Assembly (NCBI GenBank): GCA_902779565.1
Contig: CACZCD010000026.1
Location: forward strand, 1 to 63,625
DNA length: 63,625 bases
Reading direction: 5' to 3'
Origin: an uncultured bacterium
Lineage (GTDB): Bacteria; Verrucomicrobiota; Kiritimatiellia; RFP12; UBA1067
Below are positions 1-63,625 of this stretch, one piece after another; positions within the stretch are counted from its first letter, which is position 1, and the number at the start of each line of letters is the position of its first letter. Below the pieces are notes generated by a model, which had not been told where the DNA came from, did not search any database, and saw nothing but the letters and a program-made list of their open reading frames with translations. Position numbers and translations under genes: made by a program.

Positions 1-53
1 AGTATCTCAATCTGCTGCTTCATATCTTTTAGACTTTCGCTTACTTTTGCTTC

Positions 54-2396
54 CTACTTCGCCTCCCGGAAGAACCGGCGCATCTCCTCTTCGGTCTTGC
101 AGCCGAGCAGCCGCTCGTAGCCGTTGTTGGCGCGGAGCGCGCGGCTGATGAACGCCATCAGCTGGAGATACGGACTCTGCGCCGACTCCGGCGCAACGGT
201 CAGCACAATGATCTGGATCGCGGAATGGTCGATCGTCTCGTAGTCGGCGATGGTCCCCGTCTCGCTCGCGGAGTTGTCCACGAGCGCAACCGCGCCCACG
301 ATCCCGCTCACGGCGTCCGTACGGCCATGCGGCACCGCAATGCCGCAGTCGAGCCCCGTCGGCATCGAGGCCTCGCGCGAGAACACCGCCTTCTTGACGG
401 CCTCCACATCCGAAATGCGCTGCGAATTCGTGCTCGCCAGCGCCTCGATCATCTTCTCGATCGCCTCCTGCTTCGAGCTGGCCTTGAACCCCGGCAGCAT
501 GGCGAAGCCCTGCACATAGCGGCTCACGCCGGAACCGTCGCCGGCGGAGGCCAGCTCGGTTTCGTTCTTTAGCAACGTCTCAAGCTCGTCGCGGCGAACG
601 GGCTTCGAGATCGACTGCGCGATCTCCTTCAGTTCGCCCACAACCTCCATCCACGCCGTCATCACGATGGACTCTTCCTCGGGCGTACACTCAAAACGGA
701 TCACGTCGCGCTCGCGCCGCATGGAGATCTCAAAGTCGTCCATCTGGATCTCCCAGATGTTGTCGTCGGAGTTGAGCAGATAGGTGAAGAAGCCCTCCTT
801 CTGGAACGCCTTCACGAGGTGGTCGATCATCAGCTTCGCGATCGACTCGGAGGCCAGCTGGAACGAGAACGGACGCGAGCCCTCGGTGTTCGCCTTGCGG
901 TCGCCGCGCATGCCGTCGCCCTTCAGGTTGAAGAGCCCCACGAGGCAGGGCGGCGCGACGACCGTGGTGACAAGCGTCATCAGGATGCCGATGCCGAACA
1001 CCTCCTGCGTGAGATAACCGTTGGAGAGGCCGATGCCCGCGATGATGAGCGCCACCTCGCCACGCGGGATCATGCCCGCCCCCACGCGGAGCGCCCCCTT
1101 CACGTTGAAGCCACAGATGAGGGAAGGAATCGCACAACCCAGGATCTTGGCGCCCACGGCCAACGCCGTGTAGATGCCGCCGAAGATCAGCACCGGCTTC
1201 GAACAGAGCGCGTTCAAATCCACCATCATGCCCATCACACAGAAGAACACCGGCACGAGGAAGGTATAGACGCTCTGGAGGTTCTCCTCGATCATGTGCT
1301 TAAGATCCGTGCGGCTCAGGGCAAGCCCCATCACGTAGGCGCCGATGATGAGCGTAAGCCCCAGTGCCTCGAAGAGTCCCGCGATCACGAGCGAAAGACC
1401 GAACGCGAGCGTGCCGATCGCGACGGGTGATTTGAAGAGCTTGAGGAGCCACGAGATCTTCTTCGCGAGCACCAGTCCCAGCACCGTTCCACCGAGCCAC
1501 ACGCCGATCGCGTTCAGCGCCGTCTTGCCGATCTGCCCCCACGGAATGCCGCCCTGCGCCGCGCCGCCCGCCGCCGCGCCCGCCGTCTGCGCGCCGATGA
1601 TGCCCATGCCGATCGCAAGCACGATGATGCCGAGCACGTCGTCGATCACCGCGCCCGCCATGATCGTCACGCCCTCCTCCGAATCCATCTTGCGGCGTTC
1701 GGAGAGGATGCGCGCCGTGATGCCGACCGATGTCGCCGTGGACATGATGCCCATGAACATCGCCGCCGGATCCAACACCGCCTTCATCACCTGACCCGAC
1801 TGCACATAGCCATGCAGCTTCGCGAGGCAGTCGATGCCGCCCAGCAGATCCGGGAAGAGGCTCACGGCATAGACCGCGCACAGATCGCCGAGAAGGAACG
1901 AGAACACCACGCCGCCGATGCCCACCAGCGAACCGGCGAACGCGAACTTCAAGAACATCTTGAGGTTCGTCTCGATGCCCGAGAGGAACAGCAGCACCAC
2001 GGAGGCGACCGTGCAGATGCCGTACAGCTCCGGCGAGACCGCGAACGGCGCCGTGCCCGTCGCCTTCGCCATCTCCATCAGATACGCACCGCGGAAAAGG
2101 CCGTACTGGAAAAGACCGGAGCCGAAGCCGATGCCGCCCAGCGCCCACGGTCCAATCAAGATGCCCACGCCCAACTCGCCCAACACGCTCGGCAACTTGA
2201 GGAGCGAAGCGAACATCCCGCCCAGCTTCGCCGCAAAGAGGATCAGCCCGATCTGAAGCGCCAGAAGCGTCATCTTTTCGGTCAGCGGCAGCTCTTCCGC
2301 ATGGAATCCGGACGCAGCGGCAGGAGCCGCTTCGGCGAAAACACCCGCCACGGCCATCACCACGGCCGCAGCCACCAAAAACTTTCTGTTTTTCAT
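54..2396 (-). CDS. CPA2-type Na+(K+)/H+ antiporter fused to a PTS EIIA domain
   Basis: A predicted inner-membrane cation/proton antiporter of 780 aa. A cleavable-looking signal (MKNRKFLVAAAVVMAVAG) is followed by about a dozen hydrophobic segments over residues 40-480 in the KefB/NhaA-like CPA2 pattern. A soluble linker follows, then a C-terminal EIIA-type-2 domain in roughly the last 150 residues; GIAVPHGRTDAV holds the phospho-accepting His. The fusion suggests that phosphotransfer signalling tunes ion flux, which is inference. I chose the start at 2396 rather than the longer reading from 2459, because the signal peptide begins there and an extended -10 lies 10 nt upstream. It lies 16 bp downstream of the DUF1667 gene. 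Confidence 0.88.
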   Translation of the reverse strand: MKNRKFLVAAAVVMAVAGVFAEAAPAAASGFHAEELPLTEKMTLLALQIGLILFAAKLGGMFASLLKLPSVLGELGVGILIGPWALGGIGFGSGLFQYGLFRGAYLMEMAKATGTAPFAVSPELYGICTVASVVLLFLSGIETNLKMFLKFAFAGSLVGIGGVVFSFLLGDLCAVYAVSLFPDLLGGIDCLAKLHGYVQSGQVMKAVLDPAAMFMGIMSTATSVGITARILSERRKMDSEEGVTIMAGAVIDDVLGIIVLAIGMGIIGAQTAGAAAGGAAQGGIPWGQIGKTALNAIGVWLGGTVLGLVLAKKISWLLKLFKSPVAIGTLAFGLSLVIAGLFEALGLTLIIGAYVMGLALSRTDLKHMIEENLQSVYTFLVPVFFCVMGMMVDLNALCSKPVLIFGGIYTALAVGAKILGCAIPSLICGFNVKGALRVGAGMIPRGEVALIIAGIGLSNGYLTQEVFGIGILMTLVTTVVAPPCLVGLFNLKGDGMRGDRKANTEGSRPFSFQLASESIAKLMIDHLVKAFQKEGFFTYLLNSDDNIWEIQMDDFEISMRRERDVIRFECTPEEESIVMTAWMEVVGELKEIAQSISKPVRRDELETLLKNETELASAGDGSGVSRYVQGFAMLPGFKASSKQEAIEKMIEALASTNSQRISDVEAVKKAVFSREASMPTGLDCGIAVPHGRTDAVSGIVGAVALVDNSASETGTIADYETIDHSAIQIIVLTVAPESAQSPYLQLMAFISRALRANNGYERLLGCKTEEEMRRFFREAK

Positions 2397-2406
2397 ACGG
2401 GCGGGG

Positions 2407-2412
2407 ATTATA
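2407..2412 (-). promoter_or_regulatory. Extended -10 promoter of the antiporter gene (leaderless)
   Basis: TGATATAAT on the minus strand, with TATAAT ending 10 nt before the ATG at 2396. There is no Shine-Dalgarno in the gap. The -10 lies at the 3' edge of the upstream DUF1667 gene. Confidence 0.6.
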
Positions 2413-2754
2413 TCAAAAATCCGCCGTTGCGACCACATCCACGCCCGTGCCGCAAACATCGGAGAGGATCACATCGCCGATCCGCTTGGGCGGGATCACC
2501 GTGGTGTTCGCCAAGAGGTTCGTCACATCCGAGATGAGACGCTTCGGGATCGCCGTGCGCGTCTTCACGGGCAACGGGCGGCGCGAACCCGCCACCTTCA
2601 CCAACCCCGTCACCATGCGCGTGGGGTTCGTCGCCTCGGCGCGGCCGTACGTCTCGCCACGCGGACATCCCTGACCGGTGACGGTGACCTTGTCGCCGTC
2701 CACCGAGACCTCTAGTTCGCAGCCCTTCGGGCAGTTAATGCAGATCAAGCGCAT
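2413..2754 (-). CDS. DUF1667 cysteine-rich protein
   Basis: A 113-aa protein. It starts MRLICINCPKGCELEV and has a second Cys in GQGCPRGE, the arrangement typical of DUF1667, and further cysteines are absent until DVCGTG. DUF1667 proteins are regularly encoded next to glycerol-3-phosphate-dehydrogenase-like FAD enzymes, and here the gene overlaps the end of such an enzyme by 20 bp, so they are probably translated together. The cysteines suggest a metal or redox centre serving that complex. The start at 2754 is preferred because the family begins at the MxxICxxCP motif; a longer TTG start at 2808 is possible. Confidence 0.8.
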   Translation of the reverse strand: MRLICINCPKGCELEVSVDGDKVTVTGQGCPRGETYGRAEATNPTRMVTGLVKVAGSRRPLPVKTRTAIPKRLISDVTNLLANTTVIPPKRIGDVILSDVCGTGVDVVATADF

Positions 2755-5209
2755 ACTTCGCAGCACTCCTTCCCGCGATTTCAGAATCGCGCGATACCCA
2801 ATCGACAAGATCGTAAACTCTCACCACGTTGCCGCCGGCGAACACGCCCGGCATCGAAGTCGCCATCGCCGCATCGACCTTCGGCCCCCGCGTCTTCGGA
2901 TCGATCTCGATGCCCGCCGCCTTCGTGAGCTCATTCTCGGGGATGAGTCCGCACGAAAGCAACAACGTATCGCAGTCGTAGTGGATCTCCGTGCCGAGGA
3001 TGGGCTTGAGGTTGTCATCCACCTTGCTCACCTTCACGCCCGTCACGTGCTCCGTACCCTCGACGTCCGTCACCGTATGGCTCAGGAGAAGCGGGATGTC
3101 GAAATCCTGAAGGCACTGCACCACGTTCCGCATAAGACCCGAACTCTTCTTCATGATCTCAATGCACGCGAGCACCTTCGCGCCCTGGAACGTGAGACGC
3201 CGCGCCATGATGAGGCCGATGTCGCCGGAACCGAGGATCACCACCCGCTTGCCCGGCATGATGCCCTCCATGTTCACAAGACGCTGCACCGTCCCGGCGG
3301 TGTACACGCCCGCCGGACGCGTGCCCGGCGTCATCAGCGCGCCGCGCGGACGCTCCCGGCAGCCCATCGCCAGCACCACGGCCTTCGTCTTGATCTCCTG
3401 AAGCCCCTCGCGTCGGCTCATCGTGGTGACCGTGATCAGCTTCCCGTCGGCGTCCTTCGCGAACTCCACCACCATCGTGCCGCAGCGCGTGGGGATCGAA
3501 AGCTTTTCCGCCATCTCGATATACCGCTTGGCGTACTCCGGACCCGTCAGCTCCTCCTTGAAGCGGTGCAGACCGAACCCATTGTGGATGCACTGCTGGA
3601 GAATGCCGCCCGCCGCGTCATCGCGCTCGAGCACCAGCACGTTCTGCGCCCCCGCCTCCTTGGCGGCGCAGGCGGCGGCAAGTCCAGCCGGCCCCGCGCC
3701 GATCACCGTGACGTCCCAGATGTCGCCCGCGTGCGCCGCCTTCTCGGCGTCCAGTGCGCGCAAGGCGGCCGGCGCCTTCTTGCGGCTTGCGAGGAACGCT
3801 TCCGGCGGAAGCCCCAGCTCCTCACCCAAGATCTCAATGAGGCGCGGCGTGCAAAACCCGCCCTGGCAGCGGCCCATGCCGCTGCGCGTGCGGCGCTTGA
3901 TGCCGTCGAGCGTGCGCGCCCCTACGCGGGCGCGAATCGCGGCGCGGATCTCGCCCTCCGTGATCTCCTCGCAACGGCAGATCACGCGTCCGAAAGACGG
4001 CTCCTTCTTGATCAGCTCGGCCAGATCCTTTTTGGACATTTCGCGCGTGACCGGCCATTCGGAGACATCGTGGGAAATCTCGGTTGCGGCCTTCCGCTCG
4101 ACGCGCCGGCCATCCTTGCGCATCCCATTGAGTTTCTCGACCACGAGACCGGAAAGGTACTCGCCCAGCGCCGGCGCGGAGGTGAGTCCCGGCGACTCCA
4201 CGCCGACGGCGTTGAAGAAGCCCGGCGCATCCGGCGGCTCGCCGAGAATGAAATCGCTCACCGTCGTCTCATGCGCACGCAGACCGGAGAACTCCGTGAT
4301 CACCTTGTTGAGCGGGAGCTCCGGCCATGTGCGCCGCGCGCCCGCCTTCACCTTTTCAAGACCCTCGTAGGTGGTGGCCTTGTCCTCCTTGTCGGGGATG
4401 TCCTCCGCCGTCGGCCCCACGATCACCGTGCCATCGACCGTCGGCGAGACGAGGATGCCCTTGCCCATCTTCGACGGCACCTGGAACATCGTCGCGGAGA
4501 AGCTCTTCTCCTCGTCGCGGTCGAGCATCAGGTATTCGCCGCGCCGTGCCTGGATGTTGTACTTCGTGGCGGAGACGAGATTGTTCAGCTCGTCCGAATG
4601 GATGCCCGCGCAGTTGATCACGCAGGTTGCCGCGAAGGTGCGCCCGTCCGCGCAGGAGAGCCGCCATCCATCCTCCGTCTTCTCGATCTTCACAACCTGC
4701 GCGTCGAACGCGAACGTCACCCCGTTCGCCGCCGCGTTCTCGGCGGCGCGGAACGCCAGCTGGTACGGACAGCAGATGCCGCCCGTCGGCGCCCAGAGCG
4801 CGGCGACCGCCTCCGGCGACACGTTCGGCTCGCGTTTCCGCAGCTCCTCCTGCTCGATGATCTCCACCGGCACGCCGTTCACGCCCGCGCGTTCCTTCAG
4901 ATCTTCAAGCGACTTGCGCTCATCGGCGGAGAACGCCAGCACGAGCGAGCCGTTGCGCTTGAACGGCACCTTCAGCTCCTTGCACGTGTTCTCGAACATC
5001 TGGTTGCCGAGCACGTTGAACTTCGCCTTGTTCGTGCCGGGCTTCGCGTCGAAACCCGCATGGACGATGGCGGAGTTCGCTTTCGAGGCGCCTTCCGCCA
5101 CGTCACCACCGGCCTCCACAACAAGCGTGCGGAGGCTGTATCGGCTCAATTCGCGCGCGGTGAGGCATCCCACCACACCCGCGCCGATCACGATCACATC
5201 ATTCTGCAT
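2735..5209 (-). CDS. FAD-dependent dehydrogenase / BFD [2Fe-2S] / disulfide-oxidoreductase-like fusion (GlpA-like)
   Basis: An 824-aa enzyme with three modules. Residues 1-370 form a DAO-type glycerol-3-phosphate dehydrogenase-like FAD domain (DVIVIGAGVVGCLTARELSRY). Residues about 410-470 form a BFD-like iron-sulfur domain (CRCEEITEGEIR...GMGRCQGGFC). From about 500 to the end is a pyridine-nucleotide-disulfide oxidoreductase-like domain with a second FAD motif (VTVIGAGPAGLAAACAAKEAG), an internal NAD(P) motif (VVILGSGDIGLIMA) and a redox-like C-terminus. In many Firmicutes the two FAD proteins are separate and occur with DUF1667; here they are fused. The substrate is probably glycerol-3-phosphate or a 2-hydroxy acid. 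The start at 5209 places the dinucleotide motif at residue 4. Confidence 0.85.
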   Translation of the reverse strand: MQNDVIVIGAGVVGCLTARELSRYSLRTLVVEAGGDVAEGASKANSAIVHAGFDAKPGTNKAKFNVLGNQMFENTCKELKVPFKRNGSLVLAFSADERKSLEDLKERAGVNGVPVEIIEQEELRKREPNVSPEAVAALWAPTGGICCPYQLAFRAAENAAANGVTFAFDAQVVKIEKTEDGWRLSCADGRTFAATCVINCAGIHSDELNNLVSATKYNIQARRGEYLMLDRDEEKSFSATMFQVPSKMGKGILVSPTVDGTVIVGPTAEDIPDKEDKATTYEGLEKVKAGARRTWPELPLNKVITEFSGLRAHETTVSDFILGEPPDAPGFFNAVGVESPGLTSAPALGEYLSGLVVEKLNGMRKDGRRVERKAATEISHDVSEWPVTREMSKKDLAELIKKEPSFGRVICRCEEITEGEIRAAIRARVGARTLDGIKRRTRSGMGRCQGGFCTPRLIEILGEELGLPPEAFLASRKKAPAALRALDAEKAAHAGDIWDVTVIGAGPAGLAAACAAKEAGAQNVLVLERDDAAGGILQQCIHNGFGLHRFKEELTGPEYAKRYIEMAEKLSIPTRCGTMVVEFAKDADGKLITVTTMSRREGLQEIKTKAVVLAMGCRERPRGALMTPGTRPAGVYTAGTVQRLVNMEGIMPGKRVVILGSGDIGLIMARRLTFQGAKVLACIEIMKKSSGLMRNVVQCLQDFDIPLLLSHTVTDVEGTEHVTGVKVSKVDDNLKPILGTEIHYDCDTLLLSCGLIPENELTKAAGIEIDPKTRGPKVDAAMATSMPGVFAGGNVVRVYDLVDWVSRDSEIAGRSAAKYALDLH

Positions 5210-5239
5210 GACTATTCCATTGGTCTCTTTCGGGTGCAA

Positions 5240-5245
5240 ATGATA
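5240..5245 (-). promoter_or_regulatory. Probable extended -10 of the FAD dehydrogenase-DUF1667 unit
   Basis: TGGTATCAT on the minus strand, 30 nt upstream of the ATG at 5209. It lies between this gene and the 3' end of the ketosynthase operon. Confidence 0.4.
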
Positions 5246-5289
5246 CCACAGACCCGCCTTCCGTTGCAACTGGCGGCACCCGGGAACTA

Positions 5290-6519
5290 TCAGACGCGGC
5301 GAAACACCAGCGAGGTGTTCACGCCGCCGAACGCGAAGTTGTCGGACATCGCGTACTCGGTCTCCCGCGCGCGCCCTTCACCCTGGATGAAATCGTTTTC
5401 GCCGCAACGTGCGTCCGGCTCCACGAGATTCAGGTTCGGCGCGAACCAGCCGTTGCGCAGCATCTCCACCGTCAGGATGGCTTCAATCGCGCCGCAGGCG
5501 CCGAGCGTGTGCCCCGTGTAGTTCTTGATCGTGGAGACGGGCACCCGGCCGGCGCCAAAGACAGACTGCGTGGCCGTTCCCTCCGCAATGTCGCCCAGCG
5601 TCGTGGCCGTGCCGTGCGCGTTCACGTAGCCAATCGCCGAGGGCGGCAACGCGGCATCCTCCAGCGCCAACGCCAGCGCCCGCGCCATCGTTTCGGCGTT
5701 GGGCTGCGTGACATGGCGGCCATCCGTGTTCAGGCCGAAGCCGACGACCTCCGCGAGAATCCGCGCGCCTCGCGCACGCGCGCGATCCATCTCTTCTAGG
5801 ATGAGCGTGGCCGCACCATCGCCGATCACAAGCCCCGTCCGTGACTTGTCGAACGCGCAGGGTGTCTTTTCCGGCGTCTCGTTCAGGCAGGAGGTCGAGA
5901 AGAGCGTATCGAAAACCGCCACTTGCGTGACGGAGAACTCCTCAGCGCCGCCGGCAATCATCACGTCCTGCTTCCCGGACGCGATCGCCTCGTAGGCCTC
6001 GCCGATGGCCAGCGAACCGGAGGTGCAGGCCGTACCCGTCGGCAGCAGACGCCCCGTGGTGCCAAAGTGGACGGAAAGGTTCACGGCCGTCGTCTGCGGC
6101 ATCATCTTCAGGTAGGTGGCGCTCGTGACGTTCTTCACCTCCCGGCTCACAAGGATGCTCGCGAAATCGAGATTCGCCTCCACGCCACCCGAACAGGAAC
6201 CATAGGCGATCCCCAACCGCCCGCCCTTGAGCGTGGCGACATCCTCCGCGAGCCCCGCGTCACGAAGCGCCTGCTCCGTCGCGAACAGCGCCATTTCCGA
6301 AACCGGACTCATCGTGCGGACGACTTTGCGCGTATAGGATTCCGGCCGCACGTAGCCGCTCGGCGCCCACAGCGCGGTGTGAAGCCCCTTGTAAGTGGCG
6401 AGATCCTCGGAGACCTGCACGCAGTTGCGCAAAACCTTGAGCCGGGCAAAAGCGTCCGCCACAGAGTGCCCGAGCGAACTGACAATCCCCGCACCAACTA
6501 TTGCAACTCGTCTTCTCAA
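5290..6519 (-). CDS. Beta-ketoacyl-ACP synthase (FabF/ApeO-like)
   Basis: A 409-aa condensing enzyme with the complete KS triad: Cys in GTACTSGS, His in NAHGTAT and His in NYTGHTLGACG. It should catalyse Claisen condensation of an acyl primer with malonyl-ACP. It closes a five-gene operon with an ACP, two hot-dog dehydratases and a ketoreductase. That set and the sequence style match aryl-polyene/FAS II hybrid loci better than housekeeping fatty-acid synthesis. The TTG start at 6519 overlaps the fabG-like stop (TTGA) and has GGAGGG 5 nt upstream, indicating translational coupling. Confidence 0.85.
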   Translation of the reverse strand: MRRRVAIVGAGIVSSLGHSVADAFARLKVLRNCVQVSEDLATYKGLHTALWAPSGYVRPESYTRKVVRTMSPVSEMALFATEQALRDAGLAEDVATLKGGRLGIAYGSCSGGVEANLDFASILVSREVKNVTSATYLKMMPQTTAVNLSVHFGTTGRLLPTGTACTSGSLAIGEAYEAIASGKQDVMIAGGAEEFSVTQVAVFDTLFSTSCLNETPEKTPCAFDKSRTGLVIGDGAATLILEEMDRARARGARILAEVVGFGLNTDGRHVTQPNAETMARALALALEDAALPPSAIGYVNAHGTATTLGDIAEGTATQSVFGAGRVPVSTIKNYTGHTLGACGAIEAILTVEMLRNGWFAPNLNLVEPDARCGENDFIQGEGRARETEYAMSDNFAFGGVNTSLVFRRV

Positions 6520-7199
6520 ATCATCCCTCCATTCACCTGCAGCACCTGACGCGTGATGTAGGAGGCCTCCTCCGATAGAAGAAACTTCACCGCCGCCGCC
6601 ACTTCGGACGGACGCCCAAACCGACGCATGGGAATGGCCTTCTTGACCTCGTCGGCGGGAATTGATTCAACCATCTCCGTTTCGATAACGCCCGGCGCCA
6701 CGCAATTCACGGTGATGTTGCGTCGGGCCAGTTCGACGGCCAGCGACTTCGCGGCCCCGATAAGCCCCGCCTTGGCGGCGGCATAGTTGGCCTGACCGCG
6801 ATTGCCCATCACGCCCGAGACCGACGAAATCACGACGATCCGTCCCGGTGCGCGCGTCTGCACCATCGGCAGCACCAGCGGTTTGAGGACGTTGTAGAAA
6901 CCGTCGAGATCCGTCCGAACCACGCGATCCCATTCCTCCGCCTCCATCGCGGGGAAGGCGTTGTCCGACGCGATGCCGGCGTTCAGCACCACGCCATACG
7001 GCGCGCCGTTCGCCGCCACCCATTTCTCGAGCGCGACGGCCGCCGCCTCGCGGTCGGACACGTCAAACACGAGATCCGTTCCGCCGGACCGGACCGAGTG
7101 GGTGACCACATGGTAGCCCGCGGCGGTCAGCGTCTCCGCAATGGCCTTGCCGATCCCTCGGCTCGATCCCGTTACGATTACTTTCTTCTCATTCGCCAT
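6516..7199 (-). CDS. 3-oxoacyl-ACP reductase (FabG/ApeQ-like SDR)
   Basis: A 227-aa short-chain dehydrogenase with the cofactor motif TGSSRGIG, the NAG motif (VLNAGIAS) and the Ser/Tyr/Lys triad (ISSVSG, YAAAK). It is predicted to reduce the beta-keto group produced by the adjacent ketosynthase using NADPH. The start at 7199 (or 7202) has GGAGAG just upstream. Its stop overlaps the ketosynthase start. The final residues LQVNGGMI are a standard FabG-type C-terminus. Confidence 0.88.
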   Translation of the reverse strand: MANEKKVIVTGSSRGIGKAIAETLTAAGYHVVTHSVRSGGTDLVFDVSDREAAAVALEKWVAANGAPYGVVLNAGIASDNAFPAMEAEEWDRVVRTDLDGFYNVLKPLVLPMVQTRAPGRIVVISSVSGVMGNRGQANYAAAKAGLIGAAKSLAVELARRNITVNCVAPGVIETEMVESIPADEVKKAIPMRRFGRPSEVAAAVKFLLSEEASYITRQVLQVNGGMI

Positions 7200-7218
7200 C
7201 ATCTCTCTCCGCTTCACT

Positions 7219-7250
7219 CACCCTTCCACTTTTCCACCCTTCCACTTTTC
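7219..7250. repeat. Two tandem 16-bp units at an operon junction
   Basis: Two adjacent copies of CACCCTTCCACTTTTC fill the gap between the ketoreductase start and the hot-dog dehydratase gene. The dehydratase stop codon overlaps the end of the second copy. Confidence 0.7.
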
Positions 7251-7719
7251 AACCTTCTAGCGTCACTTCTCCCTGCTCCAACACACTCTCCGGCGGCTGA
7301 TAGGCGGTGAACAGCGCCGTTGCAACCGTCGCACCGTCCGGATCCATGATCGAACAGTCGAAGGACGCAAACGCGTCGTCGTCATAGACGCATTTCGCAT
7401 TCGCCACATAACGCTTCCCGCTCTCAAACGTCGCAACCTTCACCTCCATCCGCCGCGTGCCAAGAACGAAACCGACCTTGGGAGCCACCCCCCGCCGCCG
7501 ATGCTCTGCGCCCACGGCGAGCGCCATCGTCTGCGCCATATATTCAACGGCGGCACAGGCGGGCACACCCTTCAATTCGGGATCGTAGAAGATGCAACCG
7601 GGCGATGTGTCCGCCACCGCAGAGGCCACTCCGGGCACATCCACAGAGATCAGCTCCGCCAGCAGGACCATCGGCGGGCGATGCGGCAGAAAATCGGCGG
7701 GGCGAAGAGGTTCGTTCAT
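7249..7719 (-). CDS. Hot-dog-fold 3-hydroxyacyl-ACP dehydratase (ApeP-like)
   Basis: A 156-aa protein that opens with the PADFLPHRPPMVLLAELI pattern of ApeP/FabA-Z-like dehydratases, followed by PACAAVEYMAQTMALAVGA, the central hot-dog helix. In aryl-polyene pathways this family dehydrates 3-hydroxyacyl-ACP intermediates. The start ATG overlaps the stop of the upstream ApeI-like gene (ATGA). A C-terminal Gln/Glu-rich tail follows the domain. Confidence 0.75.
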   Translation of the reverse strand: MNEPLRPADFLPHRPPMVLLAELISVDVPGVASAVADTSPGCIFYDPELKGVPACAAVEYMAQTMALAVGAEHRRRGVAPKVGFVLGTRRMEVKVATFESGKRYVANAKCVYDDDAFASFDCSIMDPDGATVATALFTAYQPPESVLEQGEVTLEG

Positions 7720-8090
7720 GCGTCCACCCCCTCCACCATGCCCGAAGAGGCAATCGCCCCTCCGACAGACATTGTGAACGAAAAGGCTCGCAGCCCCTTG
7801 CGCACGACTTCCAAGCGCACACGTTCATTCGGCCGCACCAAACGGCGGAACTTGATGCGTCGATACACCCCCGCATCCGGGAAATCGGCAAAGACCCGGC
7901 GCGCGATGCGCCGCAGATAGAAAAGCTGCGCCACGCCGGGCAACACCGGAAAATCAGGGAAGTGTCCCGCAAACCATTCGCCGTCCGGCGGAAAAACCAC
8001 CTCCGCCACAAGTGAATCCGGCGCCACCTCCCACGCAAGCAGTTCGGGATCGCGGCAGTTCGGGACAGCTTGCGCGTCATCAACAGTCAT
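7716..8090 (-). CDS. Hot-dog-fold hydroxyacyl-ACP dehydratase (ApeI/FabZ-like)
   Basis: A 124-aa small hot-dog protein. The GHFPDFPVLPGVAQL segment contains the His and the PG loop typical of FabZ/ApeI dehydratases. Two non-identical dehydratases in one operon (this and the following ApeP-like gene) are characteristic of aryl-polyene synthesis, where repeated reduction and dehydration without enoyl reduction yields a conjugated polyene. The gene begins 11 bp after the ACP stop and overlaps the next by 4 bp. Confidence 0.75.
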   Translation of the reverse strand: MTVDDAQAVPNCRDPELLAWEVAPDSLVAEVVFPPDGEWFAGHFPDFPVLPGVAQLFYLRRIARRVFADFPDAGVYRRIKFRRLVRPNERVRLEVVRKGLRAFSFTMSVGGAIASSGMVEGVDA

Positions 8091-8101
8091 GGACGGAAAC
8101 C

Positions 8102-8356
8102 TTACTGCGCCGCACCGCCGGTGAGCCTCTCCAGCACATCAAGCAGATCACCCACCGTCCGGATCGACTTGAAATCCTCGGACGAAACCTCCATGTCCCA
8201 CTCGTTCCGCAACCGCACGACTAAATCTACGGCATCAATGGAATCAAGGTCCAGATCTTCATAGAAACGCGCCTCCGGCACGATTGCGGATTCGTCACAC
8301 TCGAATTCCTTGACGAGCGTTTCCTTGACATGTTTGAACAGTTCTTCTCTTTTCAT
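8102..8356 (-). CDS. Acyl carrier protein
   Basis: An 84-aa ACP with the phosphopantetheine site DLDSIDAVDLV (Ser about residue 39) and the usual acidic four-helix composition. As the first gene of the operon it is probably the dedicated carrier for the ketosynthase, ketoreductase and two dehydratases downstream. An extended -10 lies 8 nt upstream of the ATG with no Shine-Dalgarno, so the mRNA is probably leaderless. Confidence 0.9.
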   Translation of the reverse strand: MKREELFKHVKETLVKEFECDESAIVPEARFYEDLDLDSIDAVDLVVRLRNEWDMEVSSEDFKSIRTVGDLLDVLERLTGGAAQ

Positions 8357-8364
8357 CGCGGCAT

Positions 8365-8370
8365 ATTATA
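8365..8370 (-). promoter_or_regulatory. Extended -10 promoter of the ACP/polyene-like operon (leaderless)
   Basis: TTTTTTGATATAAT on the minus strand, with TATAAT ending 8 nt before the ATG. The same T-rich spacer and TGATATAAT occur upstream of the antiporter gene. Confidence 0.65.
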
Positions 8371-8385
8371 TCAAAAAAGCGCCGG

Positions 8386-9159
8386 TTATGGGGAGCGGGC
8401 GGCCAACGCACGGGCGACATCGGGCACGGCGGCCAGCAAATGCCGCGTGTAATCGCTCTGCGGGTGCTCAAACACGTCCGCCGAAGTGCCCACGTCCACA
8501 AACAGCCCGCGCTGCATCACGCATACGCGGTCGCACACGTTCTTCACAACCGCGAGGTCATGGGCGATCAGAAGGATGGAAAGCCCGAGATTCCGCCGCA
8601 GATCGCGCAGCAGGTTCAGGATGCGCGCCTGCACGCTCACGTCAAGCGCGCTCACCGGCTCGTCCGCGATCAGCACCTCCGGCTCGCAGGCGAGCGCCCG
8701 CGCGATGCTCACGCGCTGGCACTGTCCGCCCGACATCTCGCGCGGGTACTGTTCCAGCACCGCCGCGCTCAGCCCCACGATCTCCAGGAGCTTCGCCGCC
8801 TTCTCCGGAATGGTTCCCAGCCCCTGAAGATAACCGGCGGACGACCCGCGCCGCCGCGCGGCGGCATGGGACAACACCTCCTCCAGCGTCTGGCGCACCG
8901 TCATGCGCGGATTGAGGGAGCCGACGGCGTCCTGAAACACCATCTGAACCGAGTTCGCGCGGTTGATGATCGTTCCGGCGGAAGCCTTCTCGAGTCCGAT
9001 GAGCGTCTTCGCGATCGTCGATTTCCCGCTGCCCGATTCGCCGACAATGCCCAGCGTCTCGCCCCGCGCCAACGTAAAGCTCACGCCCTTCACGGCCTCC
9101 ATCGCGCCATAGCGCACATGGAGATCGGTCACCTCAAAAACTGGCAGTTGTTCCTTCAT
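8386..9159 (-). CDS. Oligopeptide/dipeptide-type ABC transporter ATP-binding protein
   Basis: A 257-aa ATPase with Walker A (GESGSGKST), a Q-loop (MVFQDAVGSLNP), the signature MSGGQCQRVSIARAL and Walker B (VLIADEPVSALD). The VSALDVSVQ and DYTRHLLAAVPD segments are typical of the OppF/DppF group. No permease, binding protein or second ATPase is adjacent, so it is an orphan that presumably joins components encoded elsewhere. It has its own extended -10 promoter 9 nt from the ATG. Confidence 0.85.
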   Translation of the reverse strand: MKEQLPVFEVTDLHVRYGAMEAVKGVSFTLARGETLGIVGESGSGKSTIAKTLIGLEKASAGTIINRANSVQMVFQDAVGSLNPRMTVRQTLEEVLSHAAARRRGSSAGYLQGLGTIPEKAAKLLEIVGLSAAVLEQYPREMSGGQCQRVSIARALACEPEVLIADEPVSALDVSVQARILNLLRDLRRNLGLSILLIAHDLAVVKNVCDRVCVMQRGLFVDVGTSADVFEHPQSDYTRHLLAAVPDVARALAARSP

Positions 9160-9168
9160 GTTCGGCGT

Positions 9169-9174
9169 ATTATA
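9169..9174 (-). promoter_or_regulatory. Extended -10 promoter of the ABC ATPase gene (leaderless)
   Basis: TGCTATAAT on the minus strand, with TATAAT ending 9 nt before the ATG at 9159 and no Shine-Dalgarno in between. Confidence 0.6.
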
Positions 9175-9218
9175 GCATGCCGCGCCCGCAAGTCAAACGG
9201 CGGACACGTTTCAAGACT

Positions 9219-10049
9219 TCAAAATGCAATTTCCTTGCCCTCGTGCCCTTTGCATTTTCCGGAGGACGTCTTCTCCGGCAGGAGGCGGGAAATGAACTCG
9301 GAGAGCCGCCACGGCAGCGAAGCGAGCAGCCACACGCCGAAACGCATCGGCCACGGGAACGCAATCAGCCCGATGTTCCGGTCCACACGGTCGAGGATGA
9401 TCTCAGCCGCGCGGTCCGCCTCCATGAAGAACGGCATCGGGCAGGTGTTGCGATCCGTGATGCGCGACCGGATGAACCCTGGACAGATTACGTTCACCCA
9501 GATGCCCTCCCCCTTCAGCATCCCGCGCAACGAGAGCGCCCAGCTTTTCATCGCCGCCTTTGTCGCCGCGTACGAGGGACACGTCGAAAGCGGCGCATAA
9601 CCCGCGATGCTCGCCGTGATCACGATCTGCCGGCGGCGCGGCGTACCGTCCGCCGCAACGGGGTTCCGCCGGAACAGCTCAATCGTCGGCAGCACCACAT
9701 TCAGTCCACCACCGATGTTCGTCGCAAAGGTGCGCCGCACGTTCTCCTCGCTCTCGCTGCCGGTGCCGATGCCGGCGTTGGAGAATACGACCTCTAAAGG
9801 CGCAACGGCGTTGCATTCCTCTATCCAGGCGCGCACCGCCGCTTCGTCCGTCACGTCCAGGACGCGCCCTTCTACGTGTGATTGGGGGATTGACGCCTCT
9901 TCGCACCGTTTCACGACGGCGGCCAGACGCGCCGCATCGCGCCCGCACAAAAAGATGTTGCGCACGCCGCGCTGGGCGCACGCCACCGCAAGCGCCTCGC
10001 CGATCCCGCTTGAGCCGCCTGTAATCAAGACACTGTTCATTCGCTTCAT
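9219..10049 (-). CDS. Short-chain dehydrogenase/reductase with hydrophobic C-terminal tail
   Basis: A 276-aa SDR with TGGSSGIG near the N-terminus, SNAGIG, and the catalytic Ser (ITASIAG) and YAATK. The classical core ends near residue 225. It is followed by a hydrophobic stretch (IAFPWPMRFGVWLLASLPW) that could anchor it to the membrane, as in some lipid-modifying SDRs. Substrate unknown. It is divergent from mreB, 186 bp away. A second in-frame ATG three codons in is an alternative start. Confidence 0.75.
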   Translation of the reverse strand: MKRMNSVLITGGSSGIGEALAVACAQRGVRNIFLCGRDAARLAAVVKRCEEASIPQSHVEGRVLDVTDEAAVRAWIEECNAVAPLEVVFSNAGIGTGSESEENVRRTFATNIGGGLNVVLPTIELFRRNPVAADGTPRRRQIVITASIAGYAPLSTCPSYAATKAAMKSWALSLRGMLKGEGIWVNVICPGFIRSRITDRNTCPMPFFMEADRAAEIILDRVDRNIGLIAFPWPMRFGVWLLASLPWRLSEFISRLLPEKTSSGKCKGHEGKEIAF

Positions 10050-10091
10050 CTTCGTTTCGAGTTTCGCCCTTCACTTATGGACTGTATTTAA

Positions 10092-11243
<1,152 letters not shown>

Positions 11244-11274
11244 TCTTCCGGCGATCCTTCCGGCAGGGAAGGAT

Positions 11275-12108
11275 TTGGAAAAAAAGACAGGCATAGTGGT
11301 TTGTGCGTGCACGCTCGCGTGCGCGGCCGTTGGTTTGTGGATCGCCGGCGGCTTTGCCGTCGCCTCCGAGGCCGTCTATCCCGTTGAACGCTCCGCCACC
11401 TGGTTCCAGCGCCACGTGACGTGCCGGCTTCGGACAATCTGGCGGCGGCAGAACTACGGTGCGGAGAATGCACAGCTCCGGCGCGCGAACGACATTCTCC
11501 AGATGGCCCTGCAGGAATCGGAGCGCGCCCGCGCGGCGCAAGGCGGCGCCAACGATGAAAAGCCAATGCCGCGACAGACCTGGATCGACGCTCCCGTCCT
11601 TTCGCGCGGCGGCACGACCGGCGCGAAGAACTTCCTCCGCATCGGGAAGGGATCGTCCCATGGCGTGCGGGAAGGCGCCGCCGTCGCGGTGCCGGATGGA
11701 CTTGTCGGCATCGTCTCGGAAGTTTCGCCGCACACCTGCATCGTACGACTCATCTCCGATCCGTCGGTCAAGGTCTCCTGCGAGATTGAGACGGGCGATG
11801 CCGCGCTCGGCGCCGTGTACGGCATCGTGTCCGGACGGGAGACGACCACCGTCGCACAGACGGACGTGACCGTCCTCTATTTCGTCAACCCCCTCCGGAT
11901 CAGCCACCTCAAGAACGGTTTCACGCCTTCGCCGCGCGCGCGCGTGGTGACCTCCGGCATGGGTGGCGTGTTCCCGAAGGGGCTCGTGGTGGGATACATG
12001 CTCTCGGATGTCCGCGACGACGAATCCAAACTTGAACGCGAGGCCGACATCGCACCGGCCGTCGATTTCCCTGCGCTGGAGGAGGTTTTCATCCGCCGTG
12101 AAAACTGA
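11275..12108 (+). CDS. mreC: Rod-shape-determining protein MreC
   Basis: A 277-aa bitopic protein. It has one N-terminal membrane segment (about residues 5-27), a coiled-coil-prone stretch (AENAQLRRANDILQMALQESERARAAQ), and then the beta-rich MreC periplasmic domain (SHGVREGAAVAVPDGLVGIVSEVS). It links MreB to the PBP2/RodA elongasome. It begins with TTG after AAGGA and overlaps mreD by 11 bp. Confidence 0.93.
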   Translation: MEKKTGIVVCACTLACAAVGLWIAGGFAVASEAVYPVERSATWFQRHVTCRLRTIWRRQNYGAENAQLRRANDILQMALQESERARAAQGGANDEKPMPRQTWIDAPVLSRGGTTGAKNFLRIGKGSSHGVREGAAVAVPDGLVGIVSEVSPHTCIVRLISDPSVKVSCEIETGDAALGAVYGIVSGRETTTVAQTDVTVLYFVNPLRISHLKNGFTPSPRARVVTSGMGGVFPKGLVVGYMLSDVRDDESKLEREADIAPAVDFPALEEVFIRREN

Positions 12109-12541
12109 TTTCGCCCGCCTCTGCGCCGCCCTGCTCGGGCTTGTGGTCTGCGCCGCCGCGCAGGACCTCGCGCCCACCCTGCTCGGCGCGAAGCCGCCGC
12201 TGCTGCTCATCTTCGGATGTCTGGCGGGGATTCCCACCGCCATCGTCGCGGGACTTTTCACGGATGCGCTCGGTGCCTTGCCGTTCGGTTGCTCGGCGCT
12301 GTTCTTCCTCGCCGTCGCCCTTTTCGTCCGGCTGGTACGCCCGGCGGCATTGGTGGGCGTGATGCTCGCGGCAGGTCTCTACCAGCTCTGGATCGCCCTG
12401 TGGGGTGATGCCGTCCTTTCCCTCCACCCCCTTCTCGGCGCGCTGGTGGTGGCGGCCGCACTCGCGCCGTTCATGCAGGCTCTGCTCCGGCTCGTACGCC
12501 GTCGCATCGGGATCGACGTGAAAGGAGACGCGGCACGATGA
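12098..12541 (+). CDS. mreD: Rod-shape-determining protein MreD
   Basis: A 147-aa hydrophobic protein with about four to five membrane segments, the usual size and position for MreD. The GTG start at 12098 lies inside the end of mreC, and the stop overlaps the PBP2 ATG (ATGA), so translation is coupled at both ends. The sequence itself is weakly conserved, as is normal for MreD; synteny supports the call. Confidence 0.85.
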   Translation: MKTDFARLCAALLGLVVCAAAQDLAPTLLGAKPPLLLIFGCLAGIPTAIVAGLFTDALGALPFGCSALFFLAVALFVRLVRPAALVGVMLAAGLYQLWIALWGDAVLSLHPLLGALVVAAALAPFMQALLRLVRRRIGIDVKGDAAR

Positions 12542-14307
12542 AGGTCTCCCGCTGGTCAATCCTCGCGCTCGCCGCACTCTTCGCGCTCGGTCTCGCCGAG
12601 CTGGCCCTGGAGTTGCATCACGTACAGGTCGTCGATGTCGCCGCGTTCAAGGCGGATCTCGCGCAACAGGCCACGCGCCGCATGCGCAAGCCTGGCATCC
12701 GCGGACGCATCCTCGATGCGAAAGGTGGCGTGCTGGCGGAATCGCGCGCCCGGCGCGATATCGTCTGCGATCTTTCGACATTCCTGAAGAGCGGCCGTCT
12801 CGCCAACACGGTCACTGCCGTCGATGACGCCATCACGCGTCTCGCGGACGCCCTCGGCTTCGACCGCCCCGCCTCCCTCACAACCGAACGCATCTCCCGT
12901 CACATGCGCACGCAGAGCGCCGTGCCGCTCTGCGTCTGGCGCGATCTCGACGAGACGTCGCTTGCACGCTTTGAGGAACGCGCCGCCTCCTTCCCGGGCT
13001 TCTCGGTCGAGGCGCATGCCGAACGCATCTATCCGCGCGGTACCTTTGCCGCACATCTCGTCGGTTACACGGGGCGCGACCGCGGCACGGAAGATACGGA
13101 CGATGTGCGCATGCTCGCCTACGAGCTGGAGATGAAGGGCCGCGCCGGGCTCGAGGCGTTCTACGACGACTATCTTGCCGGCGTGGCCGGCGCGGTACGC
13201 ATCCCGGTGGATGCACGCGGATTCAAGCCGCGCGGCGCGGCACGGGACAACATTGCGCTCGGCGAAATGGAGGAGCGCGCCGCCCAGGACGGTCTTGACC
13301 TTGAACTCACGATCGACCCCGATCTGCAGGCCATCGTCGAGAAGCAGCTCGTCGGCGTGCGGGGCGCCTGCGTCGCGCTCGATCCGCGCGACGGCGCCGT
13401 GCTCGCGCTTGCCTCCGCCCCCACCTTCAACCCGAACGACTTCGTGCCGTTCGTCTCCGCCAAGCGCTACCGCGAGCTTTCCGAGGATCCCGACCACCCG
13501 CTTCTGAACCGCGCGACGGCAGGCCTCTACGCGCCGGGATCCACCTTCAAGCCCGTCACCGCGCTCGCCGCGTTCCGTGCCGGCATCAATCCGCAGGATG
13601 AGTACGAATGCACCGGCGTGTACAAGCTCGGCGATATGAGGCTCCACTGCTGGAACCGCTGGGGTCAGGGTCCGATGGATCTTCACCATGCCATCGAGCA
13701 GTCCTGCAACCCCTACTTCGCGCGGCTCGGCTACCTGATGGGGACGAACACGCTCTTCCGCACGGCGCGGGAGTTCGGGTTTGAAGCGAAGACCGGCATC
13801 GACTACGCGCCGGAACGGAGCGGTTCGCTTGTCACGCCGCCATTCTATCCGGGGCTGGCTTGCCAGTCGGCGATCGGGCAGGGCCGCCTACAGGTCACCC
13901 CGCTGCAGATGGCCGTCGAGTGCGCCACGCTCGCGAACGGTGGCAAGGTGTTCACACCCTTCCTCAAGAAGCGGGCCGACGGATCGCCGCCGCCGGAACC
14001 GGTGCGCACGCTCACCTTCAAGGCCGAGGAGATCGAATACGTGCGGAACGGCATGCGCGCCGTGGTGGAAGGCCTAAAGGGAACGGGGAAGGCCATCGGT
14101 GGTCTCAAGGTTTCGTGCGCCGGCAAAACGGGCACGGCCCAGATCGGCGGCGGCGGGAAGGACACCTGGATCATCGCGTTCGCCCCGTACGAGAATCCAA
14201 CCATCGCCGTGGCCATGGTCGTCGAACGCGGCGACTCGGGCGGCAAGACGGTCGCGCCGCGCGTCCATGCCATACTGGCCAGCATCTTCGGGGAGAAGGA
14301 AGAATGA
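12538..14307 (+). CDS. mrdA: Penicillin-binding protein 2 (elongasome transpeptidase)
   Basis: A 589-aa class B PBP. It has an N-terminal membrane anchor (residues 7-25), a dimerisation domain (MRKPGIRGRILDAKGGVLAE), and a transpeptidase domain with SxxK in APGSTFKP, SxN in EQSCNPYF and KTG in CAGKTGTAQ. It cross-links peptidoglycan during side-wall growth with RodA. It ends 19 bp before rodA. Confidence 0.95.
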   Translation: MKVSRWSILALAALFALGLAELALELHHVQVVDVAAFKADLAQQATRRMRKPGIRGRILDAKGGVLAESRARRDIVCDLSTFLKSGRLANTVTAVDDAITRLADALGFDRPASLTTERISRHMRTQSAVPLCVWRDLDETSLARFEERAASFPGFSVEAHAERIYPRGTFAAHLVGYTGRDRGTEDTDDVRMLAYELEMKGRAGLEAFYDDYLAGVAGAVRIPVDARGFKPRGAARDNIALGEMEERAAQDGLDLELTIDPDLQAIVEKQLVGVRGACVALDPRDGAVLALASAPTFNPNDFVPFVSAKRYRELSEDPDHPLLNRATAGLYAPGSTFKPVTALAAFRAGINPQDEYECTGVYKLGDMRLHCWNRWGQGPMDLHHAIEQSCNPYFARLGYLMGTNTLFRTAREFGFEAKTGIDYAPERSGSLVTPPFYPGLACQSAIGQGRLQVTPLQMAVECATLANGGKVFTPFLKKRADGSPPPEPVRTLTFKAEEIEYVRNGMRAVVEGLKGTGKAIGGLKVSCAGKTGTAQIGGGGKDTWIIAFAPYENPTIAVAMVVERGDSGGKTVAPRVHAILASIFGEKEE

Positions 14308-14326
14308 CAGGGGGAAAGGAATCCAC

Positions 14327-15478
14327 ATGCTGAAGAAACTTCTGCAGTTCAATTGGTTCACCTTCCTGTCAATGGTGGCGCTCACGGTCATTGGTGTGAT
14401 TTTCATCAAGTCCGCCGGCGAGGCGCGTACGGTGGCTTCGCTTCAGGATGCGTGGCGCCTGCACGCCGCCACCGCCCTTTTCGGGCTTATCCTCTACTTC
14501 ACACTTTCCTTCTTCGACTACCGCAAGATTCTCGATCTCGGCTCCACGCCCTACTTCCTCATCTCCGTGATCCTGCTCGTCGCCGTGCTCGCGTTCGGTG
14601 ACAAGGTCTATGGCGGCAAGCGCTGGCTTCTCTTCTTCCAGCCCAGCGAAGTCGCCAAGCTGGCCGTCATCCTCATGGTCGCCAAGGTCTTTGGACGAAA
14701 GCGCCCCACCAACACCTTCCTTGATCTGTTGCACGGTCTGGGGCTTCTCGCCCTTCCGGCGCTTCTCATCCTCGCGGAGCCGGATCTCGGCACGGCTCTC
14801 GTGCTGGTGCCCGCGATCCTTGTGATGCTGCTCTGCGCACGCGTCTGCCTGCGCGTGCTCATCCCCGTGCTCGCGGCCTGTCTGCTCGCCGCCGGCGCCG
14901 TACTCGCCGCCGTTCATGTGGCGGAGACCACGAACAATCCTCAGACGAAGGCGACCATCTACCGCTTCCTGCCGCTCAAGGAGCACCAGCGCGCCCGGCT
15001 ACGGACATTCCTCAATCCCGAGGCGGATCCCTACGGCGGCGGATGGAACCTGCGGCAGGCCAAGATCTCCATCGGTTCGGGGTCGCTCACCGGGAAAGGC
15101 ATCGGCAAGGGCGAACAGAAGTTCCTCGGCTATCTGCCACCGAGCGTCTCAATGAACGACTTCATCTTCTGCGTCCTCGCCGAGGAGACGGGATTCGTGG
15201 GCGCCTCGGTCGTGCTGGCGCTCTTCGGCGTTCTGCTGCTCTCCGGCCTCTGGACGGCCTTGCGCTGTCCGGACGACCGCGGCCGCCTGACCGTGATCGG
15301 CATCCTGACGCTCGTTTTCGCCCATGTCTATGTCAACATCGCCATGTCGATCGGCCTCATGCCGATCACGGGGCTTCCCCTGCCGTTCATCAGTGCCGGC
15401 AAGACGTTCCTCGTGGTCCTGCTGGCCGCGTTCGGCATCATTCAATCCGTATCTCTCCATCGAGAGGAAGAAAGCTAA
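14327..15478 (+). CDS. rodA: SEDS glycosyltransferase RodA
   Basis: A 383-aa polytopic SEDS protein with around ten membrane segments. Family motifs include GGKRWL near residue 90, a conserved loop Asp region (EPDLGTALVL), and the C-terminal ITGLPLPFISAGKT. It polymerises lipid II into glycan strands with PBP2. GGGGGAAAGGA precedes the ATG at 14327, and the upstream in-frame extension lies within PBP2 and is rejected. Confidence 0.95.
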   Translation: MLKKLLQFNWFTFLSMVALTVIGVIFIKSAGEARTVASLQDAWRLHAATALFGLILYFTLSFFDYRKILDLGSTPYFLISVILLVAVLAFGDKVYGGKRWLLFFQPSEVAKLAVILMVAKVFGRKRPTNTFLDLLHGLGLLALPALLILAEPDLGTALVLVPAILVMLLCARVCLRVLIPVLAACLLAAGAVLAAVHVAETTNNPQTKATIYRFLPLKEHQRARLRTFLNPEADPYGGGWNLRQAKISIGSGSLTGKGIGKGEQKFLGYLPPSVSMNDFIFCVLAEETGFVGASVVLALFGVLLLSGLWTALRCPDDRGRLTVIGILTLVFAHVYVNIAMSIGLMPITGLPLPFISAGKTFLVVLLAAFGIIQSVSLHREEES

Positions 15479-15486
15479 AGGAAACT

Positions 15487-17136
15487 ATGCTCGAGAAAAT
15501 CATCAACTGGTTCCGCAAACCAAAGTTCAAACGAGAAATCATCGTCAACGTCGAAAAACTCGAAACGCGCGTCGCTGTCGTGGAGAATGGCCGACTTGAG
15601 GAGTACATGGTCGAACACCCCGAAGAGGAGCGGCTCGTCGGCTCCGTCTTCAAAGGGCGCGTGCAGAACCTCGAACACGACCTTCAGGCCGCGTTCGTCG
15701 ATATCGGCCTGTCGAAGAACGCATTCCTCCACTACTGGGACATGTCGTCGGACGTGGACGCCTTCCTCGACGACGACGAGGAGGCGCAGAAGGGCTCGAA
15801 CCGCCCGAACGGAAAGGGCAAGGGCGGCAAACGCGGCGCGAAAGGCCGTACGCCGCGGCTCACGAACGAGGAGGTCGAGAAGCGCTTCCCGAAGGGTGCG
15901 GAGATCATCGTGCAGGTCACGAAGGGTCCCATCTCGACCAAAGGTCCCCGCGTGACGGCGAATCTCTCCATTCCGGGTCGCTACCTCGTGATGATGCCGG
16001 GCGAGAAACTGCGCGGCGTCTCGCGCAAGATCGGCGATGCCAAAGAACGTGAACGCCTCAAGAAAATCCTCGACCGGCTTCTGTTGCCGGACGATGTGGG
16101 CGTGATCGTGCGAACCGCCGGCGCGGGAGCGAGTCCCAAGGCGTTCGCGCGCGACCTCCGGAACCTCCTGGAATCGTGGAGCGAACTGAAGGGGAACGTC
16201 AAGAACCTCCGCACCCCCTGCTGCGTGTACCAGGAGCCCGGTCTCGTGGAGCGCGTGGTGCGCGACTGGCTCACGGAGGATGTCGATTCCGTGATCATCG
16301 ACGACGAGAAGTCCTACGAGGAGATGAAGGCCCTTACGGCGAAGATCTCCCGGCGTGCCCAGAAGAAGCTCAAGCGCTACGAAGGCACCAAGAACGTGTT
16401 CGACCACTATGGCATCGACCGGCAGCTTGACGAGGCCTTCCGCCGTCAGGTGCCGCTCAAGGGCGGCGGCTACCTTGTGATTGACGAGACCGAGGCGCTC
16501 ATCGCCGTGGACGTCAACACCGGCCACCACAAGAGCAAGGAGGGCAAAGGTTCCCAGGAGGACGCGATCCTGGAGGTCAATCTGGAGGCCGTCGAAGAGG
16601 TCGCCCGCCAGCTGCGCCTCCGGAACATCGGCGGACTCGTGGTGCTCGACCTCATCGACATGAAGAGCCGGAAGCACCAGAAGCAAGTGGAGAAGGCGTT
16701 GAAGGCCGCGCTAAAGCGCGACCGCGCGCGCACGAACGTGCTGGCCATCTCCGAGCTCGGGCTTTTGGAGATGTCTCGCCAGCGCCAGGAGGAGTCGCTG
16801 CTCTCGCAGCTCACGTCCACGTGCCCCGTCTGCGCCGGCCATGGCCTCGTGAAATCGCCGCTCGCCATCTCGATCGAACTGCAGCGCAATCTCACCATGC
16901 TGCTCAAGAGGGCCGACGAGGAGAAGAAGCCGTTCGTGCCGAAGATCGTGATCGCGCCTGCCGTCATGCAGCGTCTGCGCACGGAGGATGCGCAGATTCT
17001 CGCCGAGCTGCAGGCCGCATTCAACACAAAGCTCACATTCGTCGCCGAACTGCACCGCCACCCCGAATCCTACGCCATTCTCGACGCAGAGTCCGGACAG
17101 GTGCTCTTTTCATCAGGAGGAAACAAAAATGCCTAA
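15487..17136 (+). CDS. rng: Ribonuclease G/E family endoribonuclease
   Basis: A 549-aa RNase G-like enzyme. The S1 domain (GSVFKGRVQNLEHDLQAAFV) carries a roughly 30-residue Gly/Lys-rich insertion (about residues 100-130). The DNase I-like catalytic region holds the metal-binding Asp residues (IAVDVNTG and VVLDLIDMK), and CPVCAGHG is the Zn-link. It matures rRNA and degrades mRNA. It starts at 15487 with AAGGAA upstream. Its last 8 bp overlap the lptD-like start, which has its own AGGAGG inside rng. Confidence 0.93.
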   Translation: MLEKIINWFRKPKFKREIIVNVEKLETRVAVVENGRLEEYMVEHPEEERLVGSVFKGRVQNLEHDLQAAFVDIGLSKNAFLHYWDMSSDVDAFLDDDEEAQKGSNRPNGKGKGGKRGAKGRTPRLTNEEVEKRFPKGAEIIVQVTKGPISTKGPRVTANLSIPGRYLVMMPGEKLRGVSRKIGDAKERERLKKILDRLLLPDDVGVIVRTAGAGASPKAFARDLRNLLESWSELKGNVKNLRTPCCVYQEPGLVERVVRDWLTEDVDSVIIDDEKSYEEMKALTAKISRRAQKKLKRYEGTKNVFDHYGIDRQLDEAFRRQVPLKGGGYLVIDETEALIAVDVNTGHHKSKEGKGSQEDAILEVNLEAVEEVARQLRLRNIGGLVVLDLIDMKSRKHQKQVEKALKAALKRDRARTNVLAISELGLLEMSRQRQEESLLSQLTSTCPVCAGHGLVKSPLAISIELQRNLTMLLKRADEEKKPFVPKIVIAPAVMQRLRTEDAQILAELQAAFNTKLTFVAELHRHPESYAILDAESGQVLFSSGGNKNA

Positions 17137-19333
17137 GCTGCTCCTTGTGGCCGCCACCGCCACACTCCTCGCCGGTTCCCTTCCCGCCCAGTTCCTTGAA
17201 GACCTCAAGGACCCGAATCCAAAACAGAAGTTCGGCGAACTCACCTTCTCGGGCGGCAACCTGACGGCCAGCCGCAAGACGGGCGAACTCTCGGCGACGG
17301 GCGACATCGTGGCCCAATCAGGCGACTACCGCTTCTTCACCGACAAGCTGTCGCGCAGCGCAAACGGCGTGTACGATTTCGGCGAGAAGGCGATGTTCAC
17401 CACCTGCTCCAACGACCTCGACCATCTTCACTGGAAACTCAAGGGGCACTTCATCTACGAGACGGAGAAGTCCATCACCGGGTCTGACATCTGGCTCTAT
17501 TTCATGGACATGCCGGTCCTCTGGCTTCCCTGGATGTACTATCCGCTGAACACGAACTACGGACTCCGCTTCCTCCCCGGCTACATGAACCGTTGGGGCT
17601 GCTACTTCCTTTCAGGCTACGTGTATGACATTGCCAATGAATCCGGCGAAAGCGCCCTGGGCCTCGGCGGCAGCACCTACTTCAACTGGCGGCAGAAGAA
17701 TGGCCTAGAGGTGGGGCAGACCGTCCGCTGGCGCCTGGGCGACTTCGGACACGGCAAGATCAAGGGCTTCTATGCCTGGGATGACGACTATGACCGTTAC
17801 AAGCGCCATTGGAGCGACTCCAGCCGCTACAACTACAGCAACTGGGGAAGCAAGGTCGATCGCGATCGCTACCGTCTCATCCTCGAACACCGCTCCGATT
17901 TCACGGAACGGGACGCGCTGAACGTCAAGGCGCAGTATCTCTCCGACTCGCACTATCTGCGCGACTTCTTCCGCAAAGACCACCGGCACGAGACAATCCC
18001 CGCGAATGAAGCATGGTACGAACACCGTGAGAACGTCTGGGCGGCAGGAGCATCCGTATCGGGACCTGTCAACGATTTCTATGCCGGCACGGCGCGCATC
18101 CCGGAGGCCTGGTTCGCGGTCGAGCCGCAGCCAATCTTCAATCTTCCTGTCAACTACGAATCCCAGACCCGCGCCGGCTACCTGAACCGGCAGTACGCCA
18201 AATACGGATCTGAAGACCCCATGTTCCGCTATCTGCCCTATATCGGACTGAACGGACGCGGGGCCGACTATCAGGCGTTCCGAGCCGACTCCAACCACCG
18301 GATCACGCTCCCCTTCATGCTCGGCGACCTCTTCTCCTTCGTGCCGCGCGCCGGCTACCGCGCCACCTGGTGGAGCGACTCGGGCGATCCCGCGAAAGAC
18401 TATCTCAACGCCTCGGGCGATGCGATGTACCGCGGCATCGCCGAAGTGGGCATCACCGCCTCCACCCGCGCCTCAGCCTGGCTGAACGATGACTGGCAGC
18501 ATATCTTCGAGCCCTACATCGACTACTCGTTCCAGGATGTCAATTTCGGCTCAGGCAAACGCAACCGCAACTACATCTTCGATAACTACGACGGATCCGT
18601 GGACTGGCTCGACCAGTTCGGCTTCGAGGGACGCGGACTCCCCTACAACTGGCACGGCATCCGTCCCGGCATCCGCAACTATCTGCGGAAACGCGAAGAG
18701 AACGGAACGACTCGTTCCGTTCTGGAGTCAGATGTCTATGCGGCCGTACCGTTCAAGGACGAAAGCTACATCAAGCAAGGCAGTTACGCCGGTTATCCCA
18801 AGGATACGGAGAACGGCTACTACAACCGCCACGAGTGCGTTGTGCCGGGGCTTCTCCTGCGCTTCAAGCCGTCTAACCGGTTCGCGTTCTCCTCGCGCAC
18901 CGAGTATGACATCGACGACGGAAAGGTCGCCTACGCCGACATCAAAATGGAGCATCGAGTCACACAGGACTTCTCGTGGACCCTCGGCTATATTGGCCGC
19001 GACCATCGCATCTGGGACTATCTTCCCTCGGAATGCGACCGTTGGAACTATCAGTATTCAAACATCATCCGTGGCGGGTTCCGCCATCAGGTCTGCGACT
19101 GGTTCGAATGGGCGCCCTACATCCGTTGGGATGCACGTTGCAACGAACTGGACGAGACGGGCATCTGGTTCGACTTCCTCACGGACTGCCTCGGCTTCCG
19201 TTTCTCGTTCAGCTATGAAAACGACATCCGTCGCATCGACGGGTCCAAGCAGGACAGCGATCTGGAGTTTGGTTTCGCGATCTATCTTCGCGCGCTCGGC
19301 GCCAGCTCAATGCTCGATCTCGCCAAGTTCTAA
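17129..19333 (+). CDS. LptD/OstA-like outer-membrane beta-barrel protein
   Basis: A 734-aa protein. A signal peptide (MPKLLLVAATATLLAGSLPAQ) is followed by an OstA-like N-terminal region (FGELTFSGGNLTASRKTGELSATGD) and a long aromatic-rich beta-barrel region with alternating polar and aromatic residues to the end. LptD inserts LPS into the outer leaflet. The usual paired cysteines are few, so function in LPS export is probable rather than shown. Start is by AGGAGG 8 nt upstream. Its 3' end overlaps the convergent addA gene by 27 bp. Confidence 0.78.
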   Translation: MPKLLLVAATATLLAGSLPAQFLEDLKDPNPKQKFGELTFSGGNLTASRKTGELSATGDIVAQSGDYRFFTDKLSRSANGVYDFGEKAMFTTCSNDLDHLHWKLKGHFIYETEKSITGSDIWLYFMDMPVLWLPWMYYPLNTNYGLRFLPGYMNRWGCYFLSGYVYDIANESGESALGLGGSTYFNWRQKNGLEVGQTVRWRLGDFGHGKIKGFYAWDDDYDRYKRHWSDSSRYNYSNWGSKVDRDRYRLILEHRSDFTERDALNVKAQYLSDSHYLRDFFRKDHRHETIPANEAWYEHRENVWAAGASVSGPVNDFYAGTARIPEAWFAVEPQPIFNLPVNYESQTRAGYLNRQYAKYGSEDPMFRYLPYIGLNGRGADYQAFRADSNHRITLPFMLGDLFSFVPRAGYRATWWSDSGDPAKDYLNASGDAMYRGIAEVGITASTRASAWLNDDWQHIFEPYIDYSFQDVNFGSGKRNRNYIFDNYDGSVDWLDQFGFEGRGLPYNWHGIRPGIRNYLRKREENGTTRSVLESDVYAAVPFKDESYIKQGSYAGYPKDTENGYYNRHECVVPGLLLRFKPSNRFAFSSRTEYDIDDGKVAYADIKMEHRVTQDFSWTLGYIGRDHRIWDYLPSECDRWNYQYSNIIRGGFRHQVCDWFEWAPYIRWDARCNELDETGIWFDFLTDCLGFRFSFSYENDIRRIDGSKQDSDLEFGFAIYLRALGASSMLDLAKF
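18699..18723. repeat. Perfect 10-bp inverted repeat inside the lptD-like gene
   Basis: AGAACGGAAC and GTTCCGTTCT are separated by 5 nt within the coding region of an extracellular-loop-like segment. It may be a chance structure or part of a small insertion. Confidence 0.4.
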
Positions 19334-22261
19334 CAGAGTGTCGCAGCATTTAACCGCCTCGCCGGTCGCGACGAGCAGCAGAACTGACTCAACGTGTGAC
19401 GGCGGAAGGTTCGCAAGCGAGGCGACGGCGGCGCGGTACGCGGTCATCTGTCCGGCGTATGTCGTGCGCATCCGCTCAGCGAACGCCTCCTTCGTCTCGC
19501 CACGCCGCAGAGCGTTCGTCTTGAAGTCGTAGATGGTTGCGCGCCGCGCATCGCCCTCGCCACGGAACACCACGCGGTCGAACTGCCCCGACTCCCACTC
19601 GGTCCCGACCAGCCGCTCGTAGCTCCGTTCGCGCCAAAGCGCAACCGCATCCTCGCCTCTCACAAACGCCGCCGTCCAGCCGTTCGCGAGAATCTGCCGT
19701 TCAATTTCGTTCTTCGGCGCAGCCGGATCAATCCATTCCACCGCCTCGAACTGCGCATGGAGGTCAATCCCCTTCTGCTGCGCCGCCTGACGCCCCGACC
19801 GCTCCGTGAACAGGTCGCCAGCCGACATCCCGGCGTGAAACGCAAGCGACGGCAAGCGGCGGCGGACACTCTCGCGCTTTTTGCGGATGAGCGCGTGCGG
19901 CGCCTCCGCCGCAGACGCGTTCGCCTGGGCGGCGCCGCCAAAACTCCCATACCACTTGGGATCGCCAATCGGCTCCGGGATCGCCTCCCGCACAAAGTCG
20001 GAGATGTAGCGCGAGGCTCCGGTTTTCGTCGGTGGACGGCAGACGATCGTCATCGCATTCTTCGCGCGCGTCATCGCCACATAGTAGGTGCAGAGCGCCT
20101 CTTCTTCAATGCGTTCCTGCCGCGCCGCACGCGCCGCCGAAAGCCCAGGCACGATCTTCGCAACCTTCGTTCCGGGATCTGGCAGCACCCATTCCGCCGT
20201 GACAAGCGCACCGTCCGGCGCCGCATCCAGCGCCTTCGGTTCGTAGAGCGGAAGAACGACGTAGTCGAAGCCGAGCCCCTTCGATCGGTGGATCGTCATG
20301 ATCTTCACCTTCCCCGGCTCCGCAAGGTTGCGCTTCTTCTTCGCCGCGAGGTAATCCGCAAAATCGGAAAGCCGCGTCCCCGGCTCAAGGCCCAGCTCGA
20401 ACTCGGCCGCCGCACGGAGCATGTCGGTGAAACGTTCCTCCGTGAACGCGCTCCACGCCTCGGCGGGATTTTCGGGAAGCCGTGCGCGCAATTCACGGAA
20501 CGTGCGGACGAGTCCCTTTGCCGTGAACGCCTGCGCGGCAAACTGCGACACCGCGTCGGCCCCGGGAACGCCTTCGGGATAGAGCGCCGCCGCCAGCGGT
20601 GTCTTGGCAAAATGGCGGTATGCCTGTGCGTAACCGGGATGGTCCGCCAACTTCACGAGATCGATGAACCCTTGCAGCGCGGGCGTATCGAGGATCGCAC
20701 TCTCCCCCTCCCAAACGACGCCTGTCATGCCCTTGGCCTTGAGAGAAGCGGCAATGGTCTCGCCCGTCTCGTTGTTCCTAACGAGAACGGCGGCCGAGAG
20801 GGCACGCCGCATCGGATCAACCGCCTTCAGCGCATTGTAAACCGGTTCCAGGAAGTCATCAAGCGCAGGGCCGACCGCATCGACCGCCTGCACGAATCCC
20901 GGCATCTCCGGCTTCGCCGACACGTGTTTCGCCGCCTCCCAGCCCGGAAACTCCTGACGAAGGCGGCCTTCCACAAAGACGCGGTTCACCGCCTCGACGA
21001 CGGCCGGCGACGAGCGGTAGGTCTTGTTGAGCTCACCCAAATCATAGGCACCACTTTCCCGTTCGCAGCGGAAGATGCCGACATCCCCATCACGCCAGCC
21101 GTAGATCGCCTGCTTCGTGTCGCCGACGATGAAGACCGACTTCTCACCGTCGGACTGCTTCGCCTCTTCGATAAGTCCGCCCAGCGCGGCCCACTGGTCG
21201 CGGCTCGTATCCTGAAACTCATCAAGCGCCCAGGCCCGAATCCTGGCATCCAAGCGGTATTCAAGCGCAAGGCGCACCTCAGGCGGAAGACCCGCCACGA
21301 GACGCGGCACATCGTCAAAGACAAGTAGCCCCTTCCCGCGCACGTTCGCCGCGTAGTCCTTCTCGTAGGCCGCGATCAGCCGATAGACGCCGCGCGCGAA
21401 CTCCAACCGGCGGCGAATGACATAACCGCACACGCCTAAGATTGCGTCACGCACCGCCTTCGCCTGTTCGCCGCCGAAAGAATATGCCTTTCGGTTGAAC
21501 GTCATCTCGATCGTCGAGCCCGAAAAGGGATCGTCCAACTCGAAGAACTTCTTGGCGAAACCCTTGAGATCCGAAAAACTGCCACGGAAGCCGCGCACCC
21601 ACTCGACGAACTCCATCCATTTGTCGGAATTGTCAATTCTGGCCAGGCCATCGGCAAGCCGCGAAAGATCGTCCTCCGTTGTCGCGGCCCAAGCGGGCGA
21701 CTCGCCCCAAAGCGTCGCCGCATCTCCCCAGGCACGTGCGTCGGGATGGGCGCGGACAAGCTTCTGCCAATCCTTGACGAACGCACGGTACGAATCAACG
21801 AAACTCCTCACGTCCTCGCCGTTCATCGCCAGCGCGAAAGCATCCGTGAACGCACGACGCACGGAGGTATCCGTCCGCCGAAGGATCGAAAACGACGTGC
21901 GCGCGAGCTCCTGTCCGGCGCGGTAGTCGTCCATGATCTCGACCCGCCCCTCAAGCCCCAGCTCCAACGGGAAGCTCCTCACGATGCGCATGAGGAAGCT
22001 GTCGAGCGTACCGATCTGCGAGAGGTGCTGCGTCGCGATGACCTTTCTCAGATATCCTGCGCAGGCGGGATCGTCCTTCGCGCGTTCGGCCAGAAGCGAC
22101 ACGAACCGTTCGAAGATCTCGCCCGCCGCCGCACGCGAGAACGTGAGCGCGACGATCTCGTGCGGTTCAAGTCCGCCCTTCACGAGCGCGATCAGCTGTT
22201 CGGCGAGCGCCTGCGTCTTGCCGGTTCCGGCAGAGGCCTCGATGAGCTTGTTCGCCGTCAT
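19307..22261 (-). CDS. addA: AddA/RecB-like UvrD-family helicase-nuclease
   Basis: A 984-aa SF1 helicase with a C-terminal PD-(D/E)XK nuclease. Motifs: Walker A EASAGTGKT (residues 8-16), motif Ia LTFSRAAAGE, Walker B WALDEFQDTS, VGDTKQAIYGWR, motif V TIHRSKGLGFDYVVLP, YVAMTRAKN. The nuclease has GQFDRVV...IYDFKTN and YAGQMTAY. It should process double-strand-break ends with AddB. It is the last gene of rmuC-addB-addA and overlaps addB by 4 bp. Confidence 0.9.
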   Translation of the reverse strand: MTANKLIEASAGTGKTQALAEQLIALVKGGLEPHEIVALTFSRAAAGEIFERFVSLLAERAKDDPACAGYLRKVIATQHLSQIGTLDSFLMRIVRSFPLELGLEGRVEIMDDYRAGQELARTSFSILRRTDTSVRRAFTDAFALAMNGEDVRSFVDSYRAFVKDWQKLVRAHPDARAWGDAATLWGESPAWAATTEDDLSRLADGLARIDNSDKWMEFVEWVRGFRGSFSDLKGFAKKFFELDDPFSGSTIEMTFNRKAYSFGGEQAKAVRDAILGVCGYVIRRRLEFARGVYRLIAAYEKDYAANVRGKGLLVFDDVPRLVAGLPPEVRLALEYRLDARIRAWALDEFQDTSRDQWAALGGLIEEAKQSDGEKSVFIVGDTKQAIYGWRDGDVGIFRCERESGAYDLGELNKTYRSSPAVVEAVNRVFVEGRLRQEFPGWEAAKHVSAKPEMPGFVQAVDAVGPALDDFLEPVYNALKAVDPMRRALSAAVLVRNNETGETIAASLKAKGMTGVVWEGESAILDTPALQGFIDLVKLADHPGYAQAYRHFAKTPLAAALYPEGVPGADAVSQFAAQAFTAKGLVRTFRELRARLPENPAEAWSAFTEERFTDMLRAAAEFELGLEPGTRLSDFADYLAAKKKRNLAEPGKVKIMTIHRSKGLGFDYVVLPLYEPKALDAAPDGALVTAEWVLPDPGTKVAKIVPGLSAARAARQERIEEEALCTYYVAMTRAKNAMTIVCRPPTKTGASRYISDFVREAIPEPIGDPKWYGSFGGAAQANASAAEAPHALIRKKRESVRRRLPSLAFHAGMSAGDLFTERSGRQAAQQKGIDLHAQFEAVEWIDPAAPKNEIERQILANGWTAAFVRGEDAVALWRERSYERLVGTEWESGQFDRVVFRGEGDARRATIYDFKTNALRRGETKEAFAERMRTTYAGQMTAYRAAVASLANLPPSHVESVLLLVATGEAVKCCDTLLELGEIEH

Positions 22262-24900
22262 CCGATCCTCCTTTCCTGATCGGCGATCCAGGCAGGATCG
22301 ACGCTTTCAGCCGGAGAGTCGAATATCCAGTCCGCAAAGTCCCACCGCCACTCGGACGTATCGGCCGCGGGCCAGAACACGCCACGCTCAATGCCACTGA
22401 TCAGTTCCTTCACCTGGACTTCGGCATCGGGAACCTCCGCGCCGGAGAACGACTCGGAGAAGCATGTCTCCTCGGCGGTCTTGGCAAGAACGCAGTAGCA
22501 GGCCGTGATGCGCTCGCGCCGCGCATCCAGGAATTCCGGATCGGCGTCGAGCATCGCGCAGTAGAGCGGCAACTGAAGACTCTTCCAGACGCGAACCTGT
22601 CCACCCGTTGCCTTGTCCTTCTTTTCCTCGTACGCAACGGCCCGCTCGGCACGGTCCCACGTCTTGTAGTCGATGACGCACCACTCGCCGGTCCGCTCGT
22701 TGAAATCAATCCGGTCGCAGCGTCCGTTCACGAGCGTATGGCCGTAGGTGACTTTCATCTTGCGCTCTGTCGCCTTGATTCGCCAACCCTCCGCCGCGCG
22801 CGCGGCCTGAAGCACAGCGAAACGTCGCAGCCGTCGCTTGACGCTCTCGCCCTGAAGTGCAACGATAGCGGGAACTGACAGCCCAAAGCGTTCCGTGAGC
22901 AACGCGTCCACCCGTTCCTCAAGCGCACCGGCAATCGCCTCGGCATCCGTCGAATCCTTCAAGTCGCCATTTCCCCAGGCCTCCAACGCATCGTGCGCGA
23001 GGTGGCCGAACTCCGACGCATCGAGTTCGTCAGCCCGATAGTCCTCACTCTCGCCGAAAGTCTTCTGCAGAATATAGGTGAAGGGACAGTGCAGATAGAG
23101 ATCAAGGTTCGACGGCGACGTCCGGGTAAGTTCGTTATGCTCGGACGGCACAGGCAGACGGATCCGCCACGGCACGGGCAGATCGGCGGGCGGCATTTCA
23201 TCTGTGCCGGCGCGCGTCGCGTAGAGCGCATTCACGCGACGGAACAGTTCGTGGTCGTCGGCACAGTCAAACAGGAGCCGGGATGGTTTCAACACATCGC
23301 CCGCGCCATCGACGGAATGGAAATGCACCTTCACCGCCGCCGTTTCGCGGCAGGCAATCGTCATCGCCAGAATCGTCTGATCGCGCACGGTGCGGGCGGT
23401 ATTATCGACGAGACCGAGTCCGCGCCGGAACGCGTCAGGAAGAAACGCATGGCCAACGACCGATTCAGGGACCTTCCCTTCGGCGAATCCGGAAATGACC
23501 ACCTCCTCCGCATCGAGGAACGGGAGTTCCAGCCAACCGTCGGTCAGGATCGTCTCGCCTTCATCCGGCTCAAGCTCGTAGGTCGCTTCGCTAAGACGGC
23601 GCTCGAAAAGTTCCAGCGCCAGCTCGCGCGGCACATCCGCCGCAAAGCATTCGTCGATCAGGCCATTCACCACCTCGGCCGCCGCCGCGAACTCGCGCGA
23701 ACGTTCGTCACGTTCGTCGAGGACAAGTGTCGAGAAGATCGAAGCGAGAATCTGCCGCAGACCATGTTTCCGGAGCTGCACCTTGATGAACTCGAAGATC
23801 CCACGGAGCGTGTGCTCCGTCTTGGGCGCAATGTCGTCGATCTTTGCGGGGATCAGCTGCTGCTGACGGTTGTCGAGATCGACAAGCGCCGCAGTGAGCT
23901 CGGCCTCGTTGAGATCCAGCTCCGCCTTGAGCCATCGCCGGACGTCCCCGCCGCGCACGAACGCGGAGAAGACGGAGTAGGAAGACGTGCGCGCCAACAC
24001 CGCAAGCTGATGCGCGAGATGGCCGAGCGAGGAGGTCGCGAGCGCCATCGCGGACGGATTGTGCGCATTGAACCCCTTCGCGCGAAGCGCGCCTTGAAGG
24101 TCCGGGAACGTCTCGGGATCGGCGAGGCAGAGCGCGGGAAGCGCCTCGTTCGATTTTACGGACGCGAAATGCGTTGCGATCTTCGCGGCCTCGCTCGCCG
24201 CCGTTCCCGACGCGACGATCTGAGACATCTTGAGTTCGGGTGCCGACGAGACATCGGGGACAAGTTCCGTCACGGGAAGACCACACTGCTCAAGGATGCG
24301 ATTCATTAAGGGGAGCGGATCGAGCACACAGGCAACAACCACCTCCTCCACACCCGGAAACGCGGGAGGATTCGCCAACTGCTCCTTCAGGGCAACGATC
24401 CGGTCACGCTTGCCGCGCCGGGCAAGCGCAGCGAGATAACGCGTCTCGCATTGCGCAAGGCCGTTCCAGCGCTCAATCTCGATGTCAACGAGATCCCCCG
24501 TGAGAATCGTGCCGACCTTCTCCGCGACATCGGCGAAGGAAAGTGCGTTCGCGCCGAGGATGCGCCGGACATCCGCGAGTTCGGCGGCGACATCGAAACC
24601 ACCCTTCCCGTCGCGCGCCTCACGCCAAGCCAATAGCTCATCGGCGCGCCCGGCGATATCCGGGGCAGAGAGATCGACAAGGTGCGCCGGCATCTTGACG
24701 CAAGGCGGAACGAGTCCGGCGGGGAAACGCCGCGCCAGCGCATGGCGGAGGCGACGACCGCTCTGCGCCGTCGGGACGATGACGAGAAGATGCGCGAGCG
24801 ACGATACGCCCGCCGCGTCCGGCCGCACCCGCGCCGCCAGCCAGTCAGCCACCGCATCAACGGCTTTCCGCCGTGCATCAAACGCCTCAATCCGCCTCAT
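22258..24900 (-). CDS. addB: AddB-like PD-(D/E)XK nuclease/inactivated helicase
   Basis: An 880-aa protein. The N-terminal half resembles a helicase without an intact Walker A. The C-terminal nuclease domain contains NGRCDRID...WCVIDYKT and KSLQLPLYCAML, the RecB-family nuclease signature. The usual iron-sulfur cysteine pattern is not evident. It pairs with AddA for end resection. The ATG at 24900 with AAGGAG just upstream is preferred; another ATG lies at 24915. It overlaps the rmuC end by 14 bp. Confidence 0.82.
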   Translation of the reverse strand: MRRIEAFDARRKAVDAVADWLAARVRPDAAGVSSLAHLLVIVPTAQSGRRLRHALARRFPAGLVPPCVKMPAHLVDLSAPDIAGRADELLAWREARDGKGGFDVAAELADVRRILGANALSFADVAEKVGTILTGDLVDIEIERWNGLAQCETRYLAALARRGKRDRIVALKEQLANPPAFPGVEEVVVACVLDPLPLMNRILEQCGLPVTELVPDVSSAPELKMSQIVASGTAASEAAKIATHFASVKSNEALPALCLADPETFPDLQGALRAKGFNAHNPSAMALATSSLGHLAHQLAVLARTSSYSVFSAFVRGGDVRRWLKAELDLNEAELTAALVDLDNRQQQLIPAKIDDIAPKTEHTLRGIFEFIKVQLRKHGLRQILASIFSTLVLDERDERSREFAAAAEVVNGLIDECFAADVPRELALELFERRLSEATYELEPDEGETILTDGWLELPFLDAEEVVISGFAEGKVPESVVGHAFLPDAFRRGLGLVDNTARTVRDQTILAMTIACRETAAVKVHFHSVDGAGDVLKPSRLLFDCADDHELFRRVNALYATRAGTDEMPPADLPVPWRIRLPVPSEHNELTRTSPSNLDLYLHCPFTYILQKTFGESEDYRADELDASEFGHLAHDALEAWGNGDLKDSTDAEAIAGALEERVDALLTERFGLSVPAIVALQGESVKRRLRRFAVLQAARAAEGWRIKATERKMKVTYGHTLVNGRCDRIDFNERTGEWCVIDYKTWDRAERAVAYEEKKDKATGGQVRVWKSLQLPLYCAMLDADPEFLDARRERITACYCVLAKTAEETCFSESFSGAEVPDAEVQVKELISGIERGVFWPAADTSEWRWDFADWIFDSPAESVDPAWIADQERRIG

Positions 24901-26158
24901 GTTCTCCTTCTTCATCGTCTGCAGCGTCAATCGGTTCTTTGAGGCATTCAGCCTGCTCCAGTTTCTTGCCCCTGCTGTTCTCAAGCCTCACATGGAGATC
25001 GATGAGCCGTTTCGCCGCCTTCGCGATCGTGTGCGTGCGCGGCGCATCCACAAGGGACGTGCGCGCCTTCTCGTACTCATCCTGAAGGGATCCGATCGCA
25101 TGGCCCAGATTCTCGAAGGTGATGAGGAAACTGTTCATCCGCGCGAGCAGTTCGCGCGCCGTATCGACGATCTCCTGCTGGTTGCGGGCCTCCTTCTCGT
25201 GTTGCCACGCGAGATAGACGAGACGGATGTAGGCCAACAGCGTCAGCGGCGTGATGAGGATCACATTGTTCTGCGCCGCGAACTGCCAAATCGACGGATC
25301 AGCCCTGAGCGCCTCCATGAGCGGAGCCTCGTACGGCACGAACATCGCCGTGATCGGCAGATAGTTGCGGTCCTTGAACTCATCGGAAAGTACCTTGGGA
25401 TACTGCTTCTTCGCGAGCTGATCGATCTTGCCGCGCACGCTGGCGACATGGGCCGCCAGCTTCTCCGCCTTCGTCGCGTCGTCCTTAGCTTCCATGTATT
25501 CCATGTACGCGGTGAGGCTGACCTTGCTGTCGATGACGAGCCAGCGGTTCTCCGTGTCGCAAACCTGCGCATCAGGCCGGTCAGACCCAGTGCCGCGCTG
25601 AAGGAAGAAGTTGACGTTCTCTTCAAGCCCCGCCTGACGCAGCTTTTCCGCCAGGATGTCCTCTCCAATGCGCCCCTGCACCCGTGTGTTCGACTTGAGC
25701 GCCGCAGCCGCCCCAGCGAGCGCCTGGGCGATCTGGCCGATCGCATCCACATCCTTCGTGATCGTCTCCCCCAGATGGACACGTGCGCTTTCAGCCTTCA
25801 CCGTAGCGTCCTGCAGCCGCCCCATCTGCTCCCGCAACGGTTTCAACACCGCCTCAAGATGCGACTTGTTGAGCTCGGTGAGATCCGCGCTCTGCGACTT
25901 CAGCGTCTGAGCCGCCAGCACCGAGAACTGCTCCCGAAGCGTCTTGACCGTCTCGGCGAAGTTGCGCGTGAGCATCGCATCCTTCTCAGCGAGTAGTTTT
26001 GTACAGGCCTTATCCTTCTCCGCCAAAAGTCTTGCGCAGGTCTCCTCCTTGGCTGCCAGAAGACGACGACACACCACAACAGCTACCACGAGCGCAACAA
26101 GAAATCCCACGAGTCCGCCCGCGACAGCTACAACCAGATCGATGTTCGTCATTGCCAT
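24887..26158 (-). CDS. rmuC: DNA recombination protein RmuC
   Basis: A 423-aa protein. It has an N-terminal membrane segment (VVAVAGGLVGFLVALVVAVVV), a long coiled coil (about residues 35-150), then the RmuC nuclease-like domain (GRIGEDILAEKLRQAGL, RPDAQVCDTENRWLVIDSKVSL). RmuC limits inversion at short repeats and is thought to be a nuclease. The start at 26158 has GGGAGG upstream. A separate extended -10 lies 61 nt upstream, so this starts a new transcription unit after the helicase gene. Confidence 0.9.
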   Translation of the reverse strand: MAMTNIDLVVAVAGGLVGFLVALVVAVVVCRRLLAAKEETCARLLAEKDKACTKLLAEKDAMLTRNFAETVKTLREQFSVLAAQTLKSQSADLTELNKSHLEAVLKPLREQMGRLQDATVKAESARVHLGETITKDVDAIGQIAQALAGAAAALKSNTRVQGRIGEDILAEKLRQAGLEENVNFFLQRGTGSDRPDAQVCDTENRWLVIDSKVSLTAYMEYMEAKDDATKAEKLAAHVASVRGKIDQLAKKQYPKVLSDEFKDRNYLPITAMFVPYEAPLMEALRADPSIWQFAAQNNVILITPLTLLAYIRLVYLAWQHEKEARNQQEIVDTARELLARMNSFLITFENLGHAIGSLQDEYEKARTSLVDAPRTHTIAKAAKRLIDLHVRLENSRGKKLEQAECLKEPIDAADDEEGEHEAD

Positions 26159-26219
26159 GCAACCTCCCATCCGGTTTTTTCTTCACAATTGAATTTTCCC
26201 TTACCCATAACAGAGCAGT

Positions 26220-26225
26220 ATTATA
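26220..26225 (-). promoter_or_regulatory. Extended -10 promoter of rmuC-addB-addA
   Basis: TGGTATAAT on the minus strand overlapping the stop region of the helicase gene. The predicted leader is about 55 nt and includes a Shine-Dalgarno. Confidence 0.55.
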
Positions 26226-27882
26226 CCAAATGTTCCTCCTTCTTCTCCCGCGTCGCGAGGAAATGGCGGATGTCCCCTTTCGCGGTGCCGGCGAAGCGAT
26301 CCATCAGCGCGGGGACAAGCCGTCCCATCACGGGCGTGAAATGCTCATCGGCGGCGGCGATAATCGCCTCGAACGGTGTATTGCGGCGGTAGGTCCGAGC
26401 AACTTCGTTGTAGCCGAAGTTCAGGAAATCCTCCGTGAAATCCAGATTGGGCTCCGTGCCGGAGAGGAGACGCCTGAGCCGAATCATCTCGCGCACGATC
26501 TCCACCCCGAGGCGCCGTGGGGAGATGGTCGATGAAAAGCTCCGCTGACAGTTCCGGAGGCGAATCACAATCGCCGGAATCGGGACATCGTCCTCGCGCC
26601 CGAAGTCCCGGATCGCCATCGCCACGGTCCGGCTGCTATCCATCACCTTGCTCAGATGCAGGGCGCAAGGCGGCAAGGTGCCCTGCCAGCACGCCTCGTT
26701 CACGATTCCGTAGAAACGCTGGAACGCCGCATAGATGCTCCCGAAGCGCGCATAGAACGTCTCCTCCTGCTGCTTCGCGGCATCCATCCGCTCGAGAGCG
26801 CGACGGAACCGTCCGGGGGCCTTCCGCCGGGCATGGCGGTATTCCTGCTTCCGCTCCTGACGGTCCTCCTTCTGCCGCAGTGCCATGAGACGCAACGTCT
26901 CCTTGAGCGTATTCTCGATTGCCTCCGTGCCGTCCGTGAGCGCCAGCCAGTGCCCCTGCTGCCAGCGGAAGGCGTTCTTCGGCTTCGCGACGCGCTCGAA
27001 GAGATAGTTCGACGTGCTGCCTTGAACGATGTTGCAAGCCTCCTTCCCGGGGGCGCGGCGCAGACCGCGCCCGCACATCTGTACCGTCGGAAGCCGCGAG
27101 GCGTCGCGTGCGAAGATGCTCATCACGTCCGGCTGGTCGAAACCCTCCGTGAGCATCGCCACGTTCGCGATCACCGGCACGCGTCCCTCCTCGAACGCCA
27201 CCATCTGCACATCCTTGTTCGATTCGCCCGTCACCACTTCGCAGCCAATGCCCCCTTCCGCCAGACGCGCCTTGAACGCCACGCATTCCGCGATTGTGCT
27301 GAAGAAGACAAGCGACTTCCCCCATTTCTCGGGGGCGGCGAGATAGTGGTCCGCCACCGAATCCACGCTGTAGGTGGGGATGAGGTAAGAATTGAACGGG
27401 CTGAGATAACCCTCGCGAATCAGCCGTCCGATCGGACACGTCCGCACCGTCTCCTGGAACGAGAGCTTCATCCGGTCCGTCCGCAGCGGCGTCGCCGAAA
27501 GACCGAGCGTCCACTTCGCGCGCATCTTCTCGTAGAGCAATACGCAGCTCTGCGTGGCCTCATGGTGCGCCTCGTCGAGAACCACGAAATCCGCCTCGGG
27601 CGGCGACGAGGCGAAGAGCGACACGGGGCGGATGCTGTCACGGTACAAATCCCGGTTCGCCTCCATCACCTGCTGAAGGAGACGATGGCGCGGCGCAACC
27701 CAGTTGATCCTGAGCTTCCGCCCGAGCTTCTCCTGCAGACGATGGAGCATCTCCAAGGCCATGTAGGTCTTGCCGGATCCCACGGGCGATTCAAGGAGAA
27801 CCGACTCGCGTCCCTTCTCCGCAAATGCCGCCAGCGTCGTGTCGATGGCCTCCGTCTGGTAGCGACGCTTCTCGTACGCCAT
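26221..27882 (-). CDS. SF2 DEAH helicase with degenerate SprT-like C-terminal region
   Basis: A 553-aa protein. The SF2 core has Walker A ESPVGSGKT (residues 31-39), DEAH at 103-106, GLSATPLR, NVAMLTEGFDQPDV and QMCGRGLRR, so the ATPase should be active. A charged helical linker (residues about 330-370) is followed by FYGIVNEACWQGTLPPCALHL, resembling the start of SprT metallopeptidases. The expected HExxH position reads VEIVREMIRL, so the zinc site appears lost (inference). The ATG overlaps the DUF932-like stop by one base, indicating tight coupling in one unit controlled by the sigma54 promoter upstream. Confidence 0.8.
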   Translation of the reverse strand: MAYEKRRYQTEAIDTTLAAFAEKGRESVLLESPVGSGKTYMALEMLHRLQEKLGRKLRINWVAPRHRLLQQVMEANRDLYRDSIRPVSLFASSPPEADFVVLDEAHHEATQSCVLLYEKMRAKWTLGLSATPLRTDRMKLSFQETVRTCPIGRLIREGYLSPFNSYLIPTYSVDSVADHYLAAPEKWGKSLVFFSTIAECVAFKARLAEGGIGCEVVTGESNKDVQMVAFEEGRVPVIANVAMLTEGFDQPDVMSIFARDASRLPTVQMCGRGLRRAPGKEACNIVQGSTSNYLFERVAKPKNAFRWQQGHWLALTDGTEAIENTLKETLRLMALRQKEDRQERKQEYRHARRKAPGRFRRALERMDAAKQQEETFYARFGSIYAAFQRFYGIVNEACWQGTLPPCALHLSKVMDSSRTVAMAIRDFGREDDVPIPAIVIRLRNCQRSFSSTISPRRLGVEIVREMIRLRRLLSGTEPNLDFTEDFLNFGYNEVARTYRRNTPFEAIIAAADEHFTPVMGRLVPALMDRFAGTAKGDIRHFLATREKKEEHLV

Positions 27883-28970
27883 CAGGCGACCTCCCGGTCG
27901 AAATCGATTCCGCGCAGGTAGAAGTCCGCCGTACGACGTGCATTCGGGTAGAGGTCCTCCAGATCGAACCCCTTGGAGAGCAACGTGCCGGCAAACGTCT
28001 GGATGGGGGCTGGCTGCTTCAGCATATCAGCGTGATGCGTGACAAGCTCCGAGGCAAAGTTCAGGAGGTCCCCCACCGAACATCCCACCGGCAGAAGCGC
28101 CCGCTTCTTCTGGCCGATGTTCGACAGCTCCGTCACGCCGTACCGCACGCACGGATCCTCCGCGATCTCGTAGAGCCGTTCGCGGAGAAGCGTCTGGTTG
28201 CGTGTGCTGGCCACCGAACGGCGGATCATGCCATCCAAAAGCACCACCTCGCCCACGGACGCCTTCGTCTCGGCGGCTACGCACATCTTCTCCTGCAGCG
28301 CCTCCACGCCCGTCGGGTTGCTGAACGAACCCAGCAGACGACGGAAGTGCTCGCCGGAGTTGTCCTTGATCTCCATCTTCGTGCGGAACAGCGGCGCTTC
28401 GGCGATGGCGCCGTTCTCGCAGACCTGACGCCACGAGGCGAGATTGATGTCCGGCATGCCCACGCCGTCCACCGGCACGCGGCAACGGAAACGGACATGA
28501 TACTCGCTGTCGTTCGGCACCTCCCACGCTTCGTCGAGATCCAACGTCGCGCTCATCACCCCATCAGAATACTCCATCTCCTTCAGGCGACCGTCATCGT
28601 GCAGGACATTTTCGATGAATTTCACCGGCATCGGCAACCCCTGATTGGTCGTGACGCCCAGCACCTTCCCGTCGCCCGTATCGATTGTCATGCGCAACGG
28701 ATGGTCCGGCTCCTTCACGGCCGCGCGCGTCATCACCTCGAGGGGGGAAAAGAACCCAAACACGCCAAACGGGATGCCCAGTTCGGCGGCCATCGTCTTG
28801 TAGAACCGCTCAGTCGGCCGGTAGCTCCGTCCGTCGAGAATCAGTCCATTGATTTGCGTATCATCGCAGTCGAGCATGGCAACCATGCTGCGCGGTGTGA
28901 CGGGGATCGGCTCGAACCGCTCCCCGATCCGTTCATCCGGTTTCAGTTTCGTCGTTTTCTTCTTTGACAT
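27882..28970 (-). CDS. DUF932-like protein
   Basis: A 362-aa cytoplasmic protein without signal or membrane segments. The central RCRVPVDG...RQVCENGAI pattern and overall length resemble DUF932 proteins found on phages and plasmids, but the match is from memory and moderate. It is the first gene after the sigma54 promoter and is coupled to the helicase downstream. Function unknown; context suggests stress-induced nucleic-acid handling. The start codon has only a distant AGGAG. Confidence 0.5.
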   Translation of the reverse strand: MSKKKTTKLKPDERIGERFEPIPVTPRSMVAMLDCDDTQINGLILDGRSYRPTERFYKTMAAELGIPFGVFGFFSPLEVMTRAAVKEPDHPLRMTIDTGDGKVLGVTTNQGLPMPVKFIENVLHDDGRLKEMEYSDGVMSATLDLDEAWEVPNDSEYHVRFRCRVPVDGVGMPDINLASWRQVCENGAIAEAPLFRTKMEIKDNSGEHFRRLLGSFSNPTGVEALQEKMCVAAETKASVGEVVLLDGMIRRSVASTRNQTLLRERLYEIAEDPCVRYGVTELSNIGQKKRALLPVGCSVGDLLNFASELVTHHADMLKQPAPIQTFAGTLLSKGFDLEDLYPNARRTADFYLRGIDFDREVA

Positions 28971-29011
28971 ATTATTAGACTCTCCTATTTCCTATGAACA
29001 CCACGCGGCAG

Positions 29012-29231
29012 AATTTCTTAGTAATGTCGCAACGTTTGAGATGACAGATAAAGTTAGGAATGGCTGATAAAACTCTCCCCCTGAGACAGGGGGAGTGCCC
29101 CGGAGGGGCGAGGGGGTATGATTCCGTCACCCGTCATACTCCCCCGGCCTCCGGCCACCCCCTCTATCTTAGAGGGGGAGTCTGCATTCCCATAATATCA
29201 TCTCCAACTTTGCGACATTACCAATTTCTTA
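29012..29231. mobile_element. MITE-like palindromic element with 9-bp target duplication
   Basis: The element spans about 29021-29222. Its left end (29021-29044, GTAATGTCGCAA...) is the inverted complement of its right end (29198-29221, ...TTGCGACATTAC), with 22 of 24 positions matching. It is flanked by direct repeats AATTTCTTA at 29012-29020 and 29223-29231. The interior is itself palindromic, with hairpins CTCCCCCT/AGGGGGAG and CCCCCTCT/AGAGGGGG. There is no coding capacity, so it would need a transposase in trans. It lies in the predicted leader of the DUF932-helicase mRNA. Confidence 0.85.
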
Positions 29232-29238
29232 CGCGTGA

Positions 29239-29253
29239 TTGGCTTTTCGCCAA
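29239..29253 (-). promoter_or_regulatory. Small hairpin at the predicted start of the sigma54 transcript
   Basis: TTGGC-TTTTC-GCCAA, a perfect 5-bp stem immediately downstream of the predicted transcription start near 29255. Confidence 0.35.
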
Positions 29254-29265
29254 ACGTTCTAACCC

Positions 29266-29281
29266 TGCAGAAAGCGTGCCA
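29266..29281 (-). promoter_or_regulatory. Sigma54 (-24/-12) promoter of the DUF932-helicase operon
   Basis: The minus strand reads TGGCACGCTTTCTGCA. It matches the consensus TGGCACG-N4-TTGCA except for one T-to-C, with correct GG-GC spacing. It points toward the DUF932-like gene and lies directly after the sigma54 activator gene. Confidence 0.8.
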
Positions 29282-29338
29282 GAGAGGAGGGAACGGCTTT
29301 TATCGATGCAAAACGACGCATTTCCCGCCAAATACACT

Positions 29339-29359
29339 TGTCCCATCCGCAAGCGGACA
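29339..29359. promoter_or_regulatory. Candidate activator-binding palindrome (UAS)
   Basis: TGTCC...CCGC-AA-GCGG...ACA. The core TCCGCAAGCGGA (29346-29357) is a perfect inverted repeat, and TGTCC/GGACA form partly nested outer arms. It is centred about 95 bp upstream of the predicted start, the usual distance for a sigma54 activator site. Confidence 0.5.
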
Positions 29360-29391
29360 GAAGAGGGTGGTCAGAAATTGAATCGGTGGCG

Positions 29392-30945
29392 TCAGTTTTT
29401 GATTGGCTTCTTCAGCCATTCGCGCACCGTGTTCTCCGCGCGGCCCAGCCGCTGGGCGATCTCCCGAAGCGAATGGCCCTTGTACCGGTCGGCGACGCGG
29501 TGGACGTGACGGGTAATCACGGCGTCGAGCGAATCATCGTCGCATGCGTCGGGCTCATGCGCGGACTCATGGCGCAATCCCTTGTTCTCCCGCTTCCAGT
29601 ACTCGACCAACGCCGTGAAATCCGTGATCTTCATGACGCGGGCGTAGAGCAGCATGTTCTCAAGTTCCCGCGCGTTTCCCGGGAAGTCGTATTGGACCAG
29701 AGCGTTACGTTGTTCCCGGCTCAACTCCTTTCCGGTCTCCCGGTACCAGATGGCGCGGGCAATCTCGGGGATGTCCTCCGGGCGGTCAGCCAGCGATTTC
29801 ATCCGGATCTGGATCACGTTCAGGCGGTAGTAGAGATCCTCCCGGAACCGCCCTTCGTTCACGAGCTGGACGAGATCCTTGTTCGTGGCGGTGATTACCC
29901 GGACGTTCTGCACCTTGCGCGGTACCGACTCGCCGACCTTCAGGTAGTCGCCATCCTGCAGGACGCGCAAAAGCTGCCCCTGCATGTAAAAGTTGAGGTC
30001 CGCGACCTCATCAAGAAAGAGCGTGCCGTTCGCCGCCGTCTCGAAGAGTCCCAAGCTGTCCCGCGAATCCGTGAACGCCCCCCTGACGCTTCCGAAGAGC
30101 TTGCTTTCGAACAGGCTTTCCGTCGTGCAGGCGCAGTTGAACGTGAGGAACGCGCCGTTCTCCCGGCTCTTCGACTTCCGGTGGATCAGCTGAGCGACGG
30201 TCTCCTTCCCCGTGCCGCTCGGGCCGGTGATCAGCACGCGCGCGGCGGGATCGTCACATTCCGCCGCCAGATTCGCCAGCCGACGCACCTCCTCCATGTG
30301 CGGAGAGCTGCCGATCAGCTGCCGGTTGCCCCATTTGCCGTAGTAATCGACGACGGCGATGAGCGCTGGCTCGATGTTCGCGTATTTCACCCCGCTGGCA
30401 AGTGAGAAGATCGCGCGCGGGTAGTACTCCATCTCGCGGTCGTTCTTGTGCTTCCAGTCCGCCGCCTGGAAAAGCCGCCGGTACTGCCCCTCCTCGGAAC
30501 TGCCTTTCACGCGTCCGGCGGCGAACCGGCGGAACGTCTCCACATCCTTCGCGGAGATCTGCCGCGGAAAGGCTTTCTGCACCGCCAGAAAGAGATCGCC
30601 CTCCACAATCACCGTCCGGTCGAAGACGGAGGAACCATCCTTCAGCATGAACTCGACGGCAACCTCGGAGGGAATGGCGCAGCCGCTGATCCACCAGACC
30701 TTGACGCCGGACTCCTTGAGCTTCCGCAGTTCGGCGGCGATGGCCTTCGGCTCCTTGGAGAGTCCCACGCCGAGCACATACACCTCCGAGCACGTCTCCT
30801 CGCATTTCTTCAGCGCAATCGGCAGATGCCGCTGCGACACGCCCATCACCTCCGCCGTGCACTTGAACGCGCACCGCAGCAGCATCGCCGCCGCCGGCGC
30901 ATACTCCGGCAGTCCCCAACCTGTCATGATCAACCGTTTCGCCAT
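29392..30945 (-). CDS. Sigma54-dependent transcriptional activator with an unrecognised N-terminal domain
   Basis: A 517-aa activator. The AAA+ domain has Walker A GPSGTGKE (241-248), the sigma54-contact loop GAFTD (289-293), Walker B GTLFLDE (307-313) and the sensor region REDLYYRLNV. The C-terminal HTH is SLREIAQRLGRAENTVREWL. The first 210 residues alternate beta and alpha elements (EVYVLGVGL, KVWWISG) in a Rossmann-like pattern and are not a receiver, PAS or GAF domain. They also do not match my recollection of the RtcR N-terminus. The gene is upstream of a sigma54 promoter driving DUF932-helicase, its likely target. Confidence 0.85.
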   Translation of the reverse strand: MAKRLIMTGWGLPEYAPAAAMLLRCAFKCTAEVMGVSQRHLPIALKKCEETCSEVYVLGVGLSKEPKAIAAELRKLKESGVKVWWISGCAIPSEVAVEFMLKDGSSVFDRTVIVEGDLFLAVQKAFPRQISAKDVETFRRFAAGRVKGSSEEGQYRRLFQAADWKHKNDREMEYYPRAIFSLASGVKYANIEPALIAVVDYYGKWGNRQLIGSSPHMEEVRRLANLAAECDDPAARVLITGPSGTGKETVAQLIHRKSKSRENGAFLTFNCACTTESLFESKLFGSVRGAFTDSRDSLGLFETAANGTLFLDEVADLNFYMQGQLLRVLQDGDYLKVGESVPRKVQNVRVITATNKDLVQLVNEGRFREDLYYRLNVIQIRMKSLADRPEDIPEIARAIWYRETGKELSREQRNALVQYDFPGNARELENMLLYARVMKITDFTALVEYWKRENKGLRHESAHEPDACDDDSLDAVITRHVHRVADRYKGHSLREIAQRLGRAENTVREWLKKPIKN

Positions 30946-30968
30946 TTCAATCTCCTGAAAACCGCCCG

Positions 30969-30974
30969 ATTATA
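30969..30974 (-). promoter_or_regulatory. Extended -10 promoter of the sigma54 activator gene
   Basis: TGATATAAT, 23 nt upstream of the ATG at 30945. Unlike the leaderless genes, an AGGAGA ribosome site is present between them. Confidence 0.6.
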
Positions 30975-31020
30975 TCACATCCGCCCCGATCAGGACACAA
31001 CCCGCCGATTTCAACGGCAA

Positions 31021-32922
31021 TCAGTCGGCGACTTCGGCGACTTCGCCGGGTTTCAGCTTCAGGGTGACTCGCGGTGCATCGGCGGCGCGTTGCACGACGG
31101 CCTCCTGCACAAGGTGCAGCTCCGTGTTGAGAAGGTAGATCGTGCCGTCGGGATAGACGCTCCAGCGGACGGAGTCGGAGCACTCTACCTTCGGCCAGAC
31201 CGTCGAGCCAATCGCCTCCATCGCCTTCGCCATCAGGAAGGAATAGAACTTGCGCACGCCAAACGCGCCCGGCGAATCAAGCGAAGCGAGGAAGATCACA
31301 CGTCCCCTGCCAATCTCGTTCACGAACAGGACGCCCTTGCAGTCCGCCATCTTCTTCTCGTGGAAGCGGTCGGACGCCACGGCGAACGGTTTCGCCGTCG
31401 TCGCCTCAAGTTGCGGAACATCGAATCCGCCCTCAATGAAATCAGGATCCCACATGTCTGTGAACGGCTGGAAATTCCAGCCGGGGCCGGGGTTCATCAC
31501 GAACTTTGTGCCATGCGGCAGATGCCACGGCTTGCCGTCCTGCATCTTCACGCCGACGAGCGCCGACCAGTCACCGCCGTTGTAGGGGATGAATGCACCA
31601 TTTGGCACGTTCTGCGACGTGAGGTGGCTTGCCGCCAACATCAGCGTGCCGCCGTTCTTCACGTATGCGATAAGTTTGGCATAGAGGGCATCGTCCATGA
31701 TGTTCCGTCCCAGGAAGAAGAGGAACCGGTATTTCGCCAATGCCGCATCCGGCGCATCGAACGGGATGATTCCGGCCGCGCCAAGTGGCGGATTGCCTGA
31801 GTAGTCCGCCTCGCCCCAGCTGTCGCGTTCCTGCCAACCGCGCCGACGATAAAGGCCATCGAAGAGCCGCCACGCCGTGCGATCCGCCTCCGTCACGCGG
31901 AAGGCGTCGTTCGCGCGCTGCCCGAAGAGGTGCGTCTGGAAGATGCCGACATAACCGTCGAAGCGTCCCTGGATCGCGCCGACCGTCGCGAGCGGATAGC
32001 CGTCCGCACGCGGATGCGCCTTGCACCACGCCGTGAAATCGGCGAGCACCTTGCGGTAGCGGCGCGAGACGGGATGGTCATGGTCGAACTTCCGCCCATG
32101 GCACTTGTGGCTCATCAGCCCGTGTTCGTTGTAGATCGGATCGGCACCACGGATGTAGGCGTGGTAAAGCGAGGTGCGCCAGCGCGCCTCCCACAGCGCA
32201 TCGCTCTGCATGCCGCCATACCATTCCATTGCCATGTCCGTGCCGAAACGCTTGCGCCCAAACACCTCGGCGGCCGTCTTCGTGCCGGCGTACGCGCGCT
32301 CCAGCTCGTCGGAATAGACGACCTCCAGATCGACGCGATCATACCCCGCGCGCAGAAGAAAGGGCGAAAAACCGAACGCACATTCGATTGAGAAGACCGG
32401 TTCCGGCAGACCAGCTTCCTTCGCCTGCCGCAGATCCGCCCGCACCTGGGCGCAAGTGGATTCGTACGCCTGCGCCAGAGAGTTTCCGCCCTTCGCGATA
32501 CGCGGCGAGAACACACCCTTGTTCATCGCATCGTGCGGATGCCAGTAGAACATCAGCCCGCCCGTCTCGCTGTAGTGCTGCGTGCCAACGCACACGTCGC
32601 TATAGTCCCGGAGCGCGGCGAGAAGCTCCTCCTTCTGTGGCGCGTACTCGCTCTTCATCTTGCCGCTCCAGCGGTTGAACATCTCGTCCATCGTGAAAAC
32701 ACACCCGTGCTTGCGGCAGTGTTCGCCGACGGCACGTATCTTCTCGGGCGTCCATTTCCCATGGAAGAGGTTCAGCAGATTGCCGCATCCGTCCCGAGTC
32801 AGCGTCTCTGCGGTGGAGACGCCATACCCTCCCTCCGCGATGGACCCCGTCTGCACGACATGCGCCGCCGGTGCCATCCCGGCACACGCAACCACCACGA
32901 ACAAAAACATCAACCGCTTCAT
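31021..32922 (-). CDS. Secreted protein with beta/alpha-barrel-like body, probably glycan-active
   Basis: A 633-aa protein with a signal peptide (MKRLMFLFVVVACAGMAPA). The middle has patterns of a TIM barrel (GTDMAMEWYGG, FTMDEMFNRW). After about residue 380 there is a glutamine-amidotransferase-like segment (KYRFLFFLGRNIMDDALYA, KNGGTLMLAASH), seen in beta-galactosidase trimerisation domains. No family assignment is secure. AGGAGG lies 7 nt upstream of the ATG. It begins a long run of secreted minus-strand genes. Heptamer repeats precede it. Confidence 0.6.
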   Translation of the reverse strand: MKRLMFLFVVVACAGMAPAAHVVQTGSIAEGGYGVSTAETLTRDGCGNLLNLFHGKWTPEKIRAVGEHCRKHGCVFTMDEMFNRWSGKMKSEYAPQKEELLAALRDYSDVCVGTQHYSETGGLMFYWHPHDAMNKGVFSPRIAKGGNSLAQAYESTCAQVRADLRQAKEAGLPEPVFSIECAFGFSPFLLRAGYDRVDLEVVYSDELERAYAGTKTAAEVFGRKRFGTDMAMEWYGGMQSDALWEARWRTSLYHAYIRGADPIYNEHGLMSHKCHGRKFDHDHPVSRRYRKVLADFTAWCKAHPRADGYPLATVGAIQGRFDGYVGIFQTHLFGQRANDAFRVTEADRTAWRLFDGLYRRRGWQERDSWGEADYSGNPPLGAAGIIPFDAPDAALAKYRFLFFLGRNIMDDALYAKLIAYVKNGGTLMLAASHLTSQNVPNGAFIPYNGGDWSALVGVKMQDGKPWHLPHGTKFVMNPGPGWNFQPFTDMWDPDFIEGGFDVPQLEATTAKPFAVASDRFHEKKMADCKGVLFVNEIGRGRVIFLASLDSPGAFGVRKFYSFLMAKAMEAIGSTVWPKVECSDSVRWSVYPDGTIYLLNTELHLVQEAVVQRAADAPRVTLKLKPGEVAEVAD

Positions 32923-32941
32923 CAACTTTCCTCCTAACTAT

Positions 32942-32983
32942 CCACTAACCACTAAGCACCAAGCACTAAGCACCAAGCACTAA
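32942..32983. repeat. Six tandem heptanucleotide repeats
   Basis: On the minus strand the 7-bp units read TTAGTGC/TTGGTGC/TTAGTGG. The last unit contains the stop codon of the PHP-domain gene, and the array ends 19 bp before the next start. Confidence 0.8.
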
Positions 32984-34371
32984 CAACAATACGGCTGCGT
33001 CCAGGCGGTATGGTGATCCGGATGCAGCTTGTGCCGGCGCTTGAACTGCGTGGGCGCATCGCTTTCCACGCGGGCGCGGACGTAGAGGTCGTTGGCGGCG
33101 AGCGTGTACGACGCCTCAAGCCGTTCGCCCCGCTTGCCCGTAACCAGATTGACGGTTGCACCGACCCCTTCGTCATAGATCGGCACCTTGCGGGCGCGGT
33201 TCATGTGCGCTTTCGTCGCCGGAATCTCCACGTAGCTCACGGGGTCGAGCGGCGTCCCCTTCTTCGTGGAAAGAAAACGGATCCTGTATTTGACGTCCGG
33301 CGTGGCCGGGACGGACACCTTGAGTGTGCGCGTCTTCGCGTCGAAGGAGACATCCTCAAGATCCAGCTCGGACGACGCGTAGAAGTCGCCGCGACGAATC
33401 GCATCGAAGAGGGCCTTCTGCGTGAGCGCCTCCGCCCGCACCATGATGTAGCCATCGCCAAACACGTAGGGATTCTCCAGCCCACTGCCGGGATAGAAGT
33501 GCGTATCGTCGCAGCCGAAGCCGTAAAGCATCTGCTGGCCATGCGTCCGGCGATAGGCGAGCACGGCATCCCAGATGTGGTCGTGGTACCACTCGCCGTC
33601 AAGCTCCTTCGGCACGGGCCACTCGGAGCCGTTGCTGCACACCTCGAAGTAGCGAAGTTCGGGATTGTCGATGATGTCCTGCGCGCCGACGTCGTACAAG
33701 AGCCAGTTCGGATGGTTCACCATGCAGATGCATTCCTGACCACGCTTCTTCGCGAGCGCCTCGCTCATCTCACGCGTCTCGCGGATGATGGACGAGACGG
33801 TGTGCTTCGGACAGCCCTCTATCAGATTCGCCTTCTTCGCGCGCTCAATGATATCATCGATACCGATGACGTTCATGTGCATGGCGTAGGTCTGGCCGGT
33901 CGCCTTGGCGTCGGTGGTGATCTCCACGCCCGGCAGCAGCAGGAACTTCTCCGGCTCCTCGAACATCTTCTTCAGCTCCGGATAGGTGGCAAGGCGCACC
34001 TCCGTCTTGCCGTCCCTCTCGCGCACCATCTTCCGTCCGAACCGCTCAACATACGCCTTGAAGCAATCCGGGTGCACCACCTTCGGCGGCCAGCCCTTCT
34101 CCTTGCCGGTGCCGACGGCCATCCACTTGTCGGGGTTGTCCTGGAAGCGGTTGTGGTCGGAGAGGGCGATGAAGTCGTAGCCAGCATCCTTGTACGCGGC
34201 AACCGCCTGCTCCGGTAAGGCGCGCCCGTCTGACCAGTGCGTGTGCATGTGCAACATGCCGCGGTACCAGCGCTTGCCGTTCGGCGTCTGGAGCGCGGCC
34301 ACGCCGCGTCCGCATGCTGCGGTGGCCAAGGCCGCCCCGATAAAGTTCTTGCGTGTCATCGATTGTTTCAT
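32980..34371 (-). CDS. Exported PHP-domain metal-dependent phosphoesterase
   Basis: A 463-aa protein. The N-terminus MTRKNFIGAALATAACG looks like a Tat or lipoprotein-type export signal. The PHP metal-binding motifs follow: LHMHTHWSDG near residue 45 and ALSDHNRF near residue 75, with later metal ligands probably VEITTDA and CDDTHFY. The C-terminal portion is beta-rich. It probably hydrolyses a phosphoester outside the cytoplasm. AAGGAAAA precedes the ATG. It sits 20 bp after a calcineurin-like phosphatase gene, and both have Tat-type signals, so they may act on the same substrate. Confidence 0.75.
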   Translation of the reverse strand: MKQSMTRKNFIGAALATAACGRGVAALQTPNGKRWYRGMLHMHTHWSDGRALPEQAVAAYKDAGYDFIALSDHNRFQDNPDKWMAVGTGKEKGWPPKVVHPDCFKAYVERFGRKMVRERDGKTEVRLATYPELKKMFEEPEKFLLLPGVEITTDAKATGQTYAMHMNVIGIDDIIERAKKANLIEGCPKHTVSSIIRETREMSEALAKKRGQECICMVNHPNWLLYDVGAQDIIDNPELRYFEVCSNGSEWPVPKELDGEWYHDHIWDAVLAYRRTHGQQMLYGFGCDDTHFYPGSGLENPYVFGDGYIMVRAEALTQKALFDAIRRGDFYASSELDLEDVSFDAKTRTLKVSVPATPDVKYRIRFLSTKKGTPLDPVSYVEIPATKAHMNRARKVPIYDEGVGATVNLVTGKRGERLEASYTLAANDLYVRARVESDAPTQFKRRHKLHPDHHTAWTQPYCC

Positions 34372-34391
34372 CTTTTTTCCTTCTGCTTTCC

Positions 34392-35849
34392 CTACGCGCG
34401 CCAGGTCACAGGTGGAAGCGGCTGACCAGTGACACCGAACGAGTCGGCAGGTCGCACGGTAAACGTGACCGTTTTATCTGACGGCAGCTCGAACTTGCCG
34501 AAGACGCACATCGACGGCTCCTTCTCAGCCTCTTCGCACCAGTACGCGCGGGTCGGGAACACGCGCCGCACGAGCTTGAAGCCGTCCGCACTCGCCGTGA
34601 CCTCGTAGTCCAGCGCCCGAGGGCGTCCCTCATGCGAATGCGCGGGCGGGAAGGTGACGACCACCTGCTCCAACTCCTTCTTGGCGCGGTTCTTGCCGAT
34701 GCGCGTTGAAACCGTCGCGACCGCCCCTTCGGGAAACGCGGGCGGCGAGGCGCGCCCCTTGCGCGCCTCGGCCGAGCACGAGCCATCGGGGCTCGGCAAG
34801 GGCACCACCCAATCCACGCCCATCGGGCGATCATGGCGGACGTCACGCCGCGCAAGGACAATGCGGTCCGAATAGACGGTCATGAAGAGCGCCTGATTGG
34901 ACGTTCGGCAGTCCACGCGGTCCATCAGCTGCGGACGCTTCTTGTCCGGCTGGTTCCCGCAGGAGAACGAGTTCTCGCGCCCCCCGCGCGTGCAGCAGTA
35001 GCTCGTTGACGGCACATGTACGACGGTGTACTCACCCTGCCAAAGGTTGAGTTCGTCCGCGCAGTTGCGGTGACAGTGCCCGAAGAACGCCATCACGTTC
35101 GGATACCGGCAGAGCGCCTTGTGGTTGGGGTCTGTCGCCAGACTCTTCGGATCCCATTCGGGAAGCGTCCCGTGCACGGGACGGTGCATCGAGTAGAAGA
35201 ACGGCTTCTTCGGATCGGGATTCGCGGCGGCCAGCGCCGCGGCGAGCCCCGGTATCACCGTGCCGTTCTGCAGGTTGCGGGGATGGTGCGCCAGAACGAA
35301 GGTGTACCCCTTCACCTCATGGACCTGGATGGGCGTCCACTTCTCGTGGAAGAGCCGTTCCCAGATCGCGACGACATCCTCGTTCACAAGCGCATGGTTC
35401 GGCGCGTCGGGATCCTTCGACGAGGTTTTCGCCCACGGATACTTGTGGGCATAGCCACCGTAGTCATGGTCGCCGAAGTGGAAAAGGTGCTTGATCGGCT
35501 CGCCGTCGCTGCGCCGATCGCCCGGGAACACCCGGTTCCAGATCGCGGCGGCGTACTCCAGCTCCGATACGAGTCCACAGTCCGCTATGTCGCCGCAGAG
35601 CAGCACGGCGTCGGCCTTCTGTTCGTCGTACCAGCGGAGGGCCTTCTCGAAATAGACGTCGCTGTGCATGGAGTCCTTCTGCACGAGAAGATGGATATCG
35701 GAGAGGACACCCACCTTGAGCCGGGGTTCGACGCCGCCAACCTTCTCCGGAAGGCATCCCGCCGCCATCAGCATTGTAGCCGCCGTGGCCTGTCCAAAAA
35801 ACGCCCTGCGCGAAAGCGCCGGCCCACCCGTTGCGATTCTCTTTTTCAT
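34392..35849 (-). CDS. Tat-exported calcineurin-like metallophosphoesterase lipoprotein
   Basis: A 485-aa protein. The N-terminus contains a Tat motif (SRRAFFGQA) followed by a lipobox ending in AAGC, so it is probably an exported lipoprotein. The metallophosphatase motifs are VLSDIHLL (D-x-H), LLCGDIAD (GD), a GDHDYG-type GNHD equivalent (FHFGDHDYGG), and GHCHRN near residue 290. The start at 35849 is selected because it gives this signal and lies 7 nt from an extended -10. A C-terminal beta domain of about 120 residues follows the catalytic core. Confidence 0.8.
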   Translation of the reverse strand: MKKRIATGGPALSRRAFFGQATAATMLMAAGCLPEKVGGVEPRLKVGVLSDIHLLVQKDSMHSDVYFEKALRWYDEQKADAVLLCGDIADCGLVSELEYAAAIWNRVFPGDRRSDGEPIKHLFHFGDHDYGGYAHKYPWAKTSSKDPDAPNHALVNEDVVAIWERLFHEKWTPIQVHEVKGYTFVLAHHPRNLQNGTVIPGLAAALAAANPDPKKPFFYSMHRPVHGTLPEWDPKSLATDPNHKALCRYPNVMAFFGHCHRNCADELNLWQGEYTVVHVPSTSYCCTRGGRENSFSCGNQPDKKRPQLMDRVDCRTSNQALFMTVYSDRIVLARRDVRHDRPMGVDWVVPLPSPDGSCSAEARKGRASPPAFPEGAVATVSTRIGKNRAKKELEQVVVTFPPAHSHEGRPRALDYEVTASADGFKLVRRVFPTRAYWCEEAEKEPSMCVFGKFELPSDKTVTFTVRPADSFGVTGQPLPPVTWRA

Positions 35850-35856
35850 TGCCGAT

Positions 35857-35862
35857 ATTATA
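35857..35862 (-). promoter_or_regulatory. Extended -10 promoter of the metallophosphoesterase gene (leaderless)
   Basis: TGATATAAT on the minus strand, with TATAAT ending 7 nt before the ATG and no Shine-Dalgarno. Confidence 0.6.
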
Positions 35863-35918
35863 TCATGAATGTTGTTGTCTTTTCCGATCAGCCATTGCAC
35901 ACGCACCCGCGCGCACGT

Positions 35919-38027
35919 TCATTTCAAATCACCGTAAAGTTCCCGCATCTTCCGAAGCTTCCATTCAATCTGAGGACGACTGCCGGTATAACCGCTGGAG
36001 ACGAGAAAACCGAGCCGCGAATCTTCATCCACCACCGCCAACGCGGCCTCGGCGTTCGCATATTCGGCGCGCGCCAAACGCTCAACCTCCGCTCTGTCGC
36101 CCTTCCGCCACGCGATCCGACCCTTCTTAAGGTGCACGGCTGTCAGGCACGCCCGCATCAGATATTCGCCCAGCGCCGCCTGCCGCACGGCCTCGGTCCG
36201 CCGTCCCTCCGGCAGCGAATCCGCAATCCCGCGGAACAGCGAAGCCCCCTTTCCATAATCCGCCACCTGACTCTCAAAGAGCTCGATCTCCTTCTGCTCC
36301 CGCGATTCGTCAAGCGTCAAGGCCGCCGTGCCCAACCCGCCGATGGGTTTCGCGAAATCGAAATGGCAGATCGTGAACCGGCAACCCGGCGCAATCGGGA
36401 AACCAGACGGCGGTTCCCATCTTTTCTGCAGATCTTCGCCAAAGAAGTTGAACGGGTACGCAGCACCGATGCGGCAAGGACCGTACTGGTTCTCGTCGGT
36501 CGGCACATAGTCCGCCGCCGCACGGCTCCACAAGCGCCAGGCCTCAAGCGCCTTGTCGGCATTGTCCGTCCCGAAGTCGCGCACGGCGATGGCGCGTACA
36601 TGCGTCTCGAAATCTATGCCGCCCTCCCAGATGCACTCCTTCTCAAGCTCGGCAATGAACGACGGATACCAGCCGTACTCGTGGTTTTCCCGGAGACCGA
36701 CGAGATTCCACTTGTGATGCGCCTCCTTCAGCGCCTCCCACTTCTTGTGCCACTGCCACGGCGCGGGCTGGTAGGGGATGTTGCCGAAGTCCCAAGTGAG
36801 GCCTCCAGAGTTGCAGTTGCTCCAGAGTTCGATACCCGCAGCCTTCGCCTGCGCGGCCTCGGTGCGGAAGTATTGGCCGGGACCAATGTACGAAAGCGAA
36901 TAGTCAGCGACCGGCGAGACCAGCCCGTTGCGCTTGACGTGCTTCTCGAACATCTCAAACACCGGGATGAGCGTAATGTCCGTCGGCAAGGCCGCAATGA
37001 GGTCGGCCCTCGCCTTTTCGTCCTGGAAGCCCCAGTTGTATGTGGAGAAGATGAAACGGCAGTCCGGATTGTGGCGATGGATGATGGGCTTCACCTTCTT
37101 CACCCAGTCGGCCCAGTCAGAGCACGGAAACCAACCGGGATAGGGCTTGCCGGCATCCTCCGGCTTCCTCGCCAGATGGTTTCCGCCGTTGGAACGCTTG
37201 TCCTTGGACGGGAACTCGTTCACCTCGCCGACAAACGAAATGCCGCAGGCGTGTGGATAGAACTGGACGAGACGCCCGTACGCCTCTTCGTACATCGCCT
37301 CCGCCTTGGGATCGTCCGGGTGGACGTAGGCGCGGTTGCGCGGCGAAAGCTTGACATCCAGTCCGTATCGTGCCGCCCGCTCGATCAGGTCGTTCACGTC
37401 CTGCCTAACGCCCTGCGAAATGACGTCATAGCCGGCCAACCACACCTCGATGCAAGTATAACCATGATGCGCGATCTGGTTGAGGTGCGCGTCGGGGAAG
37501 ATGTCGTTGCCGTAGCCGGAGAACGTCAGGCGATGGGTGAACAGAGGCGCCCGCTTCTCGTCCCCGAGCTTGAGATAGGGACCGCGCCGCAGGTTCATCA
37601 GATCCTCGAGATGGTAGAAAGCCTGTGCCGCCATCTTTTCGTCCGTAGCGGTGATCCAGACGCCATTCGTCTTGGTCTCAACGACATATCCCTGCCTGTC
37701 CGCCGCCGCCAGCCGCACCGTAACGGCGGCCGAAAGCCCCGGCCGCGTCGGCTGACCAGAGGTTCGTACGCTTGCGTTCACCCCCATCGACACAAGCAAG
37801 TAATCGCAGAAGTCCTCGGCCGACCGGCGCGTCAGGGCCGGGGCGCTGTCCGGCACCACAATCTGTGCGCCGTTCTGGAATTCGAACTCGCCGTCGCCGA
37901 CCTTCTGCGAGAAGTCGCGCCTGTCCTGCCGATGCACGCAGACCAGACGTTCACGAAAAGCGTACGGCGCCTCCGCACCTGCAAGAACCGTTACGGCACA
38001 TGCCACCATGAACACTTTGATTTTCAT
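35919..38027 (-). CDS. Secreted glycoside hydrolase with GH20/GH67/GH84-type N-terminal domain
   Basis: A 702-aa protein. A signal peptide (MKIKVFMVACAVTVLAGA) is followed by a typical carbohydrate-binding/alpha-beta N-domain (SAEDFCDYLLVSMG, VWITATDEKMAAQAFYHLEDL) as in hexosaminidases and alpha-glucuronidases, then a barrel-like catalytic region (GYTCIEVWLAGYD, GISFVGEVNEFPS, FIFSTYNWGF). Glu in VGEVNEF is a plausible catalytic residue. The exact family is uncertain. AAGGAG lies 11 nt upstream. The gene follows the broken kdgT. Confidence 0.65.
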   Translation of the reverse strand: MKIKVFMVACAVTVLAGAEAPYAFRERLVCVHRQDRRDFSQKVGDGEFEFQNGAQIVVPDSAPALTRRSAEDFCDYLLVSMGVNASVRTSGQPTRPGLSAAVTVRLAAADRQGYVVETKTNGVWITATDEKMAAQAFYHLEDLMNLRRGPYLKLGDEKRAPLFTHRLTFSGYGNDIFPDAHLNQIAHHGYTCIEVWLAGYDVISQGVRQDVNDLIERAARYGLDVKLSPRNRAYVHPDDPKAEAMYEEAYGRLVQFYPHACGISFVGEVNEFPSKDKRSNGGNHLARKPEDAGKPYPGWFPCSDWADWVKKVKPIIHRHNPDCRFIFSTYNWGFQDEKARADLIAALPTDITLIPVFEMFEKHVKRNGLVSPVADYSLSYIGPGQYFRTEAAQAKAAGIELWSNCNSGGLTWDFGNIPYQPAPWQWHKKWEALKEAHHKWNLVGLRENHEYGWYPSFIAELEKECIWEGGIDFETHVRAIAVRDFGTDNADKALEAWRLWSRAAADYVPTDENQYGPCRIGAAYPFNFFGEDLQKRWEPPSGFPIAPGCRFTICHFDFAKPIGGLGTAALTLDESREQKEIELFESQVADYGKGASLFRGIADSLPEGRRTEAVRQAALGEYLMRACLTAVHLKKGRIAWRKGDRAEVERLARAEYANAEAALAVVDEDSRLGFLVSSGYTGSRPQIEWKLRKMRELYGDLK

Positions 38028-38059
38028 TCCGTCTGTTCTCCTTGCGTGTTGTCGTGGAA

Positions 38060-38973
38060 TTATTCAGAGCTCTTCTTTCCTGCATCGTCGTTGGGGGCAT
38101 CCGCCGCAAACCGATGCAGGAATGAGACGAGGAGGGGGCAACCAATGGCGGTCACAATAATCGCGGCGGTGATCTGCGCCGTAGCCGTTTCGGCGACCGC
38201 CAGGAGCGTCGCATCGACAGCGGCGACCGCGAGCGGGGTTGCCGCCGCGTTACCGGCGGTTGCGCCGATCGCGGCTCCCACCTCGGGATGACGCAGGCGA
38301 AGAAGTTTGTAGGCGGCGAATCCGCCCAGCCCGGTGACCAAGAGACAGCCGAGACCGAGCAGCACGCCGGCGGCGCCGGCCTTCACGAGATTGAAGATGT
38401 TGAGCCCGGCCCCGAGAGGGAACGCGAAGAACGGGATGAGCATCGTCGCGCCCGGTTCGCAGAACTTGCGGATGTCGTCGTCGAGGTTGCCGAGGATGCA
38501 GCCCACGATAACCGGGATGATGCAGCCGAGCAGCACCGAAAGCGGGATGTTCGCGGCTCCCGCCGCACCGAGCGCCAACATCGTGAAGAACGGCCCGTCG
38601 TTGATCGAGAGAATGGAGACGGCCCCGACATCCGTCGCGTCGCCGTATTCCGCCGCCAGCGCGGCGTAGAGACCGCCGTTCGAGTTGGCGAGCGCCGCGA
38701 CGATGGCCAGATACCGATCCCGACCTTCACGACCGTCAGCAGGATGCCCTTGCCGACCGCCACGCCCGCCCGGCGAAAGCTGATCGTCGTTGCGTTGCAG
38801 AAAATGAACGCGGACAAAAGCGGCATCGCTCCCGACTTCCAGAGATAGGTCGTGAACGTGCCGTCGAACCTTTCCCACACGCCGCCGCAGAACGTGTTCA
38901 CGAGCGCGCCAAGGATCAGCGGCACGACCATCAGCCCGCCCGGAATCCGCTTTGTCGCCGCCAGGATCTTCAT
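38060..38973 (-). pseudogene. kdgT: Broken 2-keto-3-deoxygluconate permease (KdgT) with an internal deletion
   Basis: The first part reads from the ATG at 38973 (MKILAATKRIPGGLMVVPLILGALVNTF) through TVVKVGIG and then goes out of frame near 38715. The KdgT continuation (LAIVAALANSNGGLYAALAAEYGD, then LGNLDDDIRKFCEPGATMLIPFFAF) is in another frame and ends at 38060. Compared with E. coli KdgT, recalled from memory, roughly 25-30 residues between these segments are missing, so this looks like a deletion rather than a one-base slip. The start overlaps the larA-like stop (ATGA). Confidence 0.75.
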
Positions 38974-40268
38974 GCCGGCACCGCGCCTTCCCGAACGATG
39001 ACCGCAACGCCGTCGGGGATGACGGTCACGGAGTAGTCGGGCCGCCCGACAAGCGACTTCGCGATCGCCATCGCCTCCGCCGCGCCATGGGCGGGGATCA
39101 TGTGCAGGTCGCGCACGATCTGGTCATCGCAGTCCGACACGTAGATCACACGCGCCTTGAGCAGCACGCGCGCCAAGATCTGCGACTGCCACTGGTCGAT
39201 GATGGTCTCATCGGGACGACGCGCCAGGAACGTGCGCATCATCCGCTCGATGTCCGGCTCGTCCCGGAACGTGCGGTGGAAGCTCGCGCCGCCGTGCCCG
39301 TCCTGGGACTTCGCGAACATCACGATCACGCCGCCCGGCTTCACCGTCGCCTCGGCGGCGGTCATGCCCTTCACGGCCTGGTAGATGTTCTGGTCAAGGG
39401 GATAGCCGCCGTTCGTGGAGATCGCGATATCGGCCGGAATCGCGTCCACCTGACACTTGGAGGCGAGGAACTCGCGTCCGGCCCGGTGGGCGGCCTCGCA
39501 CTCGCCGGCCACGCAGAAGATCGGGTCATGCGCGGCGTCGATCACCACGTTCACCACGAACGCGAGCTTCGCCGCGCGCGCCGCGAACAGCATGTCCTCG
39601 TGTATCGGGTTCCCCTCCAGAACGCCCGTCCGCGCCCGAGGATGCGCGATGAAGCCGGCGTTGTGGTTGTACATCACCGTCGCCCGGCTCGCGATCCCCG
39701 GCAGCACGCTCTTCCGTCCGCCCGAGAACCCGGCGAAGAAATGCGGCTCGATGAAACCCTCCGCCACGAGCAGATCGGCCTCGACGGCCAGCCGGTTCAC
39801 CACCAAGTCGCCGCCGGACGGCAGACGGCCGATGTTGACGAGGTTCGCCGCATCGTCGCAGTCGTGCACGACGATCCGTTCCCGCGACACGATCTCGTCG
39901 CCGAACTTCGTCGCCAGCTCGTCGAGCGTTGTGGTGCGGTGAAGCCCCGTCGCCACGAGAATCGTGATCTCGGCGGACGGATTTCCGGCGCGGATCTCGG
40001 CCAGCATCTGCGGCATGATCACGCGGCTCGGCACAGGCCGCGTGTGGTCGGAGGCGATCACCACGATCTTCCGCTTCCCCGCCACAAGCTCCCGGAGACG
40101 CGGCGATCCGAGTGGCTGCGCCATCGCGGCGCGGACCAGCTCTTCGCCGGACATCGGCGGCTTGTACCCGTGTATGCCGGAACGCAGCACGCCCGCGAGA
40201 TGCCCCTCCTCGATCTCCACGGCAACGGTCTCCCGGCCATACGGCAGAATGATCTTCTCTGATTCCAT
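38970..40268 (-). CDS. LarA-family nickel-pincer-type racemase
   Basis: A 432-aa LarA/DUF2088 protein. Conserved features: SDHTRPVPS near residue 73, ATGLHR, and EPHFFAGFSGGRKSVLPG with the cofactor-linked Lys position. LarA enzymes epimerise 2-hydroxy acids. Adjacent to a ketodeoxygluconate permease, the substrate may be a sugar acid rather than lactate (inference). I see no larB, larC or larE in the window. Its start has GGAAGGAA upstream, and its stop overlaps kdgT. Confidence 0.85.
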   Translation of the reverse strand: MESEKIILPYGRETVAVEIEEGHLAGVLRSGIHGYKPPMSGEELVRAAMAQPLGSPRLRELVAGKRKIVVIASDHTRPVPSRVIMPQMLAEIRAGNPSAEITILVATGLHRTTTLDELATKFGDEIVSRERIVVHDCDDAANLVNIGRLPSGGDLVVNRLAVEADLLVAEGFIEPHFFAGFSGGRKSVLPGIASRATVMYNHNAGFIAHPRARTGVLEGNPIHEDMLFAARAAKLAFVVNVVIDAAHDPIFCVAGECEAAHRAGREFLASKCQVDAIPADIAISTNGGYPLDQNIYQAVKGMTAAEATVKPGGVIVMFAKSQDGHGGASFHRTFRDEPDIERMMRTFLARRPDETIIDQWQSQILARVLLKARVIYVSDCDDQIVRDLHMIPAHGAAEAMAIAKSLVGRPDYSVTVIPDGVAVIVREGAVPA

Positions 40269-40313
40269 AACGTTCCTTCCTTTCCTGCTTAGCTCCGCAG
40301 CATTCCTTTTCTC

Positions 40314-41162
40314 TTATCGCGGCATCGGCTTCTTGAATCCGATGTATCTCGACATGTCCGAAATCTCGCCGTTTTTGAGTTCTGCGAACCGGACGAGCAC
40401 CTGCGAAACGATGGGCGACTTGCGGTTCCAGTTGTTGTTGAGCGTCGTCGCCCAGGCGAAGCGCACCGCGCCGTCTTTGCCGCCGGGCACCACGTCCACG
40501 CCATGCGTCCAGCCGAACAGGTGTTTGCCCTTGACGTTGAAATCCTTGTCATAGACAATGAAGTTCGGCGTCCGCGCCGCCTCGTCGGATGTGTAGTAGC
40601 AGGAGTAGATGTATGTGCCGTCCGTGCAGATGTTCTGTGCGCCGCAGCTCGACTCCTCGCCGTGATCAACGATGAAGGGCTTACCGATCGGCTCCAGCGT
40701 CTCGGCATCGAACTTGCCGTAATAGTTCGAATGCCCCTTGTCCGAACCGTTCCAGTCCTTCATGCCCATGCCGAGGATGATCACGCCGTCAAGGCACGTG
40801 ATGCCGTCGGCGGCGTTCTGCCATTCCGGCATCCGGCGCTCCTTAACCGGCTCCAGCGTATCGGCGTCATACACGCGGATGGACGTGCACCCCTTCTCGC
40901 CTTTCTGCTTCGGCGGCTCCCACGCGCCCACATAGACGCGTCCGTTCCAGTGGCAGATGTCGCCTCCGTGCGGCACGACCGCCACGCGCTTCAAGAGCAG
41001 ACCTTTCCAGTCCGTCTTCACGATCTGGTTGTGGAACGAGAAGTAGAAGGCGTTGGACGTGACGCACATTCCCTGCCAACTCGGCACCTTCCACGTGCCC
41101 ATCTCCGCCCTCGCAACGGGCGCGCATGCGGCAACCGCTGCCAACAACATTGCGTATTTCAT
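40314..41162 (-). CDS. Secreted protein with beta-propeller-like repeats
   Basis: A 282-aa protein. A signal peptide (MKYAMLLAAVAACAPVARA) precedes a sequence with recurring DxxTLEPxG-type blades (RVYDADTLEPVKE, GKFDAETLEPIGK, VYDKDFNVKGK), suggesting a small propeller. No enzyme family is recognised. It lies between the GH2 gene and the LarA gene in the same direction, with GAGGT before the ATG, and may bind a glycan or act as an uncharacterised lyase. Confidence 0.55.
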   Translation of the reverse strand: MKYAMLLAAVAACAPVARAEMGTWKVPSWQGMCVTSNAFYFSFHNQIVKTDWKGLLLKRVAVVPHGGDICHWNGRVYVGAWEPPKQKGEKGCTSIRVYDADTLEPVKERRMPEWQNAADGITCLDGVIILGMGMKDWNGSDKGHSNYYGKFDAETLEPIGKPFIVDHGEESSCGAQNICTDGTYIYSCYYTSDEAARTPNFIVYDKDFNVKGKHLFGWTHGVDVVPGGKDGAVRFAWATTLNNNWNRKSPIVSQVLVRFAELKNGEISDMSRYIGFKKPMPR

Positions 41163-41201
41163 TGATTTACCTCATGTTGGGAATAACACTTCGTTTTTGT
41201 T

Positions 41202-44087
41202 TTAAGGTTCACGAGCACGGTCTATGAGCCCATCCAGAATCGCCGTGCCCTCGGGCGTGCCAGAGAGAATATCCAGCCCAAACGCCGCCATGTGCCGTCC
41301 CTGATCCGCCTTGATCTCGCCCAGATAGAGAAAACAGTCCTTTTTCCCCTCTCCGACAATAACCGGCGAAACCACCGTAAGCTTCTTCCGAGAAAGTTCA
41401 AGCGCCCCCTCCTTTACCACACGGAACAGAAGCGGTGTCAATGCACCTTCATGCGGCAGACCAGCGAGCGCCGGATGGCCTTTCGCAAGCGCCGTCCCGA
41501 CCTGATTGCCCATCGACCACCAACCGAGCGAAACGTTCGGCTTTCCGTCCCAGCCCGAAACCGTCAGCACATTCTTGCCGCGCGCCAACGCATCGGCAGC
41601 GGTCTGCGAACCATACGGCGCAACGACCACACGCGCCTTTGCGCCCTCCGGCGATGCGGCATCGGCCACGCCATCATAGAGTTTCGCGAGCATGGGACGC
41701 AGCGAGGCATCGGCCGCGATGTCCGATCCATCACGCTTGACCCGCTTCGGAAACACCCAAAAGTCCCATTCGTTCGCAATGCCGCCGATCTTGGCGCGGA
41801 GCACGGCCTTGACCGCCTTTGCGACAGACGGAAAAACAATCTTGTCCGAGGCCACTTTCCGTGCGGGTCCAATGGTGAGGTTTGAGAGGTTTGAGACGTT
41901 TGAGGGGTTTGAGGGGTTTGAGGGGTTTGAAAGGATGACAAGACTCCACTCCAACGTGGCATCTTTCAGCGCGGTGTCGCCAAAGTGGGCAAAAAGGAAA
42001 TCAACGGGCAGCGTGTCGCCGGACGTGAACACCCTGTTCTCGTCGGGCGTATCAAGCAGAACGCAAGACGGTCCGTTGAAACGGGCAAACTGTTCCGGCG
42101 AAAGGCCTCCCCTCTTCGTCTGCCAGAACGGATCGAACAGACCCTGCGCCGAATGGATGGCACCGTTGGCGACCACCACGTCCACAGCCGTCCAGAAACA
42201 GTACCCGCCGCAATACGGATCCTTGCGCGCCCACTCGATGCCACGTTTCTGGTAAACCCCCTGAAGCGTATGCTGGGCATCCTGCAGCGCATCGCCCCAC
42301 GCCGCATCAAGCCCGCGCGCCGCCAGCCACGCCAAACGATCGGCGCGCGAATCCGGCGCGGTCCATGCGCCCGTATAGAGCGGTTCCAGCCGCGTATCCT
42401 GCTTCACGCAAAGGTTCAGGTATTCGTGGCATACGAACGGGCGTCCCGTCCTGAACGTGCCGCGCGGCCAAACATCGCGGGGGCCGATGTCATAGTCGGA
42501 GTTTCCGACGTCGTTGCATCCTTCGTCATCATCGCGTTCCTGCCACAACATCCGGTCGCCGTCCTGATGGTTCACGAGCCGATCCGGATCGGTGCGTTTC
42601 ACGAATGCGTACATCGCTTTCTCGACGTACGGCCCAAGCCGCCCCTCGTTGCCGCCGCAATACACGGCGAACGACGGATACCGCCGGTAGTGCGCCTGCA
42701 GTTCACGCAGATCGCGGAGCGGATCGAACGTGAACGCCTCCGTCGGAACATCGGTATAGTACGGGAGCTCCGCCTGAATAAGAATCCCCACCTCATCCGC
42801 CGCCTCAAAATACTCCGGCACTTCGCAATGCGTGTGGAGACGCACGAAGTTGAAGCCCGCCGCTCGCGCCTTCTTCAGATGGGCAAGGTGCACCTCGCGG
42901 TCAGGCGGCGGCATGCCGGTGATCGGATACACGCTGTCGTCACCGAACCCACGCAGAAAGTACGGATGATTGTTCAGGTAGAACTTGTCACCCCGCACCT
43001 CCAGTTTGCGCACCCCGAACCGTTCACGCCGAGAGTGAACGACTTTGCCTTCCGCGTCAAGAAGCTCAATCTTCGCCCAGTAGAGATTCGGATGCTCCGG
43101 CGACCAAGGACGGAAGTTCCGGAGCGGAAGACGGAGCGTGTAATTGGAGGATCGGAGGATTGGAGGATTGGAGGATTGGAGGATTGGGTGTTCGACGGAG
43201 TGTCCATCAACGGTAAAGCGAATCTGGTAGGGCGCGTTATCCTTAACGCGCCGTTCGGCGGATTGAGAACAATCCGCCCCACCAACATCACAGCCACCGA
43301 TCGTCACATGCAATTCCGCCTCACGCTTGTCGAAATCGCCGCGCACCCACGCGTCGTCGATGCGCGTCGCGGGCGTCGCTTCCAACTCGACATCACGATA
43401 GATGCCGCCCCAGCGATGGACGTTGCTCATGAGTCCCTTGCGTGAGGGCAGGGCGTTGTTGACGCAGACGATTAGACGGTTCGTCTCGCCCAGCTTCACG
43501 AACGGCGTGATGTCGTACTTGTACGTGCCGCAGTAGTTATCCACCCAAGCAACGGGGTGCTTGTTCACCCAGAACCATCCCTGAGACTTCACGCCGCCGA
43601 TCTTGAGCCACACCTTCTTTCCGTTCCAGCCGGACGGCAGAACCTCATCCTTGCGGTACCACCCCTCGCCCATGTAGATGTGATTGATCTTCTTTGGGCT
43701 TGAATCCCAGAGCGGGTCCCAAGGGATGCTCAGGCCCGGCTCACCCACGCCCTGCGCCTCCCAAGCGCCCGGAACGTGGATTTTCCGGGCTTCCGACCAA
43801 GGCGTATCCATTCGGCTGCGGCAGACGGCCGACGTCTGTTCATCCACCTTGGCGAACGGCGTTTTTGTATGCCGGTAGCGTCGGCAAAACGCCTTGGGCT
43901 GCGTGACGAACTCCCACTCGCCGCGCAGGGAGATGACATCAGGCGATGCCTCGCGCCCGACAGGATTCACCACGGCGGGCAGCGGTTTGATTCCCGCCCA
44001 CGTATCCACGCCCTGCAACTCCTCACCGTGCAATGCCAGCCCCACGCACGCAACGGCAGCCATCAAAAACATCAAACCTTTTTTCAT
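41202..44087 (-). CDS. Secreted GH2-family glycoside hydrolase (beta-galactosidase/glucuronidase-like)
   Basis: A 961-aa protein. A signal peptide (MKKGLMFLMAAVACVGLALHG) precedes a GH2 sugar-binding domain (EGWYRKDEVLPSGWNGKKVWLKIGG), an Ig-like domain and a barrel with the acid/base motif YCGGNEGR and a candidate nucleophile in VCHEYLN. C-terminal beta domains follow. Three repeat structures lie inside the reading frame: a 60-bp palindrome (43225-43284), five 8-bp units (43146-43185) and six 9-bp units (41881-41934, giving repeated Ser-Asn-Pro-like triplets). All keep the frame open. Confidence 0.85.
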   Translation of the reverse strand: MKKGLMFLMAAVACVGLALHGEELQGVDTWAGIKPLPAVVNPVGREASPDVISLRGEWEFVTQPKAFCRRYRHTKTPFAKVDEQTSAVCRSRMDTPWSEARKIHVPGAWEAQGVGEPGLSIPWDPLWDSSPKKINHIYMGEGWYRKDEVLPSGWNGKKVWLKIGGVKSQGWFWVNKHPVAWVDNYCGTYKYDITPFVKLGETNRLIVCVNNALPSRKGLMSNVHRWGGIYRDVELEATPATRIDDAWVRGDFDKREAELHVTIGGCDVGGADCSQSAERRVKDNAPYQIRFTVDGHSVEHPILQSSNPPILRSSNYTLRLPLRNFRPWSPEHPNLYWAKIELLDAEGKVVHSRRERFGVRKLEVRGDKFYLNNHPYFLRGFGDDSVYPITGMPPPDREVHLAHLKKARAAGFNFVRLHTHCEVPEYFEAADEVGILIQAELPYYTDVPTEAFTFDPLRDLRELQAHYRRYPSFAVYCGGNEGRLGPYVEKAMYAFVKRTDPDRLVNHQDGDRMLWQERDDDEGCNDVGNSDYDIGPRDVWPRGTFRTGRPFVCHEYLNLCVKQDTRLEPLYTGAWTAPDSRADRLAWLAARGLDAAWGDALQDAQHTLQGVYQKRGIEWARKDPYCGGYCFWTAVDVVVANGAIHSAQGLFDPFWQTKRGGLSPEQFARFNGPSCVLLDTPDENRVFTSGDTLPVDFLFAHFGDTALKDATLEWSLVILSNPSNPSNPSNVSNLSNLTIGPARKVASDKIVFPSVAKAVKAVLRAKIGGIANEWDFWVFPKRVKRDGSDIAADASLRPMLAKLYDGVADAASPEGAKARVVVAPYGSQTAADALARGKNVLTVSGWDGKPNVSLGWWSMGNQVGTALAKGHPALAGLPHEGALTPLLFRVVKEGALELSRKKLTVVSPVIVGEGKKDCFLYLGEIKADQGRHMAAFGLDILSGTPEGTAILDGLIDRAREP
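41881..41934. repeat. Six in-frame 9-bp tandem repeats within the GH2 gene
   Basis: Units of the form TTTGAGGGG on the plus strand encode the tripeptide series SNP/SNV/SNL on the minus strand. Copy changes keep the frame. Confidence 0.85.
43146..43185. repeat. Five 8-bp tandem repeats within the GH2 gene
   Basis: GGAGGAT(C/T) repeated five times on the plus strand. The protein shows an eight-residue periodicity (SSNPPILQ, SSNPPILR). Gain or loss of a unit would shift the frame. Confidence 0.85.
43225..43284. repeat. 60-bp palindromic element inserted in frame in the GH2 gene
   Basis: The outer ends TGGTAGGG and CCCCACCA are inverted repeats with one mismatch. Inside are two perfect hairpins: GGCGCGTTA/TAACGCGCC (9 bp, loop TCCT) and GGCGGATT/AATCCGCC (8 bp, loop of 6). 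The element adds 20 codons (about GGADCSQSAERRVKDNAPYQ). Confidence 0.8.
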
Positions 44088-44134
44088 ACTCTATTCTCCA
44101 ATAGTTCCGCCCGGTTCGACACACCATACCCAAC

Positions 44135-46084
44135 TCATTTAACTCTATAAAGCGCGGGCTGGTTGGGGGCGAGCGAGACCCTCGCAGTGCGCACACCCGT
44201 CTTTTCTGCCGCCGGACCGAACTCAACTTTAATCGTCTGGAAATCCTCGGGAAACGTCACTTCCGCCACATCCGACTTATCCTGCGCGTTGACGAGAAGC
44301 AACCACGTCTCGCCGGCCCTGCGCCATGTACGAACACCCCATGCCGTTGGCGATCCCGTCACCGAAGGTCCCGGTTCAGACAGCAGCACGGGCAGATACT
44401 TCTTCAGCTCCGCCCCAACCACGCAGATGTCGCCCCAGGCTTTCTCGAAAGGCACCGTTGGCGTTCCATCCCGCCTTTTGGGCTGCTGAATGGTTGAGAA
44501 CGAGTAGTAGATCAGTCCGTTCGCTCCAGCGGCGACAAACTGCCACGACATGGACCGCATCTCATCCACCGATGGCATATACGGCACAGGGGCATCCGGC
44601 TGCGGTTTCCGGAAGACGCCCCAATCGAACGCTTGCGGCACCTGCCACATTGGGCGGAGTCCAAACATCGCGTCATGGGTCCGCCGCGTGACAACGGTCA
44701 CACGAGAAAGCGGACTGTCGGGGACCGGATACGGATCCGTACCGATGATGTCAAACGTCGGCATCATGTCGCGCAGAAGTTCAAGCTGGTAGAGCACCGC
44801 CCATGTCGGGTGGTCGGGATCAAGCCGCTCCAGAAGCCGCTGCCGTCCCTCAAGCGACCCGAACATCTCAAAGGTGCATTCATCGTTCACATACCAGGCC
44901 AAGAGTGCCGGATGATTTCTGAACGCTTCGACCTTCGCCTGCACGTAGGCGTTTTCGGCCGCAACCGTCCTGACACATTCCGGCGCGCGGCTCCCCATCG
45001 CGGCATATGCGTCCTTGACGGAATAGATCACCTTGATCCCATTCGTGTGAAAGAAGTCCATCTGAACGGCGTCGGGCGGCGTATAGGACATGACCGTGTT
45101 GAACGGCCCTTTGACAAACGTCTCCTTGCGAAGGAGTTTGGTGGTGTACATCCCAAGCGGGAAGAACGGCTTCCCGTCCACGATTGTGCGTCCATGCCGG
45201 TCGATCCATACGCGGCGAGACGGCATCTCGGAAGGGCGATTGAACCGAAGCGAAGAACCGCCCAGCTTCACACCATCAGGCGCAAAAAGCTCGAAGGCGA
45301 CTTCGCTCTGCCCCTTCTTCATCGTTGCAACATCAATTGAAAAGCTGGCCCTGTCAGACGCAACGACCGCCGCCGTGCCGGTCACGCGCACACCATTCGT
45401 GCCTTCGTATGAATACACGCTCTTCACCGCGCTCCGCGCATATTTTTCCGGGACAAACAGCCCCACGCGAAAATCGACCCGCCCTTCCGTAGCCGTGTTC
45501 CGATAGGCGGAAGAGACCACGCTGCCAACCGCGGGTTTCACAAGCGGCTCGATGCGGATATCATCAAAGCACGCCTTGCCGACGGATCGCGGCAGACAGT
45601 AAACGGCAAGGCGGCATGTGACGGCATCCGAGCGAACCGGGTTCATCATGAACTCGACCTTTTTCCAGCCCGTCGTTCCGCGAACGACATCCGAGTACAC
45701 CTCGCCCGTCCAAGTGCCATTAGTCCTGACCCCCGTAAGGCACAGCCGCGCGCCATGTTTTTCTTCAGGGCCAAGGTTCTCCGTGCGGATCATGGCGGAA
45801 ACACGGTAATAGACACCCGTCTTGAGCATCAGATCGAACGTCGGAAGGGAATAGGGAAACACGTAGGGGATCTTCGGATCGTGGTTCTCATAGACGAGCG
45901 CCGCCGTGCCGTTCATGCCCTCGCCCTTCACGATGGAATAGCCGGGCTTCATCCTCCACCCGGCATCCCCATTCTCGAAGTTGAAGATTTTCGTTGATTG
46001 CGCAATTGCCGAAAACGCACAGCATACAACCATGCAGGTGAACTTCGTCCTCCCGATCGCTTTCACCGGTCTAGCCATGCCCAT
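44135..46084 (-). CDS. Secreted CBM-like / TIM-barrel putative glycoside hydrolase
   Basis: A 649-aa protein. An N-terminal signal-like segment is followed by a jelly-roll carbohydrate-binding region (IFNFENGDAGWRMKPGYS...), an Ig-like stretch, then RVWIDRHGRTIVDGKPFFPLGMY, which typically opens a GH2/GH42-like barrel. AWYVNDECTFEM contains a likely acid/base Glu after Asn-Asp. A C-terminal beta domain follows. It is 15 bp downstream of the LamG protein gene and 47 bp upstream of the GH2 gene. No clear Shine-Dalgarno, so translation is probably coupled. Confidence 0.65.
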   Translation of the reverse strand: MGMARPVKAIGRTKFTCMVVCCAFSAIAQSTKIFNFENGDAGWRMKPGYSIVKGEGMNGTAALVYENHDPKIPYVFPYSLPTFDLMLKTGVYYRVSAMIRTENLGPEEKHGARLCLTGVRTNGTWTGEVYSDVVRGTTGWKKVEFMMNPVRSDAVTCRLAVYCLPRSVGKACFDDIRIEPLVKPAVGSVVSSAYRNTATEGRVDFRVGLFVPEKYARSAVKSVYSYEGTNGVRVTGTAAVVASDRASFSIDVATMKKGQSEVAFELFAPDGVKLGGSSLRFNRPSEMPSRRVWIDRHGRTIVDGKPFFPLGMYTTKLLRKETFVKGPFNTVMSYTPPDAVQMDFFHTNGIKVIYSVKDAYAAMGSRAPECVRTVAAENAYVQAKVEAFRNHPALLAWYVNDECTFEMFGSLEGRQRLLERLDPDHPTWAVLYQLELLRDMMPTFDIIGTDPYPVPDSPLSRVTVVTRRTHDAMFGLRPMWQVPQAFDWGVFRKPQPDAPVPYMPSVDEMRSMSWQFVAAGANGLIYYSFSTIQQPKRRDGTPTVPFEKAWGDICVVGAELKKYLPVLLSEPGPSVTGSPTAWGVRTWRRAGETWLLLVNAQDKSDVAEVTFPEDFQTIKVEFGPAAEKTGVRTARVSLAPNQPALYRVK

Positions 46085-46099
46085 GGAGGTTGCTTGCTA

Positions 46100-48922
46100 C
46101 TACCGCACGACAATAGTGGTTCCATCAGGCCCGCCAGTGCGCGTGTGAAGGAACTCAACAGGGGCAAGCGCCCCCGCACTTACGCGCAGATCGTCGATGC
46201 GACCCATGAAGAAGCCAGCGGTCTGCTCGGCATCTGCACCAATCGTGATTATGTCGCTAAGCATAGCCGCCGTCTTTGCCCAAGCGCGACCAGCAGGCAT
46301 CGTACGCTGATAATCAACATAGAACTTCACAGCATCAGCGCCAGACTGCGTGCGGTCAATGACGAGCGCGATATGGTGCCAATCCCTGTCGGCGAACGAT
46401 GCTATATTGGTGCTGCCACCGTTTAATGTAGCCAGATGGTCATACGGGACGAAAGACCCCGAAAGTGTACCCGCCGTGGTATCGGATGCCACCATAAACG
46501 ATCCCGCGCCACTCCCCATGCCAAATATCGAGCCTGACGCTGGATTTTTCCCGAACCACGCAAAACATTCCACCGTCGCTTGTGCAAGCACAGAAAGATC
46601 AATATTGGTCGTGGTCACATATGACGATGCGCCATTGAACACAAGGGCACCACCACGCACAGCGCAATCGTTGACCAGCAAACCGTTCTGATTCGAGAAG
46701 TCCCAATACGCCAGAGTCCGATTCTCTTCGGGAACAACATCGTTATCCAAGTTGTCCAGCACGTAGTCGGCAGGTTCAAGCGCCTCGTCGGAGATGGCAA
46801 CGCGATAGTACATCCCCTTGAAATACGTACTGTTATAGTACGATGGGCTGTTGCCGAAATATATCCTCTGACTACCAAGGTTGTCAATTGGCGTCGTCGC
46901 GGTTCCCGTCTTTGTTATTGAGCCGTCCACCACAAGCGTAAAATTTGCTGGCATGGTGTTGGCATCTATCGAATAACGAATGCGGTAATGCCCATCTAAC
47001 GCCGAGCCGCGACTACCAGACGTAAGCGTCGAAGCCCAAGACGAAGAGTCCGCCACCGCTCGGAAAAGTCCGCGGTAACTATCGTTGCTGCCGCTTCTGT
47101 CAACAACGAATCCTCCGGCAAGCGTAGTGTCCTCGCTCCCTGCGATGGCAAACGGACCGGCGGGACTCCACCATCTGTTGTAGTCAATCTCTATGGTCAT
47201 TGCCTTCGTATGCCTAAGATCGATAGGATCTGTGGTGTAGAAACGCTGGCTGGATCCGTTCAGCTTCAATCCAGTACCAGACCCGGTAAACGTCCCGCTT
47301 TCATTCGCAAATGCCGGCGACCCAACCAATGTAAGCGAATGTCCGTTGCCTGTCACATCGTCAGTCTTTGACTGGTCAAACCTGTAGAGGGCAATTGCCT
47401 TCTTTGCCGGAGAGCGATCAACAAGGAACTTATCAGGGGTGAGCACCGCCGCCGTGATTCGGACATCGTCAAGCTGACCGTAGTATGGACACGCATTAAT
47501 TTCTGAAGCGTTGATTTCCTCTGTGCTCGATCCTCCGATCTGCTTATTTCCGCGCCTAAATAAATACAACGGCAAATCGCTAAGCGCAAACGCCTTCTGG
47601 TCAGCGTTTCCAGCCTCGGTACTACACGCGGCAGGAATCCCGTCGATGTACATCGTAACGATGCCCGCGCCCTGTTTAGCGGGATCGTACACCATCGCAA
47701 GATGACGCCACCGATAGTCGCCAAGATCACCAAATGCCTCTTCAGATGTGCGAGAGTAGGCACCAGAGCCGCCTGATACGTGGAAACCAGAAAAGATCGT
47801 GGAGTAACCGGAGGACTTGTCATCAAAACTGATGCGGAATGCGCCAGGATTATTCCAATAGCCGACACCTGACTCCATCAGCATGCCGATACGCGTGCTC
47901 GTCGAATCTGACTTGAAATACATTTCTACCGTAAAACCAATCTTCGAAAATGCCGAAAACGGGAACGCCTCGTCCACCGAACAGTTAAATTCAGATAGAC
48001 GGGTTCCGTAGGTCGTAAGTGCATAACCTGATTTAAATGCGACATTACTCACGGCAGCAAGGTCGAATCCATTGCCTGTAACGTCTTTGCCGCCATTGCT
48101 GCCGAACGGCCAGTAGGCGACCACGGGCAGTCTATCGTCATCCGCCCGCATTGCCTTACCGACAGTCGGATACTTGAGGAAATCTTCTGGTGCGACTACG
48201 CCGCGGCTGATGCGCACATCGTCTATATAGCCTCGAAAATAGCTCATCCCCTCGACGTACTTCTGGCTATAACCAATCTGGAAGAAGTCGTTGAAGAGGT
48301 TAGGAACTGCGTAAGGGGCATTTTCAGTGCGCCCGGCGTTCCTCTGTCGAACGCCGTCTATGTAAAGACGGCATGAGTTTTCGTTGTTTCCCTGCGAACG
48401 GTCAATGACATATGCGATATGGTGCCATGCTCCATCTACAAAGCCTTTATTGTTACCTGCAAGAGATTGGGACACATGGTCCGAATCATTTGTATAGGAA
48501 CTGTCGAGCTGCCATCCTGCCTCCGATGTGCGCATTTGCGCCTGATAAACACCAGCGTTATAGAGAATGAAACCGCCAGTCCCAACCCACGGCTCTGGCG
48601 TAGTGAATAGGACTGCGTAAACACCGGCTGGCCGCTCCGTCAACCGACACCAGCACTCAAACGTCACCGCCGTCTCGCCGGAGAGGTCGAGCGCGGTCGC
48701 CGTCTTCAGATATTGATCCGTCCGTCCATCATTTAGCGACACATAAGCCGCATCGCTTTCAGCAATCTCCACGCCTTCGAGGTGGTGCCCATTGCCGGAG
48801 ACGTCGTTGAAGCCGTTCGTGCCGAATGGCCAGTAGGCTATCGTTTCCGTCTCCGCCGAAGCGGAAATCGCCAATCCAAACGCCGCGCCAAATGCGCAGA
48901 ATGCCGTCGATAGTGCTTTCAT
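46100..48922 (-). CDS. Secreted protein with four LamG/concanavalin A-like domains
   Basis: A 940-aa protein. After a signal peptide (MKALSTAFCAFGAAFGLAISASA) four LamG units follow, each opening with an AYWPFG/ALYRFD/AYWDF motif near residues 28, 268, 520 and 735, with D-VTGNGH calcium-site signatures and W-H-(I/L)A-(Y/L)-V-(I/Y)-D motifs. It probably binds polysaccharide at the cell surface; there is no catalytic motif or recognisable cell-wall anchor. AAGGAGTG precedes the ATG by 7 nt. Confidence 0.85.
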   Translation of the reverse strand: MKALSTAFCAFGAAFGLAISASAETETIAYWPFGTNGFNDVSGNGHHLEGVEIAESDAAYVSLNDGRTDQYLKTATALDLSGETAVTFECWCRLTERPAGVYAVLFTTPEPWVGTGGFILYNAGVYQAQMRTSEAGWQLDSSYTNDSDHVSQSLAGNNKGFVDGAWHHIAYVIDRSQGNNENSCRLYIDGVRQRNAGRTENAPYAVPNLFNDFFQIGYSQKYVEGMSYFRGYIDDVRISRGVVAPEDFLKYPTVGKAMRADDDRLPVVAYWPFGSNGGKDVTGNGFDLAAVSNVAFKSGYALTTYGTRLSEFNCSVDEAFPFSAFSKIGFTVEMYFKSDSTSTRIGMLMESGVGYWNNPGAFRISFDDKSSGYSTIFSGFHVSGGSGAYSRTSEEAFGDLGDYRWRHLAMVYDPAKQGAGIVTMYIDGIPAACSTEAGNADQKAFALSDLPLYLFRRGNKQIGGSSTEEINASEINACPYYGQLDDVRITAAVLTPDKFLVDRSPAKKAIALYRFDQSKTDDVTGNGHSLTLVGSPAFANESGTFTGSGTGLKLNGSSQRFYTTDPIDLRHTKAMTIEIDYNRWWSPAGPFAIAGSEDTTLAGGFVVDRSGSNDSYRGLFRAVADSSSWASTLTSGSRGSALDGHYRIRYSIDANTMPANFTLVVDGSITKTGTATTPIDNLGSQRIYFGNSPSYYNSTYFKGMYYRVAISDEALEPADYVLDNLDNDVVPEENRTLAYWDFSNQNGLLVNDCAVRGGALVFNGASSYVTTTNIDLSVLAQATVECFAWFGKNPASGSIFGMGSGAGSFMVASDTTAGTLSGSFVPYDHLATLNGGSTNIASFADRDWHHIALVIDRTQSGADAVKFYVDYQRTMPAGRAWAKTAAMLSDIITIGADAEQTAGFFMGRIDDLRVSAGALAPVEFLHTRTGGPDGTTIVVR

Positions 48923-48971
48923 TATGCATCACTCCTTGTCTTTAGACGAGGGACTATCCCCCCACAGCTCG

Positions 48972-48983
48972 CTATGATACCAT
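48972..48983 (-). promoter_or_regulatory. Probable extended -10 upstream of the LamG gene
   Basis: TGGTATCAT on the minus strand about 50 nt upstream of the LamG ATG. The gap contains AAGGAGTG. Confidence 0.4.
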
Positions 48984-49030
48984 CAATCGTCACTTTTTTC
49001 GGCAAAAAACACTTGCGAAATTTAGCAATC

Positions 49031-49086
49031 CCATGAGCCGATTAGTCACAGGCCTATGAGCCGCATACCCTCAGGACTATGAGCCG
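49031..49086. repeat. Left array: three direct repeats with 23-bp period
   Basis: CCATGAGCCG, CTATGAGCCG and CTATGAGCCG start at 49031, 49054 and 49077. The octamer TATGAGCC recurs in the opposite orientation in the right array at 49560-49691. Confidence 0.7.
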
Positions 49087-49203
49087 ATGATCCGTGGCCA
49101 GGCGCCGCCGATGGTTCCTTCGTGGAACTCAAGTTCCCCGGCAGCAAGCGCGTCTGCGTCCCCCTTGAAAAGACCGCCCTCCTTGCGAATCACTACGCCA
49201 CCG
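49083..49203 (-). pseudogene. Duplicated C-terminal fragment of the downstream nucleotidyltransferase gene
   Basis: The minus strand encodes RKEGGLFKGDADA...LAAGELEFHEGTIGGAWPRIIGS, nearly identical to the end of the intact gene at 49843-50652 but lacking a 12-bp segment. The rest of the gene is absent. It marks a duplication or recombination event bordering the HTH gene. Confidence 0.85.
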
Positions 49204-49220
49204 CTCCGCTCTTGCCTTGA

Positions 49221-49247
49221 ACCCGTAACGGGTGGATATGGTAAAAT
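49221..49247 (+). promoter_or_regulatory. Promoter and palindromic operator of the HTH gene
   Basis: ACCCGTAACGGGT (49221-49233) is a 13-bp palindrome in the -35 region. TGGTAAAAT (-10 at 49242-49247) follows, and the ATG is 7 nt later. Autoregulation by the HTH product is plausible. Confidence 0.5.
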
Positions 49248-49254
49248 ACGCGCC

Positions 49255-49572
49255 ATGAAAAGCCATAGATCCACGGGAAGACCAAGGGGAAGACCGCCAT
49301 CCCTGCCGTTCGATCTCGACGAGCAGGTGCTATGCGACCTTGAAAGCAGGATGGACACGACAACCTTTCTCGTCACGCCATCCCTCAGCCAAATAGCGAG
49401 AAGGCTGAAGGTCAGCCGTGCATCAATCAAGAGGGTCGTCGCAAGGCTCAGGAACAGCGGATACATCGAACTTTGCTACATCAAGAAGCGGCCTACCGAC
49501 AAAATCTGTACCATCCTCTACAAGCTGCTGCGCTATGAGTCAAGGCATACGTCCTCTGCATGTGGCTCATAA
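49255..49572 (+). CDS. Small AT-hook / winged-HTH DNA-binding protein
   Basis: A 105-aa basic protein. The N-terminus has an AT-hook-like GRPRGRPP. Residues about 45-75 form a helix-turn-helix (SLSQIARRLKVSRASIKRVVARLRNSG), followed by a wing-like hairpin (YIELCYIKKRPTDK). Family not identified. The gene is flanked by repeat arrays whose shared octamer is inverted, and its last codons form the first unit of the right array, so the protein may bind these repeats. It is the only plus-strand gene in this neighbourhood. Confidence 0.65.
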   Translation: MKSHRSTGRPRGRPPSLPFDLDEQVLCDLESRMDTTTFLVTPSLSQIARRLKVSRASIKRVVARLRNSGYIELCYIKKRPTDKICTILYKLLRYESRHTSSACGS

Positions 49573-49691
49573 TTCCCCTTGGTGAGGCTAAGGCATTCTG
49601 ACCATGAGGCTCATAATTCCCCTCCACGTGGCTCAAAACTCCCTTTCACGTGGCTCAAAATTCCCCTCCACGTGGCTCAAAATTCCCCCTC
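49560..49691. repeat. Right array: six 22-bp direct repeats
   Basis: Units start at 49560, 49582 (degenerate), 49604, 49626, 49648 and 49670, consensus ACGTGGCTCAAAATTCCCCTCC. CACGTG palindromes and AAAATT tracts recur. The first unit overlaps the HTH stop codon. Confidence 0.85.
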
Positions 49692-49729
49692 TGCAAGGGA
49701 CAATCCCCTGCGGTTTCCGTCAGCGGTGG

Positions 49730-49837
49730 TCACTCAAAATACTCCACGTCGGGATTGAGGAAGCCGAGGGAATAGACCTGCGGCAAGAGCTTGGCGCGGA
49801 GCGCATCGTGTGCGGCGCGCAACGGCTCGGCAAGCAT
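49730..49837 (-). other. Possible 35-codon ORF or gene remnant after the nucleotidyltransferase
   Basis: An open frame MLAEPLRAAHDALRAKLLPQ...NPDVEYFE follows the nucleotidyltransferase stop by 5 bp in another frame. Its composition looks protein-like. It may be a small gene or the truncated tail of something cut by the adjoining repeat array. Confidence 0.3.
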
Positions 49838-49842
49838 CACGC

Positions 49843-50652
49843 CTATCCGATGATCCGCGGCCATGCGCCGCCGATGGTTCCTTCGTGGAACTCAAGCTCC
49901 CCGGCGGCAAGTGCCGCAACAAGCGCGTCTGCGTCTCCCTTGAAAAGGCCGCCCTCCTTCGTCATCACCGCCTTGCCGACCTCGGCCGGCGGAAGGAGCT
50001 TTACCATGTCGCGCGCACGCCATATCATTTCGTGCCACTTGCTGGACAAATCGGCAAGATCATAATCCGCCGCGTTCCGTATCGCCATTTCAAATTCAGG
50101 GCGGGTGTAGTTCGTGCGCGCGCACATCTCAAGGATATAGTTGGGCGTCAACCCAAGATCCTTCCCGTTTGCCGCCCATGCTAGCAGACCAAGCGGCTGG
50201 ATGTCTTCGGCGCATGTTATGGTGTCCACCCAATCCCTCGGCACGCGGCGTCCCGCAAGGGCGAGCAACTTGTTGGTCGCAAGATCGAACGGGTGAAGCG
50301 TGAGTCCCAGCAGGTCGTCTTCAATGAGAGGGAAGAACCTGTAGGCGGAATCCTGAACCCACTGAATCTCCGTCGCGTCCCCCGATCTGGAAACCACAAC
50401 CTCCACGATGTAGTCGCGTCTGCGCGTCACGCGAATGTCATAGCCGGCGGACTGAAGTACGGCGCAGTCATGGTCAGCCGCGCGTTCAAGCGCCGAATAG
50501 CTGCTGTTGAACACATCGATGTCGGACGACACGCGCGGACGCTTGAGTTGGTGATTGAGCGCAAGCCCACCGGCGATGTACGTCTCGCCGCCGTCTATGC
50601 GCGAACGGGCAATCCGCTTGAGTACTTCGGACTGAAATGCGGTGACAGCCAT
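49843..50652 (-). CDS. Nucleotidyltransferase, AbiEii-like
   Basis: A 269-aa protein with GGLALNHQLKRPRVSSDIDVF, the G-G/S...D-x-D nucleotidyltransferase signature seen in the AbiEii/DUF1814 toxin group. A middle segment (LHPFDLATNKLLALAGRRVPRDWVD) contains the family-typical K-LAL-RR-DW-D pattern. It is paired with an upstream 81-aa gene overlapping by 58 bp, as in toxin-antitoxin cassettes. A near-identical tail fragment lies at 49083-49203. Confidence 0.75.
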   Translation of the reverse strand: MAVTAFQSEVLKRIARSRIDGGETYIAGGLALNHQLKRPRVSSDIDVFNSSYSALERAADHDCAVLQSAGYDIRVTRRRDYIVEVVVSRSGDATEIQWVQDSAYRFFPLIEDDLLGLTLHPFDLATNKLLALAGRRVPRDWVDTITCAEDIQPLGLLAWAANGKDLGLTPNYILEMCARTNYTRPEFEMAIRNAADYDLADLSSKWHEMIWRARDMVKLLPPAEVGKAVMTKEGGLFKGDADALVAALAAGELEFHEGTIGGAWPRIIG

Positions 50653-50840
50653 GACCTGATTCTCCCTATTCGCCTAAACGCCTCCGCGTCGCCGTAAGTT
50701 TCGATCGACGAAAGCACCTGTTCCAGCTGGACTTCATTCTGCGGAGGTCTAGACAAATCGGCAAACCACAAGCAGACGTCACGGTAATCCCGGACAACTG
50801 ACCTGTAGGCCTCCGAATCAACTATCTCCTGAATTGTCAT
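50595..50840 (-). CDS. Small helical protein, possible antitoxin partner
   Basis: An 81-aa protein (MTIQEIVDSEAYRSVVRDYRDVCLWFADLSRPPQNEVQLEQVLSSI...). No HTH is evident, so it is not a classical AbiEi. The start at 50840 is chosen over a longer reading because an extended -10 lies 6 nt upstream and the peptide begins with a normal helix there. Its 3' end overlaps the nucleotidyltransferase start by 58 bp. The role as cognate antitoxin is inferred only from order and size. Confidence 0.6.
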   Translation of the reverse strand: MTIQEIVDSEAYRSVVRDYRDVCLWFADLSRPPQNEVQLEQVLSSIETYGDAEAFRRIGRIRSWLSPHFSPKYSSGLPVRA

Positions 50841-50846
50841 GCCGCT

Positions 50847-50852
50847 ATTATA
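50847..50852 (-). promoter_or_regulatory. Extended -10 promoter of the two-gene nucleotidyltransferase cassette (leaderless)
   Basis: TGGTATAAT on the minus strand, with TATAAT ending 6 nt before the ATG at 50840. Confidence 0.6.
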
Positions 50853-50888
50853 CCATATCGAAACCCGGCGGCGCAATTCCCCGAAAAG

Positions 50889-52112
50889 TCACGGGGTGCG
50901 GTTCCCGGCGTTGCGGTAGTCGCGCATGGACCGGCCAAACCGCTTCACGAACACATGCTCCATGTACGATTCCGACCGATACCCGCACAGGCGGGCGATT
51001 TCACGGTGCGAAAGACGTGTTCCGGAAAGGAGCCGCCGCACATGCTCCAGACGCACCTCCTCAATCGCCTCACGCACGGACCGCCCCTTGATCTGCCGGT
51101 ACCGAAGATCCAGAAGCCGACGCGAGATGCCGAGCAAACCAGCGAGAACATCCGCGTTCAGCCCGTCGCAGGCGCGCTCCGCGATGATCTCGTCGGCCTG
51201 GCGCACCATCCGCCCCGATGGCGCGCACGGCGCCGTGGACATCCGGGCAGTCACCGTCACATCCCCCACCACCCGCTGACGCAAACGCACACGCCTTCCT
51301 TTCATGAGCTTTGAGAGGGTCTGCGCGGCAAGATGTCCTTCCGCCTCAAAATCAGGATGTATGCTCGAAAGCGACGGGTGGGTGTGGATGCAGAAGATCG
51401 GATCGTCATCCACGCCCAGAACGGCCAGATCATCCGGCACGCGCACACCGCCCCCCAGACAGACCCTCAAGACACCATCGGCGCAATGGTCGTTGGAGGC
51501 AAACACGGCGGCGGGCTTCGGCAACGCCTTCAGCCACGCGAGCAGATCCGGATCGTTCCATCCGACCTCACCCGGAAAGATGCGGACGTCCCGATGACCT
51601 AAACGCCGCAGCTCCCGCGCGAAGAACGCCCCACGGTCCCGTGACCAAGCACGATCCGCAAACGCACCCACGAAGCCAAACGAGACATAGGCGTGCGCTT
51701 CGGTCTTCGCGAGATGCTGTGCCGCCATGCGGCCAATCCTCTCAGAATCCACGGAAATGAACGCGCACTTCCGGCTACCTTGTACCGCAGATCCAAAAAC
51801 GTCCGGCAGATCGATCCCGACAACGGGTACCTTCCGGGACGTCAACAGCTCCAGCACATCCGCGTTGAAATAGGGTTCATACCCCATGATGCCAGACCGG
51901 GTATTGATCCCACAGATGACGCCATCAAGATCCTCCACCGGAAAGTCGCGGAACAACTCCACGCCAAACGAGTGGCGGATGATTCGCAGGTTCCACTCCT
52001 CTCCGCTTTCGCGAAGAAAGCGCATCACGCCGTTGTATTCGTCCACGCCCTCGCGATACGCGAACGGCAGGGCCACGACAACAATCGGCACCTTCGCGGA
52101 ATGTCTTTTCAC
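50889..52112 (-). CDS. XylR-type AraC family transcriptional regulator
   Basis: A 407-aa regulator. The N-terminal 280 residues form a LacI/PBP1-like sugar-sensing domain (VPIVVVALPFAYREGVDEYNGV, FVGAFADRAWSRDRGAFF, PAAVFASNDHCADGVLRVC). The C-terminal 100 residues carry two AraC HTH motifs (LAGLLGISRRLLDLRYRQ, IARLCGYRSESYMEHVFVKRFG). It probably controls neighbouring glycan-use genes in response to a sugar. The GTG start at 52112 has GAGGAG upstream; a TTG at 52124 is the alternative. It follows the PIG-L gene. Confidence 0.9.
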   Translation of the reverse strand: MKRHSAKVPIVVVALPFAYREGVDEYNGVMRFLRESGEEWNLRIIRHSFGVELFRDFPVEDLDGVICGINTRSGIMGYEPYFNADVLELLTSRKVPVVGIDLPDVFGSAVQGSRKCAFISVDSERIGRMAAQHLAKTEAHAYVSFGFVGAFADRAWSRDRGAFFARELRRLGHRDVRIFPGEVGWNDPDLLAWLKALPKPAAVFASNDHCADGVLRVCLGGGVRVPDDLAVLGVDDDPIFCIHTHPSLSSIHPDFEAEGHLAAQTLSKLMKGRRVRLRQRVVGDVTVTARMSTAPCAPSGRMVRQADEIIAERACDGLNADVLAGLLGISRRLLDLRYRQIKGRSVREAIEEVRLEHVRRLLSGTRLSHREIARLCGYRSESYMEHVFVKRFGRSMRDYRNAGNRTP

Positions 52113-52118
52113 CCCACT

Positions 52119-52146
52119 CCTCAACCCTCAACGCTCAACCCTCAAC
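52119..52146. repeat. Four tandem heptamers before the XylR-like gene
   Basis: GTTGAGG/GTTGAGC units on the minus strand fill the gap between the PIG-L stop and the regulator start; the last unit helps form the GAGGAG ribosome site. Confidence 0.8.
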
Positions 52147-52150
52147 ACCC

Positions 52151-52855
52151 CTACGGCAGCACCTTGAAATCGGGCATGTAGCCGTGGATGCGGTGCGCCC
52201 GGAAGGCCTCGGCGTACTTGCAGCCGTTCTGGATGCCGCGGAACCGGGCCCAAACACGCGCCTCCTCCGCAAAATCGGTGCAGCCGAACTCCGCCATGTA
52301 CGGGAACTGGCTCTTGTGGAAATAGATGCCTTTCAGCTTCTCGTCGCATTCGTCGGAGATGTCCACATAGACCTCGGGCAGGAAGTTGATCCCGTAGCTC
52401 GGCTCCCAGTAGAAGAGCGACACCTTCTTCGAGCAAGGCTTCTCGTTCGACTGCTGGTTGCGCCCGGGCAGCGAAAGGAGCATTTCGCGAACAAGCTTCG
52501 ATGTCATGGCATGGTCGGTGGATTCGTCCTCCGGATAATGCGTGAAGATCACGTCCGGATCCGCCCAGCGCATCGCGTCCAGAACCTGCGTGCGGGTCTC
52601 GTTCGTATCGAGAAGCCGCTCGTCGTCGTTGCGCATGAAACGCACCTGCGCCTCGTAAAGCGCCGCCGACTGCAGCATCTCGGCCTCGCGCGTGCGTTCG
52701 ATCTCCTTGATGTCGGTCATCACGTTCGAACCGGTGTTGCCGCTCGTCGTGAGCGCGATATAGATCTTGTGTCCTTGCTTTTTGTACTTGAGCAGTGTTC
52801 CGCCGACATTCAGCTCGATGTCGTCAGGATGTGCACAGACTGCCAGAATGTTCAT
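52151..52855 (-). CDS. PIG-L/LmbE family deacetylase
   Basis: A 234-aa zinc-dependent N-deacetylase. AHPDDIELNVGGTL gives the H-P-D-D metal motif, and HYPEDESTDHAMT supplies the later His. Family members deacetylate GlcNAc derivatives. The enzyme lies between a secreted CBM/TIM-barrel protein and a sugar-responsive regulator, suggesting amino-sugar processing. AAAGGA precedes the ATG, and an extended -10 (TGATATCAT at 52883-52888) lies 27 nt upstream. Confidence 0.85.
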   Translation of the reverse strand: MNILAVCAHPDDIELNVGGTLLKYKKQGHKIYIALTTSGNTGSNVMTDIKEIERTREAEMLQSAALYEAQVRFMRNDDERLLDTNETRTQVLDAMRWADPDVIFTHYPEDESTDHAMTSKLVREMLLSLPGRNQQSNEKPCSKKVSLFYWEPSYGINFLPEVYVDISDECDEKLKGIYFHKSQFPYMAEFGCTDFAEEARVWARFRGIQNGCKYAEAFRAHRIHGYMPDFKVLP

Positions 52856-52882
52856 TTGTCTTTTTCCTTTCAGTAGGTGTAA

Positions 52883-52888
52883 ATGATA
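52883..52888 (-). promoter_or_regulatory. Extended -10 promoter of the PIG-L gene
   Basis: TGATATCAT on the minus strand 27 nt upstream of the ATG, with a Shine-Dalgarno in between. Confidence 0.4.
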
Positions 52889-52901
52889 TCACAGTTTCAT
52901 C

Positions 52902-55400
52902 TTAATTTTCGGCAGTATTCACTTGCAATATCCGGCAACCGTAGGCCGGGAGCGCCAGCAGGCGCGACGTGCCGGAAACCGAGAGCGTGAACGGCCCGAC
53001 GGCACCGCCACGCATGTTGTTCACGAGAACGGCCATCGATCCATCCGGGCAGCGTTTCGCCATGAGATGGAGCCCCTTCGCCCCCTCTACACAGACCGGA
53101 ACCTCCTTGCCGGTAAAGAACTTCCAGATCTCGCACACCGGCACCGGCGTCGGCGACGCCTCGCGGCCGTCGAGATCGTACCAGCCCTTCTCGGAAACGG
53201 CGAACTTCTCGCCCTTGGCGTTCGTATAGAGACGCCATCCATCAATGCAGGACACGCCCTCCTTCGCATCCAGCCCCGTATCGACGCCGCGCGTCTGGAG
53301 GATGCGGGCGCCGTCGCGGTCGATGAGAACACCGCGCGCGAGCCATTCCTTCGGCAACGTCGCCGCCGCCGGACCGAACACCGCGAGCGGCGCACCGGAG
53401 TTGCGGTCATAGCGCGTGGGCGCGCCATTGGCCGCAAGCAGGATGCCTGCCTGCGGCTGCGCGAAGAACTTCAGCAGCGTTTTCATGTCCGTGTACGATG
53501 CCGGCAGCGTCGCCTCGCGCACGAGATGCGGCGGCGCATACACCTCGAAACCAACGGGCGACGCATTCTGGAAGAGCGCCGCGATCCGTTCGGCGTCGTC
53601 GCGTCCGGCCAGATGGGCGGCGAGATATTCCGGATCAATGCCCTTGCCGGTCTTCGCGTTATGCCGAATGACGTACTTGTTGCGGACAATGCCGCCTTCG
53701 GCGATCACCGCACGGTCGCAGGCCTCACACATTCCCTCCGGAACGATTCCGACATCGCGCGGATACGGATCGTTTTCGTCGAACGGCACAATCCCCTCGG
53801 CGCGAAGCATCGCCGCCTGCCAGCGCAGGTATTCGATCACGCCGCCCAGGCCCTGTCCCCAGTTGCGCGAGTTTCCGGGATGGCACACCCAGTACGTCGC
53901 GCCGCTGAGCCGAACGAACGGGCGTCCCTTGCCCTTCCCGGCCAGAAGACGTATCATCTTCGGCACATCCACACCGTCAAGATCGTACTGCGAAACGCTG
54001 AGGCAGGTCGCCAGCATCACGGAAGGATCTACCTCGTCCGCCGCCGCACGCATCGCCCGGCAGAACGCCATCAGCGACTCGCCCATCTCGTCGAGACAGG
54101 CGCTGCGCAGCGGGTTGGGCGCGCCCGTATAGGCGTCGCGCATCTGTTCGGGCGTCACGTCCGCCACGCCAAGCCGCGCCGCAATGCGCCGCCGGTGCTC
54201 ATCGCAGGTGCAGCACACGCCCGGCCGGCACGCCTGAACGAGATCATCATCGAAAAGGATCGTCTTCGCACCCGCCTTGATGAAGTCGCGCACATTCTCG
54301 GCAACGGCCTCACGCCAAACGGCATCGGTGGCGCAGACCGCCGCCGTCTTGCCCTCGAACGAACGAAGCGGACGGTAGTTGGGGAATCGCCGTAGAAAAT
54401 CAGGATCCGTCATTTTGCCATAGCCGAGCGACGTGATCCAGAGTGCGACGGGGAGACCGGCTTTCTCGAAGAAGCGGATTTCGCCGGCTAACGTCTCAAG
54501 CGACTTCGTCCGGCGTTCGCCGTCGAGATAGAACTCGCAACGTTCGAGCTGCACGGCCTCCGCACCGGCCAGACGCGCCCGCCGCAGCAGTTCGCCGCAT
54601 CCAAGCTCGGCGCGGTCGATGTTATCGAACTGCACCATCAGCGAACAGTCCGCGAAATCGCGTTCTGGAATTGCACCGAGGACGATCTCGCCAAAAGCAC
54701 TCTCATCGGCGAACGGATACTTCGGATTCCCCTTCCAGTACAAGGCATAGTCGCAGGCACCGCCATCATCGTCATCGTGGATGCAGACTGTCATCTTCAG
54801 CGGAACCTGCTCACCCGGCGGCGGCGCGGCGCGGGCAAGGCAATCCCACGTAAACCAAAGCCGATAGCGAGTGCCGATGCGGGTGCCATCCTTGATCCAG
54901 GGCTTGGCGGACCCGCCCCAGAGCGCGCCAAAGCACTTCTTCGCCGACGCATAGTCGCTCTGCGTCGCACCGTTCGCCGCAATCGCATACTCGCCGCCGG
55001 CATTGCACGGCGTCGGGTTGTCGTTCCAGTCCGGTCCACGTGTGTTGGGGTTGCCGTCGCCATCCCCGTCAAAGAATACCTCTAAGCAGTCATCCTTCCA
55101 TGTTGGGCATGAAATCGACCCAGCCGGGCTGTCATCCGTCACAATCCGGTCGTCCCGCACAAACGCCTCCACGCCGATGGTGTTGTCCGCATGGCGCATC
55201 ACGCGGAACTTGAACGAGCACTTCTCCGGCTCGCGCTGAAGCGGATAGTAGTCGTCCTTCACGCCATTCGCCGCCGTGACCTCAATCCAGTCCGATGACC
55301 ACGCCTCGCGCGGCTCTGCGGCAAAGCCCGTTAGGCCAACAAAAGCCGCCGCCGCAAACAGACTCCGCATACGGTATGTCATGGATATTCTCATTTTCAT
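52902..55400 (-). CDS. Secreted protein with CBM9-like domain and barrel-like body
   Basis: An 832-aa protein. A signal peptide (MRSLFAAAAFVGLTGFAAE) precedes a CBM9-like jelly roll (CSFKFRVMRHADNTIGVEAFVRDD, CLEVFFDGDGDGNPN, YRLWFTWDCLAR). The middle resembles a TIM barrel (GLPVALWITSLGYGKM, TILFDDDLVQACRPGVCCTCDEHR), and the C-terminus is beta-rich. FDDD may hold catalytic acids. No family match is claimed. A start three codons later is possible. It leads the PIG-L and regulator genes. Confidence 0.6.
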   Translation of the reverse strand: MKMRISMTYRMRSLFAAAAFVGLTGFAAEPREAWSSDWIEVTAANGVKDDYYPLQREPEKCSFKFRVMRHADNTIGVEAFVRDDRIVTDDSPAGSISCPTWKDDCLEVFFDGDGDGNPNTRGPDWNDNPTPCNAGGEYAIAANGATQSDYASAKKCFGALWGGSAKPWIKDGTRIGTRYRLWFTWDCLARAAPPPGEQVPLKMTVCIHDDDDGGACDYALYWKGNPKYPFADESAFGEIVLGAIPERDFADCSLMVQFDNIDRAELGCGELLRRARLAGAEAVQLERCEFYLDGERRTKSLETLAGEIRFFEKAGLPVALWITSLGYGKMTDPDFLRRFPNYRPLRSFEGKTAAVCATDAVWREAVAENVRDFIKAGAKTILFDDDLVQACRPGVCCTCDEHRRRIAARLGVADVTPEQMRDAYTGAPNPLRSACLDEMGESLMAFCRAMRAAADEVDPSVMLATCLSVSQYDLDGVDVPKMIRLLAGKGKGRPFVRLSGATYWVCHPGNSRNWGQGLGGVIEYLRWQAAMLRAEGIVPFDENDPYPRDVGIVPEGMCEACDRAVIAEGGIVRNKYVIRHNAKTGKGIDPEYLAAHLAGRDDAERIAALFQNASPVGFEVYAPPHLVREATLPASYTDMKTLLKFFAQPQAGILLAANGAPTRYDRNSGAPLAVFGPAAATLPKEWLARGVLIDRDGARILQTRGVDTGLDAKEGVSCIDGWRLYTNAKGEKFAVSEKGWYDLDGREASPTPVPVCEIWKFFTGKEVPVCVEGAKGLHLMAKRCPDGSMAVLVNNMRGGAVGPFTLSVSGTSRLLALPAYGCRILQVNTAEN

Positions 55401-55466
55401 AGTTTACTTCTCTATGCTGCCACCACATCAAACAAGAACGATTTTCTCCTTAACTCTAGGACGCAT

Positions 55467-55472
55467 ATTCTA
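55467..55472 (-). promoter_or_regulatory. Extended -10 promoter of the CBM9-like gene
   Basis: TGATAGAAT on the minus strand, about 66 nt upstream of the ATG at 55400. Confidence 0.45.
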
Positions 55473-55535
55473 TCAAACCCGATATGTCACCGCAACCGGT
55501 GCCGCCGCAAGCAGGCAACTTTCGCTTGAGCCAAA

Positions 55536-55564
55536 TTGACATTCGCCATACGTTTTGATACATT
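55536..55564 (+). promoter_or_regulatory. Promoter of the nitroreductase gene
   Basis: TTGACA at 55536-55541, a 17-bp spacer and TGA-TACATT (-10 at 55559-55564). This is the best -35 match in the window. Confidence 0.6.
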
Positions 55565-55628
55565 ACCTGTCATCGCAAACCGCAGAAGGCAGCAATCGTC
55601 ATTTCTGCAAAATTGATACGGAAAATCT

Positions 55629-56276
55629 ATGGTGACTCGTCGAACATTCGTGAAGGAGGCATCGTTCGCGATGGGGATCGCGGCGGTGTCGGGTGTTGTT
55701 GGATGCTCGGACGAAAGAACCCTAAAGGAGGCAACAATGGGCATGAAGTTCAGCGAACTGATTGAGGCGCGCCGCAGCGTGCGGAAGTACGCCAAGGCGA
55801 CAATCTCCAAGGACGAAATGACGAAGATCGTCGAAGAGGCGCTCAACGCCCCGAGCTGGAAGAATACCGAGACGACACGGTACTACGCGGCGATCGGGGA
55901 TGATGCCAAGGCGAAACTCTGGAGCGATGCGCTTCCGGGGTTCAACGCGGCAAGCTCGGCAAATGCCGCCGCGCTGGTCGCGGTGTCGTTCGTGCCCGGC
56001 GAAAGCGGCTATATGGGTGACACCCCTGCTGATGAGCTTGGCGAGATGTGGGGCGCGTATGACTGCGGCCTCGCGTCTTCCTATTTCATCCTTGCAGCAA
56101 AGAACCATGGATGGGATACTCTCATTATGGGCATCCGAGACAAGGCGAAGGTCAAGTCCATACTCGGCATTCCCGAAAAAGAGGTCCTCATGTCCGTCAT
56201 TGCGGTCGGCAAGTCCGCCCAGCCGTATTTCAAGAATCCCCGCAAGCCCGTCGCCGAAGTGCTGAAGGTGATGTGA
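55629..56276 (+). CDS. Nitroreductase-family protein with Tat/lipoprotein-like leader
   Basis: A 215-aa FMN-type nitroreductase. The first 36 residues contain TRRTFVKEA (Tat-like) and VVGC (lipobox), predicting an exported lipoprotein. The domain proper starts at MGMKFSELIEARRSVRKYAKATI. An exact AAAGGAGG lies 6 nt before the internal ATG at 55738, so a shorter cytosolic form could also be made. NAPSWKNTETTR and GAYDCGLASSYF are consistent with the FMN and dimer regions. Confidence 0.85.
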   Translation: MVTRRTFVKEASFAMGIAAVSGVVGCSDERTLKEATMGMKFSELIEARRSVRKYAKATISKDEMTKIVEEALNAPSWKNTETTRYYAAIGDDAKAKLWSDALPGFNAASSANAAALVAVSFVPGESGYMGDTPADELGEMWGAYDCGLASSYFILAAKNHGWDTLIMGIRDKAKVKSILGIPEKEVLMSVIAVGKSAQPYFKNPRKPVAEVLKVM

Positions 56277-56314
56277 TGCAGTAGAGACCCAAAGCGGGCG
56301 GCCATGCACTATTA

Positions 56315-56334
56315 GCGGCACACAAGGATGCCGC
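56315..56334. terminator. Weak hairpin between convergent genes
   Basis: GCGGCA and TGCCGC separated by 8 nt between the nitroreductase and GH127 stops. There is no clear U-tract. Confidence 0.3.
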
Positions 56335-56341
56335 CGGAAAA

Positions 56342-58369
56342 TCATCGCGTCGCACTCACGGCAACCTCCGGCGGCTCAGTTCTGAACCATGTCTGCATTT
56401 CGTTGCCCGGTTCGCGGTTGCCCCATATGCAGTATGGAACAAGCGTCACGCCGCTGGACGACTTGAGCGACGGGAACGACTGACCGCCGATTTCGACCGT
56501 TCCCTCCGCGAATGTGGCGTCCGCTGGAAGAACCGCATCAAACGCCTTGCCGCCGTTGTCCGCGCCCTCCGCACAGAAAACGATCGGTCCGCGCTCCACG
56601 GCAAGCCGCCCCTTGTCTGCCTCAACCTTGTCATGCGCCTGAATGCGACGGACAGGCATGTTCATTGCAACTTCCACGACATCGCCGCTCTTCCATTCGC
56701 GAACGATTACACAGTATCCCTTGACCGGCTCGAACTTCACCGCCTTGCCGTTGACCTTTACGGAGAAGTCGTCAAGCGTTCCAGAATCCGTCTGCGTGTA
56801 GAGGTCACTCGGCACGGGCCGCCCGACGCACCATCCGGGAACGCGCACATTCAGCACGAACTTCTGGCTACCCTTCGATGGCGTGATCGCGATTCGCACC
56901 GCTCCGCTCCAAGGATAGTCCGTCTTCTGCGAAATCTTCACGTTGCCGCATTCAAGTCGAAGCGTCGCGTCACTTTCAATGAAGAGGTTCACATACGCCG
57001 CGTCACCCCGCGTCGCATACGCAAACCGCGCGACCTGCGGGATGAAGCGCACCACGTTCACGGGACAGCACGAGCAGCCGAACCACTTGGAGCGCTTGTA
57101 GCCGCCTCTGGACGCGAGGGGGTTGGGGTAGAAGAACTCGTTGCCGCTCAGCGACACGCCCGACAGGATTCCGTTGTAAAGAGCGCGTTCCATCACATCT
57201 ATGTACTTCGCCTCGCCGTGCAGGAGGAACATCCGCTCGTTCCAGAGCGCATTGCCGATGCCCGCGCACGTCTCGAGATACGCCGTCTCGTTCGGCAGTT
57301 CGTAGTTTGCCCCGAACGCCTCGCCTCTGCGCCGCGCGCCGACGGAGCCGTTGAGCGCGAGTTTCTTTTGGGCGACGTTCTCCCAAATCGCGTCTATTGC
57401 CTTCACGTATTCCGCGTAGCCCACAAGCGCGGCGACGTCAGCCATGCCGCAATAGAGGTATGTCGCCCGCACCGCGTGGCCCACCGCCTCGCGCTGCCGC
57501 GCGACTGGAAGGTGGCGCTGCAAATAGGCTCCCGGCGCCTCCAGTTCATCTAAAGTCCCGGGTTCACCAGACTGCGCTGACACCGTGCCGGCAGAAGTGT
57601 CCTTTCCCCGTCCGCGCATTTCCAGCAGAAACTGCGCGAGCTTCAGGTATCTTGCTTCGCCTGTCGTCCGATAGAGTTTGCAAAGCGCGAGTTCGATTTC
57701 TTCATGGCCGGACGTGTCTTTGAGCTGTGACGGTGCAGGGCCGAACGTGCGATCGATGAGATCCGCAGACTTAACAGCCGCATCAAGCAACGTCCGCTTG
57801 CCCGTCGCCTCAAAGTAGGCACACGCCGCCTCGTAGAGGTGTCCCACGTTGTAGAACTCATGGCTGTGCGCGAGATGGCTCCACCGCGTCGGCCCCATGC
57901 AGCTGAATCCTATCTTACCGTCCTTGCCTTTCGTTGTGTAGCCAAGCGTTCTTGCCGTGTAGAGGTAGCCGTCCGGTTCCTGCGCACCGGCGATGGCGGC
58001 GTTTACGCCATCCACGTATTTCTCAAGCTCCGCATCGGGATGGGTGGCAAGCGTGTAGGCCGCGCCCTCAATCACCTTGTACACATCGGAGTCGTCGAAC
58101 GGAATCCCCTTGAACGTCCCCCATTCATGCGCGGCGGCGTGGCGGAAGTTCGGTATGCGGGCAAGCTCGCACTTCTCGAAGTCCGTCCTCAATGTGACAA
58201 GGCGGTTCGTCTCGAAACGCGGCAACCAGAACCCGCCCGTCACCGTCACGTTCGTCAGCGCGGCGGGAGAATGCGGATAGTCCCCCGCAAACGCCACGCC
58301 CAGCGTCGCCGCACTCACCGCAATCACTGCCGCACACGCGGCAGATGCCCTCACTGTTTTTTCGCTCAT
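56342..58369 (-). CDS. Secreted GH127/DUF1680 beta-L-arabinofuranosidase-like enzyme
   Basis: A 675-aa protein. A signal peptide (VRASAACAAVIAVSAATLGVAFAG) is followed by the (alpha/alpha)6-barrel (VTGGFWLPRFETNRLVTL). NETAYLETCAG and FGCSCCPVN match the Glu/Cys cluster that binds zinc and supplies the Cys nucleophile in GH127. A beta-sandwich follows. It probably removes L-arabinose from plant glycans or glycoproteins. The ATG at 58369 is chosen because it gives a clean signal; an upstream TTG at 58420 is less likely. Confidence 0.88.
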   Translation of the reverse strand: MSEKTVRASAACAAVIAVSAATLGVAFAGDYPHSPAALTNVTVTGGFWLPRFETNRLVTLRTDFEKCELARIPNFRHAAAHEWGTFKGIPFDDSDVYKVIEGAAYTLATHPDAELEKYVDGVNAAIAGAQEPDGYLYTARTLGYTTKGKDGKIGFSCMGPTRWSHLAHSHEFYNVGHLYEAACAYFEATGKRTLLDAAVKSADLIDRTFGPAPSQLKDTSGHEEIELALCKLYRTTGEARYLKLAQFLLEMRGRGKDTSAGTVSAQSGEPGTLDELEAPGAYLQRHLPVARQREAVGHAVRATYLYCGMADVAALVGYAEYVKAIDAIWENVAQKKLALNGSVGARRRGEAFGANYELPNETAYLETCAGIGNALWNERMFLLHGEAKYIDVMERALYNGILSGVSLSGNEFFYPNPLASRGGYKRSKWFGCSCCPVNVVRFIPQVARFAYATRGDAAYVNLFIESDATLRLECGNVKISQKTDYPWSGAVRIAITPSKGSQKFVLNVRVPGWCVGRPVPSDLYTQTDSGTLDDFSVKVNGKAVKFEPVKGYCVIVREWKSGDVVEVAMNMPVRRIQAHDKVEADKGRLAVERGPIVFCAEGADNGGKAFDAVLPADATFAEGTVEIGGQSFPSLKSSSGVTLVPYCIWGNREPGNEMQTWFRTEPPEVAVSATR

Positions 58370-58450
58370 CGGTTTTATCTTTCCCGCAAGGAAATTCCCA
58401 GCGCCCCGTTGCAGAGTCAACGCTGACAGTTCTTCTCACGAACAGGCGGT

Positions 58451-58456
58451 ATTATA
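58451..58456 (-). promoter_or_regulatory. Extended -10 promoter of the GH127 gene
   Basis: TGTTATAAT on the minus strand, about 81 nt upstream of the ATG at 58369. The leader is long compared with the leaderless genes. Confidence 0.5.
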
Positions 58457-58579
58457 ACACAACCCAATTGTGGGATGAGTTGAGGCACATGAAAACCGCG
58501 GGGCATGAAGAAAACAAAACGCCCCCTGTTCCAAAGAACTCGACTATTAGCCAAAAAGTCTGGAGACTGTTCGTTATGG

Positions 58580-58585
58580 TATAAT
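58580..58585 (+). promoter_or_regulatory. Extended -10 promoter of the metal-dependent hydrolase gene (leaderless)
   Basis: TGGTATAAT with TATAAT ending 6 nt before the ATG at 58592. Confidence 0.65.
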
Positions 58586-58591
58586 ATGCCC

Positions 58592-59332
58592 ATGAAAATG
58601 ACAACCATCATCGCAGCAATAGCCATGACAGCAACATTAGCAACAGAAAGCCTTGCGGCCGGATACCAAACCGACACCTTCAAGACCAAGGGTGGCAAAG
58701 AGGTCGTGATAACCGCCATCAAGCACGCTAGCCTGCGCATCCAGTACGACGGGCTTGAGATCCAGGTGGATCCGGTTGTGAAATTCGCGCCCGAAACAGA
58801 CTACGCGAAGTTCCCGAAGGCGGACATCATCCTCGTGACGCACGAGCATTTCGACCACTTCGACCGTGACGCCATCGCGGCGCTCAAGAAGGACTCTACG
58901 CAGGTGATCGCCAATCCTGCCGTCCAGAAGATGCTTGGCTTCGGTACGGCGATGGCGAACGGCGAAAGCCGCACAATCGGGAAGGTCCTCACACTTGACG
59001 CCGTTCCCGCCTACAACACGACGGCGGGGCGGACGCAGTTCCATCCGAAAGGACGCGACAACGGCTATGTGCTGACGCTGGACGGCCTTCGCATCTACAT
59101 CGCGGGCGATACCGAGGATATTCCGGAGATGGCAAAACTCAAGGACATCGACGTTGCGTTTCTGCCCTGCAACCAACCGTACACGATGACGCCGGAGCAG
59201 GTCGCAAAGGCGGCGAAGATAATCAAGCCGAAAGTCCTCTTCCCCTACCACTATTCCGAAACGCCCATCAAGCGCGTTGTTGAACTGCTGGCCGACACCG
59301 CCATCGACGTCCGCATACGGAACTATCGTTGA
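58592..59332 (+). CDS. Exported UlaG-like metallo-beta-lactamase-fold hydrolase
   Basis: A 246-aa protein. A signal peptide (MKMTTIIAAIAMTATLATESLAAG) precedes a metallo-beta-lactamase fold with VTHEHFDHFD (the HxHxDH motif), YIAGDTEDIPE and FPYHYSET. This resembles the UlaG/YtnP group, which hydrolyses sugar-lactone or related bonds. The exported form is unusual for UlaG. The start is fixed by the signal and by the -10 spacing. Its stop overlaps the next gene's TTG start (TTGA). Confidence 0.85.
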   Translation: MKMTTIIAAIAMTATLATESLAAGYQTDTFKTKGGKEVVITAIKHASLRIQYDGLEIQVDPVVKFAPETDYAKFPKADIILVTHEHFDHFDRDAIAALKKDSTQVIANPAVQKMLGFGTAMANGESRTIGKVLTLDAVPAYNTTAGRTQFHPKGRDNGYVLTLDGLRIYIAGDTEDIPEMAKLKDIDVAFLPCNQPYTMTPEQVAKAAKIIKPKVLFPYHYSETPIKRVVELLADTAIDVRIRNYR

Positions 59333-60555
59333 AGAACCCCCTTTCATCGTATCAAGCCGTATGCCGCCCAGGAACCGGCGCGGGCGCCTTCTTCGCGAGC
59401 ATTCTCGTGTGGGGTGTCGGCATGGGGTGTTTCGGCGCGGCATTCAACAACTTCCTCGTCGAGACCTACGACATCAACGGTTTTGACCGAGGTGTGCTGG
59501 AGTTCTTGCGCGAAACGCCTGGCGTGCTGCTCGTGGCGATCTTCGCCCTGTTGGGTAGGTTTTCAGACTGGAAGGTTATGCGAATCGGCACGGCCTGTTC
59601 CCTTGTCGCGGCAACGCTGCTGCTGGTGCCGGTCCGATGGGCGTGGGCCGTTGCGTTCATCGTCATCTGGGCGTTGGGCGAACACCTTGTCATGCCCGTG
59701 CGCCAGTCGCTCGCGCTCTCGATCGCCCGGGAAGGCCGCAGCGGCGAATCGCTCGGCATCGTCACAGGCGCGATCAACGCGGGAACGGTCGCGGGGAGCG
59801 TCCTTGTGGCGACCCTATTCTACCTTGGCGTGCACTTTTGGACGGAGGCCCCGCGCCGTGCGCTCTACGACGCGACCTGGCTGCTGGTGGCACTGCTCCT
59901 TGCCGCCAGCCTTGTCGTGGCAGGATCTGTGAAAGAGCCGGGGATCGCGAAACGCGCGCGCCCGTCGTTCTACTTCCGCCGCAAATATACGACGTTCTAT
60001 ATCTTGGAGCTTTTCTATGGCGCACGCAAGCAGGTGTTCTTCACCTTCGGGCCGTTCGTGCTGATTCGCGTCTATGGCATGGATACGCAACACGTGGCGA
60101 TCCTCTTCGCCGTCGCCGCGCTCTTCACCGCGCTTTGGGGCGGACGCCTCATCGGGCGGCTTGTCGATCGCTGGGGCTATCGCAATGTGATGGTGTGGGA
60201 TACGGTCGTACTTTTCTTCGTGTGTCTGCTCTATGGTTTTGCGAAGGATTTGTTTCCTCCGTGCGTGGCGGTGGCGGTGGTATGCGTGAACTACATCCTC
60301 GACGCCATGTTGAGCAATGCCTCGATGGCGACGAACCTCTACGCCCGCACGCTCTCCGATTCCCAGGAGGAGCTCACGGCAACACTCTCTTCCGGCATTT
60401 CCGTAAACCATTTTGTGACCGTGTTCTACGCGCTGCTCGGCGGCTGGATATGGGACCGTTTTGGTCCTGGCGTCCTTTTCGCCACGGCGGCCGTGATGGC
60501 TCTGGCGAACAGCGCCTTCGCGTTGACCGTACCCAAACCCACCCACAACACATGA
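59329..60555 (+). CDS. Major facilitator superfamily transporter
   Basis: A 408-aa protein with about twelve membrane helices. Between helices 2 and 3 is GRFSDWKVMRIG and between 8 and 9 is GRLIGRLVDRWGYRNVM, the MFS loop motif A in both halves. The transported substrate is unknown. The TTG start overlaps the hydrolase stop; a later ATG at 59424 would lose the first helix. Co-occurrence with the UlaG-like hydrolase suggests import of its product. Confidence 0.85.
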   Translation: MKNPLSSYQAVCRPGTGAGAFFASILVWGVGMGCFGAAFNNFLVETYDINGFDRGVLEFLRETPGVLLVAIFALLGRFSDWKVMRIGTACSLVAATLLLVPVRWAWAVAFIVIWALGEHLVMPVRQSLALSIAREGRSGESLGIVTGAINAGTVAGSVLVATLFYLGVHFWTEAPRRALYDATWLLVALLLAASLVVAGSVKEPGIAKRARPSFYFRRKYTTFYILELFYGARKQVFFTFGPFVLIRVYGMDTQHVAILFAVAALFTALWGGRLIGRLVDRWGYRNVMVWDTVVLFFVCLLYGFAKDLFPPCVAVAVVCVNYILDAMLSNASMATNLYARTLSDSQEELTATLSSGISVNHFVTVFYALLGGWIWDRFGPGVLFATAAVMALANSAFALTVPKPTHNT

Positions 60556-60607
60556 CGGAAACCGGCTGCAAGTTAGATCAACCAACGGAAAGAGAAGAGG
60601 AATAAAC

Positions 60608-61006
60608 ATGAACGAAATGACACTTGATGAACGCATGGGCTATGCCGCCCAGCGCAAGAAGGAAATGAACTGCTGCCAAGCGGTACTCGTCGCGTTTGCG
60701 GACAAGCTCGGTAAGAGCGAGGATGATTTGCTGCGCCTCGGATCCGGTTTTGGATCCGGCATGGCTACGATGGAAGGAACATGCGGTGCGCTCGTCGGCG
60801 CAATCATGGTTTCGTCGCTTCTTTCGCCAGACGGCGAAGCACGAAACAACTCCCGCGCCATCATGTCGCGCTTCAAGGAACTTTGCGGCGGCGCCACCAT
60901 CTGCCGCGACCTCAAGGGGATAGAAACGGGCAAGATGCTTTGCAGCTGCGAGGACTGCGTCCGCAATGCCGTGCTATCGGCAGGTGAGGCATTGAAGGCA
61001 AAATAA
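60608..61006 (+). CDS. C_GCAxxG_C_C family protein
   Basis: A 132-aa protein with the family pattern NCCQAV, TCGALVGA, ELCGGATIC and CSCEDCV. The conserved cysteines probably bind metal or take part in redox; biochemical function is not established. GAGG lies 6-9 nt before the ATG. It follows the MFS gene by 52 bp. Confidence 0.88.
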   Translation: MNEMTLDERMGYAAQRKKEMNCCQAVLVAFADKLGKSEDDLLRLGSGFGSGMATMEGTCGALVGAIMVSSLLSPDGEARNNSRAIMSRFKELCGGATICRDLKGIETGKMLCSCEDCVRNAVLSAGEALKAK

Positions 61007-61008
61007 GG

Positions 61009-61596
61009 ATGGATTCGACTGAACAGACATTTGAGGGCAAGCTTCTGCCGCGACATCTAAAGATGTTCCGCGACATGGACAGCGGCCGCATCGAACTTCG
61101 CTATTGGAAGTTCGAGCCGATTCTGCTGTTCCTGATTCCCTTCATGTCTGTTTGGAGCGGAGGCGCCCTATTTGGTTGCTATGTCGTGCCGTTTCTGCAG
61201 CAGGACATTCATCCAATGAACTATCTGCCGTTTCTTTTCGGCATTCCTTTTCTTGTAGTTTCAATCTTCATCTGGTATGGCATCCTGCTGATGCTGTTCG
61301 GCACCCGCAGGCTTGTGCTGGAGCATGGTTGCGGCAGCTATTCGGCAAAACTATGGGGCATCGGGCGCACACGGCGATTTGACCTTCGCATTGACACGGA
61401 AATCACAGACAGTAGGCTGGAGAAAAAGCCGAATATCCAAATTCACATGCCGACCGCCAGCAATCCGTTCGTGCGAAAGATTCGCATCAAGAACGGCTAT
61501 CGCTCGGAGATTGTCTGCGCCTTCTGGGACGACGACTCAATCGAATTTGCCATGTCGTTGCTCAAAAGAAGAGCGGGGATTTCAACAAGGAACTGA
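61009..61596 (+). CDS. Membrane protein of unknown function
   Basis: A 195-aa protein. Residues about 35-60 and 75-100 are membrane segments (LFLIPFMSVWSGGALFGC, LPFLFGIPFLVVSIFIWYG). A cytoplasmic or external beta-rich tail follows. No family recognised. It begins 2 bp after the previous gene. Confidence 0.65.
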   Translation: MDSTEQTFEGKLLPRHLKMFRDMDSGRIELRYWKFEPILLFLIPFMSVWSGGALFGCYVVPFLQQDIHPMNYLPFLFGIPFLVVSIFIWYGILLMLFGTRRLVLEHGCGSYSAKLWGIGRTRRFDLRIDTEITDSRLEKKPNIQIHMPTASNPFVRKIRIKNGYRSEIVCAFWDDDSIEFAMSLLKRRAGISTRN

Positions 61597-61620
61597 CTGC
61601 GCAATGGAGGAAGATTTTCC

Positions 61621-62718
61621 ATGAACACTTTGATTCGGTCCGCGTTTTCAGTTATCTGCATGGCGGGCATGCTGCATGGACTTGAGGCGTCTGCAGCGGG
61701 ATGGTCTCAGAATCTTGATGCAAAACCTGTCGAGTTGCCACCTGGCCTCAAGTTTGGCGAGGTGTATGCGGGCGCAACAAAACCGACAAGGAAAAATTAC
61801 ATAAACGGCATAGAGTTAAAACTGTATGAGGCCGTCATAACGAACAACTGGCTTGGCTTTGAGGAAATCGTCGTGATGATGACCGGGAAGAAGCGTGTAA
61901 ACGGGGTACTGGGAATGAAGAGAGACTACCAGGATTTTGACGAGGCGATGACAAATCTCGTTTCGCTAAAAGAGACTCTCTCGCAAAAGTACGGCATCAG
62001 ATTCATGGGCGACATGGAACCTAAAGCAGTAGGCAACGAACGATCGTTTTCCGTCGTGGGCATGGGAGCGGACGACGAAACAGTATCCTTGAATGCCGAA
62101 ACCTGGAGAAAGGAGGGCGAAAGCACGCCAAAGATTAATCTGAGCATCCGCATCCAATCCCAACTTGCCGCAAAGATTGAGGCGAAAGATCTTGATGCGG
62201 AGGCGTCCAGTTTGCGGGCGGCAATCAAGAAGGTGTTCGGGGTCGATTTTGATGTTCCCCAGCCAAAGCCGCTTTGGGGATTCAGATGGGAGAAACTGCC
62301 GACACCAATCGAGGGACTTACGGAGAGACGTTGTGCCACATCACATGAGTTTGGTTCGAGAAAAAGTAGTTTGATAGAATTTGTATCATTTAGGCGCGTC
62401 TTCGACGGCGATATCTCTTCCGCAGAACTTGAAGCGGCCGCGCGGCGAATCATCAACGCCGTGGAAACTGCCTATGGACAGAAGCTGCCCGACGACCGCA
62501 AGAATCTGCCGAAAGAGAATGACCGCAGCATTCCGGCCGCTTATGATGCGGAGGTTCATGGAGCGAATCAACATTATGTAGCGTATGGTGCTGTTGGTTC
62601 GCTCGTCGTGTCAATTGAATATGCCGAACCACGCTATGCCCTTCGCGAAGGGAAATACGAACTCGTGTTCAAGGGGGGCGTCAAGTTCTCCGCATCACGA
62701 ATTGGTTGGATAAAGTGA
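61621..62718 (+). CDS. Exported protein of unknown function
   Basis: A 365-aa protein. A signal-like N-terminus (MNTLIRSAFSVICMAGMLHGLEASA) precedes a mixed alpha/beta sequence without cysteines or catalytic signatures. It looks more AT-rich than the other genes in the window. No family recognised. It lies 24 bp after the membrane protein gene, so the two may be co-transcribed. Confidence 0.6.
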   Translation: MNTLIRSAFSVICMAGMLHGLEASAAGWSQNLDAKPVELPPGLKFGEVYAGATKPTRKNYINGIELKLYEAVITNNWLGFEEIVVMMTGKKRVNGVLGMKRDYQDFDEAMTNLVSLKETLSQKYGIRFMGDMEPKAVGNERSFSVVGMGADDETVSLNAETWRKEGESTPKINLSIRIQSQLAAKIEAKDLDAEASSLRAAIKKVFGVDFDVPQPKPLWGFRWEKLPTPIEGLTERRCATSHEFGSRKSSLIEFVSFRRVFDGDISSAELEAAARRIINAVETAYGQKLPDDRKNLPKENDRSIPAAYDAEVHGANQHYVAYGAVGSLVVSIEYAEPRYALREGKYELVFKGGVKFSASRIGWIK

Positions 62719-62747
62719 CAGGTCAAAACTCAAATGGGATTTGAAAG

Positions 62748-63455
62748 ATGATATTCAAGGACAAAATGGTTGCCGTCACCGGCGGGGCACAGGGCATTGG
62801 CAAATGCTGCGCCGAGTGCTTTGCGCGCGAAGGTGCAACGGTTCATGTGATTGACATCAAAGACGGACCGTGGTTCGTTGGCGACCTTTCAGACAAGGTG
62901 ACGTTGGAACGGTTCGCCGCCGAGGTCATCGCCAAAAGTGGACATGTCGATGTGCTTGTCAACAACGCGATGCCACTTTTCAAGGGCATCGACAAATGCA
63001 CATACGAGGAATTTGCATATGCGCAGGCGGTCGGCGTCATAGCCCCCTTCTATCTCGCAAAGCTCTTCAAAGACCATTTCGCCGAAGGCGCATCCATTAT
63101 CAATATTTCATCTTCGCGAGACAGGATGAGCCAGCCGCAGTCGGAAAGCTACACGGCCGCCAAAGGCGGAATCGCCGCGCTCACCCACGCGCTTGCGGCA
63201 AGTCTCTCAGGACGCGTCCGCGTCAACTCAATTTCGCCGGGATGGATCGATACAACGGGCAAGCAGTACGATGGACCCGATGCAGCCCAGCATTTTGCCG
63301 GGCGTGTCGGCAACCCGATGGACATCGCGAACATGGTTCTCTACCTTGCCTCCGACAAGGCGGGCTTCATCACCGGCGAGAACATCTGCATCGATGGCGG
63401 CATGACTCGCAACATGATCTACCACAACGACTTCGGCTGGAGATTAGAAGATTGA
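62748..63455 (+). CDS. Short-chain dehydrogenase/reductase
   Basis: A 235-aa SDR with VTGGAQGIGKCC, NNAMP replacing the usual NNAG, NISSSRD and SYTAAKGG for the catalytic Ser-Tyr-Lys, and a C-terminal cofactor/substrate region (GENICIDGG). Substrate unknown. It ends immediately before the tandem repeat region. Confidence 0.85.
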   Translation: MIFKDKMVAVTGGAQGIGKCCAECFAREGATVHVIDIKDGPWFVGDLSDKVTLERFAAEVIAKSGHVDVLVNNAMPLFKGIDKCTYEEFAYAQAVGVIAPFYLAKLFKDHFAEGASIINISSSRDRMSQPQSESYTAAKGGIAALTHALAASLSGRVRVNSISPGWIDTTGKQYDGPDAAQHFAGRVGNPMDIANMVLYLASDKAGFITGENICIDGGMTRNMIYHNDFGWRLED

Positions 63456-63457
63456 TT

Positions 63458-63625
63458 TCAGCCACAAAGAACAGGAGAAGCAGGAGAGTGGTGGTATTAT
63501 TCTATGCCACAAAGAACAGTAGAAACAGGAGGTTTGTCGAGGATAGGTTTTCAGCCACAAAGAACAGGAGAAGCAGGAGAATGGTGGTATTATTCTATGC
63601 CACAAAGAACAGTAGAAACAGGAGA
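63458..63625. repeat. 93-bp tandem repeat running off the window end
   Basis: Unit 1 is 63458-63550 and unit 2 starts at 63551. Each unit holds two related submotifs starting GCCACAAAGAACAG (63461, 63506, 63554, 63599; spacings 45, 48, 45). The 93-bp period keeps one frame open, from ATG at 63504 to the end. Confidence 0.85.

Follow-up and report, generated by a model that had tools for sequence, protein, structure and literature searches.

The locus described here lies in a stretch of 63,625 nucleotides, hereafter the window, from an uncultured gut bacterium of the Kiritimatiellae/Lentisphaerae group. Three genes on the minus strand form its core: a sigma54 (RpoN) enhancer-binding activator of 517 aa (29392–30945), a DUF-like protein of 362 aa whose family is unassigned (27882–28970), and an SF2 DEAH helicase of 553 aa (26221–27882). 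The last two had been described as tightly coupled, and the ORF coordinates agree, the two sharing a single nucleotide where the helicase begins and the DUF-like ORF stops. The genome also encodes RpoN, and a search for structured RNA between positions 25000 and 32000 gave no Rfam match.

The activator consists of an N-terminal sensor (residues 1–206), an AAA+ sigma54 interaction domain (208–440), and an HTH (483–513). Its sequence identifies it as a sigma54 enhancer-binding protein: the match to Sigma54_activat (PF00158) covers residues 210–380 with an E value of 5e-56 and 189.5 bits against a Pfam cut-off of 20.2, and the Walker motifs noted in the original prediction are in place (GPSGTGKE, Walker A, at 241; LFLDEV at 309), together with the C-terminal HTH. 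The predicted GAFTD loop is present at 289 as GAFTDS but departs from the usual form, 30 of the 37 relatives compared carrying GAFTGA or a near variant. The class hallmark, dyad upstream sites together with a -24/-12 promoter at the target, is also found, as read from sequence.

The protein encoded next had been called DUF932-like, a label for which Pfam, PHROGs, and NCBIfam gave no support. PF06067 (DUF932) did not exceed the Pfam cut-off in any of the 13 members of the family, and when the profile of the DUF-like protein was set against that of 32 DUF932 proteins, all of them genome members, a weak match appeared over residues 99–191 (E 0.0015, probability 17%), a region marked by the pattern DG...RxVCxN. 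By the Pfam criterion the protein is not DUF932, and this remote resemblance lends weak support to membership of that family. The protein's fold was modelled with middling confidence (pLDDT 75), and the model found no PDB match with E < 0.3 and reached at most Z 7.7 in VIA-align. A viral origin was also considered and rejected, a pattern scan of viral contigs having found no DUF-like relative.

The third gene was rightly recognized as a DEAH helicase: it carries the SF2 motifs GSGKT (Walker A), DEAH, SAT, and QMCGRG (motif VI), as well as a Pfam ResIII domain. These motifs constitute its likeness to RadD/YejH and other SF2 helicases, and RadD is its best NCBIfam match (E 1e-12), but at 46.9 bits against an equivalog cut-off of 720 bits it is not RadD. 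It also resembles the phage helicase family phrog_16 of PHROGs. Overlooked at first was a degenerate SprT-like metalloprotease domain at its C-terminus (26344–26715, minus strand; approximately residues 390–513), which is related to SprT-like proteins of sister loci. In one of these, L168, a separate protein matching PF10263 resembles the helicase C-terminus (48% over 50 residues). SprT-like, or Spartan-type, metalloproteases possess a zinc-binding HExxH motif, whereas the window tail has lost it and reads REMIR; the motif is intact (HEMxH) in L032, L033, L035, L168, and L282, whereas close kin of the window, too, have it in degenerate form.

The sensor domain and its predicted fold

The sensor (30328–30945, minus strand) had been reported as unassignable, and the window activator indeed shows no Pfam match over these residues, nor is there a convincing Pfam family in any of 38 aligned members. 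Profile search and structure prediction make it neither a GAF nor a receiver domain, in line with the expectation of an uncommon input. The AF2 model has a pLDDT of 95.8, and its top Foldseek matches are RecJ and a PAP phosphatase. In VIA-align, DHH-family proteins occupy 21 of the 22 best rows, some of them by our own assignment, and the remaining row is uncharacterised. The best alignment (Z 13.8 over 174 residues, rmsd 3.4) extends over the entire domain, its helical second half included, and Cdc45 entries stand slightly below the top DHH rows. The fold is thus predicted with high confidence to be that of the DHH phosphoesterases (RecJ, PAP phosphatase, Cdc45), enzymes of which act on nanoRNA, pAp, pApA, or ssDNA.

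At the level of sequence, DHH homology was rejected: profile–profile comparison with the RecJ and NrnA families by hhalign gave a non-significant E of 0.05, and PF01368 (DHH) matched none of the 38 sensor members. Since this kinship is not significant, DHH descent rests on the fold and on a motif register set by eye on the sensor alignment from the known RecJ motifs. CARF/RtcR identity was likewise tried and discarded, with no Pfam or PADLOC match among the 38 members and an E of 0.38 in profile comparison; no CARF entry appears among the listed structure matches, which proves nothing by itself.

A sensor of some other Rossmann-like origin, whether sugar-isomerase, periplasmic-binding, or divergent CARF, would make the activator an ordinary metabolic or stress regulator that senses a metabolite. 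SIS-type sugar-isomerase regulators and Rossmann-like folds do occur among the Foldseek matches, unrelated Rossmann-like proteins reach Z 9–10.6 in VIA-align, and the lack of a significant DHH sequence match is compatible with such an origin. However, most of these alignments cover about 110–118 residues, while the DHH family fills nearly all of the first 22 rows over the whole domain. The CARF variant meets a count of 0 of 38 profile matches, and many neighbours and promoter targets of the activators are nucleic-acid enzymes or restriction proteins, so that we regard a metabolite sensor of this kind as unlikely.

Conservation within the predicted DHH-like domain coincides with the expected place of a DHH active site. 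Residues G9, Y15, G35, S37, G59, and S87 are invariant and W10, R39, and W85 nearly so, and they sit in or just after beta-strands. By the by-eye register, the positions of the DxD, D, and DHH motifs are taken by W10/L12, G59, and W85-I86-S87; the positions of the metal ligands hold W, G, and S in 35–38 of the 38 members, the replacements themselves being conserved. The window sensor departs from the family consensus at L12, H40, H166, and D169. Replacement of the catalytic motifs suggests that catalysis has been lost. The domain might still be an enzyme with unusual active-site residues that destroys its own signal, and the strong conservation of the pocket residues W10, S37, R39, and S87 is what a working site of either kind would show; against this, a single acid is retained, at position 14, where 36 of 38 members have D or E; continued catalysis appears quite improbable.

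Of 388 genomes of the phylum, 45 carry the sensor-activator, and a scan of named genomes gave 73 loci; the two sets overlap, so that the roughly 110 loci fetched do not equal 110 independent genomes. Nearly all of the 73 are titled Kiritimatiellae, Lentisphaerae, or Verrucomicrobia or are without a name, and a single one carries the title Pseudomonadota; the scan that found them used one short motif and may miss more distant members. No relative of the sensor was found in the pattern scan of viral contigs.

Promoter and palindromic upstream sites

Downstream of the activator gene lies a candidate sigma54 -24/-12 promoter, TGGCACGCTTTCTGCA (29266–29281, minus strand). It had been called near-perfect; the site is there, accompanied by paired palindromes, but it has one mismatch to TGGCAC-N5-TTGCW, and its quality does not rise above chance. 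Genome-wide, the sigma54 pattern gave 14 sites against 22 for the reversed pattern, that is, no enrichment. The promoter, weak on its own, is therefore called mainly by virtue of the tandem palindromes.

In activator loci, a phased palindrome, TGGTCAAAATTTGACCA, precedes sigma54-like sites, often in tandem. It was first spotted by eye in twelve promoters and then tested; a matrix for it was refined on a dereplicated set of 72 sigma54-like sites from such loci. It was found at 55 of the 72 sites (6.0 in shuffles) and as a tandem pair at 35 (0.05 in shuffles), counts that are in-sample, the matrix having been refined on the loci counted and the spacing range chosen after the first examples. Positions cluster near -77, -66, -57, and -45, about 10 bp apart.

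The window, which was outside the training set, contains a single tandem pair in its 63.6 kb (29368–29405; spacing 19–22). Site 1, CAATCAAAAACTGACGC (29389–29405, minus strand), overlaps the activator stop codon and was detected with the matrix trained on other loci; site 2, GATTCAATTTCTGACCA (29368–29384, minus strand), lies 21 bp from it and scores 15.2. From the -24 element they lie about 100 bp (site 2) and 121 bp (site 1) upstream. In the window's own genome, likewise outside the training of the matrix, 2 of the 14 sigma54-pattern sites have a tandem pair: the window promoter and one before a gene for a double-AAA ATPase, relatives of which (43–58% identical) lie near activators in other genomes. 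Among candidate sigma54 promoters of DUF operons, the palindrome is present at 6 of 7 with the window included and at 5 of the 6 others, in a comparison that is partly independent, L168 having been in the training set; the exception is L282. Such promoters carry it also in genomes that have no activator next to the operon. Together with the window's single tandem pair, these sites support, at the level of sequence, the original proposal that the sigma54 activator controls the DUF–helicase pair.

The promoter and the DUF start codon are 311 bp apart because a MITE of 211 bp has been inserted between promoter and operon (29012–29231, including a 9-bp target duplication, AATTTCTTA, at 29012–29020 and 29223–29231). 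It has 27-nt terminal inverted repeats and dozens of related copies in the genome; without it, the distance would be about 100 bp. As a separate observation, a terminator-like hairpin stands just before the -24 element (folding energy -14.1, compared with -9.6 in shuffled sequence and -11.3 in a nearby control), a modest signal.

Gene linkage and its alternatives

Conservation of the DUF–helicase order in relatives was borne out by locus comparison: the helicase lies directly 3' of the DUF-like gene in all loci with enough sequence, namely the window, 15 relatives, and 7 more. The full gene order fared less well, since the pair is kept but an activator lies near it in only three of the loci examined (the window, G078, and L168), which belong to three different branches of the DUF tree. 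In G078, GmrSD and PLD genes stand between activator and pair. In L168, the activator is divergent from the pair and preceded by an exonuclease-like gene, recognized by eye because it resembles the RNase_T-domain genes that neighbour other activators. Most activators of the family are not beside a DUF–helicase pair.

The pair itself is patchy: 14 of 95 relatives have it, as do 12 of the 388 phylum genomes. This distribution and the likeness of the helicase to phrog_16 would fit a replication or transfer module of a mobile element with the activator as a chance neighbour. Such a module seems very unlikely: the viral contigs scanned hold no relative, activator-family sites mark the operon promoter even where the activator is elsewhere, and the linkage to the activator recurs in three DUF-tree branches.

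A second alternative arises from RtcR, whose analogy to the window activator, drawn in the original prediction, proved a good one. In six relatives an RtcR-type gene adjoins the helicase of the pair (PF06956 was tested and confirmed in L024, and the other five genes cluster with that of L024 by sequence), and in L037 RtcB lies just upstream of the pair. The window's own genome encodes both RtcR (230 bits, PF06956) and RtcB on another contig. The pair could accordingly be primarily an RNA-repair accessory, under RtcR elsewhere, with the DHH-type activator having replaced that regulator here and in certain other lineages. Nevertheless, the loci linked to RtcR are close relatives of each other, so that this linkage may amount to a few events, and a search immediately upstream of their DUF genes gave no matching sigma54 site. 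We consider this alternative rather unlikely, though less so than the others.

Proposed mechanism and known counterparts

The reading we prefer, with a probability of roughly 0.6, is that of a sigma54-inducible operon in which a degenerate DHH-fold sensor-activator, acting through the tandem palindromes and responding to a nucleotide or oligonucleotide, induces the DUF–helicase–SprT genes and belongs to a wider regulon. The activator would bind the two palindromes at 29368–29405, as the family-wide conservation of the motif suggests. Its DHH-fold domain, lacking the usual catalytic residues according to the predicted fold and the by-eye motif loss, may serve as the sensor, and by analogy with DHH enzymes and with the CARF domain of RtcR, its ligand would most likely be a nucleotide or short oligonucleotide derived from nucleic-acid damage or phage attack. 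Ligand binding would then free the AAA+ domain, which would assemble into its active oligomer and open sigma54-RNA polymerase at 29281–29266, a course established for this class of proteins. By the nature of the SprT and helicase families, the two products of the operon, the DUF-like protein and the SprT-tailed helicase, would probably act on nucleic acid carrying bound or crosslinked protein, and the effectors would serve in repair or defence. In related bacteria, neighbours and promoter sites suggest that the activator family controls GmrSD-type restriction proteins, a double-AAA ATPase, and a DEDD exonuclease, which would constitute a dispersed defence or repair regulon.

A more far-reaching version, possible though somewhat doubtful, holds that this is a lineage-specific signalling system: an inactivated DHH receptor for short oligonucleotides or nucleotides would work through sigma54 and a common palindrome on a dispersed regulon of GmrSD, AAA+, exonuclease, and DUF–helicase–SprT genes, as a counterpart of CARF signalling built on a different fold.

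In RtcR, the ligands of the CARF domain are tRNA 5' fragments with a terminal 2',3'-cyclic phosphate, and RtcR oligomerises on binding them; the sensor is described as releasing its inhibition of the AAA+ domain on ligand binding (PMC7790460). Both RtcR (CARF-AAA+-HTH, controlling rtcBA RNA-repair operons) and the window protein are one-component sigma54 activators with an N-terminal sensor. They differ in that the window sensor has a predicted DHH fold instead of CARF, and in that the window operon contains neither rtcA nor rtcB. RtcR-like sigma54 activators have also been placed beside restriction systems, in CoCoNuT and restriction super-operons (PMC11090510), which are the nearest precedent for the window system; while CoCoNuT super-operons combine CARF sensors with McrBC-type effectors, here a DHH-like sensor accompanies DUF–helicase–SprT, GmrSD, and AAA genes. 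Cdc45, which is related to RecJ and belongs to the replication helicase complex (PMC4873980, PMC3307487), and RecJ itself would have their DHH fold in common with the sensor, according to its model, but the latter is fused to a sigma54 AAA+ domain.

No paper was found that joins DUF932 with RtcR or Kiritimatiellae with sigma54, and the papers found on DHH together with sigma54 enhancer-binding proteins seemed, by their titles and abstracts, to concern other subjects. Within the literature searched, the system may provisionally be regarded as an RtcR-like sigma54 switch with a new kind of sensor. For sigma54 activators tied to repair and restriction, the nucleic-acid-sensing input that we found described is RtcR's CARF domain; if a second, different fold does fill its role, inducible nucleic-acid surveillance would have arisen in bacteria more than once. 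A readable binding site would expose the regulon, yielding specific genes and ligands for testing across a large group of uncultured gut bacteria, and one module brings together an unassigned DUF-like protein, a helicase, and an SprT-type protease.

Sigma54-like sites and promoter context

Five sigma54-like sites, all on a single strand, occur in a ~20-kb stretch of G078, a relative's genome (locus L033, positions 842, 3636, 5581 and 7387; locus L080, position 9331). Nearby genes encode restriction (GmrSD), ADP-ribosylglycohydrolase-like, PIF1 helicase and DUF proteins, and the same stretch encodes a DHH-type activator, a sigma54 activator with a predicted DHH-fold sensor. In promoters of loci carrying this activator, a hairpin and a T-rich stretch are frequently found 5' of the -24 element, with a T fraction ahead of it of 0.45, versus 0.21 in the control.

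The window also contains a MITE (29012-29231), with dozens of related copies across the genome.

RNA polymerase-like protein and variation in the DUF gene

Four relatives with an RtcR-type activator gene beside the DUF-helicase pair encode, upstream of that pair, an RNA polymerase-like protein, 1620-1655 aa long, in which beta and beta' are fused (L024, 8988-13916; L025, 11264-16123; L026, 1170-6053; L028, 6857-11824). The GADFDGD motif is present in all three of these proteins read at sequence level, and viral contigs hold distant relatives of the beta' part. In locus L036 (genome G044), the DUF reading frame is in two pieces, residues 1-188 and 202-362, perhaps owing to a frameshift or sequencing error.

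Window genes near the helicase gene

RmuC is encoded at 24887-26170. A PD-(D/E)XK protein gene (22258-24984) adjoins a UvrD-type helicase gene (19307-22261), and the domain content of their products is AddAB-like.

Follow-up and report, generated by a model that had tools for sequence, protein, structure and literature searches.

Protein-and-repeat modules in gut Kiritimatiellae form what looks like an undescribed family, exemplified by a locus in the 63,625-nucleotide stretch of DNA analysed here (the window; contig C26 of a 4.09-Mb draft genome). By sequence comparison, the gene for a 105-aa DNA-binding protein and the array of 22-base repeats to its right are one module, and the repeats are probably the protein's own binding sites. 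On balance, we think it somewhat probable that the two are a cognate winged-helix/array pair, part of a larger family from initiator/iteron modules, that travels with defence genes and regulates itself and its cargo. Searches of the open-licence literature turned up no account of such a family, whether in Kiritimatiellae or associated with restriction-modification (RM) genes. The region contains the following features.

49031..49088, + strand: left array, three 23-bp units with a TATGAGCC core (TRF score 70), a separate repeat type
49084..49193, - strand: duplicate of the AbiEii-like gene's 3' end, between the left array and the AT-hook gene
49221..49233, no strand: palindrome ACCCGTAACGGGT, the operator of the earlier note, not conserved
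49237..49247, + strand: promoter-like TATGGTAAAAT directly 5' of the ATG (from sequence comparison)
49255..49572, + strand: gene for an AT-hook and winged-helix DNA-binding protein of 105 aa (from the open reading frame, HTH_36 match, homologues, dN/dS and model)
49562..49690, + strand: right array, six positions in 22-bp steps with consensus GTGGCTCA-WAAWT-CCCC (from TRF and pattern searches)
49843..50652, - strand: AbiEii-like nucleotidyltransferase gene (PF08843, 6.6e-6), convergent with the module

A small winged-helix protein under purifying selection

The earlier note's gene for a small AT-hook/HTH protein is borne out by the open reading frame at 49255-49572. Its product has an RPRGRPP core of the AT-hook type, conserved among homologues, followed by a winged helix (Pfam HTH_36, E = 5e-6), and it is a single domain comprising the DNA-binding part only, with no second domain. 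In the AlphaFold model (mean pLDDT 78.5, about 90 across the winged helix), the fold is similar to that of MarR- and ArsR-type regulators, with no structural match passing an E value of 0.001; as modelled, the protein combines an AT-hook with a MarR/ArsR-like winged helix. Values of dN/dS between intact gene copies are 0.08-0.35, indicating a real protein under purifying selection. Among named sequences, the closest relatives of the gene come from rumen or omasum Kiritimatiellae MAGs, so the host is probably a gut member of the Kiritimatiellae. Homologues were detected by protein profile search in 26 of 115 genomes of the family, and with a broader profile in 27 of 346 genomes of the class, every one in the same family.

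Structure and distribution of the arrays

The right array keeps an exact 22-bp register over the six positions reported earlier, five of which are good units (starting at 49562, 49606, 49628, 49650 and 49672), while the second (49584, GAGGCTAAGGCATTCT) is degenerate. The unit is non-palindromic. The TAA stop codon of the AT-hook gene lies inside the first unit, and the final residues, CGS, are encoded by TGTGGCTCA. Chance does not account for this array: when up to 3 mismatches are allowed, the 17-bp unit has 34 matches in its own genome compared with 1 for a reversed control pattern, and a two-unit array pattern is present in 19/115 genomes of the GTDB family (4/19 genera), with zero matches to the reversed control. 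The same pattern was found in 0 of the 47 remaining genomes of the order; these genome-wide counts are from pattern and profile searches. In its own genome, the right-array family is present on seven further contigs, and on four of these the stretch examined shows no trace of the gene. Of the others, C61 encodes a 58%-identical gene, C88 an internally deleted gene copy and C18 a 3' gene remnant.

Among the arrays examined, spacing between units (n = 169) is 22 bp in 155 cases and 44 bp in 13, the latter corresponding to one degenerate unit skipped, in keeping with the iteron-like layout that had been proposed. A good unit, a degenerate position and good units again is the layout of 12/51 arrays, including that of the window, which points to common descent. 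In array pairs with unrelated flanks, similarity is confined to the array to within a few bases. A segment at 49733-49842, containing the end of a gene terminating VYSLGFLNPDVxYFE, is also found to the right of the C61 array, so the right flank of the module is partly shared between these two loci. An Rfam search of 48800-50900 matched no RNA element, and a known RNA element was thus rejected as the identity of the region.

The left array has the three 23-bp units previously reported; sequence comparison places it outside the conserved module. Its units match the reverse complement of the right units in the TATGAGCC/GGCTCATA core only, so the sequence said to be shared in opposite orientation is limited to this core and the remainder of the units is unrelated. 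The left-array type recurs at one place, contig C52 of its own genome, and the unit was found in 0 relatives; the bracketing of the gene by inverted arrays, in which the earlier note saw the possible core of a mobile or plasmid-derived unit, is therefore a local feature. The palindrome ACCCGTAACGGGT is present in the sequence, yet it is absent upstream of homologous genes, contrary to what a conserved operator would imply. Several homologous genes do have in common a promoter-like motif (TATGNTAAAAT) directly before the ATG. Two copies of the AbiEii-like gene's 3' end lie one on each side of the module (49084-49193, 110 bp, versus 49843-49968; 87-93% identity), an apparent sign of local rearrangement.

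Gene-array pairing and matched types

Gene and array are linked. A 21-24-bp tandem array lies within 600 bp of the gene in 29 of the 31 loci with complete 600-bp flanks, which are not phylogenetically independent, compared with 1.8% of pseudo-genes placed at random in 170 kb of control sequence. Arrays without the gene, together with the gene without arrays, had been named beforehand as grounds for abandoning the association. The former are common, and they count against a cognate pair; the latter are rare (2/31), namely L169, in which two degenerate units remain, and L239, which encodes a larger protein.

Protein type and repeat type also change together. SRSSIKR-like recognition helices accompany GGCTCA units and SRSTISR-like helices accompany GTCTCA units, a split that tracks two protein clades and may be a single evolutionary change. 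Three genomes encode both protein types, each with its matching array (the window versus C61; C351 versus C409 in G067; C161 versus C6 in G072). In G072, the C161 gene is internally deleted and the C6 array is reduced to two degenerate units. Distant homologues have arrays of other sequence, with units of 22 or 23 bp, belonging to GGCTCAAAACCCC, TGTCATAAATCCCCC, TTTTAGACCA and TGACACC..GGTGTCA types, and the joint change of protein and repeat is drawn from these as well. For example, TGGCTCAAAACCCC arrays are found at L209, L223 and L225, a TGTCATAAATCCCCC array at L210, a TGTCAAAATAGCCCCC array at L211, TTTTAGACCA arrays at L213 and L215-L217, with TCTAGACCA in L224, and TGACACC..GGTGTCA arrays at L218 and L226. 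The array is directly downstream of the gene in the window group and mostly upstream in the distant groups. The longest relatives (L228 and L229; about 280-310 aa) also have 23-bp arrays, and the L228 protein matches HTH_36 (7.8e-12), DnaD_N (1.1e-5) and a lambda O-like initiation profile (1.3e-14).

A gene of 238-245 aa appears to form a two-gene operon with the adjacent HTH_36/DnaD-like gene (L228, 1143-1880; L229, 2763-3479), and its L228 copy has no Pfam or PHROG match. Composite array islands, in which several 21-23-bp tandem families of differing sequence occupy one intergenic site, mostly with no winged-helix gene, are present at L010 (C38), L152 (C52), L013 (C64), L107 and L229. At L107, the array type of the L226/L240 protein subfamily adjoins the A array, and at L229 five array types are close to the HTH_36/DnaD-like gene.

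Neighbouring genes and horizontal transfer

Genes for RM and other defence-related proteins are found beside many arrays. MmeI-type IIG restriction enzymes account for 7 of 100 array-neighbour proteins, and further neighbours include other RM enzymes, AbiE, a PtuA-like ATPase, PIN, ORF6N, DUF4143 and DUF3987 proteins. No RM family is among those listed for 37 control genes from the window, a contrast that is suggestive only, given summary counts, a small control and partly related loci. At L160-L162, an ATGA overlap joins the AT-hook gene to the stop codon of the MmeI-type gene, and RM genes are present at several further loci; many loci, the window included, have no adjacent RM gene. DUF3987 genes occur in the orders gene-array-DUF3987 (L168, L101), array-DUF3987 (L104) and DUF3987-array-gene (L050).

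The module has moved between genera, in line with the mobile unit suspected earlier, here consisting of the gene and the right array. Loci L160 (genus g6) and L161 (genus g14) are 95.9% identical over 781 bp, a stretch that comprises the 3' end of the MmeI gene, the AT-hook gene, the array and 179 bp past the array, whereas the middle of the MmeI gene is 72-88% identical or unalignable; this pattern indicates recent transfer with exchange of the specificity region. In G072 (L178), a 5.3-kb insertion of two genes (methylase-like and helicase-like) separates the array from its flank. Its close relative G075 (L119) does not have the insertion, its array and flank being contiguous, and the two arrays differ by one unit. 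The homologous locus L163 has an Eco57I-type methylase where G072 has the insertion.

Proposed function and alternative explanations

Under the cognate-pair reading, the winged helix would read GGCTCA or GTCTCA, the GC-rich half of a unit, and the AT-hook would contact the adjoining A/T run (WAAWT). As units are exactly two helical turns apart, several molecules could bind side by side along one face of the DNA. Linkage, register, the joint change of protein and repeat type, selection and horizontal transfer are shown by the comparisons; binding, cooperativity and regulation by the 105-aa protein are inferences. Each protein subtype in the wider family would have its own 22-23-bp array, and the family would derive from initiator/iteron modules of mobile elements that now travel mostly with defence genes (MmeI-type RM, other RM, AbiE, PIN and DUF3987). 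The likeliest present role would be control of the protein's own expression and of adjacent cargo, and an array without a gene may be what is left of a similar module, or an outlying target for one. The variation in array position between subfamilies would not be expected under simple autoregulation and counts against it. The subtype-specific sets of protein and array provide a natural data set on winged-helix/DNA specificity, and the modules mark horizontally moving defence cassettes in gut Kiritimatiellae, in which mobile elements are little known. If the arrays are origins, controllers or decoys, they represent a component of defence islands missing from current lists of defence genes.

The main rival, which we consider unlikely, is a mobile replicon (plasmid, satellite or IME), now integrated or decayed, whose origin of replication would be the module. 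Its parts could then be assigned, with equal reserve, as iterons (array), origin binder (winged-helix protein), primase/helicase partner (DUF3987) and addiction cargo (RM and toxin genes). This scheme fits the iteron-like array and its spacing, the initiator, DnaD_N and lambda O-like matches of the longer relatives, the RM and toxin-antitoxin cargo, and the DUF3987 genes beside the arrays at the four loci named above, the DUF3987 protein matching a phage primase (2.7e-55). However, it is weakened by a short protein without a second domain and by the scarcity of origin elements, since a 40-bp stretch of at least 75% A+T lies within 300 bp in only 9% of 43 arrays and DnaA boxes are nearly absent (0.023 per 600 bp). 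Terminal overlap indicating circularity was absent from eight short contigs or fragments. The protein has no match in 72,556 plasmid and 50,697 phage records, the array pattern none in 2.9 million viral contigs, and the related gene is likewise absent from viral contigs. A phage or plasmid origin of the gene was rejected on these comparisons, and one TTTTAGACCA match in a viral contig was judged a chance match in a prophage.

Arrays, especially those without a gene, might instead be decoys, iterons in the chromosome that would titrate away the initiators of incoming replicons and provide passive immunity stored in defence islands. Such decoys have a precedent in the block to lambda replication by ectopic lambda origins or iterons (PMC4488673, PMC3349717), and they would suit the defence neighbours and the sites where several array types of differing sequence lie side by side without genes. 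We nevertheless regard them as improbable: no invader carrying the repeats was found in the viral contigs searched, and the array in the window comes with a gene of its own, for which a decoy would have no use. A related and distinctly improbable proposal is that winged-helix proteins and matched arrays together form a defence-linked system, in which sets of arrays would be kept as decoys for invading iteron replicons or as determinants of incompatibility with them. If true, this would be passive, sequence-specific immunity besides restriction enzymes, with sets that include gene-less composite islands. Little probability attaches to neutral minisatellites beside an ordinary regulator in a coincidental neighbourhood; differences in unit number between close relatives and the many gene-less arrays agree with it, but the 29/31 versus 1.8% association, the fixed 22-bp register without indels and the match of repeat sequence to protein subtype do not. 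Transposon ends, on the model of the multiple transposase sites of IS21, Tn7 or Mu and with an enzyme acting in trans, are very improbable, although 22-bp sites are repeated 3-7 times, dispersed copies have the array alone in common and internally deleted derivatives exist. No transposase was recognised in the ORF clusters or among the Pfam families listed, up to 25 per list, for the 100 neighbour proteins, no second end was found at the loci examined, and junctions compared with relatives have neither target-site duplications nor terminal repeats, which also speaks against the transposon subterminal repeats suggested in the earlier note. The precise boundaries that it proposed to look for are likewise missing, as array-bearing sites differ from relatives by mosaic, gene-level junctions and not by clean insertions.

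Comparison with known systems

Iteron origins (lambda O/ori-lambda; RepA_N, for example PLE RepA; DnaD_N/HTH_36 proteins) resemble the modules in having tandem direct repeats of about two helical turns beside a winged-helix gene, and the resemblance extends to the initiator-like profiles of longer family members and to the DUF3987 primase-like partner in some loci. PLE RepA, with its iterons, is a published case of a satellite initiator whose N-terminal domain is DnaD-like (PMC7145576). In contrast, the protein of the window consists of one domain of 105 aa and has an AT-hook, most arrays have no AT-rich unwinding region or DnaA boxes, and many arrays are dispersed per genome with frequent RM neighbours.

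C proteins of RM systems have an Xre-type HTH, and their C-boxes are short palindromes upstream of the C gene itself. At some loci there is a likeness in a small DNA-binding protein encoded with RM genes, as in the ATGA overlap with MmeI-type genes at L160-L162. The fold here, however, is MarR/ArsR-like (Pfam HTH_36), the tandem arrays are long, non-palindromic and, in the window type, downstream, and no upstream palindrome is conserved. In type III partition (TubR-tubC), a small winged-helix protein binds a tandem array, an arrangement that the modules would share if the inferred binding holds; they differ in having no TubZ-like NTPase among the neighbours examined and in being chromosomal and multi-copy. 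REP/RAYT elements and the ends of IS21, Tn7 and Mu offer a further parallel in dispersed short repeats with or without a linked gene and in multiple 22-bp sites. The units here differ from REP/RAYT in being non-palindromic, with no Y1 transposase near the arrays examined, and from IS21, Tn7 and Mu ends in that the loci examined have no DDE transposase and no second end.

Other tandem repeats in the window

Two further regions of the window contain tandem repeats. A gene for a 961-aa glycosidase-like protein includes short-period repeats at 41877-41934 (9 bp) and 43143-43187 (8 bp). A 93-bp tandem repeat rich in AGAACAGGAG, with 98% matches, occupies 63456-63624 and extends to the window end.
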